Assembly: GCA_025965195.1 (NCBI GenBank)
Contig: JAOPXK010000127.1
Location: 1-56,575 of the forward strand
DNA length: 56,575 nt
Source of the DNA: Marmoricola sp.
Lineage (GTDB): Bacteria > Actinomycetota > Actinomycetes > Propionibacteriales > Nocardioidaceae
Reading direction: 5' to 3'
The notes under the pieces were generated by a model that was not told the origin of the DNA, ran no database searches, and saw only the letters and a program-made list of their open reading frames with translations. The translations under genes and the position numbers were made by a program. Shown in pieces: positions 1 through 56,575 of this stretch (positions within the stretch are counted from its first letter, which is position 1; every line of letters starts with the position of its first letter).

Positions 1-720
1 GCGGTACAGCGCCGCATACACCCCCCCGCGCGCGACCAGCTCGGGCCCCGCGCCGACTTCGACCACGCCGCCTTTGCCCAGCACTACGATCTTCTTCACC
101 CCATGCACGGTGGCGATGCGGTGGGTGATGATGAGCGTCGTGCGCCCGTGCATCAGTTCCTCGATCGTCGACATGATGGCCGCCTCGGTCGTCGGGTCGA
201 GCGCGGAGGTCGGCTCGTCGAGCACGAGCACCCGTGGGTGCGTGGTGAGCACCGAGCCGATCGCCACTCGCTGCTGCTGACCACCGGAGAGGTCACGCAG
301 TGGTGCATCGCGAAGGTCCGCAATCCCCAACAGGTCAAGGGTTTCCTCGACTCGCTTGCGCATCACGGCGGACGGGAGACCGAGCTGTTCCATGCCGTAG
401 GCGAGCTCCTCCTCGACCGTGTCGGTGACGAAGCCGGCCAGTGGGTCCTGGCCGACGACGCCGACCAGGTCGGCCAGGTCGCGGGGCCGGTGTGCACGGG
501 TGTCGCGTCCGTGCACCAGCACCCGGCCGCCGAGCCGGCCACCGGTGAAGTGCGGGACGAGACCGTTGACCGCGCCGAGCAGGGTGCTCTTGCCGGAGCC
601 CGTGCGGCCCACGACCAGGACGAGCTCGCCCTCCTCGACGGTCAGGTCGACGTCACGCAGGACAGGGGCATCGGCTCCGTCGTACGCCATGGAGACGGAG
701 TCGAAGACGATCGCGCTCAT
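1..720 (-). CDS. ECF transporter ATP-binding protein, partial (C-terminus beyond the window)
   Basis: Energy-coupling ATPase of an ECF vitamin transporter, acting on the cytoplasmic face of the membrane with EcfT and a substrate-binding S protein. The 240 visible codons hold a full ABC domain: Walker A GRTGSGKST near residue 40, signature [13 protein letters not shown], Walker [14 protein letters not shown] and the switch histidine in IITHR. The ATG overlaps the EcfT stop by 4 bp (ATGA), so translation is probably coupled. The frame is still open at base 1, so it cannot be told whether this is a single-domain EcfA or the first half of a fused two-domain ATPase, which occurs in actinobacteria. 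No S component is in the window; it would be expected just beyond base 1. Position below a cobalamin riboswitch suggests the substrate is cobalamin (inference). Confidence 0.9.
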   Translation of the reverse strand, partial: MSAIVFDSVSMAYDGADAPVLRDVDLTVEEGELVLVVGRTGSGKSTLLGAVNGLVPHFTGGRLGGRVLVHGRDTRAHRPRDLADLVGVVGQDPLAGFVTDTVEEELAYGMEQLGLPSAVMRKRVEETLDLLGIADLRDAPLRDLSGGQQQRVAIGSVLTTHPRVLVLDEPTSALDPTTEAAIMSTIEELMHGRTTLIITHRIATVHGVKKIVVLGKGGVVEVGAGPELVARGGVYAALYR

Positions 721-1814
721 CGGCTCCCCCTTCGCGCGGCGCGCTGCACCGGCGGAGGAGTGAGTACGGCGGGCAGGGCCGCGACCAGGATGCCGAGCGT
801 CGCCCAGACCGGCAGCACCGGCGCGGCCAGCGGCTGCAGCGGCATGTCGAGGGCGATCGCGTCGGTATGTCTGGTCGCGAACATTCCGAGCGAGGCCGCC
901 ACTCCGCACAGCACGGTGACGGTCTCGACCAGTCCCCATGGGTCGGGCCGGTAGCTGCTGATGTTGACCGACCTGCCACCGAGCCAGAGCCCGAAGAGCA
1001 CCAGGGCCAGCCCGACCAGCAAGGCGGGCAGCCCCATCCAGGTCGGGCTGTGGTCGGTGTCGAGGATCCCGTACATCGCCAGCGCCAGCACCAGCAGCCC
1101 TGTCAGCGTGGCGGCGCCCGTCAGCAGTCGGTGGCGTGATTCGGTGTTCCGGCCGTAGCCGCGAGACTCCATCGCCGCCGCCAGCAACAACGACCGGTCG
1201 AGGGTGTCCTGCAGGACGGGGAGCGCGACCCGTGGGAACGCCCGGACACCGCGGCTCGTGTCACCACGCAGCAACCGGGCGCGGAGCACCCGCTGGACGC
1301 TCTCGGCGAGCTGGGGGGCGACGCTGACCGAGACGATCACCGCGGTGCCGATCTCATGGAGCGCGCCGGGCAGGGTGCGGAGCAGCCGTTTCGGGTTGGC
1401 GAGCGCGTTGGCGGCGCCGATCGCGATGATGAGTACGCCGAGGCGAGCACCCAGCAGCGCCGCCGCCAGCAGTCCCTCGAGATAGACGTTGCCGAGCAGG
1501 TTGATCCCGGCGGCCCAGCTCGGGAGTCCGATGCTCGGAAGGGGCAGGATCTCGATCTCGCCGTACTTCAGGCCGACCAGCACGTGCAGCACGACCCGCA
1601 CCACCACGATCACGACCGCCAGCCCGACGTACAGGTTGAACGCGCGCGCCCAAGGCGAGTCACCACGCCGCGACACCACCACCAGCCAGACCGCCGCGAT
1701 CATCAGCGCCAGCAGCAACGGGTTGGTGGTCAGGTTCGCGGCCACGGCGACACCGATCGCCCACCCCCACCATGCCAGCGGGTGCAGGGATCGCGGCAGC
1801 CGCGGGGTCGTCAC
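717..1814 (-). CDS. ECF transporter transmembrane coupling protein EcfT
   Basis: Membrane scaffold of an ECF transporter, linking the ATPases to the S component. The 365-residue product has about seven or eight hydrophobic segments. The central cytoplasmic region carries the arginine-rich coupling-helix pattern of the family (VLRARLLRGDTSRG, then AAAMESRGYGR near residues 185-230). It is longer than the usual 250-270 residue EcfT because of extra hydrophobic segments at the C-terminus. The GTG start at 1814 lies 4 bp after the stop of the upstream DUF4430 gene, and the stop overlaps the ATPase start, so all three are one operon. Regulation is expected from the cobalamin riboswitch about 2 kb upstream. 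The family assignment is secure; the transported vitamin is inferred from the riboswitch. Confidence 0.88.
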   Translation of the reverse strand: MTTPRLPRSLHPLAWWGWAIGVAVAANLTTNPLLLALMIAAVWLVVVSRRGDSPWARAFNLYVGLAVVIVVVRVVLHVLVGLKYGEIEILPLPSIGLPSWAAGINLLGNVYLEGLLAAALLGARLGVLIIAIGAANALANPKRLLRTLPGALHEIGTAVIVSVSVAPQLAESVQRVLRARLLRGDTSRGVRAFPRVALPVLQDTLDRSLLLAAAMESRGYGRNTESRHRLLTGAATLTGLLVLALAMYGILDTDHSPTWMGLPALLVGLALVLFGLWLGGRSVNISSYRPDPWGLVETVTVLCGVAASLGMFATRHTDAIALDMPLQPLAAPVLPVWATLGILVAALPAVLTPPPVQRAARRGSR

Positions 1815-1818
1815 GTCC

Positions 1819-2640
1819 TCAGGCTCTGCGTCGTAGCAGGGCGGTCACGCCACCGGCGGCCCCGAGCGCGACGACCAGCAGCAGGCCCCAGACCCAGGAG
1901 ATGCTGCCGCCGCTGGTGTCAGCCGCAGCGGGCGTCGGAGTGTCGGTCGGTGAGGTCGTCGGACTCGCCGAGACAGCTCCGCCGGCCAGCGGCGTTGCTG
2001 TTGCGACCGGTGCCTGCGTCGGTTTGGCCGGCTTCGGCGCCCGACTGGACGCGGTTGCCGTCGGCGACGCAGATCCCAGCGCGGCAGTCGCGGCAGTCGC
2101 TCGTGTCGCCGTCAAGGTCGGGCTTGCCTGGTGCGTGGCAGCCGGCGGCTTGTGGGTCGGCGCGTGCGTCGGGGTGGGCTTCGGGGTCGACGCGGGAGTG
2201 CCGGGCGCGGGTGTGCTCGGTCCGGCCGACCCGGACTCGAACCGCCAGCCCTCGACCGAACCCGGAGCGGGGTTGTAGCTGTCGGGACCCACCGAGCTGA
2301 AGTGCCACGCTCCGCCGGGGCTGGCGTGGAAGTACACCCAGTAGCTCGGGTTGGCGTGGCAGGCGGCCGGGTTCGAGGGAGTGTTGTTGAGCTGACAGAT
2401 GATGCCGTTCGGGGCGTGTTCCGGGGCGAAGCCGGCAGTCTCCAGGGCGCTCGTCCCCGATGACGGGTCGCCGCTCGCGCAGCCGACGCTGGTGTGGTCG
2501 GGGAACTGGACGACCACGGTCACCCCACTGGTCCCGGAACACGCCGCGGCAGCGGCCGGCTGGGCGGGAGCGACCACGAAGGTCGCTCCCGCCAGCACGG
2601 CGAGCGAACAGAGGACGCGTTTGAACAAGGTCAGCCGCAC
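1819..2640 (-). CDS. Membrane-anchored DUF4430-like (transcobalamin beta-domain type) surface protein
   Basis: Predicted extracellular, C-terminally anchored protein of 273 residues. The GTG start at 2640 lies inside the last codons of the upstream barrel gene, giving a signal peptide (hydrophobic core LCSLAVLAGATFVV, cleavage after AAAA). Residues about 35-140 form a compact domain with four to five cysteines and the motifs NPSYWVYFHA and GSVEGWRF, which resemble DUF4430, the C-terminal beta domain of transcobalamin and intrinsic factor. Residues about 140-235 are a Pro/Thr/Ala-rich linker (TPKPTPTHAPTHKPPAATHQ), then one transmembrane helix and RRR. Coupled to the barrel protein upstream and EcfT downstream. 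In animals these two domains are fused and clamp cobalamin between them; here they are separate neighbouring proteins. Cobalamin capture is inferred, not shown. Confidence 0.78.
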   Translation of the reverse strand: MRLTLFKRVLCSLAVLAGATFVVAPAQPAAAAACSGTSGVTVVVQFPDHTSVGCASGDPSSGTSALETAGFAPEHAPNGIICQLNNTPSNPAACHANPSYWVYFHASPGGAWHFSSVGPDSYNPAPGSVEGWRFESGSAGPSTPAPGTPASTPKPTPTHAPTHKPPAATHQASPTLTATRATAATAALGSASPTATASSRAPKPAKPTQAPVATATPLAGGAVSASPTTSPTDTPTPAAADTSGGSISWVWGLLLVVALGAAGGVTALLRRRA

Positions 2641-3725
2641 TTGATCGCGACTGCGGTCTTCTTCGCGCCGGCGTTGCTGATGTCGATGAGCGGCGTGCCG
2701 GTGAGGCCGAGGACTGCCTGCGTGGTCGAGCGGCGGTCCTGGTCGACCGGCCGGGCCGAGGCGCCTCCGGCGGCGGCCTCCGCCTTCGCGGCCGCCTTGT
2801 AGGCAACCGCGCCGACGAACGCCGACGGGAACGCGCAGCCATACTGCATCCGGAGCAGGTACGCCCGGGCGCTGCTGATCACGCGGGGACGACCGGAGTT
2901 GGCCAGCGCGATGATCGCCAGCGAGGTGCTGTTGGAGTTGACGGCCGGCGTCGTCGGGCCGCCGTGGAAGCCGCCATTGCCGGCGCGGTCCTTGACCAGG
3001 AACGCCTGCGCTGCCGTGACGGCCTTGCGACTGGCGGTGGTCGGGTGGACCGCGTTGAGGGCCTGGATCGCCATCGACGTCGCATCCGGGTCGGCGGTCG
3101 TCCGGTCGGTGCACTTGGGGTTGACCTCGTTGAGGCGGAAGCCTCCGCCCGGGCACTGCTGCCTGAGCAGGAACGAGATCGCCTTGGCGTCGACGCCGCG
3201 GCCGGCCTTCTTGATGCCAATGATCGAGAAGGCCTGGCTGAACGTGTTGGAGAAGTCACCGAACGCCGACTGGTCCGCGAACCGGCCGTGGTCGTTCATC
3301 AGGTGGATCACCCGGGCCGTCAGGTTCACGCCACCGAGGTGGCCGGGGTTGGCCCGGCGCTGGGCGAGCGCGACGACCAGGGCCTTCGCGGAGGCGCCGG
3401 CGTACTTCTCGGCGCCTGCACCGATGTAGTCGGTGATGTGGGATCCGAGGTACGACGTGGAGCGGACGGCCTCGCGCTGGCTGGTCTTGGCCGCGTCGAG
3501 GGCCAGGATCGCGTCGGCCGTGAGGCCGTAGTCGGGGTACGCCGTCCCGGAAAAGGTCGTCGTCAGGTGGTGACCGGTCCTGACCAGCTCGCGGGCGAGG
3601 AATGCGCTCGCGCCGGTGCCGGGAGTGGCGCTGGCAGCGTCGGCAGCGGGCGATGCCGCGATCAGGGCGATGGCCGTCAGCCCGACCGCGGCTGCGGTGC
3701 GGGTACGGCGGGAGAACATGGACAT
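2631..3725 (-). CDS. Secreted alpha/alpha-barrel protein (prenyltransferase/squalene-oxidase repeat, transcobalamin-like)
   Basis: Predicted secreted protein of 364 residues with a signal peptide ending ADAASA. The mature part is built from repeated helical units, each with a D/N-x-x-(S/A)-T/D-(S/A)-x-A-I-x-A-L pattern: DYGLTADAILALDAAK, DPDATSMAIQALNA, NSTSLAIIALANSG and STTQAVLGLTG. This is the alpha/alpha toroid pattern shared by terpene cyclases, prenyltransferase beta subunits and the N-terminal domain of transcobalamin/intrinsic factor. No DxDD or other cyclase acid motif is seen, so binding is likelier than catalysis. I chose ATG 3725 because a GAGAGG Shine-Dalgarno lies 6-7 bases upstream; a longer in-frame reading would run through the riboswitch. 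First gene of the riboswitch operon; overlaps the DUF4430 gene. Confidence 0.82.
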   Translation of the reverse strand: MSMFSRRTRTAAAVGLTAIALIAASPAADAASATPGTGASAFLARELVRTGHHLTTTFSGTAYPDYGLTADAILALDAAKTSQREAVRSTSYLGSHITDYIGAGAEKYAGASAKALVVALAQRRANPGHLGGVNLTARVIHLMNDHGRFADQSAFGDFSNTFSQAFSIIGIKKAGRGVDAKAISFLLRQQCPGGGFRLNEVNPKCTDRTTADPDATSMAIQALNAVHPTTASRKAVTAAQAFLVKDRAGNGGFHGGPTTPAVNSNSTSLAIIALANSGRPRVISSARAYLLRMQYGCAFPSAFVGAVAYKAAAKAEAAAGGASARPVDQDRRSTTQAVLGLTGTPLIDISNAGAKKTAVAIKCG

Positions 3726-3730
3726 GTGAT

Positions 3731-3955
3731 GCCTCTCAGCGGTTCGTGACAGGACCTGGGCTGAGAGGCGTGAACCTGACCCAGGCTCCGCCCCGTTGAC
3801 CTCGACGGTGGTGTGGAGCCGCTCGTGACACCCGGGCATTCCGGCTCACCACCCAGAAGGTGGCCTACGGCTGCGGGTCAGCGCCGGACTTGGACCGGCT
3901 TTCCCCAGGGTTCACGCGTTGCTGAAGCCGTATGGCTTCCCGTTGATGCTACCGC
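3731..3955 (-). promoter_or_regulatory. Cobalamin (B12) riboswitch with ribosome-binding-site sequestering stem
   Basis: Read on the minus strand, the leader between the hmgA stop and the barrel gene carries the conserved cobalamin aptamer core: GGGGAAAGCCGGTCCAAG, then TCCGGCGCTGACCCGCAGCC and GTA, and further on GAGCCGGAATGCCCGGG. An 8-bp closing helix is possible between 3909-3916 and 3769-3776 (CGTGAACC with GGTTCACG). Downstream, 3760-3769 and 3731-3740 form a perfect 10-bp inverted repeat whose second arm contains the GAGAGG ribosome-binding site of the barrel gene, so control is probably at translation initiation. The outer boundary at about 3955 is approximate. Confidence 0.88.
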
Positions 3956-3959
3956 TCCG

Positions 3960-5225
3960 CTACTTCTTGGCGGGCCCGCGACCGGCCCAGGTCCAGGCGT
4001 ACGACGGGTCCTCGGTGTCAACGGCGAGCTCACCCAGCTCGAGCGGCCGGAACGTGTCAACCATGACCGCGAGCTCATCGAAGTACTCGGCGCCGATGGA
4101 GGCTTCGACTGCGCTCGGCTGTGGGCCATGGGCATAGCCACCGGGGTGCAGCGAGATCGAACCGATGCCGATACCGCTGCCCTTGCGAGCCTCGTAGTCA
4201 CCGGCGACGTAGAACATCACCTCATCGGAGTCGACGTTCGAGTGGTAGTACGGCACCGGGATCGACTGCGGGTGGTAGTCCACCTTGCGCGGACAGAAGT
4301 TGCAGATCACGAAGTTGGTGCCCTCGAAGACCTGGTGGACCGGCGGCGGCTGGTGCACCTTGCCAGTGATCGGCATGAAGTCCTCGACGTTGAACGTGTA
4401 GGGATAAAGACAGCCGTCCCAGCCCACGACATCGAACGGATGTGTCGCGTAGGTCATCCGGGTCCCGACGATGCCGCTGGCCACGCGGTGCTTGACCAGC
4501 ACCTCGAATCCGGTGGTCGAGCTGCCGTCGGTGGTCGAGCTTGTCGAGACCACGAAGGTCTCGCCTGGCCCGTGCAGATCGCGTTCGCAGTACGGCGCAT
4601 GCTCGAGGAACTGGCCGAAACGGGAGAGGTACCTCTTCGGCGCAGAGATGTGCGAGTTCGACTCGATTGCGTACAGGCGAGAGACTCCACCCTGCTGATT
4701 GCTGGGCTCACTACTGGGCTCACTACTGGGCTCGTGACTGGGTACCCAACGATGCGTCGTCGATCGCGGGATCAGGACGTAATCGCCTTGCCGGTAAGGG
4801 AGCACTCCGAAAATCGTCTCGACCGTACCGCTACCGGCCTCGACATACACGCACTCGTCGCCGATCGCGTTGCGGTACAACGGTGAGGCCGCCGAGGCGA
4901 CCACATAGGAGATCCGGACGTCGGCGTTGCCCAGCATCAGCCGTCGCCCCTCGACAGCGTTGACCGGTTGATCCGGCACAGGGATCTCGTGCAGCCGCAG
5001 GTGACGCGGCTTCAGCGGATGGTTGGGCTTCGTGGAGAGGTCGGGCAGCTCCCACACCTGGCTGTCGACGATCGCGGACGGCACGCCCGAGTGATACAGC
5101 AACGCGGAGTCGGAGGAGAAGCCCTCCTCTCCCATCAGCTCTTCGTATCGCAGGTGGCCATCCGGATCGCGGAAAGCGGTGTGCCGTGTGGGCGGGATCT
5201 CGCCGACGGCTCGGTAGTACGCCAT
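3960..5225 (-). CDS. hmgA: Homogentisate 1,2-dioxygenase
   Basis: Ring-cleaving Fe(II) dioxygenase converting homogentisate to maleylacetoacetate in tyrosine and phenylalanine breakdown. The 421-residue cupin protein has the family signatures near its C-terminus: VPYYHSNVDSDEVMFY with the probable His and acidic iron ligands, and SLHPGGYAHGPQ with the next histidines. Other landmarks are YRNAIGDECVYVEAG and VGWDGCLYPY. The ATG at 5225 is preceded by GGAGGG, closer to the start than usual. Two insertions look unusual: a SEPS tandem repeat around residues 163-174 from a 12-bp DNA repeat, and a Ser/Thr-rich stretch (STSSTTDGSSTT) from a dispersed palindromic repeat. Divergent to the unknown gene and fahA across a 28-bp gap, so the promoters must overlap. 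hppD is about 8 kb away. Confidence 0.93.
   Translation of the reverse strand: MAYYRAVGEIPPTRHTAFRDPDGHLRYEELMGEEGFSSDSALLYHSGVPSAIVDSQVWELPDLSTKPNHPLKPRHLRLHEIPVPDQPVNAVEGRRLMLGNADVRISYVVASAASPLYRNAIGDECVYVEAGSGTVETIFGVLPYRQGDYVLIPRSTTHRWVPSHEPSSEPSSEPSNQQGGVSRLYAIESNSHISAPKRYLSRFGQFLEHAPYCERDLHGPGETFVVSTSSTTDGSSTTGFEVLVKHRVASGIVGTRMTYATHPFDVVGWDGCLYPYTFNVEDFMPITGKVHQPPPVHQVFEGTNFVICNFCPRKVDYHPQSIPVPYYHSNVDSDEVMFYVAGDYEARKGSGIGIGSISLHPGGYAHGPQPSAVEASIGAEYFDELAVMVDTFRPLELGELAVDTEDPSYAWTWAGRGPAKK
4511..4552. repeat. Dispersed palindromic repeat copy inside hmgA
   Basis: GGTGGTCGAGCT occurs twice (4513 and 4531), and the second copy runs into the imperfect palindrome GGTCGAGCTTGTCGAGACC at 4533-4551. 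It has the same layout as the element in hppD at 13960. It is in frame in hmgA and encodes the Ser/Thr stretch. Confidence 0.6.
4704..4739. repeat. 12-bp tandem repeat inside hmgA
   Basis: Three consecutive units of GGGCTCACTACT (the third is GGGCTCGTGACT) sit in frame within hmgA and encode repeated SEPS on the minus strand. A 12-bp period keeps the frame, so copy number could vary without breaking the gene. Confidence 0.85.
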
Positions 5226-5253
5226 CCCTCCACCCTGCCGCGCGTGTTCTAAC

Positions 5254-6117
5254 GTGGCAACCGTGACCGCCCTCCCAGCCTTCCTGGAGCACTTCGTCGA
5301 CGACGCCGCGATCTTCCCGCCCGGCAACGTCCCCCTCGAACAGGCTGTCATCGAGCATCGCGAACACCTTGCCTCGGCGTACGCCGGCCTGGTCGGCGGG
5401 TTCGTGGTCAGCGACGTGAAGCTGCCCGACCTGCTGGAGGTGGTCTCGACCCCGCTCGCGATCAACCTCGTCGTCACCGGCGGCGCCGGTGCGATCGAGC
5501 CGGCGGTCCGCTGGGCGACCCGCTCCCCTGCGCTCTCGCTGCGAGCCCTGGAGTTCGCGCTGCGTGACGAGGAAGACCTTGCGCACAACGCCCAGCGGGT
5601 GATCGCGGCCGTCGACAGTCTCGAGGACGACCTCAGCGGCGTGGAGTTGTACGTCGAACCGCCGCGTCTCCACGGCGGACCGGGCCACGGCTGGCTCGCT
5701 GCGCTGGACGAGCTGGCGGCTCGCGAGATCCGGCTGAAGTTCCGCACCGGCGGCGTCACCGCCGATGCCTTCCCGACCGCGGCCGAGGTCGCCGCCTGCA
5801 TCGACGCCGCGCTCGACCGCGAGCTGCCGTTCAAGTGCACGGCAGGTCTGCACAACGCGGTCCGGCACATGAATCGAACGGACTTCGAACGCCCCGTCGA
5901 GATGCACGGCTTCCTGAACATCCTGCTGGCCACCAGGGCCACCCTCGACGGTGACGACCCCGTCGAGGTGCTCACCGCGACGGATCTCACCGAGCGGCTG
6001 GACGCTGCGGACTTCGATCTGCTGGCCAGCACCCGCAAGTGGTTCACGTCGTTCGGGAGCTGCAGCGTCCTCGAGCCGCACGAAGACCTGGTCGAGCTCG
6101 GTCTGGTCTCGCCGTGA
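5254..6117 (+). CDS. Conserved protein of unknown function between hmgA and fahA
   Basis: A 287-residue soluble protein of no named family that I recognise. It has no signal peptide or membrane helix. Conserved-looking blocks are FVDDAAIFPPGN near the N-terminus, VELYVEP in the middle, then IRLKFRTGGV, LPFKCTAGLHNAVRH and MHGFLNILLAT. The alternation of short hydrophobic strands with charged loops and a Lys/Cys/His-rich C-terminal half suggests a barrel-type enzyme. GTG at 5254 or GTG at 5263 are both possible starts. Its TGA overlaps the GTG of fahA, so the two are translationally coupled. The homogentisate pathway needs a maleylacetoacetate isomerase between HmgA and FahA and none is otherwise visible here; this gene is a candidate by position only. 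Confidence 0.85.
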   Translation: MATVTALPAFLEHFVDDAAIFPPGNVPLEQAVIEHREHLASAYAGLVGGFVVSDVKLPDLLEVVSTPLAINLVVTGGAGAIEPAVRWATRSPALSLRALEFALRDEEDLAHNAQRVIAAVDSLEDDLSGVELYVEPPRLHGGPGHGWLAALDELAAREIRLKFRTGGVTADAFPTAAEVAACIDAALDRELPFKCTAGLHNAVRHMNRTDFERPVEMHGFLNILLATRATLDGDDPVEVLTATDLTERLDAADFDLLASTRKWFTSFGSCSVLEPHEDLVELGLVSP

Positions 6118-7307
6118 CGTGCTGGGTCCCGGGTGCCGCCGGATCGCCGTACGGCCTCGACAACCTGCCCTACGGGGTCTTCACCAACGCCGACCAACCG
6201 GCCCGCGTCGGCGTGCGGATCGGCGACTTCGTCCTCCCTCTCTGCGCGGTCGCGGAGTCCGCGGCATTCGCGCAACCGAGCCTCAACGCGTTCCTCGCTC
6301 TGGGACGAGAGGTCTGGCACGAGACGCGTGCGTGGCTGATCTCCCTGTTCGGCAACGAGGAGCACCGCGCCCTCGTCGAGCCACTTCTCGTGCCGGTCGA
6401 CGACGTGACACTGCAGCTCCCGTTCGAAGTTGCCGACTACGTCGACTTCTACTGCTCGCTCCAGCACGCCACCAACGTCGGCAAGATGTTCCGGCCCGAC
6501 AGCGACGCGCTGACCCCAAACTGGCGTCACCTCCCGATCGGGTACCACGGCCGCGCGGGCACCGTCGTGGTCAGCGGTACGCCGGTCCGGCGACCGTCCG
6601 GCCAACGGCTGGCAGCAGGCTCGAGCACCTCCGGACCGATTCCGACGTACGGTCCCAGCGCGCGGCTCGACATCGAGTGCGAGCTCGGTTTCGTGGTCGG
6701 CACCCCAACCCTGCTTGGCGAAAGTGTCCGCACTGCCGACTTCGAGGAGCACGTCTTCGGGGTACTCCCCCTCAATGACTGGTCGGCCCGCGACATCCAG
6801 AGCTGGGAGTACGTCCCGCTCGGCCCGTTCCTCGGCAAGTCGTTCGCCACCTCGGTCGCGGGCTGGGTGACCCCGCTCGAGGCCCTCGAGGCGGCCCGTG
6901 TCGACCTGCCGGGCCAGGACCCGAAGCCGCTGGACTACCTGTCGGTCGGGGCCCGATCGGGGTACGACATCGACTTCGAGGTGCTGCTCAACGGTGAGGT
7001 CGTCAGCCGGCCGCCGTACGCCGCGTTGTACTGGTCGCCCGCGCAGATGCTTGCCCACCTGACCGTCAACGGAGCTTCGCTGCGCACCGGCGACCTGTTC
7101 GGCAGCGGCACGATCAGCGGTGACGACAAGGCGCAGCGCGGCTCGTTCCTCGAGCTGTCCTGGGGTGGCAAGGAGCCGTTCCGGGCCGGCGGAATGGACC
7201 GGACCTTCCTCGAAGATGGCGACGAGGTGACCCTCCGTGCGAGCGCAACGGGAGTGGCGGGTGGGCGCATTGCGCTTGGTGAGGTGACCGGCCGCATCGT
7301 CGCCTGA
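6114..7307 (+). CDS. fahA: Fumarylacetoacetase
   Basis: Hydrolyses fumarylacetoacetate to fumarate and acetoacetate, the last step of tyrosine catabolism. The 397-residue product follows the family from end to end: a short N-terminal SH3-like part, then YVDFYCSLQHATNVGKMFRP, PIGYHGRAGTVVVSGTPVRR, LDIECELGFVVG (metal-binding acids) and PLNDWSARDIQSWEYVPLGP with FLGKSFATSVAGWVTP. The GTG start at 6114 overlaps the stop of the upstream gene (GTGA), which fixes the start and implies coupling. It ends about 75 bp before the ABC transporter gene. Confidence 0.95.
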   Translation: MTCWVPGAAGSPYGLDNLPYGVFTNADQPARVGVRIGDFVLPLCAVAESAAFAQPSLNAFLALGREVWHETRAWLISLFGNEEHRALVEPLLVPVDDVTLQLPFEVADYVDFYCSLQHATNVGKMFRPDSDALTPNWRHLPIGYHGRAGTVVVSGTPVRRPSGQRLAAGSSTSGPIPTYGPSARLDIECELGFVVGTPTLLGESVRTADFEEHVFGVLPLNDWSARDIQSWEYVPLGPFLGKSFATSVAGWVTPLEALEAARVDLPGQDPKPLDYLSVGARSGYDIDFEVLLNGEVVSRPPYAALYWSPAQMLAHLTVNGASLRTGDLFGSGTISGDDKAQRGSFLELSWGGKEPFRAGGMDRTFLEDGDEVTLRASATGVAGGRIALGEVTGRIVA

Positions 7308-7383
7308 TTCGTGTCCGGGATCCGAGACCCATTCGAGATCTGACGCCGGTGATCTGTGACACGTCAGCCACTAGGGTCGGCGC

Positions 7384-8286
7384 ATGACCACCACTCGCGT
7401 ACTCAAGGCACTCGCGCTCAGCGGTGCGGTTGCACTCTCGGTCACTGCATGCGGAAACACCAATGACAGCAAGGACAACGGGGCGACCACGACCACAACC
7501 ACCAAGGTCGACAAGGCCCTGGCGGCGAAGGTCCCGGCGAGCGTGGCGGCAGACGGGGTCATCTCCGTCGGCTCAGACGCGAGCTACGCCCCATCGGAGT
7601 TCCTCGCGGCTGACAACAAGACAGTCCAGGGTTTCGACGTCGACCTCTTCAAGGCGGTTGCCGGCACCCTCGGCCTCAAGGCGACCTTCGCCAACGCCAA
7701 GTTCGACTCGCTCATCCCGGCCGTCGGCTCAGGCAAGTACGAAGTCGGAGTGTCCTCCTTCACGGTCAACGCCGACCGGATGAAGGTCGCCAACATGATC
7801 AGCTACTTCTCGGCCGGCACCCAGTGGTTCACCAAGAAGGGCAACCCGAACAAGGTCGACCCAGCCAATGCGTGCGGCATGAAGATCGCCGTCCAGACCG
7901 GCACCGTGCAGCTCGACGACCTCAACGTCCGCAGCAAGGCCTGCAAGGACGCCGGCAACCCCGCGATCACGATCGACTCCTACCAGGGCCAGGACCAGGC
8001 CACTGCGGCGATCGTGTCCGGCAAGGACGCAGCCGGACTCGCGGACTCGCCGGTCGGCGCCTACGCCGTACAGAAGACGAATGGCCAGCTCGAGCTCCTC
8101 GGTGACATCTACGACTCAGCGCCCTACGGCTATGTCGTCCCCAAGGACCAGACCGCGCTCGCCCAGGCCATCTCCGGGGCGGTGAACGACCTGATCCAGG
8201 ACGGCAGCTACGCCAAGATCCTCAAGAAGTGGGGCGTTGACCAGGGCGCGATCACGAGCTCGGCGGTCAACCCGGCCGCCGGATGA
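7384..8286 (+). CDS. Polar amino acid ABC transporter substrate-binding lipoprotein
   Basis: Extracellular ligand-binding subunit of a polar amino acid (SBP_bac_3 family) importer. A 300-residue precursor carries a lipoprotein signal with lipobox SVTAC (Cys about residue 21), then a Thr/Lys linker, followed by two alpha/beta lobes (GVISVGSDASYAPSEF, GFDVDLFKAVAG, MKIAVQTGTVQLDDL). It begins the three-gene operon with the permease and ATPase; its stop overlaps the permease ATG. A TAGGGT-like -10 element lies about 12 bases before the ATG, so the mRNA leader may be very short. The neighbouring tyrosine genes make an aromatic or acidic amino acid plausible, but the sequence does not decide the ligand. 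Confidence 0.92.
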   Translation: MTTTRVLKALALSGAVALSVTACGNTNDSKDNGATTTTTTKVDKALAAKVPASVAADGVISVGSDASYAPSEFLAADNKTVQGFDVDLFKAVAGTLGLKATFANAKFDSLIPAVGSGKYEVGVSSFTVNADRMKVANMISYFSAGTQWFTKKGNPNKVDPANACGMKIAVQTGTVQLDDLNVRSKACKDAGNPAITIDSYQGQDQATAAIVSGKDAAGLADSPVGAYAVQKTNGQLELLGDIYDSAPYGYVVPKDQTALAQAISGAVNDLIQDGSYAKILKKWGVDQGAITSSAVNPAAG

Positions 8287-9257
8287 CCTCGGACTCCGCG
8301 TCAACAGACGTGGCGAAAGGCGCACCGGAGGCCATCAAGGCCATCCCGGTGCGCCACCCCGGGCGCTGGGTGGCGATGGCCGTCATCGCGGTCCTGGTCG
8401 CGATGTTCGTGCACATGCTCATCACGAACCCCCAGTTCCACTGGAGCTTCATCTGGGACAACCTGTTCACTCCCCCGGTACTCGCCGGCGCACGTACGAC
8501 GATCCTGCTGACTGTCGGCGCAATGGTTGTGGGTGTGGTGCTGGGCATCATCGCGGCGGTGATGAGGTTGTCGCCCAACCGGGTGCTGTCGACGGTTGCC
8601 TTCCTCTACACCTGGTTCTTCCGCGCAGTCCCGCGCCTGCTGCTCTGCGTCATGTTCGGCACCGCCGGGATCCTCTACCAACACCTGACGCTCGGGTTCC
8701 CGTTCGACAAGCAGCTCGGCGACCTGTTCGGGCTCAATGTGGACTCGACGATCCTGACGGTCGACATGAACACCTTGTTGTCCGGTTTCATGGCAGGCCT
8801 GCTCGCGCTCGGGCTCTCCGAAGGCGCCTACATGGCCGAGATCGTCCGGGCCGGCATCCTCTCGGTCGGCGACGGCCAGGCTGAGGCGGCGACCGCGCTC
8901 GGGATGAGCCGCGGACTGACCATGCGCCGGGTGGTGCTGCCCCAGGCCATGCGCGTGATCGTGCCGCCCACCGGCAACGAGGTGATCGCGATGCTCAAGG
9001 ACACCTCACTGGTCGCCTACGTCCCCTACGCCGAGCTGTTCTTCAACTACGAAGCGATCGGCTCCCGGACCTTCCAGATCTTCCCGGCACTCATCGGAGC
9101 TCTACTGTGGTACCTCGCGATGAGCAGCGTGCTTCTCGTCATTCAGTACTTCGTCGAGAAGCGGTTCAGCCGCGGGCGAACCGTGACGGGGACCGGCATC
9201 CGGTTGGCGTTCCTCAACCGCGGAAAACCCAGCACAGTTGGAGGCGCCGATGTCTGA
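8283..9257 (+). CDS. Polar amino acid ABC transporter permease
   Basis: Integral membrane subunit of 324 residues (HisM/GlnP type). After a roughly 30-residue cytoplasmic extension there are about six membrane segments. The EAA loop that docks with the ATPase is clear: [30 protein letters not shown], continuing into [27 protein letters not shown]. It overlaps the lipoprotein gene by ATGA at its start and the ATPase gene by 8 bp at its end. One permease gene is present, so the transporter probably uses a homodimer. Confidence 0.93.
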
Positions 9258-10017
9258 CGACGTGATGGTGCTCGCCGAAGCCGTGCACAAGAGCTTCGGC
9301 AGGACCGAGGTCCTCAAGGGCATCGACCTGTCCGTACGGCGCGGCCAGGTGGTCTGCATCCTGGGCCCCTCGGGCTCCGGCAAGTCGACCTTCCTGCGCT
9401 GCATCAACCACCTCGAGAAGATCAATGCCGGACGGCTCTCGGTCGACGGACAGCTGGTCGGCTACACCGAACGCGGGGGTCGGCTGCACGAGTGCAAGGA
9501 CTCCGAGATCGCCGCCCAGCGTCGCGAGATCGGGATGGTCTTCCAGCAGTTCAACCTGTTCCCGCACATGACCGCCCTGGAGAACGTCTGCCTGGCACCG
9601 ATCAAGGTCAGGGGTCTCTCCGGAGCCGACGCTCGGAAGCGTGGCGGTGAGCTGCTCACCCAGGTCGGGCTCTCGGACCGGATGGACAGCTACCCGAGCC
9701 AGCTCTCCGGTGGCCAACAGCAGCGGGTCGCGATCGCCCGTGCCCTGGCGATGGACCCGAAGCTGATGCTCTTCGACGAGCCGACGTCCGCGCTCGACCC
9801 GGAGCTGGTCGGAGACGTCCTTGACGTGATGAAGGACCTGGCCCGCAGCGGCATGACGATGGTGGTGGTCACCCACGAGATCGGCTTCGCCCGGGAGGTC
9901 GGCGACGACCTGGTCTTCATGGACGACGGCGTGATCGTCGAACAGGGCGATCCTCGCGAGGTGCTGGCCAACCCCAGGAACGAGCGGACGAAGCAGTTCC
10001 TCTCGAAGGTGCTCTGA
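9250..10017 (+). CDS. Polar amino acid ABC transporter ATP-binding protein
   Basis: ATPase subunit (GlnQ/HisP type, 255 residues) with Walker [11 protein letters not shown]-loop [11 protein letters not shown], signature [19 protein letters not shown], Walker [15 protein letters not shown] and switch [12 protein letters not shown] 9250 is chosen because GGAGGC lies just upstream; longer in-frame starts would fall deeper in the permease gene. Last gene of the operon. Confidence 0.95.
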
Positions 10018-10039
10018 CCGACCTTTCCGTCCGGCTTAT

Positions 10040-10058
10040 CTGTAACCTCTGGTAACAG
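10040..10058. promoter_or_regulatory. Possible TetR operator
   Basis: CTGTAACC TCT GGTAACAG is an 8-3-8 inverted repeat with one mismatch, 22 bases before the TetR ATG at 10081. Its size and position suit autoregulation by that TetR protein (inference). Confidence 0.5.
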
Positions 10059-10080
10059 TTATTCTGCTAATCTCGGTCAC

Positions 10081-10806
10081 ATGGCACGCCAAGGCAAGGG
10101 TCCCGCTCCGACGGCTGATGGCCGCAGCACCCGTTGGGACTCGCACCGCGAAGCCCGCCGCGAGGAACTCGTCGAGGCGGCGATCCGCGCGATCGACGAA
10201 CACGGGCAGAACGCCGGCATCGCCGAGGTCGCCGCAGCCGCGGGCGTGAGCAAGCCGGTCCTCTACCGCTACTTCACCGGCAAGGACGACCTCTACCGGG
10301 CAGTCGGCCAGTGGGGTGCGCAGCACGTGCTCGACGGCCTGATCCCCGCCCTGCTCAGTGACCTGCCCATCCGCGAACGCGTCCGCGCTGCCATGGATGC
10401 CTATCTGACCTTCATCGACGACCATCAGGCCGTCTTCCTGCTGCTCGTCGACCACCGGCCCGACACTGCCGGCGACCCGCTCGAGGAGGGCAAGGAGATG
10501 ATCGCCGCCGCGATCGCGCGCACCTTCGGCGACATGTTGCGCCGCCTCGGTGTGGACGCAGCGGGTGCCGAGCCGTGGGCGCACGGAATGGTCGGCTTCG
10601 GGATGACCTCGGGCGAGTGGTGGCTCCGGCGCCGGACGATGTCCAAGTCCGCGATGGGCACCTACCTCAGCGACTTCATCTGGTACGCGTTCCACGGCAT
10701 CGCCAAGTCCTACGGCGTCGACGTCGACGAGCAGGGCCAGCTGCACCTCTCGGTCGTCGAGCCGGTTGCGATCACGCCGTCGAGGCGATCGCGGAAGGAC
10801 GCCTGA
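10081..10806 (+). CDS. TetR/AcrR family transcriptional regulator
   Basis: DNA-binding repressor of 241 residues. The N-terminal helix-turn-helix domain covers about residues 27-75 (AAIRAIDEHGQNAGIAEVAAAAGVSKP then LYRYFTGKDDLYRAV). The C-terminal part is all-helical, with a ligand pocket of unknown specificity and the tail GEWWLRRRTMSKSAMGTYLSDF typical of one actinobacterial TetR subgroup. The stop overlaps the ATG of the DUF4873 gene (TGATG), so the two are co-expressed. A near-palindrome lies 22 bp upstream. Confidence 0.92.
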   Translation: MARQGKGPAPTADGRSTRWDSHREARREELVEAAIRAIDEHGQNAGIAEVAAAAGVSKPVLYRYFTGKDDLYRAVGQWGAQHVLDGLIPALLSDLPIRERVRAAMDAYLTFIDDHQAVFLLLVDHRPDTAGDPLEEGKEMIAAAIARTFGDMLRRLGVDAAGAEPWAHGMVGFGMTSGEWWLRRRTMSKSAMGTYLSDFIWYAFHGIAKSYGVDVDEQGQLHLSVVEPVAITPSRRSRKDA

Positions 10807-11087
10807 TGGCGACGCACGAGCCCGCCGAGCAGTACGACGGACCGGCAACCCTGCGCGACGGCAGTGATCCGGTCGAGGTCGACGTCCGGCTGAGGGGTCA
10901 CTTCGAGCCGATCGACGGACGCTTCCACTGGTATGGCCGGATCGCCCGCAACGACGTACTCCCCCAGGAGCGGTCGGGGTCAAGGGTGACGATCGAGACT
11001 CCGCACGGCTCGGCCGACGGACGGCTCAGCGATGTCGACCCCTGGGGCCGGTTCAGAGTGACCGGGACCGGACGCCCGCCCTTCTGA
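10806..11087 (+). CDS. DUF4873-like small protein
   Basis: A 93-residue soluble protein coupled to the TetR gene by a TGATG junction. It reads as a small beta-rich domain (VEVDVRLRGHFEPIDGRFHWYGRI, then GSRVTIETPHGSADGRLSDVDPWGR), resembling DUF4873, a domain also found at the C-terminus of some flavin monooxygenases. Function unknown. It ends 4 bp before the convergent lipoprotein gene. Confidence 0.75.
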   Translation: MATHEPAEQYDGPATLRDGSDPVEVDVRLRGHFEPIDGRFHWYGRIARNDVLPQERSGSRVTIETPHGSADGRLSDVDPWGRFRVTGTGRPPF

Positions 11088-11091
11088 GGAG

Positions 11092-11892
11092 TCAGGAGAC
11101 CGGGCAGCGCTGGTCCTTCAGATCGGTCGCGGTCATCTGCAGGTTGCCGGCAGGAGCCGCGATCGCCGTACCGTCGCTGTCGGGCTTGATCACGAAGTGC
11201 ACCTCGGACCTCGCCAGTCCGTTCACGGCAGGCGCGCCGTCCTTCTTCAGCTGGGCGGCCAGCTTCGAGCCGTCGACGAGCCCTTCGAGAACCCCCTTCG
11301 CCAGGCCGAGCTGCACGGCCACGTCGCCGGTCACGTCCTTGCGGAGCGACGCCTCGGCCATCTTGCCCGGGAAGAGCCTGAGCGCGAGCTTGACCGAGAC
11401 CGTCGCAGCTGCCGTACCCGTCTCGAGAGGCCCGACGTCATGCAGTCCGCGCACGAACGCAAGGATCGCGGGCGAACCGATGCCACCGGCCGTCCCGGTC
11501 TGCTTCGCCAGCGCTGCCTGGGAGATCCGCAACCAGCACGAGCTCGCCGGCGCGCCCCAGGACGGCAGCTGCAGGTAGCCGAAGGCGCCGACCGAGCGCA
11601 GGTTCACCTGGACCGGCTCGCCCTTCGCTCCGAGCACAGCGGACTGCTGGTCGAAGTCGTTCGTCTTCCGCGAGTAGCGACCCTGGGTCGCGAGCAGTGC
11701 GGTGGTGTCCCCGGTCGCCGTCAGCTGCTGGACGAACGAGATGACCTCCGCCTCGCCGACCTGGCTGATCGCGCCCGTCACGGTCGCCGGCACCTCAGTC
11801 ACGGGTTTCGCTGCCCGCTCGGCCGGCGCGCCACATCCGGCGGCCAGGGCCACCAGCAGGACGAGCCCGGTGAGGCCTGCCGTACGCAGCAC
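11092..11892 (-). CDS. Hypothetical lipoprotein
   Basis: A 266-residue exported protein of unknown function. The GTG start at 11892 gives a short signal with lipobox LAAGC (Cys about residue 19). The mature part is alternating alpha and beta with LTATGDTTALLATQGRYS early on and two cysteines (PASSCWLRI and the C-terminal QRCPVS) that could pair. No catalytic motif is evident. It follows the RDD gene on the same strand with a 29-bp gap and converges with DUF4873. Confidence 0.8.
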   Translation of the reverse strand: MLRTAGLTGLVLLVALAAGCGAPAERAAKPVTEVPATVTGAISQVGEAEVISFVQQLTATGDTTALLATQGRYSRKTNDFDQQSAVLGAKGEPVQVNLRSVGAFGYLQLPSWGAPASSCWLRISQAALAKQTGTAGGIGSPAILAFVRGLHDVGPLETGTAAATVSVKLALRLFPGKMAEASLRKDVTGDVAVQLGLAKGVLEGLVDGSKLAAQLKKDGAPAVNGLARSEVHFVIKPDSDGTAIAAPAGNLQMTATDLKDQRCPVS

Positions 11893-11921
11893 GGCGTCAC
11901 CGTGGCCGAGGCCGGTTGACC

Positions 11922-12671
11922 TCACCGGCGATGTACCACGACGTTGGTCCTGGCGAGCTTGTCGTGCAACGCCTGCCGATTCTTGTCCCACAACGGCCAG
12001 AGCGAGTCGATCAACGTGTAGAGGCCGGCGATCGAACCGATGAACGGAACGAGCCCCAGCGCGGACACGGCGTACTGCCCCACCCAGTGACGCAGCACGG
12101 TCCCCCACGACAGCGGCCCGGGTGCCTCACGCAGCCGGACCCTGAGCCCGAGCGCGAGCTTGCCGACCGTGGCCTGCTTCCACTTGAGGAAGCCGATGCT
12201 GTAGACCGCCAGCACGACGAACTGGATCGCCGCGATCGCGACGAGCGTGCCGATGATGTGGCCCTCGAAGGTGAACGCCGACGGCTGCGTCGTGCCGTTG
12301 TCGACGGCGGTCTGGACCTGGTCGAAGTAGATCCGGAACTCATGGACCAGGTGCGGGTAGAACGGGGACGCCAGCACCAACCAGACCGGCAGGATCACGA
12401 AGTAGTCGATGACGGACGCACCGGCCCGGGCCCACCAGCTGGCGAGTGGCTGACCGTCCGGTGTGGTGGTGGCCTTCGCCGGTGCGCCGTACATCGGGGC
12501 CTGAGTCTGGGGGTACGCCGGAGCCTGCGGATAGCTCTGCTGAACAGGCGCATGGGTGTGCTCGGTCCAGCGGGTGCCGTCCCAGTAACGGCTCTGCGGA
12601 GGCAGCCCGGGTTGCTGGGGTGCGGGATCGGGATACCAGCCTGCGGGAACCTGCGTCATGTCGGGCATCAT
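11922..12671 (-). CDS. RDD family membrane protein with N-terminal DUF2510
   Basis: Membrane protein of 249 residues. It starts with a DUF2510 motif (PAGWYPDP, then RYWDGTRWTEH), then a Pro/Gln/Tyr-rich linker to about residue 65, then an RDD domain (LASWWARAGASVIDYFVI, KQATVGKLALGLRVR, HWVGQYAVSALGLVPFIGSI) with three or four membrane helices. Starts at 12671, 12668 or 12659 are all possible and no strong Shine-Dalgarno decides. A long hairpin separates it from hppD. Molecular role unknown; RDD proteins are often linked to transport or envelope functions. Confidence 0.85.
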   Translation of the reverse strand: MMPDMTQVPAGWYPDPAPQQPGLPPQSRYWDGTRWTEHTHAPVQQSYPQAPAYPQTQAPMYGAPAKATTTPDGQPLASWWARAGASVIDYFVILPVWLVLASPFYPHLVHEFRIYFDQVQTAVDNGTTQPSAFTFEGHIIGTLVAIAAIQFVVLAVYSIGFLKWKQATVGKLALGLRVRLREAPGPLSWGTVLRHWVGQYAVSALGLVPFIGSIAGLYTLIDSLWPLWDKNRQALHDKLARTNVVVHRR

Positions 12672-12698
12672 CACACGTCGGAAACCCGTCGACTGAAC

Positions 12699-12746
12699 GG
12701 TCGTGTGCTCGAGTGGTCGTCCTGACCGCCACTTGAGCACACGACC
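12699..12746. terminator. Strong hairpin terminator downstream of hppD
   Basis: GGTCGTGTGCTCGAGTGG (12699-12716) and CCACTTGAGCACACGACC (12729-12746) form an 18-bp stem with one mismatch and a 12-base loop, just after the hppD stop. There is no long U tract, as is common in high-GC actinobacteria. Confidence 0.75.
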
Positions 12747-12750
12747 GGCG

Positions 12751-14064
<1,314 letters not shown>

Positions 14065-14069
14065 TCACG

Positions 14070-14534
14070 ATGGACGTAATTGACGGCAAAGTGATCGAAC
14101 TCTTCGCAGCCGAGCCGCGGATCGGCGTCCTCGAGGCATCCCGGCGTCTGGGCGTTGCCCGGGGCACGGTCCAGGCCCGGCTCGACCGGCTGCAGCGGGA
14201 CGGGGTGATCGCCGACTGGGGTCCCAACCTCGACCCGGCTGCGCTCGACCATCCGGTGACGGCGTTCCTGACGCTCGAGATCCGCCAGGGCGCCGGCCAC
14301 GACACCATCGGGGCGCACCTCTCCGCGATCCCGGAGGTGCTGGAGGTCTGCACGATCACGGGCCCCGGAGACATGTGGTGCCGGGTCGTCGCGCGCAGCA
14401 ACGCGGACCTGCAACGGGTCATCGACAGTGTGCTGTCCCACGAGGGCATCGTGCGGTCCTCGACGGTGATCGCCCTTGCGACCCAGGTCCCGCACCGGGT
14501 GCTTCCGCTGCTGACCCGCATCGTCGGCAGCTGA
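14070..14534 (+). CDS. Lrp/AsnC family transcriptional regulator
   Basis: A 154-residue regulator with an N-terminal winged helix-turn-helix (VIELFAAEPRIGVLEASRRLGVARGTVQARLDRLQRDGVI) and a C-terminal RAM-type effector domain (VTAFLTLEIRQG, VLEVCTITGPGDMWCRVVARSN). ATG 14070 is preceded by AGAGGAG at a good distance; an upstream ATG at 14040 lacks this. Divergent to hppD, so it probably controls tyrosine catabolism in response to an aromatic amino acid (inference). A small hairpin follows the stop. Confidence 0.92.
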   Translation: MDVIDGKVIELFAAEPRIGVLEASRRLGVARGTVQARLDRLQRDGVIADWGPNLDPAALDHPVTAFLTLEIRQGAGHDTIGAHLSAIPEVLEVCTITGPGDMWCRVVARSNADLQRVIDSVLSHEGIVRSSTVIALATQVPHRVLPLLTRIVGS

Positions 14535-14542
14535 GGGAGCCG

Positions 14543-14567
14543 CCGAGGTTCTCCACAGCAACCTCGG
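14543..14567 (+). terminator. Small hairpin after the Lrp-type gene
   Basis: CCGAGGTT (14543-14550) pairs with AACCTCGG (14560-14567) across a 9-base loop, 9 bases after the stop. Position suggests termination; the stem is short. Confidence 0.45.
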
Positions 14568-14675
14568 ATCCCGTTGCTGACTGTCGGCGGCGTTCGCTAC
14601 GGTCGTGGTCGGTTCGAACGATGCCCCGGTTCGCGACGTACAGCCCAACTGATCGACCGAATCTCGGGACCACAC

Positions 14676-15941
14676 ATGCGAAACAACTGCGCGTTCACCG
14701 TCTCCACCATCGCCGCCGCCCTGGCTCTCACCGTCGCGGCTCCCGGCGTCGCAACGACACCCTCCCAACGACCAGCGCGACCGGCGCCGACTGGCGCCGC
14801 CCCGGTTGCGCTCACCGGTCGGGTCGCCGGGGTGTCCGATCTTCGACCCTCCGACATCGAGGTCCATGTGAACCCGACGTCGGCCACAGCCGCCCGGGTG
14901 CAGCCGGGCGTCGCCCTGGCGTCGTGGCGCGTTCCTGCCGGCAGCATCGTCACTCGCCAAGGCAGCTACGAGGTCCATCTCGCTGCGACCTCGGTGCCTC
15001 GAGCGAACATCAGCCCGGAAGGCCTGGTCAACTTCGAGGTCATCGCCCGGGATCCTCACGGATCCCGGTACGGCGTGACGATGTCGTCCGCACGACTCGT
15101 GCGCGATGCGGCGGGCGCGCCGCGATGGACGCAGCCACTCGCGGCGACGAGCACGACAGCCGGGCGCGCCGGTTTGTCGACCTGGCCAACCTTGCCGACC
15201 TTGCCGAGAGCGGCGGTCGCTCCCCGACCGGTCGTCGCCGACGTCTCCGCACTGCACAGCGGGGCCGTGCCGTCGTCGAAGTTCGCGCGGCGGTCCTGCT
15301 CCCCCGGCGATGTCGGAGCCGGAGACGTCTACGGCACCACGAAGACCGTCTGGGCCACGATCGGCACCAGCTATCCGATCAACGGCGACCAGTCCTGGAT
15401 GACCCATCAGATCGGCTCGCGCACTGACTTCAGCTCCAGCTTCGGGATCGGGACCCAGATCGGAGATGGTCGCTTCTACGAGACGGGGTCGCGCTCGGTC
15501 GACAAGGGTGCGGGGTTCGTCTGGGCGAAGCGTCCCTACATGCGGTCCTATCGGGTCAGCGTGACGTATCGAAAGGTCGCGCAGTACTTCGACCGCTGCC
15601 CGGGCAACGGGCTCGGACCGTACGACGTCTACTGGACACCGATCACCCTGAGTGGCGGTCACATCCAGCATCGTCAGGGACTCTCGCGACCCCACTGGAA
15701 GAACTGCCGGAGGGAGTCTGCTGGAATCTTCTCGCGGTACCTCAGCAACGGGAAGTCCTACGAGCAGGGCGAGGGGGTCAAGATCTTCGGTCTGATCAGC
15801 GTCAACCTCAGCTCCACCCGCGCGTACAACGCCGAGGCGAAGCTGAACTACGTGCTGTCCCGTGCCGCGTACATGTGCGGCAACAATGCCGACCCCGCGC
15901 ACGCGGGCAAAGTGATGGAAAGCAGGACGAGACTCCGTTGA
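14676..15941 (+). CDS. Secreted protein of unknown function
   Basis: A 421-residue exported protein with a signal peptide (MRNNCAFTV, then a hydrophobic stretch ending GVATTPS). Residues about 30-200 are Pro/Ala/Thr-rich with beta-like segments. A C-terminal domain of about 210 residues holds several cysteines (RRSCSPGD, YFDRCPGNG, HWKNCRRES, AYMCGNN) and is rich in Tyr, Gly and Ser, suggesting a disulfide-stabilised beta domain. I do not recognise the family. The following lipoprotein gene starts within its stop codon, so the two probably work together at the cell surface. Confidence 0.82.
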   Translation: MRNNCAFTVSTIAAALALTVAAPGVATTPSQRPARPAPTGAAPVALTGRVAGVSDLRPSDIEVHVNPTSATAARVQPGVALASWRVPAGSIVTRQGSYEVHLAATSVPRANISPEGLVNFEVIARDPHGSRYGVTMSSARLVRDAAGAPRWTQPLAATSTTAGRAGLSTWPTLPTLPRAAVAPRPVVADVSALHSGAVPSSKFARRSCSPGDVGAGDVYGTTKTVWATIGTSYPINGDQSWMTHQIGSRTDFSSSFGIGTQIGDGRFYETGSRSVDKGAGFVWAKRPYMRSYRVSVTYRKVAQYFDRCPGNGLGPYDVYWTPITLSGGHIQHRQGLSRPHWKNCRRESAGIFSRYLSNGKSYEQGEGVKIFGLISVNLSSTRAYNAEAKLNYVLSRAAYMCGNNADPAHAGKVMESRTRLR

Positions 15942-16624
15942 GGCGATCCCACATCCCGAAGACGTCGGCGTCCTTGTGCCTGGGCCTCGCCCTCATCCTC
16001 TCGATGACCGCGTGCCTGGGCAGGGGTGGCGGCAGCGTGACGACCTATGCCGACGGGCGAGGCGCGCTGATCGCGGGCGGTAGCGGCGGTTTCGCGATGG
16101 CGGCGCCCGGTGGCGTGCCGTGGACGGGCTCGTTCGGGGAGTTCGCGCTCTGCTCGCAGAAGCCCGGAGCCAAGATCACGCTCGACAGCGTCAGCTACGA
16201 GACCGAGAACCTGACGCACGTCAAGGTCCTGTTGCACACCTACGCGCTGAGCGACCTCAAGGGCCTGTCGCCGTCGAAGATCAGCAGGTACACGTCCCTC
16301 GGGAGCTCGGTGGGTCAGCCGCCCGACTTCGTGGGCGGTGAAGCCGATCATCAGCTCGGCAGCTACACCTCAAACCTGAAGGGTGTCGCTGTCTCCCAGA
16401 CGTGTGACGACGAGCGCAAGTCCGACGAGGACGTCAGCGGCGGCGCGGTGCCCGACCAGCCGGTCCAGGATCTGATCTTCGTCGCCCAGACCAACGCCCT
16501 GGGCGGCCAGTTCAAGAACGTCTACATCAACTACACGGTCGACGGGCAGCGGGCGCGGATCAAGAACCAGTGGCAGATGACGATGTGCGGCAGCGCCCCC
16601 GCGATTCGACGACAGTGCAGCTGA
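15938..16624 (+). CDS. Hypothetical lipoprotein coupled to the upstream secreted protein
   Basis: A 228-residue predicted lipoprotein of unknown function. The likely start is TTG 15938, overlapping the upstream stop (TTGA); it gives a signal peptide with lipobox LSMTAC about 25 residues in. The mature part begins Gly-rich (GGSGGFAMAAPGG) and continues as a beta-rich domain with three cysteines (FALCSQKP, VSQTCDDE, MTMCGS). No enzyme motif is seen. It ends 3 bp before the convergent 5'-nucleotidase gene. Confidence 0.75.
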   Translation: MRRSHIPKTSASLCLGLALILSMTACLGRGGGSVTTYADGRGALIAGGSGGFAMAAPGGVPWTGSFGEFALCSQKPGAKITLDSVSYETENLTHVKVLLHTYALSDLKGLSPSKISRYTSLGSSVGQPPDFVGGEADHQLGSYTSNLKGVAVSQTCDDERKSDEDVSGGAVPDQPVQDLIFVAQTNALGGQFKNVYINYTVDGQRARIKNQWQMTMCGSAPAIRRQCS

Positions 16625-16627
16625 CGC

Positions 16628-18463
16628 TCAGCTCACCGTGATCGGCTGGCCGCCGGAGACCAGCCGCCAGTCCACCGAGGCGAACAGGGCCGGGTCGATC
16701 GTCTTGTTCGTGGTGACCCAGTCGATGAGCAGCTGGGTGATCGCGACCTGGCGGTTGTAGAGCACCGGGGCGGTCGTCACGTGCGGGAAGCCTCCGCCTC
16801 CGGACTGGCGGTAGTTGTTGATCGCCATCGCGAACTGCTGATCGGCCGCGACTGGCGTGCCGCCGTACGCCAGGTTCAGGATCCGCGAGCCGACCGCCTG
16901 CGAGATGTCGATGTCGTAGGTCAGGGGCGCGTCCAGCCCGGCCACGGCGTCGTAGTTGTAGTCCGGGGTGCCGGTCGGAGCGGTTGGCGTCACCGCGTTC
17001 GTGACCTCGGCAAGGGTGAACGGACCGGTACCGGTGATCTGCTGGAAGTATGCCGCCGAGAACTCCAGGTAGTCCTTCAGCTCGGCGCCGGCGATCTGGA
17101 TGCCGAGCAGGGTGTTGTCGTAGATGTAGAGACCCGCGACGTCGCGCAACGTCACGTCTCCGGCCGGGAAGCTCGCTGACCGGTTGAACGGTGCCGCGAT
17201 GCTCAGCACCGGCAGTGAGCCCGCCAACGCCGTCTTCACCGCATCGGCTTGCACGTAGTTGACGAAGTCGATGATCGGCACGTCCTCGACGACACCACGC
17301 GCCGCGAGGAGCTCCTCGGTAGACGTGCCGATCACCGAGTTCACGTAGGCGACGACGGTGTCGTGCTGCTTGCGTACGGCGGCCGCGACGTGCGGGTCCT
17401 CGGAGACGACGTTGGAGTTGAGGTTCTGCGAGGACGCGGACGCGACCTTCCAGCGGCCGTGCTTCAGCTCCATGTCGAGGTCCATCACCGCAAGGCGCAT
17501 GCCCCAGTAGTCCGGCTCGCACAGCAGCACCGCACGCCCGGTCTTCTCGTTGGTGACGAACCGCTGCGGAATGTCCACATGGGCGTGCCCGACCAGGATC
17601 GCGTCGATGTCGGGCACCTGCTGGGCCAGCAGCGTGGAGGCGTTCTCGGGGTAGGGCAGCGCATCGCCGTACGACGAGCTGGTGTCCGCGCCCGAGTGCG
17701 CAGCGACGACCACGAGGTCGCAGCCGTGCCGCTTGAGCTGCGGGACGAAGATCGTCGCCTGCTCGACCAGGCCGGGGAACTCGATCTTGCCCTCGACGTT
17801 GGCCTTGTCCCAGATCGCGATGCCGGGGTTCGTCAGCCCGAGGATGCCGACCTTGAGCCGCGGCCGGTGCCGGCCCATGTCATAGCTCTTGATGAGGTAC
17901 GGCGGGAACACCGGCCGCTTCGTCGACGGGTCCACCGCGTTCGCGCCGAGCAGAGGGAAGTTGACCTGGGACTCGAAGGTCCGCAACAGCTCGATGCCGT
18001 AGTTGAACTCGTGGTTGCCGAGCGCGGCAGCGTCGTACCCCATCAGGTTCATCGCGTTGGCCATCGGGTGCACGTGGTGCCGGCTGATCGGATCGACGAT
18101 CGCGTAGTAGTACGCCAGCGGAGTGCCCTGGATCGTGTCTCCAGCATCGAGCGTGAGGATCGCCTCGCCCTTGCGCTGCGCCCGCATCGCCTGGATCAGG
18201 GTCGCAACCTTCGCCACGCCGACGTCGTTGTGCGCGGTGTCGTCGTACTCGAGGTTCTTGTAGTAGTCCCAGTTGTAGACGTGCCCATGCAGGTCTGTGC
18301 TGCCCAGCACGGTGAGCCGTCCGCGATCCGGGTGCTGGTGATGTCCGCGTCCGGCGGCATCGGCGGGACCGGGCAGGAAGCCCGCGGCGGCAAGGGCGGC
18401 GCCGCCCGCGATGACGGTGCGGCGAGTGGTTGCGCGCGCAGGCGCAGGGTCAGGCAGGCTCAT
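16628..18463 (-). CDS. Tat-exported 5'-nucleotidase / metallophosphoesterase
   Basis: Predicted extracytoplasmic nucleotide or UDP-sugar hydrolase (bifunctional 5'-nucleotidase/2',3'-cyclic phosphodiesterase family), 611 residues. The twin-arginine signal TTRRTVIAGGAALAAAG lies at residues 12-28. The metallophosphatase domain shows the metal-binding series LGSTDLHGHVYNW (about 52-64), LTLDAGDTIQGT, ALGNHEFNYG, VVVAAHSGAD and LVGHAHVDIPQ. The C-terminal 5'-nucleotidase domain has FNRSASFPAGDVTLRDVAGLYIYDN and ends in the substrate-binding region (NNYRQSGGGGFP). The role is probably phosphate or nucleoside salvage. Confidence 0.93.
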   Translation of the reverse strand: MSLPDPAPARATTRRTVIAGGAALAAAGFLPGPADAAGRGHHQHPDRGRLTVLGSTDLHGHVYNWDYYKNLEYDDTAHNDVGVAKVATLIQAMRAQRKGEAILTLDAGDTIQGTPLAYYYAIVDPISRHHVHPMANAMNLMGYDAAALGNHEFNYGIELLRTFESQVNFPLLGANAVDPSTKRPVFPPYLIKSYDMGRHRPRLKVGILGLTNPGIAIWDKANVEGKIEFPGLVEQATIFVPQLKRHGCDLVVVAAHSGADTSSSYGDALPYPENASTLLAQQVPDIDAILVGHAHVDIPQRFVTNEKTGRAVLLCEPDYWGMRLAVMDLDMELKHGRWKVASASSQNLNSNVVSEDPHVAAAVRKQHDTVVAYVNSVIGTSTEELLAARGVVEDVPIIDFVNYVQADAVKTALAGSLPVLSIAAPFNRSASFPAGDVTLRDVAGLYIYDNTLLGIQIAGAELKDYLEFSAAYFQQITGTGPFTLAEVTNAVTPTAPTGTPDYNYDAVAGLDAPLTYDIDISQAVGSRILNLAYGGTPVAADQQFAMAINNYRQSGGGGFPHVTTAPVLYNRQVAITQLLIDWVTTNKTIDPALFASVDWRLVSGGQPITVS

Positions 18464-18520
18464 GAGGATCCCCGAGATCTCGCGAGTGTGACCGGCGAAC
18501 CGGCTGGCCCCACCTTCCTA

Positions 18521-20299
18521 TCAGCCCGACTTGCGTGTCGCCCATCCCCGAAGCGTGTCGATTCGGTGAACGAGCTGGTCGGTGGTCGCGATCGCGGCCG
18601 CCGGTCCTCCGCACTCCTTGCGCAGTGCGGCATGCGTGACGCCGTGTGGCTGACCGGTCCGGTGGTTCCAGGCGGCGACCAGGCTGTTGAGCTCGCGCCG
18701 CAGGATCGCGAGCTGTTCGTGGGTGGAGACGTCGCGGACCATCTCGTCGGCGGCCACGGGCTTGCGCTTCCTGGCCCGCTCGGTCTGCCTCGACTGCAGC
18801 AGGTTGCGCACCTGGTCGGGCTCGAGCAGGCCGGGGATGCCGAGGAAGTCCATCTCCTCGTCGGAACCGACATGGACCTCACCGGCGTGGCCGAACTCGC
18901 CACCGTCGTAGAGCACCCGGTCGAAGGTCGCGTTGGAGCCGAGCGCCTGGAAGGGCACCAGCTCGTCGGCACCACCGCCCTCGGCAGCGTTCGCCTGGTT
19001 GAGCAGGTCGTCCTCGGCCGCAAAGATGTCGGCGTCGTCGTTGACCTTGCGCTTCAGCACGTGGTCGCGCTCGACCTCCATCTCGGAGGCATGACCGAGC
19101 AGGTGCGGCACCGACGGCAGGAAGATCGACGCGGTCTCGCCTCGTCGGCGCGCACGCACGAAACGACCGACGGCCTGGGCGAAGAACAGCTGCGTGGAGA
19201 TCGTCGTCGCATAGACGCCGACTGCCAGGCGCGGCACGTCGACGCCTTCGGACACCATCCGGACGGCCACCATCCAGCGTGCGTCACTGTCGGTGAACTT
19301 CGAGATCTTCTTCGAGGAAGCCTTCTCATCCGAGAGCACCAGTGTCGGTTTTTCCCCCGAGATGGTGGCCAGCACCTGGGCGTAGGCGCGAGCCGAGTCC
19401 TGGTCGGAGGCGATGACCAGTCCGCCGGCATCGGGAACGTGCCGGCGCACCTCGGAGAGCCGGCGGTCGGCGGCCGCGAGCACCGAGGGGATCCAGGCGC
19501 CGTCGGGGGCAAGCGCCGTGCGCAGCGCCTGGGCCGTCAGGTCCTTGGTCAGCGGCTCACCCAGCCGGGCGGCGATCTCGTCGCCGGCGCGGGTCCGCCA
19601 CTGCATCTCGCCGCTGTAGGCCATGAACAGCACCGGGCGTACGACGTGGTCGGCGAGGGCATGGCCGTAGCCATAGGTGAAGTCGGCCACCGACCGCCCG
19701 ACACCCTCTGCATCAGGTGCATAGGTGACGAACGGGATCGGGTTGATGTCGGAGCGGAAGGGGGTGCCGGTCAGCGCGAGACGGCGGCGGGCCGGCTCGA
19801 ACGCCTCCTTCACCGCGTCGCCCCACGAGAGCGCGTCTCCAGCGTGATGCACCTCGTCGAGGATCACCAAGGTCTTGAAGCGCTCGGTGCGGACACGATG
19901 CGCGAGGGGGTTGGCGGCGACACCGGCGTAGGTGACCGCGACGCCGACGAAGTCACTGCTGGTCCGGCCCTTGCGCCCGGCGTACGCCGGATCGAGCTGG
20001 ATGCCGATCCTCGCGGCGGCCTCCGCCCACTGGGTCTTGAGGTGCTCGGTCGGCGCAACGACGGTGATCCGGTCGATGATCCGGCGTGAGAGCAGCTCGG
20101 AGGCGACGGTCAGCGCAAAGGTCGTCTTGCCGGCGCCGGGCGTCGCGACCGCGAGGAAGTCCCGCGGGCTCTCCTCGAAGTACGCCGTCAGGGCAGCGGT
20201 CTGCCAGGCGCGGAGCTTGGTGGCCGTGCCCCAGGCGGCACGGTCGGGATAAGCGGGTGGAAGTTCGATCGGGACAGGCGGCTCGAGCCCACCTGTCAT
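18521..20299 (-). CDS. DEAD/DEAH box helicase
   Basis: A superfamily 2 helicase of 592 residues. Motif I ATPGAGKTTFAL (about residue 53), motif II LDEVHH, motif III LTGTPFR and motif VI AVGRFVRARRRGE are all present, with the second RecA domain between about residues 260 and 410. The C-terminal 180 residues (acidic EDDLLNQANAAEGGGADE, then basic RQTERARKRKP) match no domain I know and may bind a partner. The substrate is unknown. It lies upstream, on the same strand, of no close gene; DUF3039 is immediately before it (64-bp gap), an association I recall from other actinobacteria. Confidence 0.93.
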   Translation of the reverse strand: MTGGLEPPVPIELPPAYPDRAAWGTATKLRAWQTAALTAYFEESPRDFLAVATPGAGKTTFALTVASELLSRRIIDRITVVAPTEHLKTQWAEAAARIGIQLDPAYAGRKGRTSSDFVGVAVTYAGVAANPLAHRVRTERFKTLVILDEVHHAGDALSWGDAVKEAFEPARRRLALTGTPFRSDINPIPFVTYAPDAEGVGRSVADFTYGYGHALADHVVRPVLFMAYSGEMQWRTRAGDEIAARLGEPLTKDLTAQALRTALAPDGAWIPSVLAAADRRLSEVRRHVPDAGGLVIASDQDSARAYAQVLATISGEKPTLVLSDEKASSKKISKFTDSDARWMVAVRMVSEGVDVPRLAVGVYATTISTQLFFAQAVGRFVRARRRGETASIFLPSVPHLLGHASEMEVERDHVLKRKVNDDADIFAAEDDLLNQANAAEGGGADELVPFQALGSNATFDRVLYDGGEFGHAGEVHVGSDEEMDFLGIPGLLEPDQVRNLLQSRQTERARKRKPVAADEMVRDVSTHEQLAILRRELNSLVAAWNHRTGQPHGVTHAALRKECGGPAAAIATTDQLVHRIDTLRGWATRKSG

Positions 20300-20363
20300 C
20301 GAGGCCGCCGTTCAGTGGACGGCCCCGTGGATGACCCCGTGAATGACTCTGTGAAGACGGTGC

Positions 20364-20639
20364 TCACTTGTCCTCATCACCTGCGCGCATGCTCTCCCAG
20401 ATCTCCTTGCACTCCGGACAGACCGGGAACTTCTCCGGGTCCCGGCTCGGGATCCAGACCTTGCCGCACAGCGCCACACAGGGCGTGCCGTTGACCATCG
20501 CGTCCATCAGCTTGTCCTTGGGAACGTAATGGGACAGCTTCTCGTGGTCTCCCGGCTCATGGGTCCGGGTGTCCTCGACGATGCGGGTGTCCTCGAGGGT
20601 GTCGACCCCGAATCCCGTGGTCCTCGGCTGCGTGCTCAT
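20364..20639 (-). CDS. DUF3039 family protein
   Basis: A 91-residue small protein. The C-terminal half has TPCVALCGKVWIPSRDP and FPVCPECKEIW, a four-cysteine arrangement (CxxxC then CxxC) that looks like a zinc ribbon. Function unknown. It precedes the helicase gene on the same strand with a 64-bp gap, and follows the AlgH/YqgE gene by 16 bp, so the three may be one transcript. Confidence 0.88.
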   Translation of the reverse strand: MSTQPRTTGFGVDTLEDTRIVEDTRTHEPGDHEKLSHYVPKDKLMDAMVNGTPCVALCGKVWIPSRDPEKFPVCPECKEIWESMRAGDEDK

Positions 20640-20655
20640 CTCGCCATGTTAACTC

Positions 20656-21216
20656 TCAGTTCAGGGTGGGGTCGGCAGGCATGGTGATCATGAGCGCGAG
20701 TTCTGCGCCCTGGCGGCGGAGCACCTGGCGCCACAACAGGTCGGGGTCAGGACTGAAGAGATCACTGCGTTCGGCGGGCACGACGTACCAGGCGCCCTCG
20801 TCGATCTCGTCCTCCAGCTGACCCGCGGACCAGCCGGCGTACCCGGCATAGATCCGCATCGCGGCCGTCGCGGATCCAATGACCTCCGTCGGCGCGTCGA
20901 GATCGACCAGACCGGTGTCCGCGAAGAGCCGGCTCCAGCCGATGGGCTCGTCCTCACCACCGACCAGCGTGGCCACCCCGAGTGCCGAGTCGGTGTCGAC
21001 CGGTCCACCCCGGAAGATCACCTCAGGGGTGGCGACCACCGGCCCCCAGCCACCGAGCACCTCTCCGACCGCGACGTGCGACGGCCGGTTGAGCACGACG
21101 CCGAGTGAACCGTCAGCGTCGACGTTGAGCAGCAGGATGATCGTCCGCGCAAACGGTGGCTCCACCAGGATCGCGGACGAGATCAGCAGCCAGCCGGCGG
21201 CAGGTGCACCCGTCAT
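20656..21216 (-). CDS. YqgE/AlgH family protein
   Basis: A 186-residue cytoplasmic protein matching the YqgE/AlgH family: GWLLISSAILVEPPFARTIILL, GVVLNRPSHVAVGEVL, IFRGGPVD and RIYAGYAGWSAGQLEDEI. The biochemical function of the family is not established. ATG 21216 is chosen because the conserved N-terminus begins right after it. The 148 bp upstream, to the next gene, hold no clear gene. Confidence 0.93.
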   Translation of the reverse strand: MTGAPAAGWLLISSAILVEPPFARTIILLLNVDADGSLGVVLNRPSHVAVGEVLGGWGPVVATPEVIFRGGPVDTDSALGVATLVGGEDEPIGWSRLFADTGLVDLDAPTEVIGSATAAMRIYAGYAGWSAGQLEDEIDEGAWYVVPAERSDLFSPDPDLLWRQVLRRQGAELALMITMPADPTLN

Positions 21217-21364
21217 ACCCCCATCCTGACGCTCTGGACTGCGCTCGACCAGCCGACGACCCAAACTCGACCACCGGGCAAGACGAAACCCCGGGTTGGC
21301 CAGAAGGGAGGGATGCGGAGGGAGGTCCGCGGTGGTCAGCCCGGGGTACGTCGGCGTGCAGGGA

Positions 21365-21892
21365 TCAGGCTGCCAGAACAGCCTTGATCCGGTCTACGAA
21401 GGAAGTCTGCTCTACGACCTTCTCGGCCTCGACCTCGGCCACCTCGCTCAAGCGAGCCCTGGTCTCGAGTCGGTGTCCCGCGTCGGCAGCGGCGGGGCTC
21501 TCGTCATTGGACAGACCGGCTGCCGCGGCGAGCCTCATCCATTCCTTCTCGTGCACCTTGACCAGCACATCGGCCATCGCGGCATCGGTCGGGAACTCGG
21601 AGTAGTGGTCGATGATCATCCGGATCCCCGGGAGATCGTCCGTGGCGGCACGCCAGGCGCGCATCACAGCCATCTCGAGGTCCATCGGCTGGGACATCAT
21701 CTCCCGTTCGATGTGGCCGGAGAGTCTGGCGTGCCACTTGAGGGTGAGGGCAGCTATCAGGTCGAGCTCGTCGCGAAAGGTCGCAGTGACGCCGGGGACA
21801 TCCATCGGCAGCTGGCCGTCACGTCGCTCATCGGCGGTTTCTATCACGGTGCGGAGGATCTCTCCGCGATGATGGAAGGCATTCCAGGTCAT
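21365..21892 (-). CDS. Hypothetical protein divergent from a TetR gene
   Basis: A 175-residue soluble, mostly helical protein of no family I recognise. The N-terminus MTWNAFHHRGEILRTVIETADERRDGQLP and later LDLIAALTLKWHARLSGHIEREM suggest a small helical regulator or enzyme. ATG 21892 is chosen over ATG 21901 because AAAGGA stands 8 bases before it but overlaps the other. It shares a 128-bp divergent region with the TetR gene at 22021, which contains two copies of CACATACCGNNGGT, so that regulator probably controls it. Confidence 0.8.
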   Translation of the reverse strand: MTWNAFHHRGEILRTVIETADERRDGQLPMDVPGVTATFRDELDLIAALTLKWHARLSGHIEREMMSQPMDLEMAVMRAWRAATDDLPGIRMIIDHYSEFPTDAAMADVLVKVHEKEWMRLAAAAGLSNDESPAAADAGHRLETRARLSEVAEVEAEKVVEQTSFVDRIKAVLAA

Positions 21893-21912
21893 GGTTGGCA
21901 TCCTTTCTTGTT

Positions 21913-22002
21913 CACATACCGCTGGTACGTACTTAGAGTATGGGAACGCTCCGCGACCCAGCAACTTCCGCGGGCGTGATGCCGCCCACACATACCGTCG
22001 GT
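21913..22002. promoter_or_regulatory. Divergent control region with two CACATACCGNNGGT boxes
   Basis: CACATACCGCTGGT (21913-21926) and CACATACCGTCGGT (21989-22002) are direct copies, one near each divergent start. Between them TACTTAGAGTA is a short palindrome. These are candidate sites for the TetR protein at 22021. Confidence 0.55.
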
Positions 22003-22020
22003 CGGTCATAGACTGCCGGA

Positions 22021-22761
22021 ATGGCCAGCCGCTCACCAGCAGAGAAGCTCCTCACCAAGGTCCATGGCACGACCAGCCGCCGACAGCAGTACTCCGCCTC
22101 CACCAAGCGGGCGCTGATCGACGTCGCCGGCGGCCTCTTCACGACCCAGGGCTACGCCGGCACGAGCCTGGACTCGATCGTCTCGGGTGCCCGCGTCACG
22201 AAGGGCGCGCTCTACCACCACTTCAGTGGCAAGCAGGCCGTCTTCGAGGCGGTCTTCGAGAAGGTCGAGAGCGACGCCAACAGGTCCATCCAGAACGCCC
22301 TCAAGGGCTCGAAGGACCCCTGGGCCAAGGCAGTGGCCGGACTGCGCGCGTTCCTGGCCGTCGTACAGCAGCCCGCCTACCAGCGGATCGTGATCCAGGA
22401 AGGCCCGGCGATCCTCGGCTACGAGCGCTTCCGTGAGCAGGAGGAGCGCTCCAGCTACGCCATCGTGCAGGAGATCGTGCGGGCGGTGCTCAAGGCGGGC
22501 GACTTCGAGCTGGACGACGAGATGACCCACGTCTTCAGCCGGATCTTCTTCGGCGCGATGTCGGCCGCCGGCGAGACGGTGACCAGTTCCGATGACCCCG
22601 CGCTCGCGGTGGCACGGGTGGAGACCGCGATGTCGTTCATCCTCTCGGGCCTGCGCTCGCTGTCCGACCTCGGCGTCGAGCTGCCCGACCCCGAGGACAT
22701 CGTCGACCGCGATGACGGCATCCGCAGTCGCGGGACGGAGCAGGCGTCCGGCAGGGACTGA
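22021..22761 (+). CDS. TetR/AcrR family transcriptional regulator
   Basis: A 246-residue regulator. The helix-turn-helix domain lies at about residues 25-75 (KRALIDVAGGLFTTQGYAGTSLDSIVSGARVTKGALYHHF), followed by an all-helical effector domain (VVQQPAYQRIVIQEGPAILGYERFREQEE). Ligand unknown. Divergent to the hypothetical gene at 21892. Downstream are a 12-bp tandem repeat and a hairpin that probably ends the transcript. Confidence 0.92.
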   Translation: MASRSPAEKLLTKVHGTTSRRQQYSASTKRALIDVAGGLFTTQGYAGTSLDSIVSGARVTKGALYHHFSGKQAVFEAVFEKVESDANRSIQNALKGSKDPWAKAVAGLRAFLAVVQQPAYQRIVIQEGPAILGYERFREQEERSSYAIVQEIVRAVLKAGDFELDDEMTHVFSRIFFGAMSAAGETVTSSDDPALAVARVETAMSFILSGLRSLSDLGVELPDPEDIVDRDDGIRSRGTEQASGRD

Positions 22762-22780
22762 GTTCGCCGCTCTCCGAGCG

Positions 22781-22816
22781 GCCCAGCGACAGGCCCAGCG
22801 ACAGGCCCAGCGACAG
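22781..22816. repeat. 12-bp tandem repeat, three copies
   Basis: GCCCAGCGACAG occurs three times in a row directly after the TetR stop and runs into the left arm of the hairpin at 22811-22851. Confidence 0.85.
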
Positions 22817-22851
22817 GCTCGGGCAACCGAAACCGGTGACCGAGCCTGTCG
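22811..22851. terminator. Perfect 12-bp hairpin between convergent genes
   Basis: CGACAGGCTCGG (22811-22822) and CCGAGCCTGTCG (22840-22851) pair perfectly across a 17-base loop, between the convergent TetR and DUF3048 genes. It can end transcripts from both sides. The GACAGGCTC core matches the dispersed repeat seen in hppD. Confidence 0.65.
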
Positions 22852-22857
22852 ACGTCG

Positions 22858-23898
22858 CTACTTCGTCCAGGTGACGTTGCCGCCGGCGTTCTTGTCCGGG
22901 ACCAGCTCGATCCAGACATGGCCGGCCGGGACCTTCAACGACCCGGCGGCGGTGCGCAGCGCCAGCGGGCTGGCGAGCTTCTTCTTGCTCCAGGTCCCCC
23001 GGACGAGCTGGCCGTTGTGGAACAGCATCAGTGCGCCCTTCCCGGTGAACAGCGTCTCGGGAACGTGGTTGCCGGCCGGGTCGAGATAACCCGCGTCGCC
23101 CTCACGCACGCGCAGCACCAGCACGGTGTCGGGGTGCAACTGGCTGCCGGCGGCCGCGTTGCTGTTGGTGTTGGTGTACTTGCCACCGGCGTACGTCCAG
23201 TCGGTCGTGTGGGTGGCGCTGAACGAGGCTGCGATCGTGCGCGCCTTCTGGCCGCCGGCGAAGTCGGCTTCCTTGCCCCAGGGCAGGTAGCTGGCCGGAA
23301 CGACTGCCTGACGCTTCAGCGTCTTGGCCAGCTCGGGGAGCCGCACCATCAGGTTGTACGGCGCGTGTCGCGAGGAGTCCCGGTAGAAGCCGGGAGCACC
23401 TTCGGTGTAGTAGCGGACCTTCGCCCGGTTGAGGCGACCGATGGTCTGCCCGGCCGCGCCACTCGCGACGAGTACGGCGTGCGCCGGCTTGACCACTCCG
23501 ATGTCGGAAGCGCGCATCGAACGCACCGGGCCAACCAGGTCAGGGACCTTTGAGTAGAAGAAGACCGCGAGCCTGGTGATGCCACCCTCGACCAGCTCCT
23601 CGGTGATCAGGTCGGCCTTGGCGAGCCCGAGCTGCGGCTGACTGCTCGTGGTGTTGTCGATCTTCACGATCATCACCGGATGCTTCGGAGTCTGCCCGGA
23701 GGAAGGCAGGCCGGTCAGCGGCCAGAGGGCCGCCAGGTTCTTGCCACCTTCGGTCGGCTGGGAGGCAGGCGTCTTGTCAGCGGCGGCCTTGTCGCTCGAG
23801 CCACCACACGCCGAGAGCCCAAGGCTCAACGCCGCGACGATGGCGAGCGCGGCGTACGCCGGCTTGCGACGGACTCGTTGCATGGGGGAATAACTCAT
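22858..23898 (-). CDS. DUF3048 (YerB-type) lipoprotein
   Basis: A predicted surface lipoprotein of 346 residues. The signal peptide ends in lipobox GLSAC. The DUF3048 domain follows: PVMIVKIDNTTSSQPQLGLAKADLITEELVEGGITRLAVFFYS, then VGPVRSMRASDIGVV and, near the C-terminus, NVTWTK. The family is widespread in Gram-positives; its exact function is not established. Starts at 23910, 23898 and 23883 are possible; 23898 clears the terminator hairpin just upstream. Confidence 0.9.
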   Translation of the reverse strand: MSYSPMQRVRRKPAYAALAIVAALSLGLSACGGSSDKAAADKTPASQPTEGGKNLAALWPLTGLPSSGQTPKHPVMIVKIDNTTSSQPQLGLAKADLITEELVEGGITRLAVFFYSKVPDLVGPVRSMRASDIGVVKPAHAVLVASGAAGQTIGRLNRAKVRYYTEGAPGFYRDSSRHAPYNLMVRLPELAKTLKRQAVVPASYLPWGKEADFAGGQKARTIAASFSATHTTDWTYAGGKYTNTNSNAAAGSQLHPDTVLVLRVREGDAGYLDPAGNHVPETLFTGKGALMLFHNGQLVRGTWSKKKLASPLALRTAAGSLKVPAGHVWIELVPDKNAGGNVTWTK

Positions 23899-23914
23899 GC
23901 GGCCAAGCATGACC

Positions 23915-23947
23915 GAGGGGCCCCCGCGATAAACGCAGGGGCCCCTC
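23915..23947 (-). terminator. GC-rich terminator hairpin after fabG
   Basis: GAGGGGCCCC (23915-23924) pairs perfectly with GGGGCCCCTC (23938-23947). It lies 31 bases beyond the end of the FabG-like gene and directly before the DUF3048 gene. Confidence 0.8.
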
Positions 23948-23977
23948 GTGTTGCCCAGATGATTGCCGAGAATCGGC

Positions 23978-24730
23978 TCAGATCTTCGCGCCGCCGTCGA
24001 CGTACAGCGTCTGTCCGGTGATGTAGGACGCCTCGTCGCTGCACAGGAATGCCGCCGCGGCAGCGATGTCCTCGGGCTGGCCGACCCGGCGCACCGGGTT
24101 GGCCTCGGCGTTGAGGCGACGGAACTCGTCGACGTCCATCCTCAGGCGCCTGGCGGTGTCGTCAGTCATCTCGGTGGCGATGAAGCCCGGCGCGATCGCG
24201 TTGACGTTGACCCCGAACGGGCCGAGCTCGAGGGCGAGCGTGCGTGTGAAGCCCTGCACGCCGGCCTTCGCGGCCGAGTAGTTCGCCTGGCCACGGTTGC
24301 CGTTCGCCGAGACGCTGGAGAGGTTGAGGATCTTGCCGTACTTCTGCGCGACGAAGGTCTTCTGCGCGGCCTGAGACATCAGGAAGGCGCCCTTGAGGTG
24401 CACGCCCATGACCAGGTCCCAGTCCTCCTCGGTGAGCTTGAAGAGCAGGTTGTCGCGGGTGATGCCAGCGTTGTTGACCAGGATGTGCCAGCCACCGAGC
24501 TCGGCGAGAACCCGCTCCGCGGCGGCAGCGACGGAAGCGCCGTCAGAGACGTTGCAGCCGATGCCGATCGCCGAGCCGTCGAGGCCGGCCGCAGTCGCCT
24601 GGGCCTTCTCCTCGTTGAGGTCGAGGATCGCCACGGCTGCGCCTTCCTCGGCGAAGCGCTTCGCGGTGCCTGCACCGATGCCCTGTGCAGCACCGGTGAT
24701 CACTGCAACGCGTCCGTCAAAACGACCCAT
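23978..24730 (-). CDS. 3-oxoacyl-ACP reductase / SDR family oxidoreductase (FabG-like)
   Basis: NAD(P)H-dependent short-chain dehydrogenase of 250 residues, probably reducing beta-ketoacyl thioesters. The Rossmann motif is TGAAQGIGAGTAKRF near residue 12. NNAG, the catalytic Ser in NLSSVSANGNRGQ and the YSAAK motif are all present, as is the FabG-type end SYITGQTLYVDGG. ATG 24730 has a clean AGGAG site 8 bases upstream. Whether it serves fatty acid synthesis or another pathway cannot be told from its neighbours. Confidence 0.9.
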   Translation of the reverse strand: MGRFDGRVAVITGAAQGIGAGTAKRFAEEGAAVAILDLNEEKAQATAAGLDGSAIGIGCNVSDGASVAAAAERVLAELGGWHILVNNAGITRDNLLFKLTEEDWDLVMGVHLKGAFLMSQAAQKTFVAQKYGKILNLSSVSANGNRGQANYSAAKAGVQGFTRTLALELGPFGVNVNAIAPGFIATEMTDDTARRLRMDVDEFRRLNAEANPVRRVGQPEDIAAAAAFLCSDEASYITGQTLYVDGGAKI

Positions 24731-24872
24731 GTTCACTTCTCCTCTTGCGTACGGCGGGCGCCAGCTGAGCCCGAGCGATGTCGGCCTCACTCTAGTGTCC
24801 GGTCACGGCGGACCGACGGGGCGTGTCGGGGCCCAGCGCCCGTCAGAACAGCAGGCCCACTAATCTGATCGA

Positions 24873-25946
24873 GTGGGCAAGGCCAACTTCAAGTTTGCGG
24901 GCGCAGCTGCCGTGTTGCTTGCGATCGCGACGCTGTTCGTGGCATGGCACTACGACCTACCCATTCGCGATCCCGATGGCGTCGTCGTACCGATGTATGT
25001 GCAGTTGCCCATCATCGTGTTGCTGGCATTCCTGATCGACGTACTCCCCCGCTCGGTGTACCGCACCTGGCGAGCCCCGCGGGAGCTTCCGGCCCGCTTC
25101 ATGGACGTCGTGCACGAACGCTGGCAGCGGTCGCACGTCGCGTTCGCGATCGCCGGACTCGCCGCCTGGTATCTCAGCTATGCGGCGTTCCGGAACCTGA
25201 AGAGCTACGTGCCCTTCGTGAACAAGTCGCTCTACGACCACCAGTTGCACGACCTCGACCGCGCCATCTGGTTCGGCCACGATCCGGCCGCAGTCCTGCA
25301 CTCCCTCTTCGGCACCGGCATCGCCGCGCAGTTCTTCTCGCTCGTCTACGTCGCCTGGATCGCAATGGTCCCGGTGACGCTGGCGGTGGCCCTCGTCTGG
25401 ACGCGCCACACGACCGCGGGATCGTGGTACGTGACGGCCGTCGTCCTCGACTGGGTGCTCGGCGTCGCGATCTACTTCCTGGTGCCGACCTGGGGACCGA
25501 TCTACTCCGACAAGAGTCAGTTCGCCGCACTCCCCCACACCTATGTCTCGACCCTTCAGTCCGACATGTGGAGCGATCGACTCACCGTGCTCCACGATCC
25601 GTGGGCGACCCATGCCGTGCAGACGATTGCCGCCTTCGCGTCCTTGCACGTCGGGGTGATGGTGACCGTCTGCCTGATGGTCGAGCTGATCAAGCTGAAA
25701 CGCTGGATCCGCATCTCTGCCTGGGTCTTCCTCGTGCTGACGGAGATCGCGACCATCTACCTCGGCTGGCACTTCTTCGTCGACACGATCGGTGGCGCGG
25801 CGCTCGGCGCGGCGGCTGTCTGGCTCGCAGCGATTGGCACCGGCAACCACGTCGGGCTCCGACCACGCCTGCACCAGGAGACCGGCGCACCCGCGACTTC
25901 CCCTTCGGCTGGCCTCGCTGCTCCCGCCGTACGACGAGCGAACTGA
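24873..25946 (+). CDS. PAP2 superfamily membrane protein
   Basis: An integral membrane protein of 357 residues with about six or seven hydrophobic helices. The C-terminal half has the later PAP2 motifs: ASLHVGV (Ser-x-His) and YLGWHFFVDTIGG (His and Asp), as in inositol phosphorylceramide synthase or PAP2_3 type lipid phosphatases. The first motif (KxxxxxxRP) is not clear. It is likely to act on a phospholipid or polyprenyl phosphate (inference). GTG 24873 is the start. It converges with the HIT gene. Confidence 0.85.
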   Translation: MGKANFKFAGAAAVLLAIATLFVAWHYDLPIRDPDGVVVPMYVQLPIIVLLAFLIDVLPRSVYRTWRAPRELPARFMDVVHERWQRSHVAFAIAGLAAWYLSYAAFRNLKSYVPFVNKSLYDHQLHDLDRAIWFGHDPAAVLHSLFGTGIAAQFFSLVYVAWIAMVPVTLAVALVWTRHTTAGSWYVTAVVLDWVLGVAIYFLVPTWGPIYSDKSQFAALPHTYVSTLQSDMWSDRLTVLHDPWATHAVQTIAAFASLHVGVMVTVCLMVELIKLKRWIRISAWVFLVLTEIATIYLGWHFFVDTIGGAALGAAAVWLAAIGTGNHVGLRPRLHQETGAPATSPSAGLAAPAVRRAN

Positions 25947-25952
25947 GCCCTC

Positions 25953-26369
25953 TCAGTCCAGGACTTCGGTGAGCCTCCGGGCATAGTCCGCCTGCTCGGC
26001 ATCATCGGCGTACTTGGTGCGTGGCCAGAAGAAGCCGCGCAGACCATCCCCCTTGGTGCGAGGTACGACGTGCAGATGCAGGTGCGCGACGCTCTGCGAC
26101 ACGGTGTTGTTGATCGCCACGAAGGAACCCTGGGCGCCGAGCCCGTCGACCATCGCGCTGGCCAGTCGCTGACCTGCCGCCAGAAACGGGTCACGCAGCT
26201 CGGCCGGAAGATCCGGCAGCGTGACGTGGTGGACCCGCGGCACGAGCAAGGTGTGGCCCTTGAAGACCGGACGGATGTCGAGGAACGCGACCAGGTCGGC
26301 GTCCGACCAGACGATCTCGGCCGGGACCTCCCCGGATGCGATCTGGCAGAACAGGCAGGTCGCATCCAT
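25953..26369 (-). CDS. HIT family protein
   Basis: A nucleotide hydrolase or transferase of the histidine triad family, 138 residues. The triad HLHLHVVPR sits near residue 97, preceded by CLFCQIASGEVPAE (with the CxxC of many HIT proteins), DIRPVFKGHTLLVPR and GSFVAINNTVSQSVA. Substrates of such proteins include AMP-linked compounds and dinucleotides. It follows the MFS gene on the same strand with a 26-bp gap. Confidence 0.93.
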   Translation of the reverse strand: MDATCLFCQIASGEVPAEIVWSDADLVAFLDIRPVFKGHTLLVPRVHHVTLPDLPAELRDPFLAAGQRLASAMVDGLGAQGSFVAINNTVSQSVAHLHLHVVPRTKGDGLRGFFWPRTKYADDAEQADYARRLTEVLD

Positions 26370-26395
26370 GCGCGAAGCCTAGCGACGCAGACCGG

Positions 26396-27946
26396 TCAGA
26401 TCGCGATGTTCTCCAGGGACTCCTCGATCGTCTCGGCCGTGGATGCGATGCTGTCGCGGAGCTTGACCTCCTTGATGAACCAGGCAAGGACGAATCCCAT
26501 AGCGGCGACGATCGCGCTGACCAGGAAGATGGCATCGGTCCCGTTCGTCACCGCCTGCTTGAACAGCGCCTGAGCGGCTTCCGGCAACTTGTGGAAGACA
26601 GCCGGGGTCAGGGTCGAGTCGCTGGCCGAACCCGCGGCGCCCGCTCCCCCGAGCGTCGAGGTCAGCTGGCTGGCGTAGATCGCGCCGAGGATCGAGACTC
26701 CCAGCGAACCACCCATGTTGCGCGTGAACGTGGACGCACCCGTTGCGGCGCCGATGTCGCTGATCGCCACACTGTTCTGGGCGATCAGGCTGGTTGTCTG
26801 CATCAGGCAGCCCATCCCGGCACCGAGCACCGCCATGTAGACGCCGGTCTGGAACGTCGAGGTGTCCACACTCATCGTTGAGAACAGCCACAGACCCGCG
26901 GTCAGCAACACCGTGCCGACGATCGGGAAGACCCGGTAGCGACCCGTCTTGCTGATCACCAGTCCGCCGAGCATCGAGACGCTCATGGCCGCGATCATCA
27001 TCGGGAGCAGCAGCAGTCCGCTGTTGGTTGCCGACTTGCCCTGGACGAACTGCTGGAACTGCGGCAGGAAGGTGATTCCGCCGAACATCGCGAAGCCTGC
27101 GACGAAACCGAGCGCACTGGCGAGCGAGAAGTTCAGGTTGGAGAAGAGGCGCAGCGGCATGATCGGCTCAGCGGCTCGCCTCTCGATCAGCACGAAGGCG
27201 ATGAACCCGACGACGGCGATCACGCCGAGGCTGATCGTCTGCCACGAACCCCAGGCATACTGGCTGCCGCCCCAGGTGACCATCAGCACCAGTGATGTGA
27301 TCCAGACGCTGAGGGTGCTCGCGCCCCACCAGTCGATGACGACCTTGCCCGCGGGCTTGACCTCGGCCGGGAGCTTCAGAGTCAGCCAGACCACGACGAG
27401 CGAGATGATGCCGAGCGGCAGGTTGACGTAGAACGCCCAGCGCCAAGAGGCATTGTCGGTGATCCAGCCACCGATCAGCGGCCCACCGATCATCGCTGCG
27501 GGCATGATCGCCATCATCACGCCCATGTACTTGCCACGCTCTCGCGGCGAGACCATCATCCCGATCACCGACATGATGCCGACCATCAGGCCACCGGCGC
27601 CGAGGCCCTGGAACGCCCGGAAGAGGACCAGCTCGGTCATGCTCTGGCTCGCGCCGCACATTGCCGATCCGATCAGGAACATCACGATCGAGACCATGAA
27701 CGTCAGCTTGTGACCGAACAGGTCACCGAGCTTTCCCCAGATCGGCGTCGCCACCGTCGAGGCGACGATGTAGCCCGTCACCACCCAGGAGAGGTGGTCC
27801 AGGCCGCCGAGGTCACCGACGATCGTCGGCAGCGCGGGGGCAACGATCATGTTGTCCAGCTGGGCCAGCAGCATCGCGATGATCAGGCCGCTCATGGCGG
27901 TGATGATCTGTCGCGGCGTCAGCCGGACAGCAGTTGCCTCAGACAT
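26396..27946 (-). CDS. MFS multidrug transporter, DHA2 (EmrB/QacA) family
   Basis: A proton-coupled drug exporter of 516 residues with about 14 membrane segments. DHA2 landmarks: LDNMIVAPALPTIVGDLGG (first helix, motif D1), GKLGDLFGHK (motif A, about residue 70), and GPLIGGWITDNASWRWAFYV (motif C). The C-terminus is a short cytoplasmic tail. Divergent to a TetR gene; two copies of a TetR-type operator lie between them, so expression is probably drug- or metabolite-induced. The substrate is unknown. Confidence 0.95.
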   Translation of the reverse strand: MSEATAVRLTPRQIITAMSGLIIAMLLAQLDNMIVAPALPTIVGDLGGLDHLSWVVTGYIVASTVATPIWGKLGDLFGHKLTFMVSIVMFLIGSAMCGASQSMTELVLFRAFQGLGAGGLMVGIMSVIGMMVSPRERGKYMGVMMAIMPAAMIGGPLIGGWITDNASWRWAFYVNLPLGIISLVVVWLTLKLPAEVKPAGKVVIDWWGASTLSVWITSLVLMVTWGGSQYAWGSWQTISLGVIAVVGFIAFVLIERRAAEPIMPLRLFSNLNFSLASALGFVAGFAMFGGITFLPQFQQFVQGKSATNSGLLLLPMMIAAMSVSMLGGLVISKTGRYRVFPIVGTVLLTAGLWLFSTMSVDTSTFQTGVYMAVLGAGMGCLMQTTSLIAQNSVAISDIGAATGASTFTRNMGGSLGVSILGAIYASQLTSTLGGAGAAGSASDSTLTPAVFHKLPEAAQALFKQAVTNGTDAIFLVSAIVAAMGFVLAWFIKEVKLRDSIASTAETIEESLENIAI

Positions 27947-27989
27947 GTGAGGTCCTCCGAAACGTAGTCAGTGAATGCTCTCGGTAGGG

Positions 27990-28044
27990 TTGACACACTT
28001 CCTGACCGATCGGTAAGTAAGGTACTACCTGACCGCTCGGTAAG
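27990..28044. promoter_or_regulatory. Promoter region with two TetR operators
   Basis: CCTGACCGATCGGTAAG (28001-28017) and CCTGACCGCTCGGTAAG (28028-28044) are direct copies 27 bp apart, each centred on an ACCGNTCGGT near-palindrome. A TTGACA box at 27990-27995 with TAAGTA 18 bases on puts the first site inside a probable promoter of the TetR gene. Confidence 0.75.
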
Positions 28045-28056
28045 CAAGTTGTTACT

Positions 28057-28632
28057 GTGGGGACCGTGAACACCGAAGCGGGCGGCTCCCACGCCAAGAC
28101 GCGCGAGCTGATCCCCGTTGTCGCGCTGAAGCTGTTCGCGGACAAGGGGTACGACGCAACGTCGATGCGCGAGATCGCGGAGCAGCTGAACATCTCCAAG
28201 GCGGCGCTCTACTACCACTTCGACAGCAAGGAAGCGATCGTCTCCGAGCTCGTCACGACGATGCTCGACCAGGTCGCTGAGCTGGTCAGCTGGGCGAAGA
28301 AGCAGCGCTCGAGTGCGGACCTGCGGACCGAAGTACTCACCCGCTGGAGCGACATCATGCAGGCGCACGGACTGGCGATGTTCCGCTTCGTGATCGCCAA
28401 CCGCAACGTGATGCACAACGTCCGCCCGGACCACGGCGGGATGGCCGGCCAGCTCACCGACCTCTATGCCCTTCTCAGTCCCCCGGACGCCTCGGTCGAG
28501 GAACAGCTGCGGGTCCGGATGGCGCTGATGTCGATCAACATGGCCGGGCTCGCAGGCTCCGACATCTTGGCCAGCGATGCCGAGATCCTCCAGGCAGCCC
28601 GCAAGATCGCTGCGGAGCTCCTTCCGCGGTAG
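28057..28632 (+). CDS. TetR/AcrR family regulator of the adjacent MFS exporter
   Basis: A 191-residue repressor with an N-terminal helix-turn-helix (PVVALKLFADKGYDATSMREIAEQLNISKAALYYHFDSKEAI) and a helical effector domain. Starts GTG 28057 and GTG 28066 are both possible; no Shine-Dalgarno is evident, so the message may be leaderless. The operators upstream are shared with the divergent MFS gene, which makes it the likely local regulator. Confidence 0.92.
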   Translation: MGTVNTEAGGSHAKTRELIPVVALKLFADKGYDATSMREIAEQLNISKAALYYHFDSKEAIVSELVTTMLDQVAELVSWAKKQRSSADLRTEVLTRWSDIMQAHGLAMFRFVIANRNVMHNVRPDHGGMAGQLTDLYALLSPPDASVEEQLRVRMALMSINMAGLAGSDILASDAEILQAARKIAAELLPR

Positions 28633-28741
28633 CACTCGTTCGCGCCGCCCTCCCATCTCGAAGCACAGGAAGTCTGGACACCGATGTCATCAGCCAGCCA
28701 CGCAGCAAGACCCACACCTGGCCCGTCAGGTGGCCCGTCGA

Positions 28742-29398
28742 ATGGACCGTCGAATGGATACTGAATCGCTACCGGACGGTTGGGTCCAGGACCACGCCAC
28801 CGACGAGGAGATCGCGCGCGACCGTTCGGTGTGGGAGCCCTTCACCCAGAGCCTGCGAGAGCTCGTCGACCTGACGATCCGCAGCGAGGCCGACCTCGAG
28901 ACCGTTCGTGCGGCCCATGCGCAGCTCCTCGCGATCAACGAGCGGCTCGGCGCCCGGGTCATCCCTGGCACGTACGGCGTACGGCTCGGTGAGTCCAGTG
29001 GGCGCAACTGGGGCAACGCGATCATGGGGGTCCGCAATGCGATCGCACCCCCGCTCGACATCGCGACGGACGGCGTCGGCCGGGCCTGGGTCGATTTCAC
29101 GCTGGGCGCTGCCTACGAAGGTCCGCCGAGCCTGGTCCACGGCGGAGTCACAGCGCTCGTGCTCGACCACGTCTTTGGTGCCGCGGCCGGCGCAGACCGC
29201 AAGCCGCGGCTGACGGGCACGCTGACAATGCGCTACCTGCGCGGCACGAAGCTCGGCGTCCCCCTGCGAGCCGAGGCCCACGTGGATCGAGTGGAGGGCT
29301 GGAAGTCGTTCGTCGTCGGCCACCTCGCCGATGACGAAGGCACGACGGTCGAGGCTGACGGGGTCTTCATCCTGCCGCGCTGGGCCCGCCCGGCGTAG
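28742..29398 (+). CDS. PaaI family thioesterase
   Basis: A hotdog-fold acyl-CoA thioesterase of 218 residues. The hotdog domain spans about residues 110-215: ARAWVDFTLGAAYEGPPSLVHGG-type region (PSLVHGGVTALVLDHVFG), then LTGTLTMRYLRGTKLGVPLRAEA and EADGVFILPRW. The N-terminal 100 residues are helical and less typical. ATG 28742 or 28754 start the protein; an in-frame GTG at 28730 is also possible. The DNA just upstream has short repeats (CGTCGAATGGA). It converges with the YcaQ-like gene with an 18-bp gap. Confidence 0.85.
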   Translation: MDRRMDTESLPDGWVQDHATDEEIARDRSVWEPFTQSLRELVDLTIRSEADLETVRAAHAQLLAINERLGARVIPGTYGVRLGESSGRNWGNAIMGVRNAIAPPLDIATDGVGRAWVDFTLGAAYEGPPSLVHGGVTALVLDHVFGAAAGADRKPRLTGTLTMRYLRGTKLGVPLRAEAHVDRVEGWKSFVVGHLADDEGTTVEADGVFILPRWARPA

Positions 29399-29416
29399 CC
29401 GTCGAACTGCCTCGGT

Positions 29417-30523
29417 TCAGTCGGGAAGCACGAGCTCCAGATCGAGCCAGCGAGCCAGATCCCTGATCTCGGAGTCGATCGCCGCCGTCATCGCCTTGCT
29501 GAACGGCACGTCGCGGTGGACCGCGGTGATGCGGAGCTCGCCGGCGTCACGGTCAGCCTTGGCGTCCAGCTTCCCGACCAGCCGGTCGCCGTACAGGATC
29601 GGCAGGGCGTAGTAGCCCCACATCCTCGCGGTCGCGGGCTTGTACATCTCGAGGATGTAGTCGAACTCAAAGACCTCGCTGATCCGCTTCCGGTCGGCGA
29701 GCAGCCGATCGAACGGCGAGAGCAGGGCCGCGCGTCCGGCGAAGGGCTGACCGAGCTGGGCCGGGTCAACGCGCCACTGGCCGCGGGTCCCCTCGACCAC
29801 CGCTACCTCCCCGATCTCGCCGACATCGACCGGCTCGAAGGGAAGCTTGGTGCTGGCGACCCGGGCGATGCCGAGGGAGCGGAGGCGGCGCTCGTCACGC
29901 AGTCGTTGCGCCTCCTCGACCGAGGGCACGGGGTCGTCGGGGTAGACCCGGGAGGCGAGATCCCAGAGCCGGCCACGGCCGGTGCCACCGGCGGCGGCCA
30001 CCTCGCCGCGCTGCACGAGCCTGTCGAGCATCATCCGGAGGTTCCGGTTGTTGTTCCAGCCGCTGGACTGCCACGGCACCACGCACGTGTCAGGCAGCTC
30101 GCTGGCTGGCAGCGGCCCGTCGGCGCGGAGCCGCTCGAGGATGTCTCGTCGGCAGGCGTTGTTGGCAACTACCCAGTCGCGCGCCTCCTTCTGCCACCCC
30201 CGTAGCTCACCCGGGCCCGGCCACTCGGCCATCTCGGCGCGGAAGAGCGCGATGTCATCGGCCACCCGCAGCGCCTGGCGCAGCTCGATCAACCGCTGCT
30301 CGTCGACGGCACCCCACAGCTCCCGCGGGTCGAATGCCGACCCGAGCCGGCTCCACAGCACCAGCTCGGCACTGGGCGCGATCGCGTTGGTCGGCTCGAG
30401 CTGCAGCAGCGAGAGCTGTCGCACCGTCTCGAGCAGGTCGGTCGGCCGCTGTTTCGTCAGCAGCTGGGCGCGCACCGCAATGCGGCGGGCGTCGGTGCGG
30501 CTGAGCTCGTGGACCGCGGCCAT
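29417..30523 (-). CDS. YcaQ/AlkZ-like winged-helix protein (putative DNA glycosylase)
   Basis: A 368-residue protein of the winged-helix family that includes the crosslink-repair glycosylases YcaQ and AlkZ. Landmarks are the N-terminal LSRTDARRIAVRAQLL, LLQLEPTNAIAPSAELVLWSRLG (near residues 40-65), VLWS region followed by YDEQ-like ELWGAVDEQRLIELRQALRVADDIALFRAEM, and C-terminal LLSPFDRLLADRKRISEVFEFDYILEMY. In characterised members a QxQ or QxD motif is catalytic; here the matching stretch reads QLE, which may change the chemistry. ATG 30523 is the start. Confidence 0.85.
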   Translation of the reverse strand: MAAVHELSRTDARRIAVRAQLLTKQRPTDLLETVRQLSLLQLEPTNAIAPSAELVLWSRLGSAFDPRELWGAVDEQRLIELRQALRVADDIALFRAEMAEWPGPGELRGWQKEARDWVVANNACRRDILERLRADGPLPASELPDTCVVPWQSSGWNNNRNLRMMLDRLVQRGEVAAAGGTGRGRLWDLASRVYPDDPVPSVEEAQRLRDERRLRSLGIARVASTKLPFEPVDVGEIGEVAVVEGTRGQWRVDPAQLGQPFAGRAALLSPFDRLLADRKRISEVFEFDYILEMYKPATARMWGYYALPILYGDRLVGKLDAKADRDAGELRITAVHRDVPFSKAMTAAIDSEIRDLARWLDLELVLPD

Positions 30524-30614
30524 GCCGCGAGCCTAGACGCGCGCACCGACACTCCCGGATGCGCCGGACCGGCGCTGCAGGAAGCGTTGCGGGTACGACA
30601 ACCCGATTTTGTAC

Positions 30615-31958
30615 CTAGCCGTCGTCGTCCACGTCGTCGGCGCCAAGGCCGAGATCGGCGGCGAGCGTCGTGCGGCGGATCTTTCCAGCGCTGGTCGTCG
30701 GGAGGACGGCCACCTGGTGGTATTCCTTCGGTCGGCTGGCCGGAAGCAGCCGCGCCATGGCCCAGCTCTTCAGGTCATCGCCGGCCGCGGTTCCGACGTA
30801 CGCCGCACACACGCGCTGGCCCCAACGGTCATCGGCCCGGCCGAAGACGGCGATCTCAGCCACGCCTGGACACGAGGCGAAGGCTTGCTCGACCTCGAGC
30901 GGATAGACATTGACACCTCCGCTCAACAGCAGGTCGTCCCTGCGGCCGTCCAGATACAGAAAGCCCTCGTCGTCAAGCCGTCCGAGATCGCCGACGGTGA
31001 ATGCGTCTTGGCGCCAGCTCCGTTGCGTCTTCTCCGGATCGCGCCAATAGCTGAATCGAGCGTATGGCGGCGCCGCGCACCAAATTGTGCCATCGGCATC
31101 GACCGTGATCGCTCGACCGGGACGCGCTCGTCCGACGGTGCCGGGATGGCTGATCCAGTCGGCGGCTGAGCACGCAGTGAACTGCCCCTCGGTCGATCCG
31201 TAGAACTCCCAGACCGATCCATCGGGGAACGTGTCGATCAGCCGTCGTTTCAAGGGCTCTGGGCAAGGCGCGCCGGCGTGCGCAACGAGACGTACGCCGG
31301 ACAGGTCGGGCAGCGGTGCACCCTCGTCGACTTCGGCGAACAGCCTCTGCAAGTGAGCCGGTGCACAGAAGATGCTCGTCGGGCGCACTTGCGCGAGCGC
31401 GGCAATGAAGGCCTGGCCGTCGAAACGGGGGACGACGGCTATCTGGCCACCGGCAAGCAGCGTCCCGGCCGCAAACCGAAGCGGCGCGGAGTGATGAAGG
31501 GGAGATACGACGAGGTGCCGATCCTCGGGCCGGAATCCCCACAACACCTGCTCTTCGGCAACGAGTGAACGGGCGCCTTCGTCATCGAGGAGCCCGGACC
31601 AGACACCCTTGCGGCGCCCAGTCGTCCCGGAGGTGTAGTGCATCGGCCGGGCCAGCGGGAATTCGGACAGCTCGACGGGATCCCCTTCGATCAGGGCCTC
31701 CAACGCCGACTGGCTTTCCACGACCAAGGCGGGATCCGCGTCGGCGAGCATCGCGGCACGTTCGAGTGAGGGCAGAGCTGGGTCGAACATGACCGGAACG
31801 ACCCCCGTCCGTAGTGCACCGAGGGTCGCGCTGACGAGGGCGGTCGACCCGGTCAGCACGAAGGCCACCCGATCACCCGCGCGCAGGCCCGCGCTACGCA
31901 ATGAGCCCGCGAAACCACGCTGTTGACGTTCGCTGTCCCCAGCGCTCAGAACCTGCAC
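30615..31958 (-). CDS. AMP-dependent acyl-CoA ligase of the catabolic cluster
   Basis: Activates a carboxylate as an acyl-AMP and then a CoA ester. At 447 residues it is shorter than most family members, with a shortened N-terminus. Core motifs are intact: P-loop MHYTSGTTGRRKGV (about 107-120), aromatic gate and EFYGSTEG, the hinge TVGDLGRLDDEGFLYLDGRRDD, and the catalytic Lys in TSAGKIRRTTL near the C-terminus. The GTG start lies 4 bp after the stop of the methylaspartate ammonia-lyase gene, so the two are coupled. An obvious candidate substrate is mesaconate, the product of that lyase (inference). Last gene of the minus-strand run. Confidence 0.9.
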   Translation of the reverse strand: MQVLSAGDSERQQRGFAGSLRSAGLRAGDRVAFVLTGSTALVSATLGALRTGVVPVMFDPALPSLERAAMLADADPALVVESQSALEALIEGDPVELSEFPLARPMHYTSGTTGRRKGVWSGLLDDEGARSLVAEEQVLWGFRPEDRHLVVSPLHHSAPLRFAAGTLLAGGQIAVVPRFDGQAFIAALAQVRPTSIFCAPAHLQRLFAEVDEGAPLPDLSGVRLVAHAGAPCPEPLKRRLIDTFPDGSVWEFYGSTEGQFTACSAADWISHPGTVGRARPGRAITVDADGTIWCAAPPYARFSYWRDPEKTQRSWRQDAFTVGDLGRLDDEGFLYLDGRRDDLLLSGGVNVYPLEVEQAFASCPGVAEIAVFGRADDRWGQRVCAAYVGTAAGDDLKSWAMARLLPASRPKEYHQVAVLPTTSAGKIRRTTLAADLGLGADDVDDDG

Positions 31959-31962
31959 GTTG

Positions 31963-33210
31963 TCAGCCGCCGGCCCGAAGAGCCACCAAGGCTTCGGTCC
32001 GGGCCATCTCGTTACCCACGATCATCATTCCCTCGTCGACCCCCATGCCGGGCTTGGCGAGCACCTGTGTGGCCCCGCAGGCCATCGCAAGGTGGGCCGT
32101 GACCTGGGCCGAGCGATCGGTCTCGTTGCACGACCCGCCGCAGTAGGCAGCGATGCCCGACCTTCGCACGTGCAGGAGCGCTTCGATGGTTTGGGACACG
32201 CAGCCGAGGTCGGGTGTCTTCACGTGGATCACATCCGCGGCGCCGGCATCGACGAAAGCCTCGATGTCCGCACGCGAGTTGCACCATTCATCGACCACCA
32301 GCTGCACTGCTGACCCTCGCTCCGCGAGTGCTGAACGCAACGCCGCCATCGCGGCAATCTGCGCGTTCGTGCTGCCAGCGTCCAAAGGCTGCTCGACTCT
32401 CAGCCCGAACGGCTCCGAAATCTCGCCGAGCCGCGCCAGATAGTCGGCGATACGAGTGGTGCTGCCTCCAAACGCCGCCCCAGGCGTTCCGTAGACGTCC
32501 ACGTGCAGGACGGGAAGGTAGTCCTCTCGGACCCGCAGAGCCAGGATCCGGTCGCGGACCCACGCCAGGTACTCCGCCAGTAGCTCGCCGTCACTTCCAA
32601 GCTTGCTGTGCACCTCGTTGACAAGGCCGTGTGGCAGCGCGCCAGCCTCTTTGAGGATCATCTTGTCGACGTTGTCGTAACGGTCATCGCCGGACTGGAC
32701 GAACATGGGTACGGCGGCTATGGCAACCCCAGTCCGGTAGTCGTCTCGGACGACCTCCGCCATCGTCCGTCGGCGGGCCAAGGCCGACGCATCCAGCAGC
32801 GCCTGGCCGACTCCGTATCGAATAGCGGTGTGCAGCCGTGTCCCACTGACCGCAATGTCCTCGATGCGGGCCGCCAACCCGCGGAAGTCCGAAGCATCGG
32901 CACCAACCAATGCCGGTGCTATTTCCGAGTTGACCACCATCGCGGCCCGCCGGGCGTCGAACAAGGGATCGCGGCCGCCGACCCCGGAGTACTGGACAGC
33001 CGCGCAGTCGCCGTGCGCGACCTGTCCGTCTTCCAGAACCAGTAGCACTGACAGCGCCTCGCCGGGCTCTCTGATCTGGCGGAAGCCAGGCGTCCTGGGC
33101 TCACCCACATAGCTGAACCCATCGTGACGGGCACCGGCTGCAATGGCTGCGGCGTCGTCGGCAAAGAATCCGGAGCGACCGGGCACGCAAACGACACGAC
33201 TGATCTTCAA
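31963..33210 (-). CDS. Methylaspartate ammonia-lyase
   Basis: Enolase-superfamily enzyme converting L-threo-3-methylaspartate to mesaconate and ammonia. The protein matches the clostridial enzyme along its length: GARHDGFSYVGEP, ALSVLLVLEDGQVAHGDCAAVQYSG, GGRDPLF, RLHTAIRYGVGQALLDA, VQSGDDRYDNVDKMILKEA, VVDEWCN, the catalytic Lys in HVKTPDLG, and YCGGSCNETDRSA. The start is probably TTG 33210, with GGGGGG 7 bases upstream and the family's N-terminal sequence beginning there; GTG 33225 is the alternative. No glutamate mutase, the usual source of methylaspartate, is in the window. Flanked by the isochorismatase-fold gene (73 bp) and the CoA ligase (4 bp). Confidence 0.93.
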   Translation of the reverse strand: MKISRVVCVPGRSGFFADDAAAIAAGARHDGFSYVGEPRTPGFRQIREPGEALSVLLVLEDGQVAHGDCAAVQYSGVGGRDPLFDARRAAMVVNSEIAPALVGADASDFRGLAARIEDIAVSGTRLHTAIRYGVGQALLDASALARRRTMAEVVRDDYRTGVAIAAVPMFVQSGDDRYDNVDKMILKEAGALPHGLVNEVHSKLGSDGELLAEYLAWVRDRILALRVREDYLPVLHVDVYGTPGAAFGGSTTRIADYLARLGEISEPFGLRVEQPLDAGSTNAQIAAMAALRSALAERGSAVQLVVDEWCNSRADIEAFVDAGAADVIHVKTPDLGCVSQTIEALLHVRRSGIAAYCGGSCNETDRSAQVTAHLAMACGATQVLAKPGMGVDEGMMIVGNEMARTEALVALRAGG

Positions 33211-33283
33211 CGCTTTGCCCCCCACTGGACAACGAACGAATGCGACCCTGCTTGCCCTGGACCGAGCAGGTTCCGATATCCGC

Positions 33284-33961
33284 TCAAGGACGACCCGCAG
33301 CCCAGGCGTCGGCGATCTGCTCGGACTCGGCCAGGTCGAAGCGGTGACGCATCAAGCTCATCGAGGCGTCGTGCTGCGCCTTGTCGTCACTCCCCACACA
33401 GTCGGTCGCGATGACGACGTAGTAGTCGCTGAAGAGCGCGTCTCGAGCTGTCGACTCCACACAGCCCTCGGTGGTGCATCCGGTAACCACCACGGACTTG
33501 ATGCCGTTGCTACCCAGGATCAGGTTCAGGTTCGTACCCCAGAAACCACTCGACCGGTACTTCCTGACGACCAGCTCTGTCCCGACGGGTTCGAAATCTT
33601 CGGAGAAACCATGGCCGGGGGTCCCCTCCACGGTGTAGCGAAGTGGCGGCCCTTCGCCTCGCGCGGCTTCATGCATTCGGAGATTGAACCGAATTTGGGC
33701 TGGGGAGTCGCTGCGGCCCTCTGGCAGTGCCGTGTTCTGCACGTGGACCACCAGGACGTTGTTCTTGCGCGCTGCGGCCAGCAGGTTGAGAAGCGGGGGC
33801 CGCGTCTGGTCGTACATGGAGAGATCGATGCCCAGCGATCCGAAAAATCCGTCGGTATCGACGAAATCGCGCTGCATGTCCACCACAACCAACGCTGTGT
33901 GCTCCGGCTGGACGATCTCCGCAAGCTCGGTGAACACCTCCTTGCCGTCGACCTCGATCAT
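33284..33961 (-). CDS. Isochorismatase-fold cysteine hydrolase (amidase type)
   Basis: A 225-residue hydrolase of the isochorismatase-like family with the Asp-Lys-Cys triad in place: Asp in LVVVDMQRDFVDTDGF, Lys in VVRKYRSSGFWGTNL, and Cys in VVVTGCTTEGCVESTARDA with the cis-peptide region before it. Family members include N-carbamoylsarcosine amidase, ureidoacrylate hydrolase and nicotinamidase, so removal of a carbamoyl or amide group is the natural guess. ATG 33961 has GAGAGGAG 8 bases upstream. It belongs to the catabolic run between the SDR and the ammonia-lyase. Confidence 0.9.
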   Translation of the reverse strand: MIEVDGKEVFTELAEIVQPEHTALVVVDMQRDFVDTDGFFGSLGIDLSMYDQTRPPLLNLLAAARKNNVLVVHVQNTALPEGRSDSPAQIRFNLRMHEAARGEGPPLRYTVEGTPGHGFSEDFEPVGTELVVRKYRSSGFWGTNLNLILGSNGIKSVVVTGCTTEGCVESTARDALFSDYYVVIATDCVGSDDKAQHDASMSLMRHRFDLAESEQIADAWAAGRP

Positions 33962-34076
33962 CGTTCTAGCTCCTCTCTCCGATTCGAAATAGCGCACCCA
34001 GAAGCGTCCCTATGCAACGCCTCGACTTTCAGCGACACAGCCTGTGGACGCAGTGCCACCGCCCACCCCGGCCCGA

Positions 34077-34832
34077 TCACAGCATCACGTCGCCGCTGTT
34101 CGGTCCCAGGGTCTGTCCGGTGTAGAGGTTCCCGCCGGGATCGCTGGCCAGCAGGACCGCGGTTGGCGCCACTTCAGCTGCAACTCCGAACCGCCCGAGG
34201 GGCAAGCCGGCCGAGACACTCGCGATCCACTCCTTTGAAAGGCCGGCCGAGAGAGCAGTGTGGATCGGGCCAGGCGCAATGCAATTGGCCGTGATTCCCT
34301 GGGTGGCTACTTCGCGCGCCAGGGCACGGGTGAATCCGATGACTCCGGCCTTGGCCGCGCTGTAGTGCGCCAGACCCGCCCCGCCCCTCTGGCCCAGCTG
34401 AGAGGAGACGTTGATGATGCGGCCGAATCCGTTTCTCTCCATTGCCGGGAGTGCCGCGCGGCAACACAGGAAGACGCTGCGCAGGTCGATCGCGATCATC
34501 TCGTCGAACATCGCAACGGACATGTCCGCAACACGGCACTCAGTCAGTATTCCCGCGTTGTTGACCAGAATGTCGATGTCGCCCAAGGCCGCCTCGGCCT
34601 CGGAGAAGAGCCGCGCAACGTCCAGCTCGTCTGCGACATCAGCACGCACGGAACAGACGTTCACCCCCTGCTCCTCGCAACGACGTGCCACCTCCGCCAG
34701 ATCAACCCCGGTCGTCTTGTCGGCCAAGCAGAGGTCGGCACCTTCAACGGCGAAGGCCTCCGCGATCGCGGCACCGATTCCGCTGCCTGCACCCGTCACC
34801 AGAGCCTTACGTCCTGCAAGCAGACCAGTCAT
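34077..34832 (-). CDS. SDR family oxidoreductase
   Basis: An NAD(P)-dependent short-chain dehydrogenase of 251 residues: TGAGSGIGAAIAEAF near residue 14, NNAGIL, catalytic Ser in NVSSQLGQRGGAG and YSAAKAG, with ACPGPI-like IAPGPIHTAL and the C-terminal NLYTGQTLGPNSGDVML. An acidic residue after the second beta strand (CLADKTTG) suggests NAD(H) preference. The substrate is probably a hydroxy or keto intermediate of the cluster's pathway. Confidence 0.9.
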   Translation of the reverse strand: MTGLLAGRKALVTGAGSGIGAAIAEAFAVEGADLCLADKTTGVDLAEVARRCEEQGVNVCSVRADVADELDVARLFSEAEAALGDIDILVNNAGILTECRVADMSVAMFDEMIAIDLRSVFLCCRAALPAMERNGFGRIINVSSQLGQRGGAGLAHYSAAKAGVIGFTRALAREVATQGITANCIAPGPIHTALSAGLSKEWIASVSAGLPLGRFGVAAEVAPTAVLLASDPGGNLYTGQTLGPNSGDVML

Positions 34833-34895
34833 GACTGCCCACCTGAGCTCAATACCTTCACACCAGACATGAATCCTCCGCCAGAAATTTCCCGC

Positions 34896-36161
34896 TCAAC
34901 CAACAAGGGCTCGGCTCAATTCGGACATGGTCCGGTCAGCCCAGGCCAGATCAATGACACGTCCGCGCCGCACCACGTGCAGTGGACGTCGAAGGGCGGT
35001 CACATCCGCGGAAGGGTCACCGGCTACCACCATCAGGTCCGCCGGCCGTCCCGGTTCGATGATGCCCGCCCGCCCGCCGATGAGACCGCTGGCACCCGTG
35101 GTCGCCGTAGCCAGTGCCTGCAATGCAGTCATTCCGGCGTCGCAGTACATCGCCAGCTCGTCAACCAGCCCGCCGATCGGGTTCAACGCCGTACCGGCGT
35201 CGGTGCCTGCAGCGATATGCACTCCTGCCGACACGGCCTTGCGCACGCTCTGCAGATATGGCTCCCGCGCCTCCAGACTCTTTCGCACCGTCTCGGCCGG
35301 AATTCCTCGACCCGGGAGCACATTGTTCAGCGCACTCACCGTGGGAACGAGCGTCGCATGGTGCGACGCCATCACCTCGAATGTCGCGTCGTCACCGAAC
35401 GCGGCGTGCTCGATTGAGTCGACGCCGGCGGACAGCGCCGCAACCACGCCCGCGTGGGTGTGGGCGTGCGCTGCCACCTGCAGGCCAGCCTGGTGGGCCT
35501 CTGTCACGGCCGCGGCCAGTTCTTCCGGGGTCAGCTGGATCGACTCCGGATTCCCTGAAGTGGAAATGCCTCCGGTCGCCATCAGCTTGATGACTCGAGC
35601 CCCTGCGGCAATTTGCTCGCGCACGGCATCGCGAACGTCACTCGGCCCATTTGCGACTCGTGCGTACTGTGAGAAATGCCCGTCGGACACGGTGATCGGG
35701 CGTCCAGCCGCGATCACCCGCGGACCGATCAGAAGATCGCGCCGAACCAGGCTTGCGTAGTCAAGAACCGTGTGATCAGCCGATCCGAGATCTCGAACGC
35801 TGGTGATCCCATTGCGCAGCGCGGCGAGCCCGTTGTGAAAACACGTCAGCGAACGAAGCAGCACAGACGCGTCGTAATGTTCATACGCAGCAGGATGCCC
35901 CGCCAGATCGAAATGAACGTGGCTGTCGATCAGCCCGGGGACGACGAACGCCCCCTCCAGGTCGAGGATCAGGTCGTCGCTGTGCGTCCTGGTTGCGCCG
36001 CCTCGCGGCCCGAATGACTCAATCTGCCCAGCCACGATGCGAAGCATCCCGAACTCGCGGTGCTCGAGCTCGGATCCAACCAGGGCAATGCCATTTGTCA
36101 AGACAAGCGGCTGGCCCGGCTCACCAAGTTGAGCACTGCCTAGTGCCTCTGCGCTGACCAC
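34896..36161 (-). CDS. Metal-dependent amidohydrolase (imidazolonepropionase/prolidase-like, COG1228 type)
   Basis: A TIM-barrel amidohydrolase of 421 residues. The metal-site series is complete: PGLIDSHVHFD (HxH), a Lys in ARVIKLMATGG, His in QVAAHAHTHAG and SIEHAAFGD, and Asp in AAGTDAGT. C-terminal LIGGRAGIIEPGRPADLMVV returns to the small beta domain. Members act on cyclic amides, peptides or related C-N bonds; the substrate cannot be read from the sequence. GTG 36161 is preceded by GGAGGG at 6 bases. It follows the permease gene in the catabolic run. Confidence 0.9.
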   Translation of the reverse strand: MVSAEALGSAQLGEPGQPLVLTNGIALVGSELEHREFGMLRIVAGQIESFGPRGGATRTHSDDLILDLEGAFVVPGLIDSHVHFDLAGHPAAYEHYDASVLLRSLTCFHNGLAALRNGITSVRDLGSADHTVLDYASLVRRDLLIGPRVIAAGRPITVSDGHFSQYARVANGPSDVRDAVREQIAAGARVIKLMATGGISTSGNPESIQLTPEELAAAVTEAHQAGLQVAAHAHTHAGVVAALSAGVDSIEHAAFGDDATFEVMASHHATLVPTVSALNNVLPGRGIPAETVRKSLEAREPYLQSVRKAVSAGVHIAAGTDAGTALNPIGGLVDELAMYCDAGMTALQALATATTGASGLIGGRAGIIEPGRPADLMVVAGDPSADVTALRRPLHVVRRGRVIDLAWADRTMSELSRALVG

Positions 36162-36272
36162 TGTGAACCCTCCAAGTTGAGATCAATAGCGAACGTTTCG
36201 GGCTGGCCACCGCACACCGTCGGTCGCAAACAAAACGAGTGGTTTGCCAGGCCGGAAAACATGAAGACGTAC

Positions 36273-37286
36273 CTAACGCCGCGACCGCCTGGCGAACGCA
36301 TCGATGCCAACGGCAACCAGGATGATCGTGCCTTGGAAAATCTGCTGATACGTCGGATTCACGTCGAGCAGATTGAAGCCATTTCCAATCATCGTGATGA
36401 GAAGTACGCCAAGGACCGTGCGCCAGACCGCGCCTTCGCCGCCGAGAATCGAGGTGCCACCGATGACGATGGCCGCAATGGCCGACAACTCGAGCCCTAC
36501 GCCCGTGTCCGCCTGACCGGTGGACACCCGAGAAGCCGCGACGATTCCGGCGAGTCCGGCCGCAAGCCCCGAAAGGGCGAAGGTGGCACCCCTGACAAGA
36601 CCCACGCGGACACCCGACAGTCGGGCAGCCTCGGCGTTGCCGCCGACAGCGTAGACATAACGCCCGAAGGTGGTCCGCCCGAGGATGTACGCGAGTATGC
36701 AGCCGAACACGAGCCATACGATCACTGCATATCGGACCGTGAAGACAGTGCCTTGACCCAGCGTGGCGAAGGAGGTGTTCGTGACCGATATCAAGGCGCC
36801 TCCGGTCAGGACCAGAGCGAATCCACGGATCATGATCTGTGACGCCAGTGTCCCGATGAACGGATTGATCCGACCGACGGTCACGATCGCTCCGTTGGCA
36901 AGTCCGAATCCAAGGCCCACCAGTACGCCGGCCAACAGACTGCCGAAGACCCCGATGTGGGGCGTGAGCTGTGCGGCTACCACACCACCCACTGCATAGG
37001 TCGCACCGACGGACAGGTCGAACCCTCCCGCGATAACGACCAGCGTCCCTGCGACCGCGATGATTCCGACATCGGACGACTGGTTGAGAACGTTCAAGAG
37101 GTTGGCCGATGTGAGGAATACCGGACTCGTCACACTCAGCGTCACAAACATCGCGGCGAATGCGAAGACGATCCCATATTCACGGACCGCAGAGATACGC
37201 AGTCGCGACGTGCCGGACAGTCGGATCCGCTCGATCATTCCGACCGGTTCGACCTCGACGGCGGGGTGATCGTCGGTCCTGGTCAC
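36273..37286 (-). CDS. Ribose-type ABC transporter permease
   Basis: A membrane subunit of the RbsC family, 337 residues and about eight to ten membrane helices. Family motifs: AVAGTLVVIAGGFDLSVGATYA, GLANGAIVTVGRINPFIGTLA, GRYVYAVGGNAEAARLSGVRV (cytoplasmic docking loop) and IVIGGTSILGGEGAVWRTVLG. It overlaps the ATPase gene by 4 bp. With the ATPase and binding protein it should import the substrate of the catabolic cluster. Confidence 0.93.
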   Translation of the reverse strand: MTRTDDHPAVEVEPVGMIERIRLSGTSRLRISAVREYGIVFAFAAMFVTLSVTSPVFLTSANLLNVLNQSSDVGIIAVAGTLVVIAGGFDLSVGATYAVGGVVAAQLTPHIGVFGSLLAGVLVGLGFGLANGAIVTVGRINPFIGTLASQIMIRGFALVLTGGALISVTNTSFATLGQGTVFTVRYAVIVWLVFGCILAYILGRTTFGRYVYAVGGNAEAARLSGVRVGLVRGATFALSGLAAGLAGIVAASRVSTGQADTGVGLELSAIAAIVIGGTSILGGEGAVWRTVLGVLLITMIGNGFNLLDVNPTYQQIFQGTIILVAVGIDAFARRSRR

Positions 37287-38809
37287 GAGCTCGTACCCGA
37301 AGTCGATGATTGATCCGTGGCAAAAATGCTGTGCATCACGCGCTCCTCGCTCATTTCTTCGTGGTCGTATTCCGCAACCAGGCGTCCACTCCGTAGAACC
37401 AACACCCGGTGGGCGAGCCCGAGAACTTCCTCGAGCTCGGATGAGATCACCAGGACGCTCACACCCTCTGCGGCAAGGGAGTGAATCAACTCGTAGATGG
37501 CACGTTTCGCGCCTACGTCGACGCCCCTGGTTGGCTCATCGGCTATCAACAGCCGTGGCCCGCCGAAGAGCCATTTCGCGAACAGCACTTTCTGCTGGTT
37601 GCCACCAGAAAGCGTGCTGACGGCCGCCATCGGTCCACTCGCCCGGATCCCGATGCGTGAAATGAGATCGAGCGCCGCACGACGCTCCCTGCCTCGAGAC
37701 ACCACTCCCGCCCGACTGACCCGACCAAGGTGCGGGAGCGTGATGTTGTGCAGGATCGAGCGCTGCATGAGCAGCCCCTGATCTTTTCGATCTTCGGGAA
37801 GAAGCGCTATACCCGCCCGGACTCCATCACGCGGGCTCCGCACATCGATGCGATCACCACCGATCGAGACATCCCCGCTGCTTTTCGTATCTGCGCCGAA
37901 CAGTGCCCGCGCAATTTCCGAACGTCCGCTGCCAACCAGGCCCGCGAGGCCGACGATCTCACCTGCGCGGACATCGAAAGAGACATCCTCCACCAGGCCT
38001 GAAGCAGACAAGTCGCGTACCGACAACACCACCGGCGCCGACGGTGCGGGTGGGACCTTGGGCGGAAAGCTGGTGTCAAGGGAACGACCCAGCATGCCGG
38101 TGACCAGGCTTTCAGACGTTTCCTCGACTGCTGGGCGCGTCCGCACGAGCTTTCCATCGCGCATGATCGAAACGGTGTCGACCAGGCTCAGTACCTCGTC
38201 GAGAAAGTGCGACACGAAAACGATTGAGGTGCCACGATCGCGGAGTCCTCGGACCACCTCGAAGAGCCGAGCGGTCTCTTCTGCCGTCAATGCCGCGGTC
38301 GGCTCGTCCATCACAATCAGGCGGGCTTCCCGGGCGAGCGCCTTGAGGATTTCCACCTTCTGCTGATCCGCTACCCGAAGCGACGATATGCGCACATCCG
38401 GTGGCACCGCATAGCCTGCAAGGTCCTGCAGTTCGCCGTATCTTCGCCGCTGGTCACGCAGGCTGCCCGCGGACTTGGCCACGCCGGCATTGCCAAGGAA
38501 GACGTTCTCGATCACTGATCGCTGCGGCACCAGCGCAAGTTCCTGAGCGATGATGGTGACGCCATCAGCGAGGGCCTCTCGTGGAGACGAGTAACGCACC
38601 AGCCGACCATCCACCCGCATCTCGCCGGCATCCGGTCGGTGCACCCCGGCGATCATCTTGCCGAGCGTGGACTTTCCCGCACCGTTCTCGCCGACAAGGG
38701 CATGAATCGTTCCTCGTTCAATTCGGAGCGACACGCCAGAGACTGCCTGCACTCCGCCGAAGCGCTTTCCGACGTCACGGAGCTCGATGTGTGGTTGCGA
38801 CGTAGTCAT
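37283..38809 (-). CDS. Ribose-type ABC transporter ATP-binding protein (two domains)
   Basis: A double ABC ATPase of the RbsA family, 508 residues. The first domain has Walker A GENGAGKST (about residue 38) and Walker B LIVMDEPTAALTAEE; the second has a degenerate Walker A (LVGSGRSE) and an intact signature STLSGGNQQKVLFAKW with LLIADEPTRGVDVGAK. Such asymmetry is normal for the family. Its end overlaps the permease start by 4 bp. Confidence 0.94.
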   Translation of the reverse strand: MTTSQPHIELRDVGKRFGGVQAVSGVSLRIERGTIHALVGENGAGKSTLGKMIAGVHRPDAGEMRVDGRLVRYSSPREALADGVTIIAQELALVPQRSVIENVFLGNAGVAKSAGSLRDQRRRYGELQDLAGYAVPPDVRISSLRVADQQKVEILKALAREARLIVMDEPTAALTAEETARLFEVVRGLRDRGTSIVFVSHFLDEVLSLVDTVSIMRDGKLVRTRPAVEETSESLVTGMLGRSLDTSFPPKVPPAPSAPVVLSVRDLSASGLVEDVSFDVRAGEIVGLAGLVGSGRSEIARALFGADTKSSGDVSIGGDRIDVRSPRDGVRAGIALLPEDRKDQGLLMQRSILHNITLPHLGRVSRAGVVSRGRERRAALDLISRIGIRASGPMAAVSTLSGGNQQKVLFAKWLFGGPRLLIADEPTRGVDVGAKRAIYELIHSLAAEGVSVLVISSELEEVLGLAHRVLVLRSGRLVAEYDHEEMSEERVMHSIFATDQSSTSGTSS

Positions 38810-38938
38810 ACCTCAAGCAACTCCCTGGTAGCCGCGGTCCTCAGAAACGGTGAACTCTTCGATTCGGTCGGTCGAAGAGCAGATGGCGGCTCGGCAGGAG
38901 GTATGACCTCTCCGAGCCGCCCGTGCCCGAAATGTGGA

Positions 38939-39973
38939 TCAGCCGGACCACTGCGGCGTGAAGTTCTTCCACGCGTCGATGTTCGAGGCGGTGAGAATGG
39001 CCGGGTACAACTTGCTGTTGGAAGCGTTGTCGACTCCCTTTTCGGCCACGGTCTGGCCCTGCGCACCCTTGATCGCGAGGGACATCGCGGAGACGCCGTC
39101 ATCGATCGGGAGGGTCAACGTGGTTCCGAACCAGCGGCCGGCCCGAACTGCGGCGACTCCGATCGCGCTGGCACCCCCGCCGAGGATCTTCACCTTGCCC
39201 ACGAGCTGAGCGGACTTCACCGCGTCCTCAGCTCCGAGCGCCATCTGGTCACCGTGGGCATCGATCACGGTCACGTCGGGATGGGCTTCCAGCAGGTTCT
39301 GTACCGCCGTCAGCGAAGGAGTCCGCGAGAAGTCGCCCTCGACTTCCTGCACGAAGTGAATGTTCGGGTGTGTCTTGAGGTCGGCCTTGATCAGCGCCAT
39401 GGTCGCTACGTCGAACGCTCCGGAGATTGCCCCGGCGACGTAGGCGACATTGCACGTCGCGACGCCGGCACATGCAGAGTTGATCATCTCGACGTGGTGC
39501 GCACCGTCCACCGTTGCCGGGGTCAGGACGGAACCGGACATGCCCGCCACCTGGGGCTCAACGGTATCCAGGGCATTTCCGATCGGCCAGTTCTCGGTAA
39601 CCACCTTGATGCCGCTCTTGATTGCCAGCTTTGTGGGCGCGACCATCGACGCGTAATTGATCGGTTGAATGATGAAGGCGTCGAATTGGTTGGTAGTGAT
39701 TGCGTCCTCTACCTGGTTCAGCTGGGTGCTCGCATCGAACTTCGCGTCGAAGACCGTGATCTTGACGTTTCCCTGCTTCTTCGCCTCGCTCTGCATGCCG
39801 CCATAGATCGCGGCGATAAAGGTGTTTGCCTGAACGGCGGAGAAGAAGGCGACCCGGATTTCCTTGCCCGATCCACCGCTCGCGCTCGAGCCAGCCTGAC
39901 TTGAGCAACCAGCGATCAGGCAGAGAACTGCCAACGCTGACACGATCGCGCATAACCGACGAATGCTGTTCAC
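38939..39973 (-). CDS. Ribose-type (Peripla_BP_4) substrate-binding lipoprotein
   Basis: Ligand-binding subunit of the cluster's transporter, 344 residues. The signal peptide ends with lipobox LIAGC. The mature protein has the two-lobe periplasmic-binding fold: EIRVAFFSAVQANTFIAAIYGGMQSEAKKQG, FDAFIIQPINYASMV and VTVIDAHGDQMALGAEDAV. It binds through an extended acidic and aromatic cleft, so the ligand may not be a sugar. GTG 39973 is chosen since GTGAGG ends 6 bases before it; GTG 39985 would use that same site as its start codon. A candidate operator lies about 60-80 bases upstream. Confidence 0.92.
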   Translation of the reverse strand: MNSIRRLCAIVSALAVLCLIAGCSSQAGSSASGGSGKEIRVAFFSAVQANTFIAAIYGGMQSEAKKQGNVKITVFDAKFDASTQLNQVEDAITTNQFDAFIIQPINYASMVAPTKLAIKSGIKVVTENWPIGNALDTVEPQVAGMSGSVLTPATVDGAHHVEMINSACAGVATCNVAYVAGAISGAFDVATMALIKADLKTHPNIHFVQEVEGDFSRTPSLTAVQNLLEAHPDVTVIDAHGDQMALGAEDAVKSAQLVGKVKILGGGASAIGVAAVRAGRWFGTTLTLPIDDGVSAMSLAIKGAQGQTVAEKGVDNASNSKLYPAILTASNIDAWKNFTPQWSG

Positions 39974-40308
39974 GTAACACCTCACAGGAAATGGGCGGGA
40001 GACGATTCTCCGTTGATTGCGCGGACGCTACCCTGTCGTCAGACATCTGTCAACCGCTCAGCGAGGCGCCGGATTCCGGCTTCCGAGCGGTTCAGCTTCG
40101 GGCGCGCCGCCGGCCGTTCTGAGTCGCCATCGGCGCGCCCGGGGCGTCGACGAGGTTGCTCGGTGACGTGCGGTCGGCGTCGGCTACCGACTCAAGCGTT
40201 GTCCCCACCACTGCCAGACATCGCATGATGAGCTGGCTGGACGACGGCTCGTCTACAGCGACCCGAGCCGGCTCGGCAGCAGACCCGACAGCCGGTCAAA
40301 CGGCTGGG
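39974..40308. other. Intergenic leader of the transporter operon
   Basis: 335 bp between the regulator's stop and the binding-protein start. It holds the candidate operator at 40035-40052 and the GTGAGG ribosome-binding site. Apart from these I see no gene, stable hairpin or recognisable RNA; short open frames look like chance. Confidence 0.5.
40035..40052 (-). promoter_or_regulatory. Candidate GntR/FadR operator before the transporter operon
   Basis: On the minus strand TTGACAGATGTCTGACGA shares TTGACAGA with the two boxes at 41152 and 41183 and is itself an interrupted palindrome (CAGA/TCTG). Confidence 0.5.
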
Positions 40309-41058
40309 TCAGCCCGCAGTGGGTTGGGCCGCAGTGGGTTGGGCCGCAGCGGGTTGGGCCGCAGCTGCTACCAGTTCAGCGTGAAGTGTGCCCAGGTGGT
40401 TGAGCACCTCTTGTCGGGCGCGCTCGCCATCGCGGGCGAGAACAGCCCGCACGATCGCCATGTGGTCATACCCCGACCTGTGCGCGGCGCCTGGGAGCAC
40501 CAGCGATTTGCGTCGATACTCCAGCAGCTGCGGTACGAGGATGTCGTAGACGTGCCGAAGCGGCTCGTTGTGACTGGCTGCCACCAGCGCCAGGTGGAAG
40601 TCCTGGTCGGTTGTCACGAGCCTGTCGAGGTCGCCTGCATCGTGCGCTGCAAGGTGCTCGAGAGCAGCCTGCTCCAGAACCTTCAGCTCGGCAGGTGTCG
40701 CGCGGAGGCTCGCTGCCGAGGCGGCCGTGGTCTCCAGCGCCATCCGGACTTCGAACAGTTCGAGGGTTCCGTAGGAGTGATCCGAGGCCCATTGAAGGAA
40801 GGCCATCTGGGTGTCGCTGTGAGTGATCCCCGTGACATAGGTCCCCCGCCCACGCCGGACTTCCACAGCCCCCAAGGTCCGCAGCTTGCCGATGCCCTCT
40901 CGCACCGAGGTGCGGCCGACACCCAGCATCTGTGCAAGGACGGGCTCCGTCGGCAGGCGGTCGCCAGCACCGAACTCTCCGTTGCTGATTGCCGTCATCA
41001 CTCGTTCCGCGACGTCGTCAGCAAGGCTGCCGTGGGGGCGCGAGCTCAGCGAAGTCAT
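40309..41058 (-). CDS. GntR/FadR family transcriptional regulator
   Basis: Regulator of 249 residues. The winged helix-turn-helix domain covers about residues 10-78 (DRLPTEPVLAQMLGVGRTSVREGIGKLRTLGAVEVRRGRGTYV), followed by an FCD ligand domain with the metal-binding Asp/His pattern (DQDFHLALVAASHNEPL, then HMAIVRAVLARDGERA). The last 20 residues are an Ala-Gln-Pro repeat from a 15-bp DNA tandem repeat. It begins the minus-strand run and is divergent to the PuuE-like gene; boxes in the divergent region and before the transporter suggest it controls the whole cluster. ATG 41058 follows GGAG. Confidence 0.93.
   Translation of the reverse strand: MTSLSSRPHGSLADDVAERVMTAISNGEFGAGDRLPTEPVLAQMLGVGRTSVREGIGKLRTLGAVEVRRGRGTYVTGITHSDTQMAFLQWASDHSYGTLELFEVRMALETTAASAASLRATPAELKVLEQAALEHLAAHDAGDLDRLVTTDQDFHLALVAASHNEPLRHVYDILVPQLLEYRRKSLVLPGAAHRSGYDHMAIVRAVLARDGERARQEVLNHLGTLHAELVAAAAQPAAAQPTAAQPTAG
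40321..40365. repeat. 15-bp tandem repeat in the regulator's C-terminus
   Basis: GGGTTGGGCCGCAGT is followed by two GGGTTGGGCCGCAGC copies. Read on the minus strand they encode AAQPT/AAQPA units at the end of the GntR/FadR protein. The period is a multiple of three. Confidence 0.85.
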
Positions 41059-41394
41059 TGGAGGCTCCTTTGTCTCGTACGAGGGAAATCGGTGCTGCCG
41101 AAACCTGGCCGCAATCTATAGGAAACGCATGGGTAATGTATACCACAGGACTTGACAGACAACCTGATGATCACAATGCTGGTTGACAGACAACCTGATA
41201 ACTTGAGACTACATGCTGACGATCAAGCGGCGCGGACCGATCTGGTGCCCACCCGGACGCGGACAACGCCGTCGTGGGAAGCATCTCCACCCGCAGGGCG
41301 CCCGCATCGAGGCGAATTAGGGGCCAATCGTGTGCACACAGCGAAACCAGCCACCGAACGACCGTGACTGTCTTCTCCTTGGCAGGACGACACC
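41059..41394. other. Divergent control region of the catabolic cluster
   Basis: 336 bp between the GntR/FadR gene and the PuuE-like gene. It holds the two direct boxes at 41152 and 41183, plus GGTAATGTATACC just on the regulator side. Reading towards the regulator, TTGTCT and TACATT about 17-18 bases apart could be its promoter, overlapping the first box. No gene is seen. Confidence 0.5.
41152..41199. promoter_or_regulatory. Two direct operator boxes, probable GntR/FadR sites
   Basis: TTGACAGACAACCTGAT occurs exactly twice, at 41152-41168 and 41183-41199, 31 bp apart (about three helical turns). The TTGACAGACAA part has the outer symmetry TTG...CAA expected for the family. Confidence 0.7.
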
Positions 41395-42321
41395 ATGACG
41401 GGCGCCGCACCCTATCCGCGGGACTTGGTTGGCTACGGTGAGACAGCTCCCCATCCCCGGTGGCCGGGAGGAGCCCGCCTCGCGTTGAGTTTCGTCCTGA
41501 ACTACGAAGAGGGCGGTGAGAACACACCGCTGAACGGGGACTCCCATGCGGAGTCCTTCATCACCGAGTCGCCTTCCCCATCGCCGCTGGCCGGTTTCAG
41601 GAACGTCAATACCGAGTCCCTGTACGACTACGGCGCGCGCGTCGGCGTGTGGCGCATCCTGCGCCTGTTCGAGAGCGCTGGCCTCCCTCTTACCGTCTTC
41701 GCAGTCGGGAGAGCGCTCGAACAGAACAAGGACGTTGGCCGCGCATTCGCGAGGCTCGGGCACGAGGTCGCGAGTCACCACTGGCGCTGGATTGACTATG
41801 TCCACGTTCCCGAGGATGTCGAGCGCGAGCACATCCGACGTTCGATAGATCTGATCGAGGAACTGACCGGCGTACAGCCCGCCGGATGGTACGGCGGCCG
41901 CACGAGCATTCGAAGCCGGCGCCTGGCTGCCGAAGCTGGATGCTTCCGCTACGACAGCGACGTCTATGACGACGATCTGCCGCATTGGTCGAGCGTTGAC
42001 GGTACGCCGGTGCTCCTGGTGCCCTACTCATTGGACGCAAACGACTTCAAGTTCGCTGTCAGCCCTGGCTTTTCAAGCGGCACGGACTTCGAGGAATATC
42101 TCCGTGCGACGTTTGACCACCTGTACGAAGAGGGTGCGACAACGCCGAAGATGATGAGCGTGGGATTGCATTGTCGCGTCACGGGACGACCGGCTCGAGC
42201 TGCCGCTTTGGGACGTTTCTTGAAGTACGTCCAGTCATTCGATGACGTCTGGGTCTGTCGACGCATGGAAATAGCCGACCACTGGCGACGTACCTTCCCA
42301 GCTCCTGACCCGATGCGGTAG
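41395..42321 (+). CDS. PuuE-like polysaccharide-deacetylase-fold hydrolase (allantoinase/cyclic imidase type)
   Basis: A 308-residue hydrolase that follows the metal-independent allantoinase PuuE in length and layout: YPRDLVGYGETAPHPRWPGGARLALSFVLNYEEGGE at the N-terminus, then SLYDYGARVGVWRILRLFE, VGRALEQNKDVGRAFARLGHEVASHHWRWIDY, RRSIDLIEELTGVQPAGWYGGRTS and GLHCRVTGRPAR. The family opens cyclic ureides or imides. No other allantoin or purine genes are in the window, so the substrate is probably a different cyclic amide. Divergent to the GntR/FadR gene and just upstream of the serine hydrolase gene (83-bp gap). Confidence 0.9.
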   Translation: MTGAAPYPRDLVGYGETAPHPRWPGGARLALSFVLNYEEGGENTPLNGDSHAESFITESPSPSPLAGFRNVNTESLYDYGARVGVWRILRLFESAGLPLTVFAVGRALEQNKDVGRAFARLGHEVASHHWRWIDYVHVPEDVEREHIRRSIDLIEELTGVQPAGWYGGRTSIRSRRLAAEAGCFRYDSDVYDDDLPHWSSVDGTPVLLVPYSLDANDFKFAVSPGFSSGTDFEEYLRATFDHLYEEGATTPKMMSVGLHCRVTGRPARAAALGRFLKYVQSFDDVWVCRRMEIADHWRRTFPAPDPMR

Positions 42322-42404
42322 TGGACACATAGGCAAGAAGGTGCGTCCCTACGGACGCCCATTACAAGCGTGGCAATCTGGTATTCGAAGAGGAGAGACT
42401 GAAG

Positions 42405-43598
42405 TTGACGCAACAAAGCAGTGACAATTCAGCGGTCCATGGAGCGACGGCCCCAGGCTTCGAAGGCGTGCGATCCGCCTTCCTGGAATACCTGAACGTG
42501 CGTGGCGACGCCGGGGCAGCGTTTTCCGTCTACCAATCGGGTCGAGAGATCGTCCACCTGTGGGGCGGCCAGCGTGAGGCGGGCGTCCCGTGGACCGAAG
42601 ACACCTTGGTTTGCGGGTTCTCGACCGGAAAGGGAATCACGGCGCTGGTGATCCAGATGCTGTCGGATCGTGGGGAGCTGGACATCGAGGCTCCGGTCCA
42701 CACCATCTGGCCGGAGTTCGCCGCTGCGGGAAAGACGGACGTCACGGTCCGGATGCTTCTGAACCACACGTCCGGACTGCCGACATTCGAGGGCTACCAG
42801 GACGTCGTCTCCTCCGATGACCCAGCCAGCTTTCAGCGAGGCACCGCCATCGCAGCCGGCCTGGCCGCGGCCACACCACTGTGGAAGCCAGGGACGCAAT
42901 CCGGCTATCACAGCCTGACGATGGGCTTCCTCCTTGCCGAGGTCGTTCGGCGCGTCACCGGACAGACCATCGGTCAGTTCATTCGCGCCGAGATCGTGGA
43001 ACCCCTCGGTCTGGACTACTGGGTTGGCTTGCCCACCAGCGAGCACCATCGAGTGGCGCCACTCATCGCCGACCCGGAGTTCGGGTCGGATGCAACATTT
43101 GCAGTGTCAAATCCCGACACCATCGGCGGGCAAGCACTTTTCATGGGTCCTGAGCGACGACTTGACGCTGTTTTCGGACGCACGTTCAATGACCCTGCGT
43201 TCAGAGTCGCGGAAGTCTCCGCCGCCGGCCCCCACACTGATGCCCGTTCGTTGGCTCGGGTCTACGGTGCGCTCGCACAGGACGGCGAGCTCGAAGGCGT
43301 AAGGCTGGTGTCGCCGGAGTCCACGGAGCTGTTCAGAACCGAAACGTTCGAGGGTACAGATGTCATCTCGAAGATTCACAGTCGCCTGGGCCTCGGATAC
43401 GCATTGAACTCTCCTCAGCGCTACCCGATGGGTCCACACCGGGAGTCGTTCGGACATCCCGGCTTCGGCGGAGCAATGGCGTTCGCAGATCCGGTGAGCG
43501 AGCTGGGATTCGGCTACGTCACGAACGAGATGGTCGTCGGCATGGGTACCGACTACCGAGTACTGGCACTCATCGACGCCGTCTACTCATGCATCTAG
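42405..43598 (+). CDS. Serine hydrolase, class C beta-lactamase/esterase family
   Basis: A 397-residue penicillin-binding-protein-fold hydrolase (EstB/6-aminohexanoate-dimer hydrolase type). The nucleophile motif SxxK is STGK in VCGFSTGKGITAL. The second motif reads YHS in SGYHSLTMG rather than the common YSN, and the third is replaced by HPGFGGAMAF, as in esterase-like members. No signal peptide is seen. The start is TTG 42405, supported by AGAGGAGAG 7 bases upstream. Second gene of the PuuE-like operon; followed by a strong terminator. It could hydrolyse an ester or linear amide in the pathway. Confidence 0.9.
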   Translation: MTQQSSDNSAVHGATAPGFEGVRSAFLEYLNVRGDAGAAFSVYQSGREIVHLWGGQREAGVPWTEDTLVCGFSTGKGITALVIQMLSDRGELDIEAPVHTIWPEFAAAGKTDVTVRMLLNHTSGLPTFEGYQDVVSSDDPASFQRGTAIAAGLAAATPLWKPGTQSGYHSLTMGFLLAEVVRRVTGQTIGQFIRAEIVEPLGLDYWVGLPTSEHHRVAPLIADPEFGSDATFAVSNPDTIGGQALFMGPERRLDAVFGRTFNDPAFRVAEVSAAGPHTDARSLARVYGALAQDGELEGVRLVSPESTELFRTETFEGTDVISKIHSRLGLGYALNSPQRYPMGPHRESFGHPGFGGAMAFADPVSELGFGYVTNEMVVGMGTDYRVLALIDAVYSCI

Positions 43599-43662
43599 TC
43601 TCCTGGACTTGCAGCCTCCCAGACTAGAACCGTACGAACGGTTGGCAACCCCGACCCGAACC

Positions 43663-43698
43663 ACCGATCCCCGAGCCACAGCTGGCTCGGGGATCGGT
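43663..43698. terminator. Strong bidirectional terminator
   Basis: ACCGATCCCCGAGCCA and TGGCTCGGGGATCGGT form a perfect 16-bp stem with a 4-base loop (CAGC) between the convergent serine hydrolase and aldo/keto reductase genes. It closes the catabolic cluster on this side. Confidence 0.9.
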
Positions 43699-43744
43699 CG
43701 TTGGACCGTACGAAGTCGGTACCTTGGCTCATCTCAGCCGGGCG

Positions 43745-44614
43745 TCAGCCGCTCAGGTCGCAGAGCGTCTTCACCTCGACGTCGCTGAGCTTGATGCCGG
43801 CAGCGGCGGTGTTGGACTCGAGATGGGCGACCTTCGAGGTGCCCGGGATCGGCAGCATGACCGGCGACAGGTGCAGCAGCCACGCCAGCGCGACCTGAGT
43901 CACCGTGGCGTCATGCGCCTTGGCGATGTCGGCGAGCGGACCCGAGTCGCCGGTGTGGTCGGCCACCGGGCGCCACGGGATGAAGCCGAGCCCGTTGGCC
44001 TCGCAGTAGGCGAGCAGATCGTCAGCGTTGCGAGTGCCGAGGCTGAAGCGGTTCTGGACGGTCGCGATCGGGGCGATCGCCTGCGCCGCCTCCAGCTCCT
44101 CGACGGTGACCTCCGAGAGGCCGATGTGGCGGATCTTGCCCTCCTCGCGCAGCTTGAGCAGCTCACCCACCTGGTCCTCGAGGGGCACGGCTGGGTCGAT
44201 GCGGTGGAGCTGGAACAGGTCAATTGTCTCGACGTTCAGGCGGCGCAGGCTGAGCTCGGCCTGCTGGCGCAGGTAGGCAGGCACACCGACCGGGGTCCAG
44301 ATGCCCGGACCCTGACGAGTCAGGCCGACCTTGGTGGCGATGACGACATCGTCGGCGTACGGGTGCAACGCCTCGGCAAGCAGTTCCTCGGCCACGACGG
44401 GCCCGTAGGAGTCGGCGGTGTCGAAGAAGGTGATGCCGAGCTCGACCGAACGGCGCAACACTGCGATTGCCTCGTCGTGGTCCTTGGGTGGTCCCCACAC
44501 GCCGGCGCCGGTCAGCTGCATGGTGCCGTAGCCGAGGCGCACAACGGGCAGGTCGCCGCCGATCGAGAACGTTCCAGACGGGGCGGCCAGGTTGTCGGTA
44601 GTCATCGAAGTCAT
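43745..44614 (-). CDS. Aldo/keto reductase
   Basis: NADPH-dependent oxidoreductase of 289 residues with the (beta/alpha)8 fold. The catalytic Asp-Tyr-Lys-His set is visible: FFDTADSYGP (Asp, Tyr), VIATKVG (Lys) and LFQLHRID (His). NADPH-binding residues follow in PIPGTSKVAHLESN. Starts at 44614 or 44605 are possible. The natural substrate is unknown. It sits between the catabolic cluster's terminator and the tmRNA gene and is probably not part of that cluster. Confidence 0.93.
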   Translation of the reverse strand: MTSMTTDNLAAPSGTFSIGGDLPVVRLGYGTMQLTGAGVWGPPKDHDEAIAVLRRSVELGITFFDTADSYGPVVAEELLAEALHPYADDVVIATKVGLTRQGPGIWTPVGVPAYLRQQAELSLRRLNVETIDLFQLHRIDPAVPLEDQVGELLKLREEGKIRHIGLSEVTVEELEAAQAIAPIATVQNRFSLGTRNADDLLAYCEANGLGFIPWRPVADHTGDSGPLADIAKAHDATVTQVALAWLLHLSPVMLPIPGTSKVAHLESNTAAAGIKLSDVEVKTLCDLSG

Positions 44615-44712
44615 GTCAGGTCCAACCCCGACGGCGCCGTGCCGATTCCCCTCATCCGCTCTCGTCGCCATCCGACGGCGCGTCGCGGCCGAGACGATTC
44701 TGCGAAGCCTTG

Positions 44713-45080
44713 TGGTGGAGCTGGCGGGAATCGAACCCGCGTCCTAAAGCGCAGTACCAGGTCTTCTCCGGGTGCAGTCTGCTTGATGTTTTCTCAGTCC
44801 TGGAGCTCGTGCAGACCCGTCTCCAACAGACTCAGCTACGAAAAGTCCCGATCAACCCCCGTAGCAACGGTTGATCAGCAAGCCTTCTAAATGAGGCCGG
44901 AGTCCGGGACGAAGGCAGATACCCGGTCCGACCCTTCGGTCACTGCTCAGGCAGCGAGAGCGAAGTCAGTGCGATTAGAGTTGGCACTTGTGTTTTCCAA
45001 CGGACGTTTACGAGATGACGTTGGCTTCTCGACCCGCTTCTCCTGGGACAAAACGTCCTCAGTCGAAACCAATCAGCCCC
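44713..45080 (-). ncRNA. ssrA: Transfer-messenger RNA (tmRNA)
   Basis: The 5' end is GGGGCTGATTGGTTTCGAC (45080 downward) and the 3' end is a tRNA-like TPsiC arm and acceptor stem ending GCTCCACCA at 44713, giving 368 bases. The tag frame from GAA 44997 to the TGA at 44949-44947 reads ENTSANSNRTDFALAA, with the usual protease signal ALAA. SmpB is encoded about 1 kb upstream. The RNA starts only 20 bp after the amidohydrolase gene, so its promoter lies within that coding sequence. Confidence 0.96.
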
Positions 45081-45100
45081 TCTTGAGTTGTGTTCCCATC

Positions 45101-46024
45101 CTACGGCCCAACGACGACATCTTCGAACGCATTCCCGGCGGACCACTCTCCGAACAGCGCCTCGCCGTTCTCCCAGCAGACCGCTCGTAACCAGTCGTCA
45201 CCGAGGCCGAGACGCTCCAGGCCCTCAAGCTGATGGGCGTAGGGATAGGGAATTGTCGGGAAGTCCGAGCCGAGGAGCACCTTCGGTCCGAGGTCGACCA
45301 TCCGCGGCAACAGGTCCCGCGGGTAGGCGCCGCCGAGATCGAAGAAGTCCGTGAACACCATCGTGGTGTCGAGGTAGGTGCGTTCATGGGTCTCGGCGAG
45401 CTCGTGGAACTCGCGGAACTCCGGCGCCCCCATATGAGCGACGATCGCAGTCAGCCGCGGATGTTGCCTGAGCACCCGCGCGAGGGCGGCCGGGCCGGTG
45501 TACTCGTTGCCGACCGGCCCCGATCCGGCGTGGATCACGATCGGGGTGCCGGCGTCCTCGAGCAGCCCCCACACGTCATCGAGCAACGGGTCGTCGAGGT
45601 GAAACTCCCCCACCTGGACATGGATCTTGAACACCTCGATGCCCGCTTCGACCAGCTCGGCGACGTACGCCGGCGCTTCGGGCTCGGGATAGAACGTCGC
45701 GGACCAGAGGCATTCGGGGACCTCGCCGGCGAAGTCCCGCGCCCAGTCGTTGAGGTAGCCGGCGATGCCGGGCTTGTGCGCGTAGGGCAGCGCCGAGAAA
45801 CGTCGTACGCCGAGAGCGCGGAGCTGCTCGACCCGCTCCTGGTGCGTGCCGCGATACCGGATCGGCCACTCGCGGCCGATCTTCGGGCCGGCCTGGTCGA
45901 ACTGCTTGTAGACGGCGCGCTGGATGTTCTCCGGCAGGAAGTGGACGTGGACGTCGAAGAGCCCGGGCAGGCCGAGCGCCTGCCACCACGCCGGGACATC
46001 GGCGTCCGTGAGGGATTTCGTCAC
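45101..46024 (-). CDS. Amidohydrolase family (Amidohydrolase_2) protein
   Basis: A TIM-barrel hydrolase or decarboxylase of 307 residues. FDVHVHFLP (HxH) near residue 25, FKIHVQVG, VIHAGSG, AIVAHMGAPE and LGSDFPTIPYP give the metal-site series of the ACMSD/gamma-resorcylate decarboxylase superfamily. The substrate is unknown. GTG 46024 is the start and falls inside a degenerate copy of the dispersed repeat also present at 46586-46639. It interrupts the usual smpB-ssrA neighbourhood. Confidence 0.88.
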   Translation of the reverse strand: MTKSLTDADVPAWWQALGLPGLFDVHVHFLPENIQRAVYKQFDQAGPKIGREWPIRYRGTHQERVEQLRALGVRRFSALPYAHKPGIAGYLNDWARDFAGEVPECLWSATFYPEPEAPAYVAELVEAGIEVFKIHVQVGEFHLDDPLLDDVWGLLEDAGTPIVIHAGSGPVGNEYTGPAALARVLRQHPRLTAIVAHMGAPEFREFHELAETHERTYLDTTMVFTDFFDLGGAYPRDLLPRMVDLGPKVLLGSDFPTIPYPYAHQLEGLERLGLGDDWLRAVCWENGEALFGEWSAGNAFEDVVVGP

Positions 46025-46077
46025 GGTCGCTTCACAACCTGCTCGATCCGGGGTTTCCACAAAATTTGCACGCCCGA

Positions 46078-46557
46078 CTAGTCGCGGTGGCCCTTGGCGC
46101 GACGCCCAATTGCCTGCGCCTGCTCGCGGTCGGCCTGGCGCTCGGCGAGCGCATGGCGCTTGTCCCACTGCTTCTTGCCCTTGGCCAGGGCGATCTCGAC
46201 CTTGGCCCGGCCGTCCTTGAAGTAGAGCGAGAGCGGCACGATCGTGTAGCCCTTCTCGCTCACCTTGCGCTCGATCCTGTCGATCTCGATCCGGTTGAGC
46301 AGCAGCTTCCGCTTGCGCAGGGCCGCATGGTTGGTCCAGGTGCCCTGGGTGTACTCCGGGATGTGCACGGCATGCAGCCACGCCTCGCCGCCGTCGATCT
46401 CCACGAAACCGTCCACCAGTGAGGCCCGTCCCTGGCGCAGGGACTTGACCTCGGTCCCCTGCAGCATGAGGCCCGCCTCGAAGGTGTCCTCGATGGTGTA
46501 GTCGTGCCGCGCCTTGCGGTTCTGCGCAATCAGCTTGCGGCCTTGCTCCTTGGGCAT
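46078..46557 (-). CDS. smpB: SsrA-binding protein SmpB
   Basis: RNA-binding partner of tmRNA in ribosome rescue, 159 residues. All family blocks are present: [76 protein letters not shown] and the basic tail [24 protein letters not shown]. Encoded on the same strand as ssrA, with one gene between. Confidence 0.97.
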
Positions 46558-46585
46558 TGAGCCATCTTGTCAGGTGCCGCAAGGA

Positions 46586-46639
46586 GGTTTCGACACGGTC
46601 GCAGCACGACCTGCTCTACCCAAGGGTTTCGACACGGTC
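46586..46639. repeat. Dispersed repeat, two direct copies
   Basis: GGTTTCGACACGGTC occurs at 46586-46600 and 46625-46639, separated by GCAGCACGACCTGCTCTACC and four more bases. A degenerate version covers about 46016-46062. It fills the gap between the M23 peptidase and smpB genes. Confidence 0.75.
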
Positions 46640-46643
46640 AAGC

Positions 46644-47894
46644 TCACATGAACTTCATCGGGTCGACCGGGTTGCCGTTGAGCATCACCGTGAAGTGCAG
46701 ATGGCAGCCGGTGGACCAGCCGGTGGTCCCGGCGTACCCGACGACCTCGCCACGACTGACGTGGTCGCCCGGGTGCGCCTTGTAGCGCTCGAGGTGGTTG
46801 TAGATCACGGTCATGTTCTGGCCATTGACCTTGCCCAGGTCGAGGTAGAGCCGGTTGCCCCAGACGTCTGAGTAGTACTCCGAGATCACCGTGCCCGACT
46901 CGGCGGCGTGCTCCGGAGTGCCGCACGGAGCATGGAAGTCGGTGCCGTCGTGCAGGCCCCAGTAGTGATAGATCGGGTGGATCCGCCAACCGTAGGGCGA
47001 CGTGACCCAGCCCGGGACCGGTCGGTAGAGCAGACCGCTGGTGTTGCCGGTGTAGCCGCCCTTCTGCTTGCTCGCACGAGCCATGATGAGCCGCTTGATC
47101 CTGGCTTCCTGCTTCTTGGCTCTGGCCAGCACCAACTTGTCGTGCGCCCGGTTGCGCGCTGCGGCCTGGGCAGCACTCCGGCGGGAGGCAACCAGCGTCG
47201 CGACCGATGAGCGCTGGGTTGCGGCCGCGTGTTCGAGCAGCTGTCTCTTGACCACGGTGGCGGCGGCTGCCTTGCGCTGGGTAGCGACGGTGGCGGTCGT
47301 GCGTGCGACCTTGGCCTCCTGCACGCCGAGCAGCACCGTCAGCGCCTTCAGCCGGTCCATTGTCGCGGTCTCGCGGTTCATCAGGTTGTCGACGGTGTTC
47401 ATCTGGTTGGTGACGTCACCAGGCTCCTGGGAGTTGAGCACCACGACCAGGCTCATCAGCTGCGGGTCGCCGTACTGGTAGTTCTCCGCGGCGAGCCGGC
47501 CGATCTGCGCCCGCTGCTCCGTGACGTTGGCCTTCCCCTCGGCCACCTGCTGCTGGGCATCCGCCAGGTCGCTCTCGGCTTGTTGCAGCTTCGCCTGCAT
47601 CTGAGTGTCGACGAGCTGCGCCGCATTCAGCTGGCGCTGCGTGCCGGCCAGCAGGTGTTGGGCAGCCGCAAGCCTGGTCTTCGCCGCGGACAGCCGGGCT
47701 GCCGCGACCACCTGCGCGTGGCTGGAGTCGTCGAGATCGGCTTGGGCGTGCTTGATGCCCTTCTCGGCCTTGTGGTGCCTGTTGTTCAGGTTGTCGGCCG
47801 ACGCATTCGGCGCCATGATCAGCGCGCTCGCAAGGAGGCACACGACACCAGCAGCAACTGCCTGGCGACGAGCCGGTCGGGGGAAGGTGACCAC
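46644..47894 (-). CDS. M23 family peptidase with coiled coil (probable FtsEX-linked cell wall hydrolase)
   Basis: A secreted peptidoglycan endopeptidase of about 416 residues. A signal peptide (AVAAGVVCLLASALIMAP, then NASA) is followed by a long coiled-coil region (about 35-270) of Ala, Gln and Lys heptads, and a C-terminal LytM domain with metal ligands HDGTDFHAP, the HxH of CHLHFTVM and the tract YNHLERYKAHPGDHVSRGEVVGYAGTTG. The GTG start at 47894 has AGG in place; TTG 47909 is the alternative. The gene directly follows ftsX, and coiled-coil M23 proteins of this layout are typically activated by FtsEX (inference). Confidence 0.92.
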   Translation of the reverse strand: MVTFPRPARRQAVAAGVVCLLASALIMAPNASADNLNNRHHKAEKGIKHAQADLDDSSHAQVVAAARLSAAKTRLAAAQHLLAGTQRQLNAAQLVDTQMQAKLQQAESDLADAQQQVAEGKANVTEQRAQIGRLAAENYQYGDPQLMSLVVVLNSQEPGDVTNQMNTVDNLMNRETATMDRLKALTVLLGVQEAKVARTTATVATQRKAAAATVVKRQLLEHAAATQRSSVATLVASRRSAAQAAARNRAHDKLVLARAKKQEARIKRLIMARASKQKGGYTGNTSGLLYRPVPGWVTSPYGWRIHPIYHYWGLHDGTDFHAPCGTPEHAAESGTVISEYYSDVWGNRLYLDLGKVNGQNMTVIYNHLERYKAHPGDHVSRGEVVGYAGTTGWSTGCHLHFTVMLNGNPVDPMKFM

Positions 47895-47951
47895 TGTCTG
47901 CCTGCTCAAACTTGGGGGAAGGTGAACAGGTACGACGCTAACTGACCGCGG

Positions 47952-48872
47952 TCAGACTTTGAGGTATTTGCGAGTCATAACGAGTGTCGGAATTAGGGTG
48001 AGCAACACTCCGAGCACGGTGATGTCGATGATCGCCCACGCCGCATCACCCCAGTCGATCCACGCAACGATCTGCGAGGTCGGTTTCAGCCGGGTGTAGA
48101 TGACGATCCACATGAAGAGCACCAGCAGTCCCGCCGATATCGCGATGCCTATCAAGGCAGCCACGAGCGTCTCCATCAGGAACGGCAGCTGGATGTAGAG
48201 CGTGGAGGCGCCGACCAGTCGCATGATGCCGATCTCGCGACGTCGGGCGAACGCCGCCAGCCGAATGGTGTTGCCGACCTGGAGCACGGCCGCGCACAGC
48301 AGGAACGCGGCAATCGCGAGCGCGCCCCACTTCATCGCTGACATCCACTGATAGATCGGCTTGAGCACCTGGCGCAGGTCCTTGACGTTGTTGACGCCGT
48401 CCATCCCGCTGACCGCAGACTCCACCCCTCTGAACTTGTTGGGGTCCTTCAAGGTCACCCAGTAGGACTCGTTCATGTCCTTCGGGGTCACCGTCGAGTA
48501 GATGTCCTGCTCGGCCTTGTCCTTGGAGATGTAGACGCTCTTCCACGTCTCGTAGGCCTTCTCCTTGCTCTGGTGGTAGAACGACGCCACCTCGGGGTGG
48601 GTCCGCAGGACCTGCTCGATCGCGGTCTTCTGCGCCGGGGTGACCTCCCCGGAGGCGCAGTGCGGCGTCCGGGAGTCCTGGTTGCACAAGAAGACCGTGA
48701 TCTGGAGCTTGCTGCCCCAGTAGTCCTCCGCCTTGTGCGCCTGGGCGTTCAGCAACAGACCGAAACCGACCAGGGTCAGCGAGACGATGATCGTGACGAT
48801 CAAGGCAATGGACATGGACACGTTGCGCTTGAGACCGGTGCCGGTCTCGGAGAAGACGTACCTGAGCTGCAT
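47952..48872 (-). CDS. ftsX: Cell division protein FtsX
   Basis: Membrane subunit of the FtsEX complex, 306 residues. One membrane helix near the N-terminus (residues about 20-45) precedes an extracellular domain with two cysteines (FLCNQDSRTPHCASGEV) that could pair, then three helices in the C-terminal half with LAAFARRREIGIMRLVGASTLYIQLPFLMETLVAALIG. Downstream of ftsE with a 15-bp gap. The extracellular domain is the likely contact with the M23 peptidase encoded next. Confidence 0.96.
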   Translation of the reverse strand: MQLRYVFSETGTGLKRNVSMSIALIVTIIVSLTLVGFGLLLNAQAHKAEDYWGSKLQITVFLCNQDSRTPHCASGEVTPAQKTAIEQVLRTHPEVASFYHQSKEKAYETWKSVYISKDKAEQDIYSTVTPKDMNESYWVTLKDPNKFRGVESAVSGMDGVNNVKDLRQVLKPIYQWMSAMKWGALAIAAFLLCAAVLQVGNTIRLAAFARRREIGIMRLVGASTLYIQLPFLMETLVAALIGIAISAGLLVLFMWIVIYTRLKPTSQIVAWIDWGDAAWAIIDITVLGVLLTLIPTLVMTRKYLKV

Positions 48873-48887
48873 GAGTCGCAGAACCCC

Positions 48888-49577
48888 TCAGTGCTGGTAG
48901 CCGTAGACACCGCGGGACTGATCCCGTACGACGTGTCCATCGGACAGTTCGATCACGCGCTTGCGCATCTGGTCAACGATGCCCGCGTCGTGAGTGGCCA
49001 TGAGAACCGTGGTGCCGGTCCGGTTGATCCGGTCGAGCAACTTCATGATGCCGACGCTGGTGTTGGGATCGAGGTTTCCGGTCGGCTCGTCGGCGATCAG
49101 GATCATCGGCCGGTTGACGAACGCGCGCGCGATCGCCACCCGCTGCTGCTCACCACCGGAGAGCTCGTCGGGCATCCGCTGCCCCTTGCCCTCAAGGCCG
49201 ACGAGCTCGAGCGTCTCGGGGACAACCTTGTTGATCATGGACTTCGGCTTGCCGATCACCTGGAGCGCGAACGCGACGTTCTCCGCCACGGTCTTGTTGG
49301 GCAACAACCGGAAGTCCTGGAAGACCGTGCCGATCTGGCGACGCAGCGCAGGCACCTTCCAGCTGGCGAGGCGCTCGATCTCCTTGCCGGCGACGAACAC
49401 CTTGCCGACGTTGGGCCGCGCTTCACGCAGCACCAGCCGGAGGAAGGTCGACTTGCCGGAGCCGGAAGCGCCGACGAGGAAGACGAACTCGCTCTTGTCG
49501 ATGTCGACGGTCACATCGGTCAGCGCAGCCTTCGTCTGACCGGGGTACGTCGCTGAGACGTTCTCGAATCTGATCAC
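48888..49577 (-). CDS. ftsE: Cell division ATP-binding protein FtsE
   Basis: ATPase subunit of FtsEX, 229 residues, with Walker [10 protein letters not shown] (about residue 35), Q-loop [13 protein letters not shown], signature [19 protein letters not shown], Walker [14 protein letters not shown] and switch MATHDAG. GTG 49577 starts the protein at the conserved MIRFENVS. A lipoprotein gene on the other strand separates it from prfB. Confidence 0.97.
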
Positions 49578-49723
49578 GTGTTGGGGCAGCCGGTATCGGG
49601 GATGTTTTGTGTACGCGTCCCCACGGTTCGGGGGGAGCGTCCGACAGCAAGGCCGAGTCTAAGTGAGAAACAAAAGGACTCCGGGACGCGAGGTCGTTCG
49701 GTGTTTCGCATAGGTTGGCGGGC

Positions 49724-50353
49724 ATGCCGATCCGGGGGTCCAGCAGCGCCACGCCCAGCAGTCCGGCGATGGTGCTGCTGGTGCTGGTGCTGCTGGTGCT
49801 GCTCGTGGGCTGCGGCGGCAACCCGAAGGCGGCACCGACCAGTCCCCCGACGCCGATCGGCCAGCTGAACACGTCGCAGATGAACATCCCGCGGGTGAAG
49901 TTCTGCGACCTGATCCCTGCCGATGCGGTCAGCACCGCGCTCGGAACCACGACGTCGACGAACGGCTCGTGGGCGAACGGTGACGTCATCCCGCTCGGCA
50001 GCTCGCCCCAGGACGTGGTCCATGAGTTCGGGTGCCGGTTCACCGCGGGCACGTCCCAGGCAGAGGCCTGGGTGTTCGCCCGGCCCGTGCAGCCCGTGTT
50101 CGCCCAGACGGTGATCACCCAGACCGCGACGAAGAACAATTGCCAGTCGATCGCCGGACCCAACTTCGGGCAGCCCAGTCAGCGACAGACCTGCGAGCTG
50201 GCCGACGGCGTCGTACGCGTGCGCTTCGCCGGACTGTTCAACCAGACCTGGCTGACCTGCCAGCTGCAGGCTCAGGCGACCGCTGCCGAGGTGAAGCGCC
50301 GGGCCGGAGCCTGGTGCGTCCGGGTCGTCAACGCGACGAACACCGTGCGCTGA
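49724..50353 (+). CDS. Hypothetical lipoprotein (DUF3558-like)
   Basis: A 209-residue predicted lipoprotein. The signal is a very long Val/Leu run (VLLVLVLLVLLVGCGG) encoded by GTGCTG repeats, with lipobox LLVGC. The mature part begins PTSPPTPIGQ and has conserved features of DUF3558: KFCDLIPADAVSTALG, EFGCRFTAG and later CQSI, QTCELADGVVRVRF, TCQLQ and AWCVRVV. Function unknown. It points opposite to prfB and ftsE and ends 1 bp before the prfB stop. Confidence 0.82.
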   Translation: MPIRGSSSATPSSPAMVLLVLVLLVLLVGCGGNPKAAPTSPPTPIGQLNTSQMNIPRVKFCDLIPADAVSTALGTTTSTNGSWANGDVIPLGSSPQDVVHEFGCRFTAGTSQAEAWVFARPVQPVFAQTVITQTATKNNCQSIAGPNFGQPSQRQTCELADGVVRVRFAGLFNQTWLTCQLQAQATAAEVKRRAGAWCVRVVNATNTVR

Positions 50354-50354
50354 G

Positions 50355-51464
50355 TCAGTTGTTCTCCGCGCCGCGGCGCCAGCGGATGCCTGCCTCGAGG
50401 AACCCGTCGATGTCTCCGTCGAAGACGGCCTGCGGGTTGCCGGACTCGTAGCCGGTCCGCAGATCCTTGACGATCTGGTAGGGGTTCAGCACGTAGTTGC
50501 GCATCTGGTCGCCCCAGCTCGCCTGCACGTCGCCACGCAACCCGTCGAGGTGGGCCTTCTCCTCGGCCTTCTTCAAGGCGAGCAGCTTGGCCTTGAGGAC
50601 GACCATCGCACTGGCCTTGTTCTGCAGCTGGCTCTTCTCGTTCTGACAGCTGACGACGGTGCCCGTCGGGATGTGCGTGAGGCGTACCGCGGAGTCGGTG
50701 GTGTTGACCGACTGGCCACCGGGACCGCCAGACCGGTAGACGTCGACGCGGATGTCCTCGTCGGGGATGTCGATCTCGTCGGTCTGCTCGAGTACGGGCA
50801 CGACCTCGACCGCGGCGAAGCTGGTCTGCCGGCGGCCCTGGTTGTCGAACGGGCTGATCCGGACAAGCCGATGGGTGCCGGCTTCGACGGACAGGGTGCC
50901 GTAGGCGTACGGCGCCTTGATCGCGAACGTCGCGGACTTGAGGCCGGCCTCTTCGGCGTACGACGTGTCGTAGATCTCGACGGGGTACTTGTTGCGCTCG
51001 GCCCAGCGGATGTACATCCGCATCAGCATCTCGGTGAAGTCCGCCGCATCGACGCCACCCGCGCCCGAGCGGAGGCTGATGATCGCTTCGCGGATGTCGT
51101 ACTCGCCGGACAACAGGGTGCGGACCTCGAGCAGGTCGACGGCCTTCTTGATCCGGTTCAGGTCAGCGTCTGCCTCGTTGAGGGTTTCCTCGTCCTCCTC
51201 CTCGCGGGCGAGCTCGACGAGCACGGCGAGGTCGTCGAGGCGGTCCTGCAGGGAGGTGAACCGCTCGATCTCACCCTGCAGGGTGGAGAGCTGGCCGGTC
51301 ACGCGCTGGGCGTTGACCTGGTCGTCCCAGAGGTCGGGAGCCGCAACCTGCTCGCCGAGGTCGGCGATCTCGTCGCGCATCTTGCCGAGGTCGAGCACCT
51401 GCTCGATCGTGCTCATCGTCGCCTGAAGTTGCTTGATCTCTGCTTCGAAGTCGCGGGCTGCCAC
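50355..51464 (-). CDS. prfB: Peptide chain release factor 2
   Basis: Terminates translation at UGA and UAA. A 369-residue protein with the peptidyl-hydrolysis motif [16 protein letters not shown] and the anticodon-like loop in [16 protein letters not shown] (SPF, as in RF2). It is read in one uninterrupted frame, without the programmed frameshift found in many bacteria. GTG 51464 matches the usual actinobacterial N-terminus; TTG 51473 is less likely. First gene of the conserved prfB-ftsEX-smpB-ssrA block. Confidence 0.96.
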
Positions 51465-51549
51465 AAGGTGCAAGGTTACGGGCCGGTGGTGGGCGTGTCG
51501 AAACGGTGTGTGCTGACCACTTCTGCACAGGCGTGGCTACCGTGGTCGA

Positions 51550-52437
51550 GTGATCATCGACAGGCCGGCCGGCTGGCTGCAGGAGCGCGTCGGCCTGGCG
51601 CTGCGCAACAAGGTCGCCGGACCGGATGCGCCGGACCGGGCCGCAGCCATCTGGGGCACGACCGGGACGCGCTGGTTCACCGATGCCGACCCGATCTGGC
51701 GGGTGCATGGTGATGCCTCGATGTTCCCCGGCGGCGTCGCTGCCCTGCTCCTGCAGTCCCTGCATCCGCTGGCGATGGCGGGTGTGGCCGGCCACAGCGG
51801 TTTCAAGGGAGACCCGTGGGGACGGCTGCAACGCACCAGCCTCTACCTCGCCACCACCACCTTCGGCACGGTCACCGACGCCGAGCGGATGATCGCCCGG
51901 GTCCGCGGGATCCACCGCCAGGTCAAGGGCGAGGACTTCAGGGGCCGGGCCTACAGCGCCTCAGACCCTGAGCTGCTGCGCTGGGTGCACGTGGCCGAGG
52001 TGTTCAGCTTCCTCGCCGCCTACCAGGCGTACGCCGCCACTCCCCTGACCCCCGCCGAAGCCGACTTGTATGTCGTGCAGACCAACTTCGCTGCCTCGCG
52101 GCTCGGCGCGACCGGTCTGCCCACGAGCGTCACCGAGCTGCACGACCAGCTGGCAGCCTTCCGCCCCGACCTGGAGTCCACCCCGGCGGCGCGGGAAGCG
52201 GCGAGGTTCCTGCTGCTCAACCCTCCGCTGTCACTGCTCGAGCGGCCCGGGTACGCCGTCCTGGCGACCGGTGGCGTCGGCGTACTCCCGGCCTGGGCCC
52301 GGATCGCCCTGCGGCTGCCGATGCTGTGGCCCGCTCCGCCGCTGGCTCGCGGGGTCGGACGGATCGGCACCGGCCTGGTGCGCTGGGGCATGGCCGGTCT
52401 GCGGGACCAGCGACGCACGGCCGCCCTGACTCGCTGA
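51550..52437 (+). CDS. Oxygenase MpaB family protein (DUF2236)
   Basis: A probable haem oxygenase-type protein of 295 residues. The MpaB/DUF2236 landmarks are there: GTRWFTDADPIWRVHGDASMFPGGVAALLLQSLHPLAMAGVAGHSGF near the N-terminus, then RLQRTSLYLATTTFG, RVRGIHRQVKG and DPELLRWVHVAEVFSFLAAYQAYA. The HP and HVAE histidines fit haem contacts in family members such as latex-clearing protein. Substrate unknown. GTG 51550 is the start. Confidence 0.92.
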   Translation: MIIDRPAGWLQERVGLALRNKVAGPDAPDRAAAIWGTTGTRWFTDADPIWRVHGDASMFPGGVAALLLQSLHPLAMAGVAGHSGFKGDPWGRLQRTSLYLATTTFGTVTDAERMIARVRGIHRQVKGEDFRGRAYSASDPELLRWVHVAEVFSFLAAYQAYAATPLTPAEADLYVVQTNFAASRLGATGLPTSVTELHDQLAAFRPDLESTPAAREAARFLLLNPPLSLLERPGYAVLATGGVGVLPAWARIALRLPMLWPAPPLARGVGRIGTGLVRWGMAGLRDQRRTAALTR

Positions 52438-52480
52438 AAACCACCGACGCCCAGCGCTCGTTCACTGCGAGACTGGGCCG

Positions 52481-53119
52481 ATGGTCACCACCCACCAGAT
52501 GCTCGGCTTCGGGCTGGCCGCGTTCATCCTGATCGCGATCCCCGGCCCGAGTGTGGTCTTCGCGATCAGCCGTGCGCTCGCCTACGGACGCGCGGTGGCT
52601 CTGGCGACGGTGCTCGGCAACTCGCTCGGCCTGCTCGTCGTGCTGGTGCTGGTCTCGGTCGGACTCGGCGCGATCGTCTCGAAGTCGATCGTGGTCTTCA
52701 CCGTGCTGAAGTTCGCCGGTGCGGCGTACCTCGTCTGGCTGGGCGTGCAGGCCATCCGGCACCGCAAGGGCATCTCGGTGGACGGCGCGGAGGTTGCCAT
52801 CTCGATGACGTTGCCACGCGCGCTGCGTCAGGGCTTCGTGGTCGGCTTCTCGAACCCCAAGGCGTTCCTGATCTTCGCCGCCCTGCTGCCGCAGTTCCTC
52901 GATCGTTCCGAGGGCCACCTGCAGGTGCAGATGTTGCTGCTCGGCCTGCTCGCGTTCGTGATCGGGTTGTGCTCCGACACCGTCTGGGCGATCACCGCCA
53001 GCCAGCTGCGGACCTGGTTCAACGCCTCGCCCGGTCGCGGGCGCAAACTCGGCGCGATCGGCGGTTTCTCGATGATCGGGCTGGGCGTCGCGATCGCCGC
53101 GACCGGGCGGCCTGACTAG
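52481..53119 (+). CDS. LysE family translocator
   Basis: An amino acid or small-metabolite exporter of 212 residues with about six membrane helices. The family start is clear (GFGLAAFILIAIPGPSVVFAISRALAYGRAVALATVLGNSLG), followed by FAGAAYLVWLGVQAIRHRKG and LRQGFVVGFSNPKAFLIFAALLPQF. Substrate unknown. Its stop overlaps the end of the convergent epimerase gene by 4 bp. Confidence 0.94.
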   Translation: MVTTHQMLGFGLAAFILIAIPGPSVVFAISRALAYGRAVALATVLGNSLGLLVVLVLVSVGLGAIVSKSIVVFTVLKFAGAAYLVWLGVQAIRHRKGISVDGAEVAISMTLPRALRQGFVVGFSNPKAFLIFAALLPQFLDRSEGHLQVQMLLLGLLAFVIGLCSDTVWAITASQLRTWFNASPGRGRKLGAIGGFSMIGLGVAIAATGRPD

Positions 53120-54033
53120 GGCGCCGTACGCCGGCAGACCTCGTCCCACGGCGTCGGCTCGAGGCCATAGGCCTTGGTGATCGCGGAGGAGTCCATCACG
53201 TAGGGCCGCTCCACCTGGTAGGCCGTCTCCTTGAGCTCGCGCACCACTGGCACGAACGGAGAGACGAGCGTCAGCATCAGCCGGGGCATCGACTTGATCG
53301 CTCCGGGCTGCTTGCCGACGGTGCGGCAGACGTCCTCGATGGCCTGGCGCTGCGTGCGGGGTTCGTTGCTCGGCGCATGCCAGACCCGGCCCCACGCCGA
53401 CTCCTCGCCGGCAACCGTTGCCAGCGCCCGGCCCATGTCGCGTACGTCGGTCCAGGTGTGTGGCAGGTCGGAGCTACCGATCACCCGTGCCGTCTTGCCG
53501 GCAACGGCGGCCTCGATCGCCCGCGGGATGTGGGCGTACTGGCCCGGACCCGCGCCCATGTAGTCGGAGCCTCGCACCTCGACGGCACGGATCTTCCCGG
53601 CGTTGTGGAGCGCGAACGCATCGGTCGTCATCTTGGCGCGCACCTGGGCCTTCGACCCCGGCGCGGCGTCCGGCATCCCTTCGACCATCGGACCGTCGAC
53701 CGGACCGTAGGGGTACAGGTTGCCGGCGGTCACCAGCACTGCACCCGAGCGCTCGGCCGCGGCGAGAAGGGCGGCCGCCATCGGAGGCCAGAGCTCTGGC
53801 CACTTCCAGTACTCCAGCGGGTTCAGGCAGTTGTAGATCGCGGCGGCGCCCTCCGCAAGCGTGGCCAGCGAGTCCGCGCTGTTCGCATCGGCAGCGGCGC
53901 GGGTGGCCCCGTCGACGTCAGGGCCCTTGCCACTGCGGCTGGCCAGCACCACCTGGGCGCCACGTGCGATGAGGGCATCGGCCGCTGCCCGGCCGACGGG
54001 TCCTGCTCCGATGATCACGTGTCGATCCGACAT
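53116..54033 (-). CDS. NAD-dependent epimerase/dehydratase family protein
   Basis: An extended SDR of 305 residues. The Rossmann motif is slightly altered (IIGAGPVGRAAADAL) and a clear YxxxK is lacking: YPYGPVDGPMVEG lies where the active-site Tyr is expected. Other marks are VEVRGSDYMGAGPGQYAH and HTWTDVRDMGRAL. It may be an atypical or NmrA-like member. Divergent to a TetR gene with a strong palindrome in between, so it is probably repressed by it. Confidence 0.88.
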   Translation of the reverse strand: MSDRHVIIGAGPVGRAAADALIARGAQVVLASRSGKGPDVDGATRAAADANSADSLATLAEGAAAIYNCLNPLEYWKWPELWPPMAAALLAAAERSGAVLVTAGNLYPYGPVDGPMVEGMPDAAPGSKAQVRAKMTTDAFALHNAGKIRAVEVRGSDYMGAGPGQYAHIPRAIEAAVAGKTARVIGSSDLPHTWTDVRDMGRALATVAGEESAWGRVWHAPSNEPRTQRQAIEDVCRTVGKQPGAIKSMPRLMLTLVSPFVPVVRELKETAYQVERPYVMDSSAITKAYGLEPTPWDEVCRRTAP

Positions 54034-54059
54034 TGTCGCTCTCCCTCAAGTCCCCAATC

Positions 54060-54128
54060 GAGAGCAGTGCTCTCGCTTGTGCACAAGCGTGACATCTCAA
54101 CCGGGCTCAAGTCAAGAGCAGTGATCTC
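54060..54128. promoter_or_regulatory. TetR operators between the epimerase and TetR genes
   Basis: GAGAGCAGTGCTCTC (54060-54074) is a 15-base palindrome about a central G. A weaker copy, AAGAGCAGTGATCTC, lies at 54114-54128. Between them CGCTTGTGCACAAGCG (54074-54089) is a perfect 16-base palindrome. They sit between the divergent starts at 54033 and 54169. Confidence 0.75.
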
Positions 54129-54168
54129 GTTTCTTGCCACCGCTCTCGTTTCTTGGGAGGATTCCCCC

Positions 54169-54882
54169 ATGGCAGCCGAATCCGCCCCCCGAACCGCGCG
54201 CGACTTCGCCCGGATCGAGCTCACTCGATCCATCCTCGCCGAGGGTCGGCGACAGCTTTCCCAGGTTGGCCCGGGCGAGCTCTCACTGCGTGCGGTCGCA
54301 CGCGAGCTGGGAATGGCATCGTCGGCGGTCTACCGCTATTTCCCGAGCCGTGACCACCTGATCAGTGCGCTGCTGATCGAGGGCTACAACGAGCTGGGCG
54401 CCGCTGTTGAGGCAGCGGATGCCGGCGAGTCGCCCACGCGGTTGACCAAGCGGATGAGCGCCGTCCTGCACGCCGTACGCGACTGGGCGAACGCAAACTT
54501 CCACGAGTACGCCCTGCTCTTCGGCTCGCCGATCCCCGGGTACGTCGCGCCCGACGACACGATCCTGCCGGCCCAGAGGGTGCCGATCGTGCTGCTCCGG
54601 ATCCTCTCCGACGCCGACGCGGCAGGCCTGCCCCTCGGCAGTCCTTCAGTGCCGATCCCCCGGGCCGAGAAGGCTGCGATCGCACCCGTGCGCGTGGTCG
54701 TCGACGGACCGCTGAGCGACGAGCGGCTGGTGCGCGCGGTGATGGCGTTCTCGACCCTGATCGGCGCGATCTCCCTTGAGCTGTTCGGCCACCTGGTCAA
54801 CGGTGTCATCGACTACGACACCCACTTCGACCACGTCGTCGACCGGATGGTCGCGGACCTCGGCCTTCGTCGTGTTCGTTGA
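54169..54882 (+). CDS. TetR/AcrR family transcriptional regulator
   Basis: A 237-residue regulator. Helix-turn-helix at about residues 20-62 (ILAEGRRQLSQVGPGELSLRAVARELGMASSAVYRYFPSRDHLI), then a helical C-terminal domain of the TetR_C_25-like type (FHEYALLFGSPIPGYVAP). ATG 54169 follows GGGAGG by 8 bases. Its likely targets are itself and the divergent epimerase gene. A degenerate dispersed repeat (GTTGAGCTGGTAGAGACC) follows its stop. Confidence 0.93.
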   Translation: MAAESAPRTARDFARIELTRSILAEGRRQLSQVGPGELSLRAVARELGMASSAVYRYFPSRDHLISALLIEGYNELGAAVEAADAGESPTRLTKRMSAVLHAVRDWANANFHEYALLFGSPIPGYVAPDDTILPAQRVPIVLLRILSDADAAGLPLGSPSVPIPRAEKAAIAPVRVVVDGPLSDERLVRAVMAFSTLIGAISLELFGHLVNGVIDYDTHFDHVVDRMVADLGLRRVR

Positions 54883-54960
54883 GCTGGTAGAGACCGCCTC
54901 GCCAAGGCCATCCCGCAGGCCTACGCTCGGGTCATTGGGGGGCTCACCGAGGAGGACCCA

Positions 54961-55353
54961 ATGACCGACCACCCGAACCTCGATCTCCTCCGCCGCGGCT
55001 ACGCCGCTTATGGCGCCGGGGACATGGACACGATCAACGAGCTCTTTCACGACGACGTCATCTGGCACGTCGCCGGACGCAGCCCGCTCTCTGGCGACTA
55101 CCAGGGCAAGGAGAAGGTCTTCGGCTTCTTCGGCAGACTCCTGGAACTCAGCGATGGCACCTCGAAGGTCGAGGTGCACGACCTGCTGGCCGACGACGAG
55201 CACGGCGTCGGTGTGGTCAAGGAGTCCGCCACCCGGAACGGCCGCACTTACGAGGGGAAAGCCACGCACGTCTTCCACCTGCGAGACGGCAAGGTCACGG
55301 AGTTCTGGGACGCCCAGGTGGACCAGTACGCCGCGGACGAGTTCTGGGCCTGA
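54961..55353 (+). CDS. SnoaL-like / NTF2-family protein
   Basis: A 130-residue protein with the cone-shaped NTF2-like fold: LDLLRRGYAAYGAGDMDTINELFHDDVIWHVAGRSPLSGDYQGKEKV is the classic N-terminal SnoaL pattern, and KATHVFHLRDGKVTEFWDAQVDQYAAD the C-terminal one. Such proteins can be isomerases, cyclases or ligand binders. ATG 54961 has GAGGA just upstream. Confidence 0.93.
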   Translation: MTDHPNLDLLRRGYAAYGAGDMDTINELFHDDVIWHVAGRSPLSGDYQGKEKVFGFFGRLLELSDGTSKVEVHDLLADDEHGVGVVKESATRNGRTYEGKATHVFHLRDGKVTEFWDAQVDQYAADEFWA

Positions 55354-55409
55354 GGGAGGGCGCTCGGTCGCTCCAGGTTCGCCCCACTGCAGGAAGTGGG
55401 TGTCCACCT

Positions 55410-56441
55410 ATGCTTCGCCTCATGCCGGACCCGTCGCTCGCGAACCGACTCCTCGACGCCCAGGTCGCCTGGCTGGTCGGCAGGCTCACTGGACCCGACC
55501 TTCCCGAGCTCATCGCGCACGACGTCGACGACCTGCTGGCCGCCGGTGCCCGGCTGCGGCTGGCCGATCTGGTCGATGCCGAGGAGATCAAGGCACTGAT
55601 CCGCCAGCTGTTCGAGAAGGTGCCGCCGAGCGTCGCGGCGAGCACTCTGGTCGAGGCTGCCGCGGACCTCGCTCACAGTGGGCCCACTACGTCGTTTTCG
55701 ATGAGCGACCTGATCGACCGCGAGCACGTCGAGCGTCTGGTGGACGAGGCGTTCGGCATGACCGATCTCGGTGCCATCATCCTCGACCGCCTCACCGAGA
55801 GCCCGCTGGTGGCTGGCCTCGCCTCCCGATTCGTGGCCCGCATCGTCAACGACGTCGTCCAGTCGAACCGCGCACTGGCGGAGAAGATCCCCGGTGTGGG
55901 CTCGCTGGTCTCGTTCGGCGCCAGTGCCGCAGGCAGGGTGATCGGCGCCGCCGACAAGCAGTTCGAGCAGGTGCTCGGGGACACTGCCGGCAAGGGTGCC
56001 GTGTTCGTGATGCGCCGGCTCAACAAGATCGTCATCGAGACGTTGAAGGACCCCGCGACGCGTCGGGCGGCATTGGAGGTCTTCGACCTCTATGCCGACC
56101 AGCCGGTGACCAGCCTCAACCAGATCTCGAGCCGCGAAGATGCCCGCCGCGTTGCCGGCCTGCTCCAGGACATCGTGATCACGGGCGCACGGACCGATCC
56201 GGTGCTCGCTGTGGCCGATGCGCTCGTCGACCGCTTCTTCACGATCTACGGCGAGCACCCGCCTACCGAGCTCCTCCACGAACTCGGTATCACGCGCGAC
56301 GACCTCGTCGAGCATGCCACCGCCCTCGCGCCACGTCTCCTCGCCGCTGCCCACGAATCGGGCGAGCTCGAGCTTCTGCTGCGCTCACGTCTGGAGCCGT
56401 TCTTCGGCTCACCCGAAGTCGCCGCGATCCTCGGTGCCTGA
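55410..56441 (+). CDS. Conserved protein of unknown function, helical
   Basis: A 343-residue protein with no signal peptide, predicted to be almost entirely helical. Repeated helical units with a leucine pattern (ELIAHDVDDLLAAGARLRLADLVDAEEIKALIRQLFEKV, HVERLVDEAFGM, LLHELGITRDDL) recall bacterial proteins built from DUF445-like or HEAT-like repeats, but I do not recognise the family. A glycine-rich stretch, GVGSLVSFGASAAGRVIGAADK, sits in the middle. Starts at 55410 or 55422 are possible. Confidence 0.8.
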   Translation: MLRLMPDPSLANRLLDAQVAWLVGRLTGPDLPELIAHDVDDLLAAGARLRLADLVDAEEIKALIRQLFEKVPPSVAASTLVEAAADLAHSGPTTSFSMSDLIDREHVERLVDEAFGMTDLGAIILDRLTESPLVAGLASRFVARIVNDVVQSNRALAEKIPGVGSLVSFGASAAGRVIGAADKQFEQVLGDTAGKGAVFVMRRLNKIVIETLKDPATRRAALEVFDLYADQPVTSLNQISSREDARRVAGLLQDIVITGARTDPVLAVADALVDRFFTIYGEHPPTELLHELGITRDDLVEHATALAPRLLAAAHESGELELLLRSRLEPFFGSPEVAAILGA

Positions 56442-56482
56442 GCAGAGGACGCCTGGCTCGCGGGGAGGCAACCTCGAACGGT

Positions 56483-56575
56483 TCAGCGTCCAGCTACGCC
56501 CGCGGTCCGCTCGGCGAGTCGCAACGAGCCGTTGACGCGTCGCGGGACGCCGAGGTAGTCCTCGCGCAACTCCTG
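56483..56575 (-). CDS. C-terminal end of a gene running out of the window
   Basis: An open frame of 30 codons ends at TGA 56485-56483 and continues beyond the window edge. The residues (ending LAERTAGVAGR) are too few to assign a family. Its frame and third-position GC fit a real gene, but this is a weak call. Confidence 0.4.
   Translation of the reverse strand, partial: QELREDYLGVPRRVNGSLRLAERTAGVAGR

What the first reader, a model, noticed from the sequence alone, without database searches (positions are those of the whole stretch)
1..3955. Riboswitch-controlled split transcobalamin-like proteins joined to an ECF transporter
Seen: a cobalamin riboswitch leads an operon of a secreted alpha/alpha-barrel protein, a membrane-anchored DUF4430-like protein, EcfT and an ECF ATPase, linked by overlapping or 4-bp junctions. 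Known: animal transcobalamin and intrinsic factor are one polypeptide with an alpha/alpha barrel and a C-terminal beta domain that clamp B12. Inferred: here the two halves are separate surface proteins that capture cobalamin for an ECF importer, replacing the usual BtuF-type lipoprotein.
Basis: partly seen in the sequence, partly recalled or inferred. Interest (0 to 1): 0.85.

Follow-up and report, generated by a model that had tools for sequence, protein, structure and literature searches.

The report
Split transcobalamin-like B12 importer operon
An actinobacterium carries, under a vitamin B12 switch, two separate surface proteins shaped like the two halves of our own B12 carrier transcobalamin, joined to a membrane pump that most likely imports B12; the general idea was predicted in 2007, but this split, switch-controlled version is little known and easy to test.

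Summary
A compact cobalamin riboswitch (3834-3905, minus strand; 29.8 bits, just under Rfam's cut-off) precedes tightly joined genes for a secreted alpha/alpha-toroid protein, an anchored beta protein, EcfT and an ECF ATPase cut by the contig end. The window's beta domain is predicted to fold like the transcobalamin beta domain: 14 of its 15 best aligned PDB entries are transcobalamin, haptocorrin or intrinsic factor (Z 9.5-10.6; next other fold 6.4). A natural one-chain fusion of both halves (L113) has transcobalamin as its ten best Foldseek matches. In relatives the operon goes on to a second ATPase domain and an ECF S component; 57 of 63 evaluable S-selected loci carry the riboswitch core upstream. 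A B12 (corrinoid) importer is well supported; binding is unmeasured. Corrections: the beta half is the steady partner (62 of 63 loci), the toroid often missing (present in 53); the genome also has B12-synthesis genes; the ATPase's last ~63 codons look like another ABC gene, probably a chimeric contig end; 'replaces BtuF' was not tested. Burroughs et al. 2007 predicted B12 scavenging for such proteins in other phyla. New variant of a known kind.

The parts
3834..3905 (-). cobalamin riboswitch aptamer core (compact form)
   Evidence: RF00174 29.8 bits, gathering 31.5, E 1.6e-5; a cobalamin-class riboswitch upstream in 40 of 46 toroid-selected loci and its core in 57 of 63 evaluable S-selected loci
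3731..3769 (-). predicted expression platform: hairpin with a perfect 10-bp stem whose 3' arm contains the GAGAGG Shine-Dalgarno-like sequence just before the ATG at 3725 (translational control inferred)
   Evidence: stem GCCTCTCAGC (3769-3760) / GCTGAGAGGC (3740-3731), -22.1 kcal/mol for the hairpin with its tail; present in the MFE and centroid folds, but the whole leader is only modestly more stable than shuffles (z -1.48, 17 of 200 as stable)
2631..3725 (-). secreted alpha/alpha-toroid protein, 364 aa: putative transcobalamin alpha half (SCO2321-like)
   Evidence: NF053823 92.9 bits, cut-off 300; family profile hits squalene-hopene cyclase toroids, best 1.5e-34; fold of the homologous domain in L113; the window's own toroid was not modelled
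1819..2640 (-). secreted, C-terminally membrane-anchored protein, 273 aa: putative transcobalamin beta half (SCO2322-like)
   Evidence: NF040672 25.9 bits, cut-off 85; beta domain at 2212-2559 modelled with mean pLDDT 87.1, pTM 0.81; B12 binders head the fold matches
717..1814 (-). EcfT transmembrane coupling protein, 365 aa
   Evidence: Pfam CbiQ PF02361 32.8 bits over cut-off 25; 7 hydrophobic segments
1..720 (-). ECF ATPase (EcfA), first domain, cut by the contig end; bases 1 to ~189 probably chimeric
   Evidence: ABC_tran 97.5 bits; ECF_ATPase_1 184.9 bits, cut-off 315; alignment with relatives breaks down after DPT near residue 177

Best explanation
This is a B12 (corrinoid) uptake operon of an actinobacterium (Nocardioidaceae by its nearest named relatives). 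Low intracellular B12 leaves the riboswitch unbound and the ribosome-binding site open; B12 closes it (inferred from the leader). The operon makes a two-piece surface receptor: the membrane-anchored beta protein with a transcobalamin-type beta-grasp domain, and a freely secreted alpha/alpha-toroid protein. By analogy with human transcobalamin, whose separately made alpha and beta domains join only when cobalamin is present, cobalamin would first sit on one half and then be clamped between both, at the membrane surface. The loaded receptor would hand the vitamin to the S component, which EcfT and the EcfA/A' ATPases drive inward. The S component and second ATPase domain lie beyond base 1 of the window and are seen in relatives and on another contig of the same assembly. 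In loci without the toroid gene the beta half would act alone. Shown by computation: gene order, riboswitch association, folds, S component. Inferred: ligand, sandwiching, hand-over, direction of regulation.
For: Riboswitch at the head of the operon and of relatives: 40 of 46 toroid-selected loci by covariance model at E <= 0.05, 21 of them at or over the family's gathering score; 57 of 63 evaluable S-selected loci by a 22-base core with up to 3 mismatches, against 0 hits in 546,504 bases of Markov-resampled sequence. ECF S component: 23 of 38 toroid-selected stretches hold T, two A domains and S; in S-selected loci two A domains stand beside T in 63 of 63 evaluable; Pfam PF12822 over cut-off in 4 of 9 S proteins scanned. 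Beta domain of the window itself: top 15 VIA-align entries are 3u7z and 14 B12-carrier entries, Z 9.5-10.6, next other fold Z 6.4; Foldseek's first 14 rows are transcobalamin, haptocorrin and 3u7z. Natural fusion L113 (toroid then beta domain, transcobalamin order): Foldseek rows 1-10 are all transcobalamin, E 2.6e-9 to 1.2e-7, over 476-488 alignment columns. Seven fusions in beta-toroid order and two more in toroid-beta order. Human TC alpha (made with its receptor CD320) and TC beta co-eluted only with cobalamin, and TC beta alone was crystallised with it (PMC5599065, passages read).
Against: No binding or transport data. Foldseek E-values for the beta domain alone are weak (best 2.5e-3, none at 0.001). 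The profile of the beta family finds nothing in the PDB by sequence, nor does that of the S family, so there is no sequence link to solved S components. By Z the toroid domain is nearest to terpene cyclases (Z 26.0); transcobalamin is not among the 50 rows shown. In the two-domain Foldseek matches the global rmsd is 20-23 A (TM 0.31-0.43), so the relative placing of the domains is not reproduced. In 10 of 63 loci no toroid gene was found, 6 of 63 lack the riboswitch core at the expected place; four distant loci (L182-L185) have beta, T, A, A', S and no riboswitch core. The genome has B12-synthesis genes, so uptake is not obviously needed.
Confidence: 0.74

Rival explanations
1. The ECF transporter imports cobalt (or a cobalt precursor) for B12 synthesis, which is also commonly under cobalamin riboswitches; the surface proteins are metal-binding.
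For: EcfT matches Pfam CbiQ, 'cobalt transport protein'; 3u7z, the equal best fold match of the beta domain, is titled 'putative metal binding protein'; the genome has B12-synthesis genes.
Against: The S proteins match PF12822 / PF07155, with no cobalt M-component family listed; the genome has a separate CbtA cobalt transporter in its B12-synthesis cluster; cobalt ECF systems are described with M, Q and O as universal parts in the passages of PMC2667541, not with surface proteins of B12-carrier fold.
Confidence: 0.1
2. A related tetrapyrrole or other large ligand (cobinamide, other cobamides, heme, a siderophore) is the true substrate; the transcobalamin fold is kept but the pocket differs.
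For: Sequence identity in the transcobalamin matches is only 14-19%; the S family has no sequence relation to any solved S component; Burroughs et al. and a referee allowed a wider range of ligands.
Against: Riboswitch association in 57 of 63 and 40 of 46 loci points to corrinoids; cobinamide would still be inside the corrinoid reading.
Confidence: 0.12
3. The toroid protein is not a B12-binding half at all but an unrelated secreted toroid enzyme or polysaccharide-binding protein carried in the operon; the beta half and S component alone do the capture.
For: The toroid's best fold matches by Z are terpene cyclases and sugar-acting enzymes; none was found in 10 of 63 loci nor in 5 of the 21 S-positive genomes of the window's genus.
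Against: It is fused to the beta domain in ten frames, three of them in transcobalamin order; where it stands without ECF genes nearby (L056, L058, L060, L066-L069) it still has a cobalamin riboswitch (L040, L042, L044, L050-L053); transcobalamin's alpha half is itself such a toroid.
Confidence: 0.15

Closest known systems
Bacterial transcobalamin-type SLBB proteins (DUF4430 and kin) with CbiO/CbiQ (Burroughs et al. 2007, PMC1796856)
   Same: secreted or anchored beta-grasp domain, often with an alpha/alpha toroid, beside ECF-type ATPase and EcfT; predicted B12 scavenging
   Different: their clade was described from low-GC Gram-positives, planctomycetes and some euryarchaea, in bacteria that usually lacked B12-synthesis enzymes; here Actinomycetota, PF14478 does not match, a cobalamin riboswitch and an S component are added to the picture, the halves are separate genes, and the genome has B12-synthesis genes
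Animal transcobalamin / intrinsic factor / haptocorrin
   Same: predicted fold of the beta half; toroid fold of the other half (by a homologue); natural fusions in the same domain order (L113)
   Different: separate polypeptides in the window; bacterial, membrane-anchored beta half; 14-19% identity; binding unmeasured
ECF-CbrT (B12-specific ECF transporter of Lactobacillus delbrueckii, PMC5997447)
   Same: EcfT + two ATPase domains + S component, B12 as (proposed) substrate
   Different: no extracellular capture protein is mentioned for CbrT in the passages read; the S family here shows no sequence match to solved S components; the ECF module here is dedicated, in an operon with its S component
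NCBIfam SCO2321 family (NF053823) and SCO2322 family (NF040672)
   Same: the named but functionless Streptomyces families nearest to the two proteins
   Different: window proteins score below the curated cut-offs (92.9 of 300; 25.9 of 85)
BtuF(CD) and BtuG
   Same: extracytoplasmic B12 capture before transport (recalled; papers seen as listings or passages only)
   Different: unrelated folds and transporter class (recalled); not compared by computation here

Membership tests
Transcobalamin-type beta domain (SLBB, transcobalamin clade) | beta-grasp fold like the transcobalamin beta domain | tested here: met
   window domain model: Z 9.5-10.6 to 14 B12-carrier entries and 3u7z, rmsd 2.3-3.3 A over 92-94 residues; next other fold Z 6.4
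Transcobalamin-type beta domain (SLBB, transcobalamin clade) | recognised by the Pfam model PF14478 (DUF4430) | tested here: not met
   no match in the window protein nor in the whole genome; a sequence model, so distance can explain it
Transcobalamin-type beta domain (SLBB, transcobalamin clade) | binds cobalamin | not testable with these tools
   no ligand modelling or assay
Transcobalamin / intrinsic factor | alpha/alpha toroid plus beta domain in one polypeptide | tested here: not met
   two genes in the window; met in homologues such as L113, 603-codon frame, toroid 61-400, beta 408-523
Transcobalamin / intrinsic factor | two-domain structural match | tested here: inconclusive
   L113 fusion: Foldseek rows 1-10 transcobalamin, E 2.6e-9 to 1.2e-7, but TM 0.31-0.43 and rmsd 20-23 A; not among the 50 VIA rows shown
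ECF transporter (dedicated operon) | EcfT | tested here: met
   PF02361 32.8 bits, cut-off 25
ECF transporter (dedicated operon) | two EcfA-type ATPase domains | tested here: inconclusive
   window holds only the first, cut and possibly chimeric; relatives have two in 63 of 63 evaluable S-selected loci
ECF transporter (dedicated operon) | S component | tested here: met
   not in the window (contig end); in 23 of 38 toroid-selected stretches with T and two A domains and on contig C198 of the same assembly; PF12822 over cut-off in 4 of 9 scanned relatives
CbrT-type B12 S component | sequence similarity to solved S components | tested here: inconclusive
   no PDB sequence match at E <= 1; fold not predicted
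Cobalamin riboswitch (Rfam RF00174) | score at or above the gathering threshold | tested here: not met
   29.8 against 31.5 bits; E 1.6e-5 and conserved context
Cobalamin riboswitch (Rfam RF00174) | conserved core and position upstream of the operon | tested here: met
   core aligned at model positions 45-169, about 108 bases before the toroid ATG at 3725

The most novel reading that the evidence does not exclude
A ligand-assembled split transcobalamin: a membrane-anchored beta half (steady) and a free alpha half (optional, in some genomes placed elsewhere under its own B12 riboswitch) are joined by the vitamin itself at the cell surface and deliver it to a new family of B12-specific S components. 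It would be an ECF transporter with a dedicated extracellular capture stage, widespread in Actinomycetota, and a bacterial source or sister form from which the one-chain animal B12 carriers could have been put together by gene fusion.
Probability: 0.42. Interest if true: 0.8.

Novelty: new variant of a known kind. Interest (0 to 1): 0.66.

Why it matters
It gives a concrete, testable function to two named but functionless protein families of Streptomyces and relatives (SCO2321, SCO2322) and to an S-component family found in 60 of 296 sampled genomes of the phylum (E <= 1e-30). It would show that some ECF transporters, thought to bind their vitamin directly in the membrane, use surface capture proteins, and it offers living intermediates (separate, fused in either order, beta half alone) for the question of where animal transcobalamin and intrinsic factor came from.

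Tried and rejected
Led nowhere or weakened the case: Pfam on the two surface proteins (no hit over cut-off); the PDB by sequence gave one unrelated weak hit for the toroid alone and only linker-like matches to designed repeat proteins plus one weak hit for the beta protein alone; with the family profile nothing for beta and nothing for S. A mixed alignment of toroid and beta rows with the fusion (A4) was misaligned and discarded; 40 toroid and 5 beta rows aligned each half to its own part (test; alignment A6). Regex extraction of riboswitch cores found 7 of 42, so a 22-base core was used instead. I did not build a covariance model of my own. Transcobalamin is absent from the 50 VIA rows for the fusion; the toroid fills that list, so this says little either way.

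Rejected: 'secreted terpene cyclase' as the main reading (fusions to the beta domain, riboswitch, signal peptide by eye); 'cobalt ECF' as the main reading (see rivals). Left open: whether the contig-end chimera is real recombination. That a version with separate halves, riboswitch and S component is not described rests only on searches of open-licence PubMed Central papers, judged from the listed titles and abstract starts (20 of 37, 20 of 86 and 20 of 46 papers listed); subscription journals were not searched.
Full report
What is in the window. On the minus strand, from 3905 down to base 1, lie a compact cobalamin riboswitch core (3834-3905; 29.8 bits, cut-off 31.5), a secreted toroid protein (3725-2631), a secreted and C-terminally anchored beta protein (2640-1819), EcfT (1814-717) and the start of an ECF ATPase (720-1); signal peptides and anchor are read by eye. 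Junctions are a 10-base overlap, a 4-base gap and a 4-base overlap. Between riboswitch core and start codon a hairpin with a perfect 10-bp stem holds the Shine-Dalgarno-like GAGAGG in its 3' arm, which suggests translational control; the leader as a whole is only modestly more stable than shuffled sequence (z -1.48, 17 of 200 as stable). Base 1 is the end of contig C13 of a 200-contig assembly, so the rest of the operon is not in the window.

What the proteins are. By curated models the toroid and beta proteins are distant relatives of the functionless Streptomyces families SCO2321 and SCO2322 (92.9 of 300 and 25.9 of 85 bits). The beta protein does not match DUF4430, but its domain, modelled with 52 relatives (pLDDT 87.1, pTM 0.81), aligns best with 3u7z (Z 10.6), haptocorrin (10.6), transcobalamin (10.2 to 9.6) and intrinsic factor (10.0, 9.5); the next other fold has Z 6.4. 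Foldseek ranks the same proteins first, with modest E-values (best 2.5e-3). The toroid family profile finds squalene-hopene cyclases (best 1.5e-34) and, weakly, complement C3/C4 toroids.

The two halves are found fused. In stop-to-stop frames of relatives ten carry both domains: L113, L115 and L091 in toroid-beta order, L101, L134, L169, L154, L131, L119 and L096 in beta-toroid order. L113 (a Nocardioidaceae MAG) has the transcobalamin order. Its model (pLDDT 82.2, pTM 0.73; toroid blocks mostly above 90, beta part 37-87) has transcobalamin as its first ten Foldseek matches, E 2.6e-9 to 1.2e-7, ahead of squalene-hopene cyclases at 1.7e-7. Against this, TM-scores to transcobalamin are 0.31-0.43 with rmsd 20-23 A, so the domains are not placed as in the holo-protein, and by Z the toroid is nearest to terpene cyclases (26.0). 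The window's own toroid was not modelled; it is 33% identical to that of L113.

The missing end of the operon. Of 38 stretches fetched around toroid matches, 23 hold T, two ATPase domains and a membrane protein of one family that matches ECF S-component models (PF12822 over cut-off in 4 of 9 scanned; the tenth protein of that call was an unrelated enoyl-CoA hydratase). Seventeen were set aside because less than 800 bases were left upstream of the first recognised gene (in L171 only because of a stray ATPase hit); no locus with more upstream sequence lacked T. Of the other 63, all have two A domains beside T, 62 have a beta domain and 53 a toroid somewhere in the locus, and 57 the riboswitch core within 900 bases upstream of the first operon gene; in L124 and L145 the core lies inside the operon before a toroid gene; L104, L158, L167 and L172 have none. 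The same probe gave 0 hits in 546,504 bases of first-order Markov sequence and nine hits elsewhere in the 1,378,866 bases, all with 2 or 3 mismatches. The probe was taken from toroid-selected loci, some from the same genomes, so the two sets are not fully independent.

Toroid-selected loci. I tested the 30 best loci and the 16 (window left out). Of these 46, 40 have a cobalamin-class riboswitch at E <= 0.05 (16 of 16, 12 of 15, 12 of 15), 21 at or over the gathering score; L009, L012, L015, L026, L029 and L033 have none. I compared positions by eye: each lies on the strand of the toroid match and upstream of it. The SCO2321 model itself matches 100 of 296 sampled genomes, but only 11 over its cut-off, so many weak matches may be other toroids.

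How constant the parts are. In 24 genomes of the window's genus, S occurs in 21, the beta half in 20 and the toroid in 17; 16 of the 17 toroid-positive genomes have S, the exception being 75% complete. The five S-positive, toroid-negative genomes of the genus all keep a beta match (38-105 bits) and the riboswitch core (L194-L198). Outside the genus 12 S-positive genomes of that sample have no toroid match; of the five whose locus I read, three have the core and four a weak beta match (L190-L193, L199). In the phylum sample, ten of the 60 S-positive genomes have no SCO2321-model match; I read nine: two have the core, four (L182-L185) form a distant branch with beta half but without it, and three are cut short. 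So the beta half is the steady partner and the toroid an optional one. Some genomes keep the toroid apart from the transporter under its own riboswitch: in G313 the toroid with its riboswitch (L051) lies at C4:1.92 Mb and S at C4:0.56 Mb.

The window's genome. S is on contig C198, preceded by an EcfA piece. That piece is only 81.5% identical in DNA to window bases 183-410, so it is not simply the continuation. The window's EcfA leaves the family after residue ~177 and the tail resembles exporter-type ABC proteins; among the 40 candidates scored no other place in the assembly matches bases 1-107. I read this as a chimeric contig end, unproven. The genome also has CobN, CbtA, tetrapyrrole methylases, CobB/CobQ-like, CobT and CobS genes in a cluster with four riboswitch matches, two over cut-off, so uptake here would add to synthesis. 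Two contigs of same-genus genomes have the lengths of records named Marmoricola (13,709) and Nocardioides marmorisolisilvae (2,341,384), which places the window in Nocardioidaceae by inference.

Mechanism. Human transcobalamin's alpha domain (made with its receptor) and beta domain, expressed apart, co-eluted only when cyanocobalamin was added, and the beta domain alone was crystallised with it (PMC5599065, abstract and passages). The window shows the same division in nature: anchored beta half, free alpha half. The simplest reading is capture at the surface, clamping by the second half, hand-over to S, and ATP-driven import. Ligand, clamping and hand-over are inferred.

What was known. Burroughs et al. 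2007 (PMC1796856, passages) defined the transcobalamin-type beta-grasp clade in bacteria, noted fusions to toroids and operons with CbiO/CbiQ-like proteins, and predicted B12 scavenging; they named low-GC Gram-positives, planctomycetes and, less often, euryarchaea. ECF-CbrT is a characterised B12 ECF transporter (PMC5997447, passages). My open-library searches (titles and abstract starts of the papers listed) showed no paper on an actinobacterial split form with riboswitch and S component; the only paper holding 'SCO2321' is, by title and abstract start, about a transdermal-delivery peptide. Hence: new variant of a known kind.

Noticed in passing
window 1-189: The last ~63 codons of the truncated ECF ATPase match exporter-type ABC proteins rather than EcfA; probably a chimeric contig end just past the conserved Walker B region.
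   Followed up: partly
L175 (G000 contig C198, 5583 bases): Second half of an ECF ATPase and the only S component of this family found in the assembly; its EcfA piece is 81.5% identical in DNA to the window's, so it may be another copy, strain or allele.
   Followed up: partly
L182-L185: A distant branch with beta half, weak EcfT match, two ATPase domains and S component in very long open frames, but no cobalamin riboswitch core: perhaps a different ligand or regulation.
   Followed up: no
L101, L134, L154, L169: Single frames with one beta domain followed by two toroid domains, next to a further separate beta protein and the ECF genes.
   Followed up: no
L092 (G000 contig C75:12500-31500): Cluster of B12-synthesis genes (CobN, CbtA, methylases, CobT, CobS) with four cobalamin riboswitch matches, two over cut-off, so the host probably makes B12 as well as importing it.
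   Followed up: partly
window 3960-7307: Next-door genes read, by eye from the translations only, as homogentisate dioxygenase (minus strand, ending just before the riboswitch) and fumarylacetoacetase (plus strand): tyrosine breakdown, apparently unrelated.
   Followed up: no
window 44713-45080: tmRNA gene on the minus strand (Rfam 166.4 bits).
   Followed up: no
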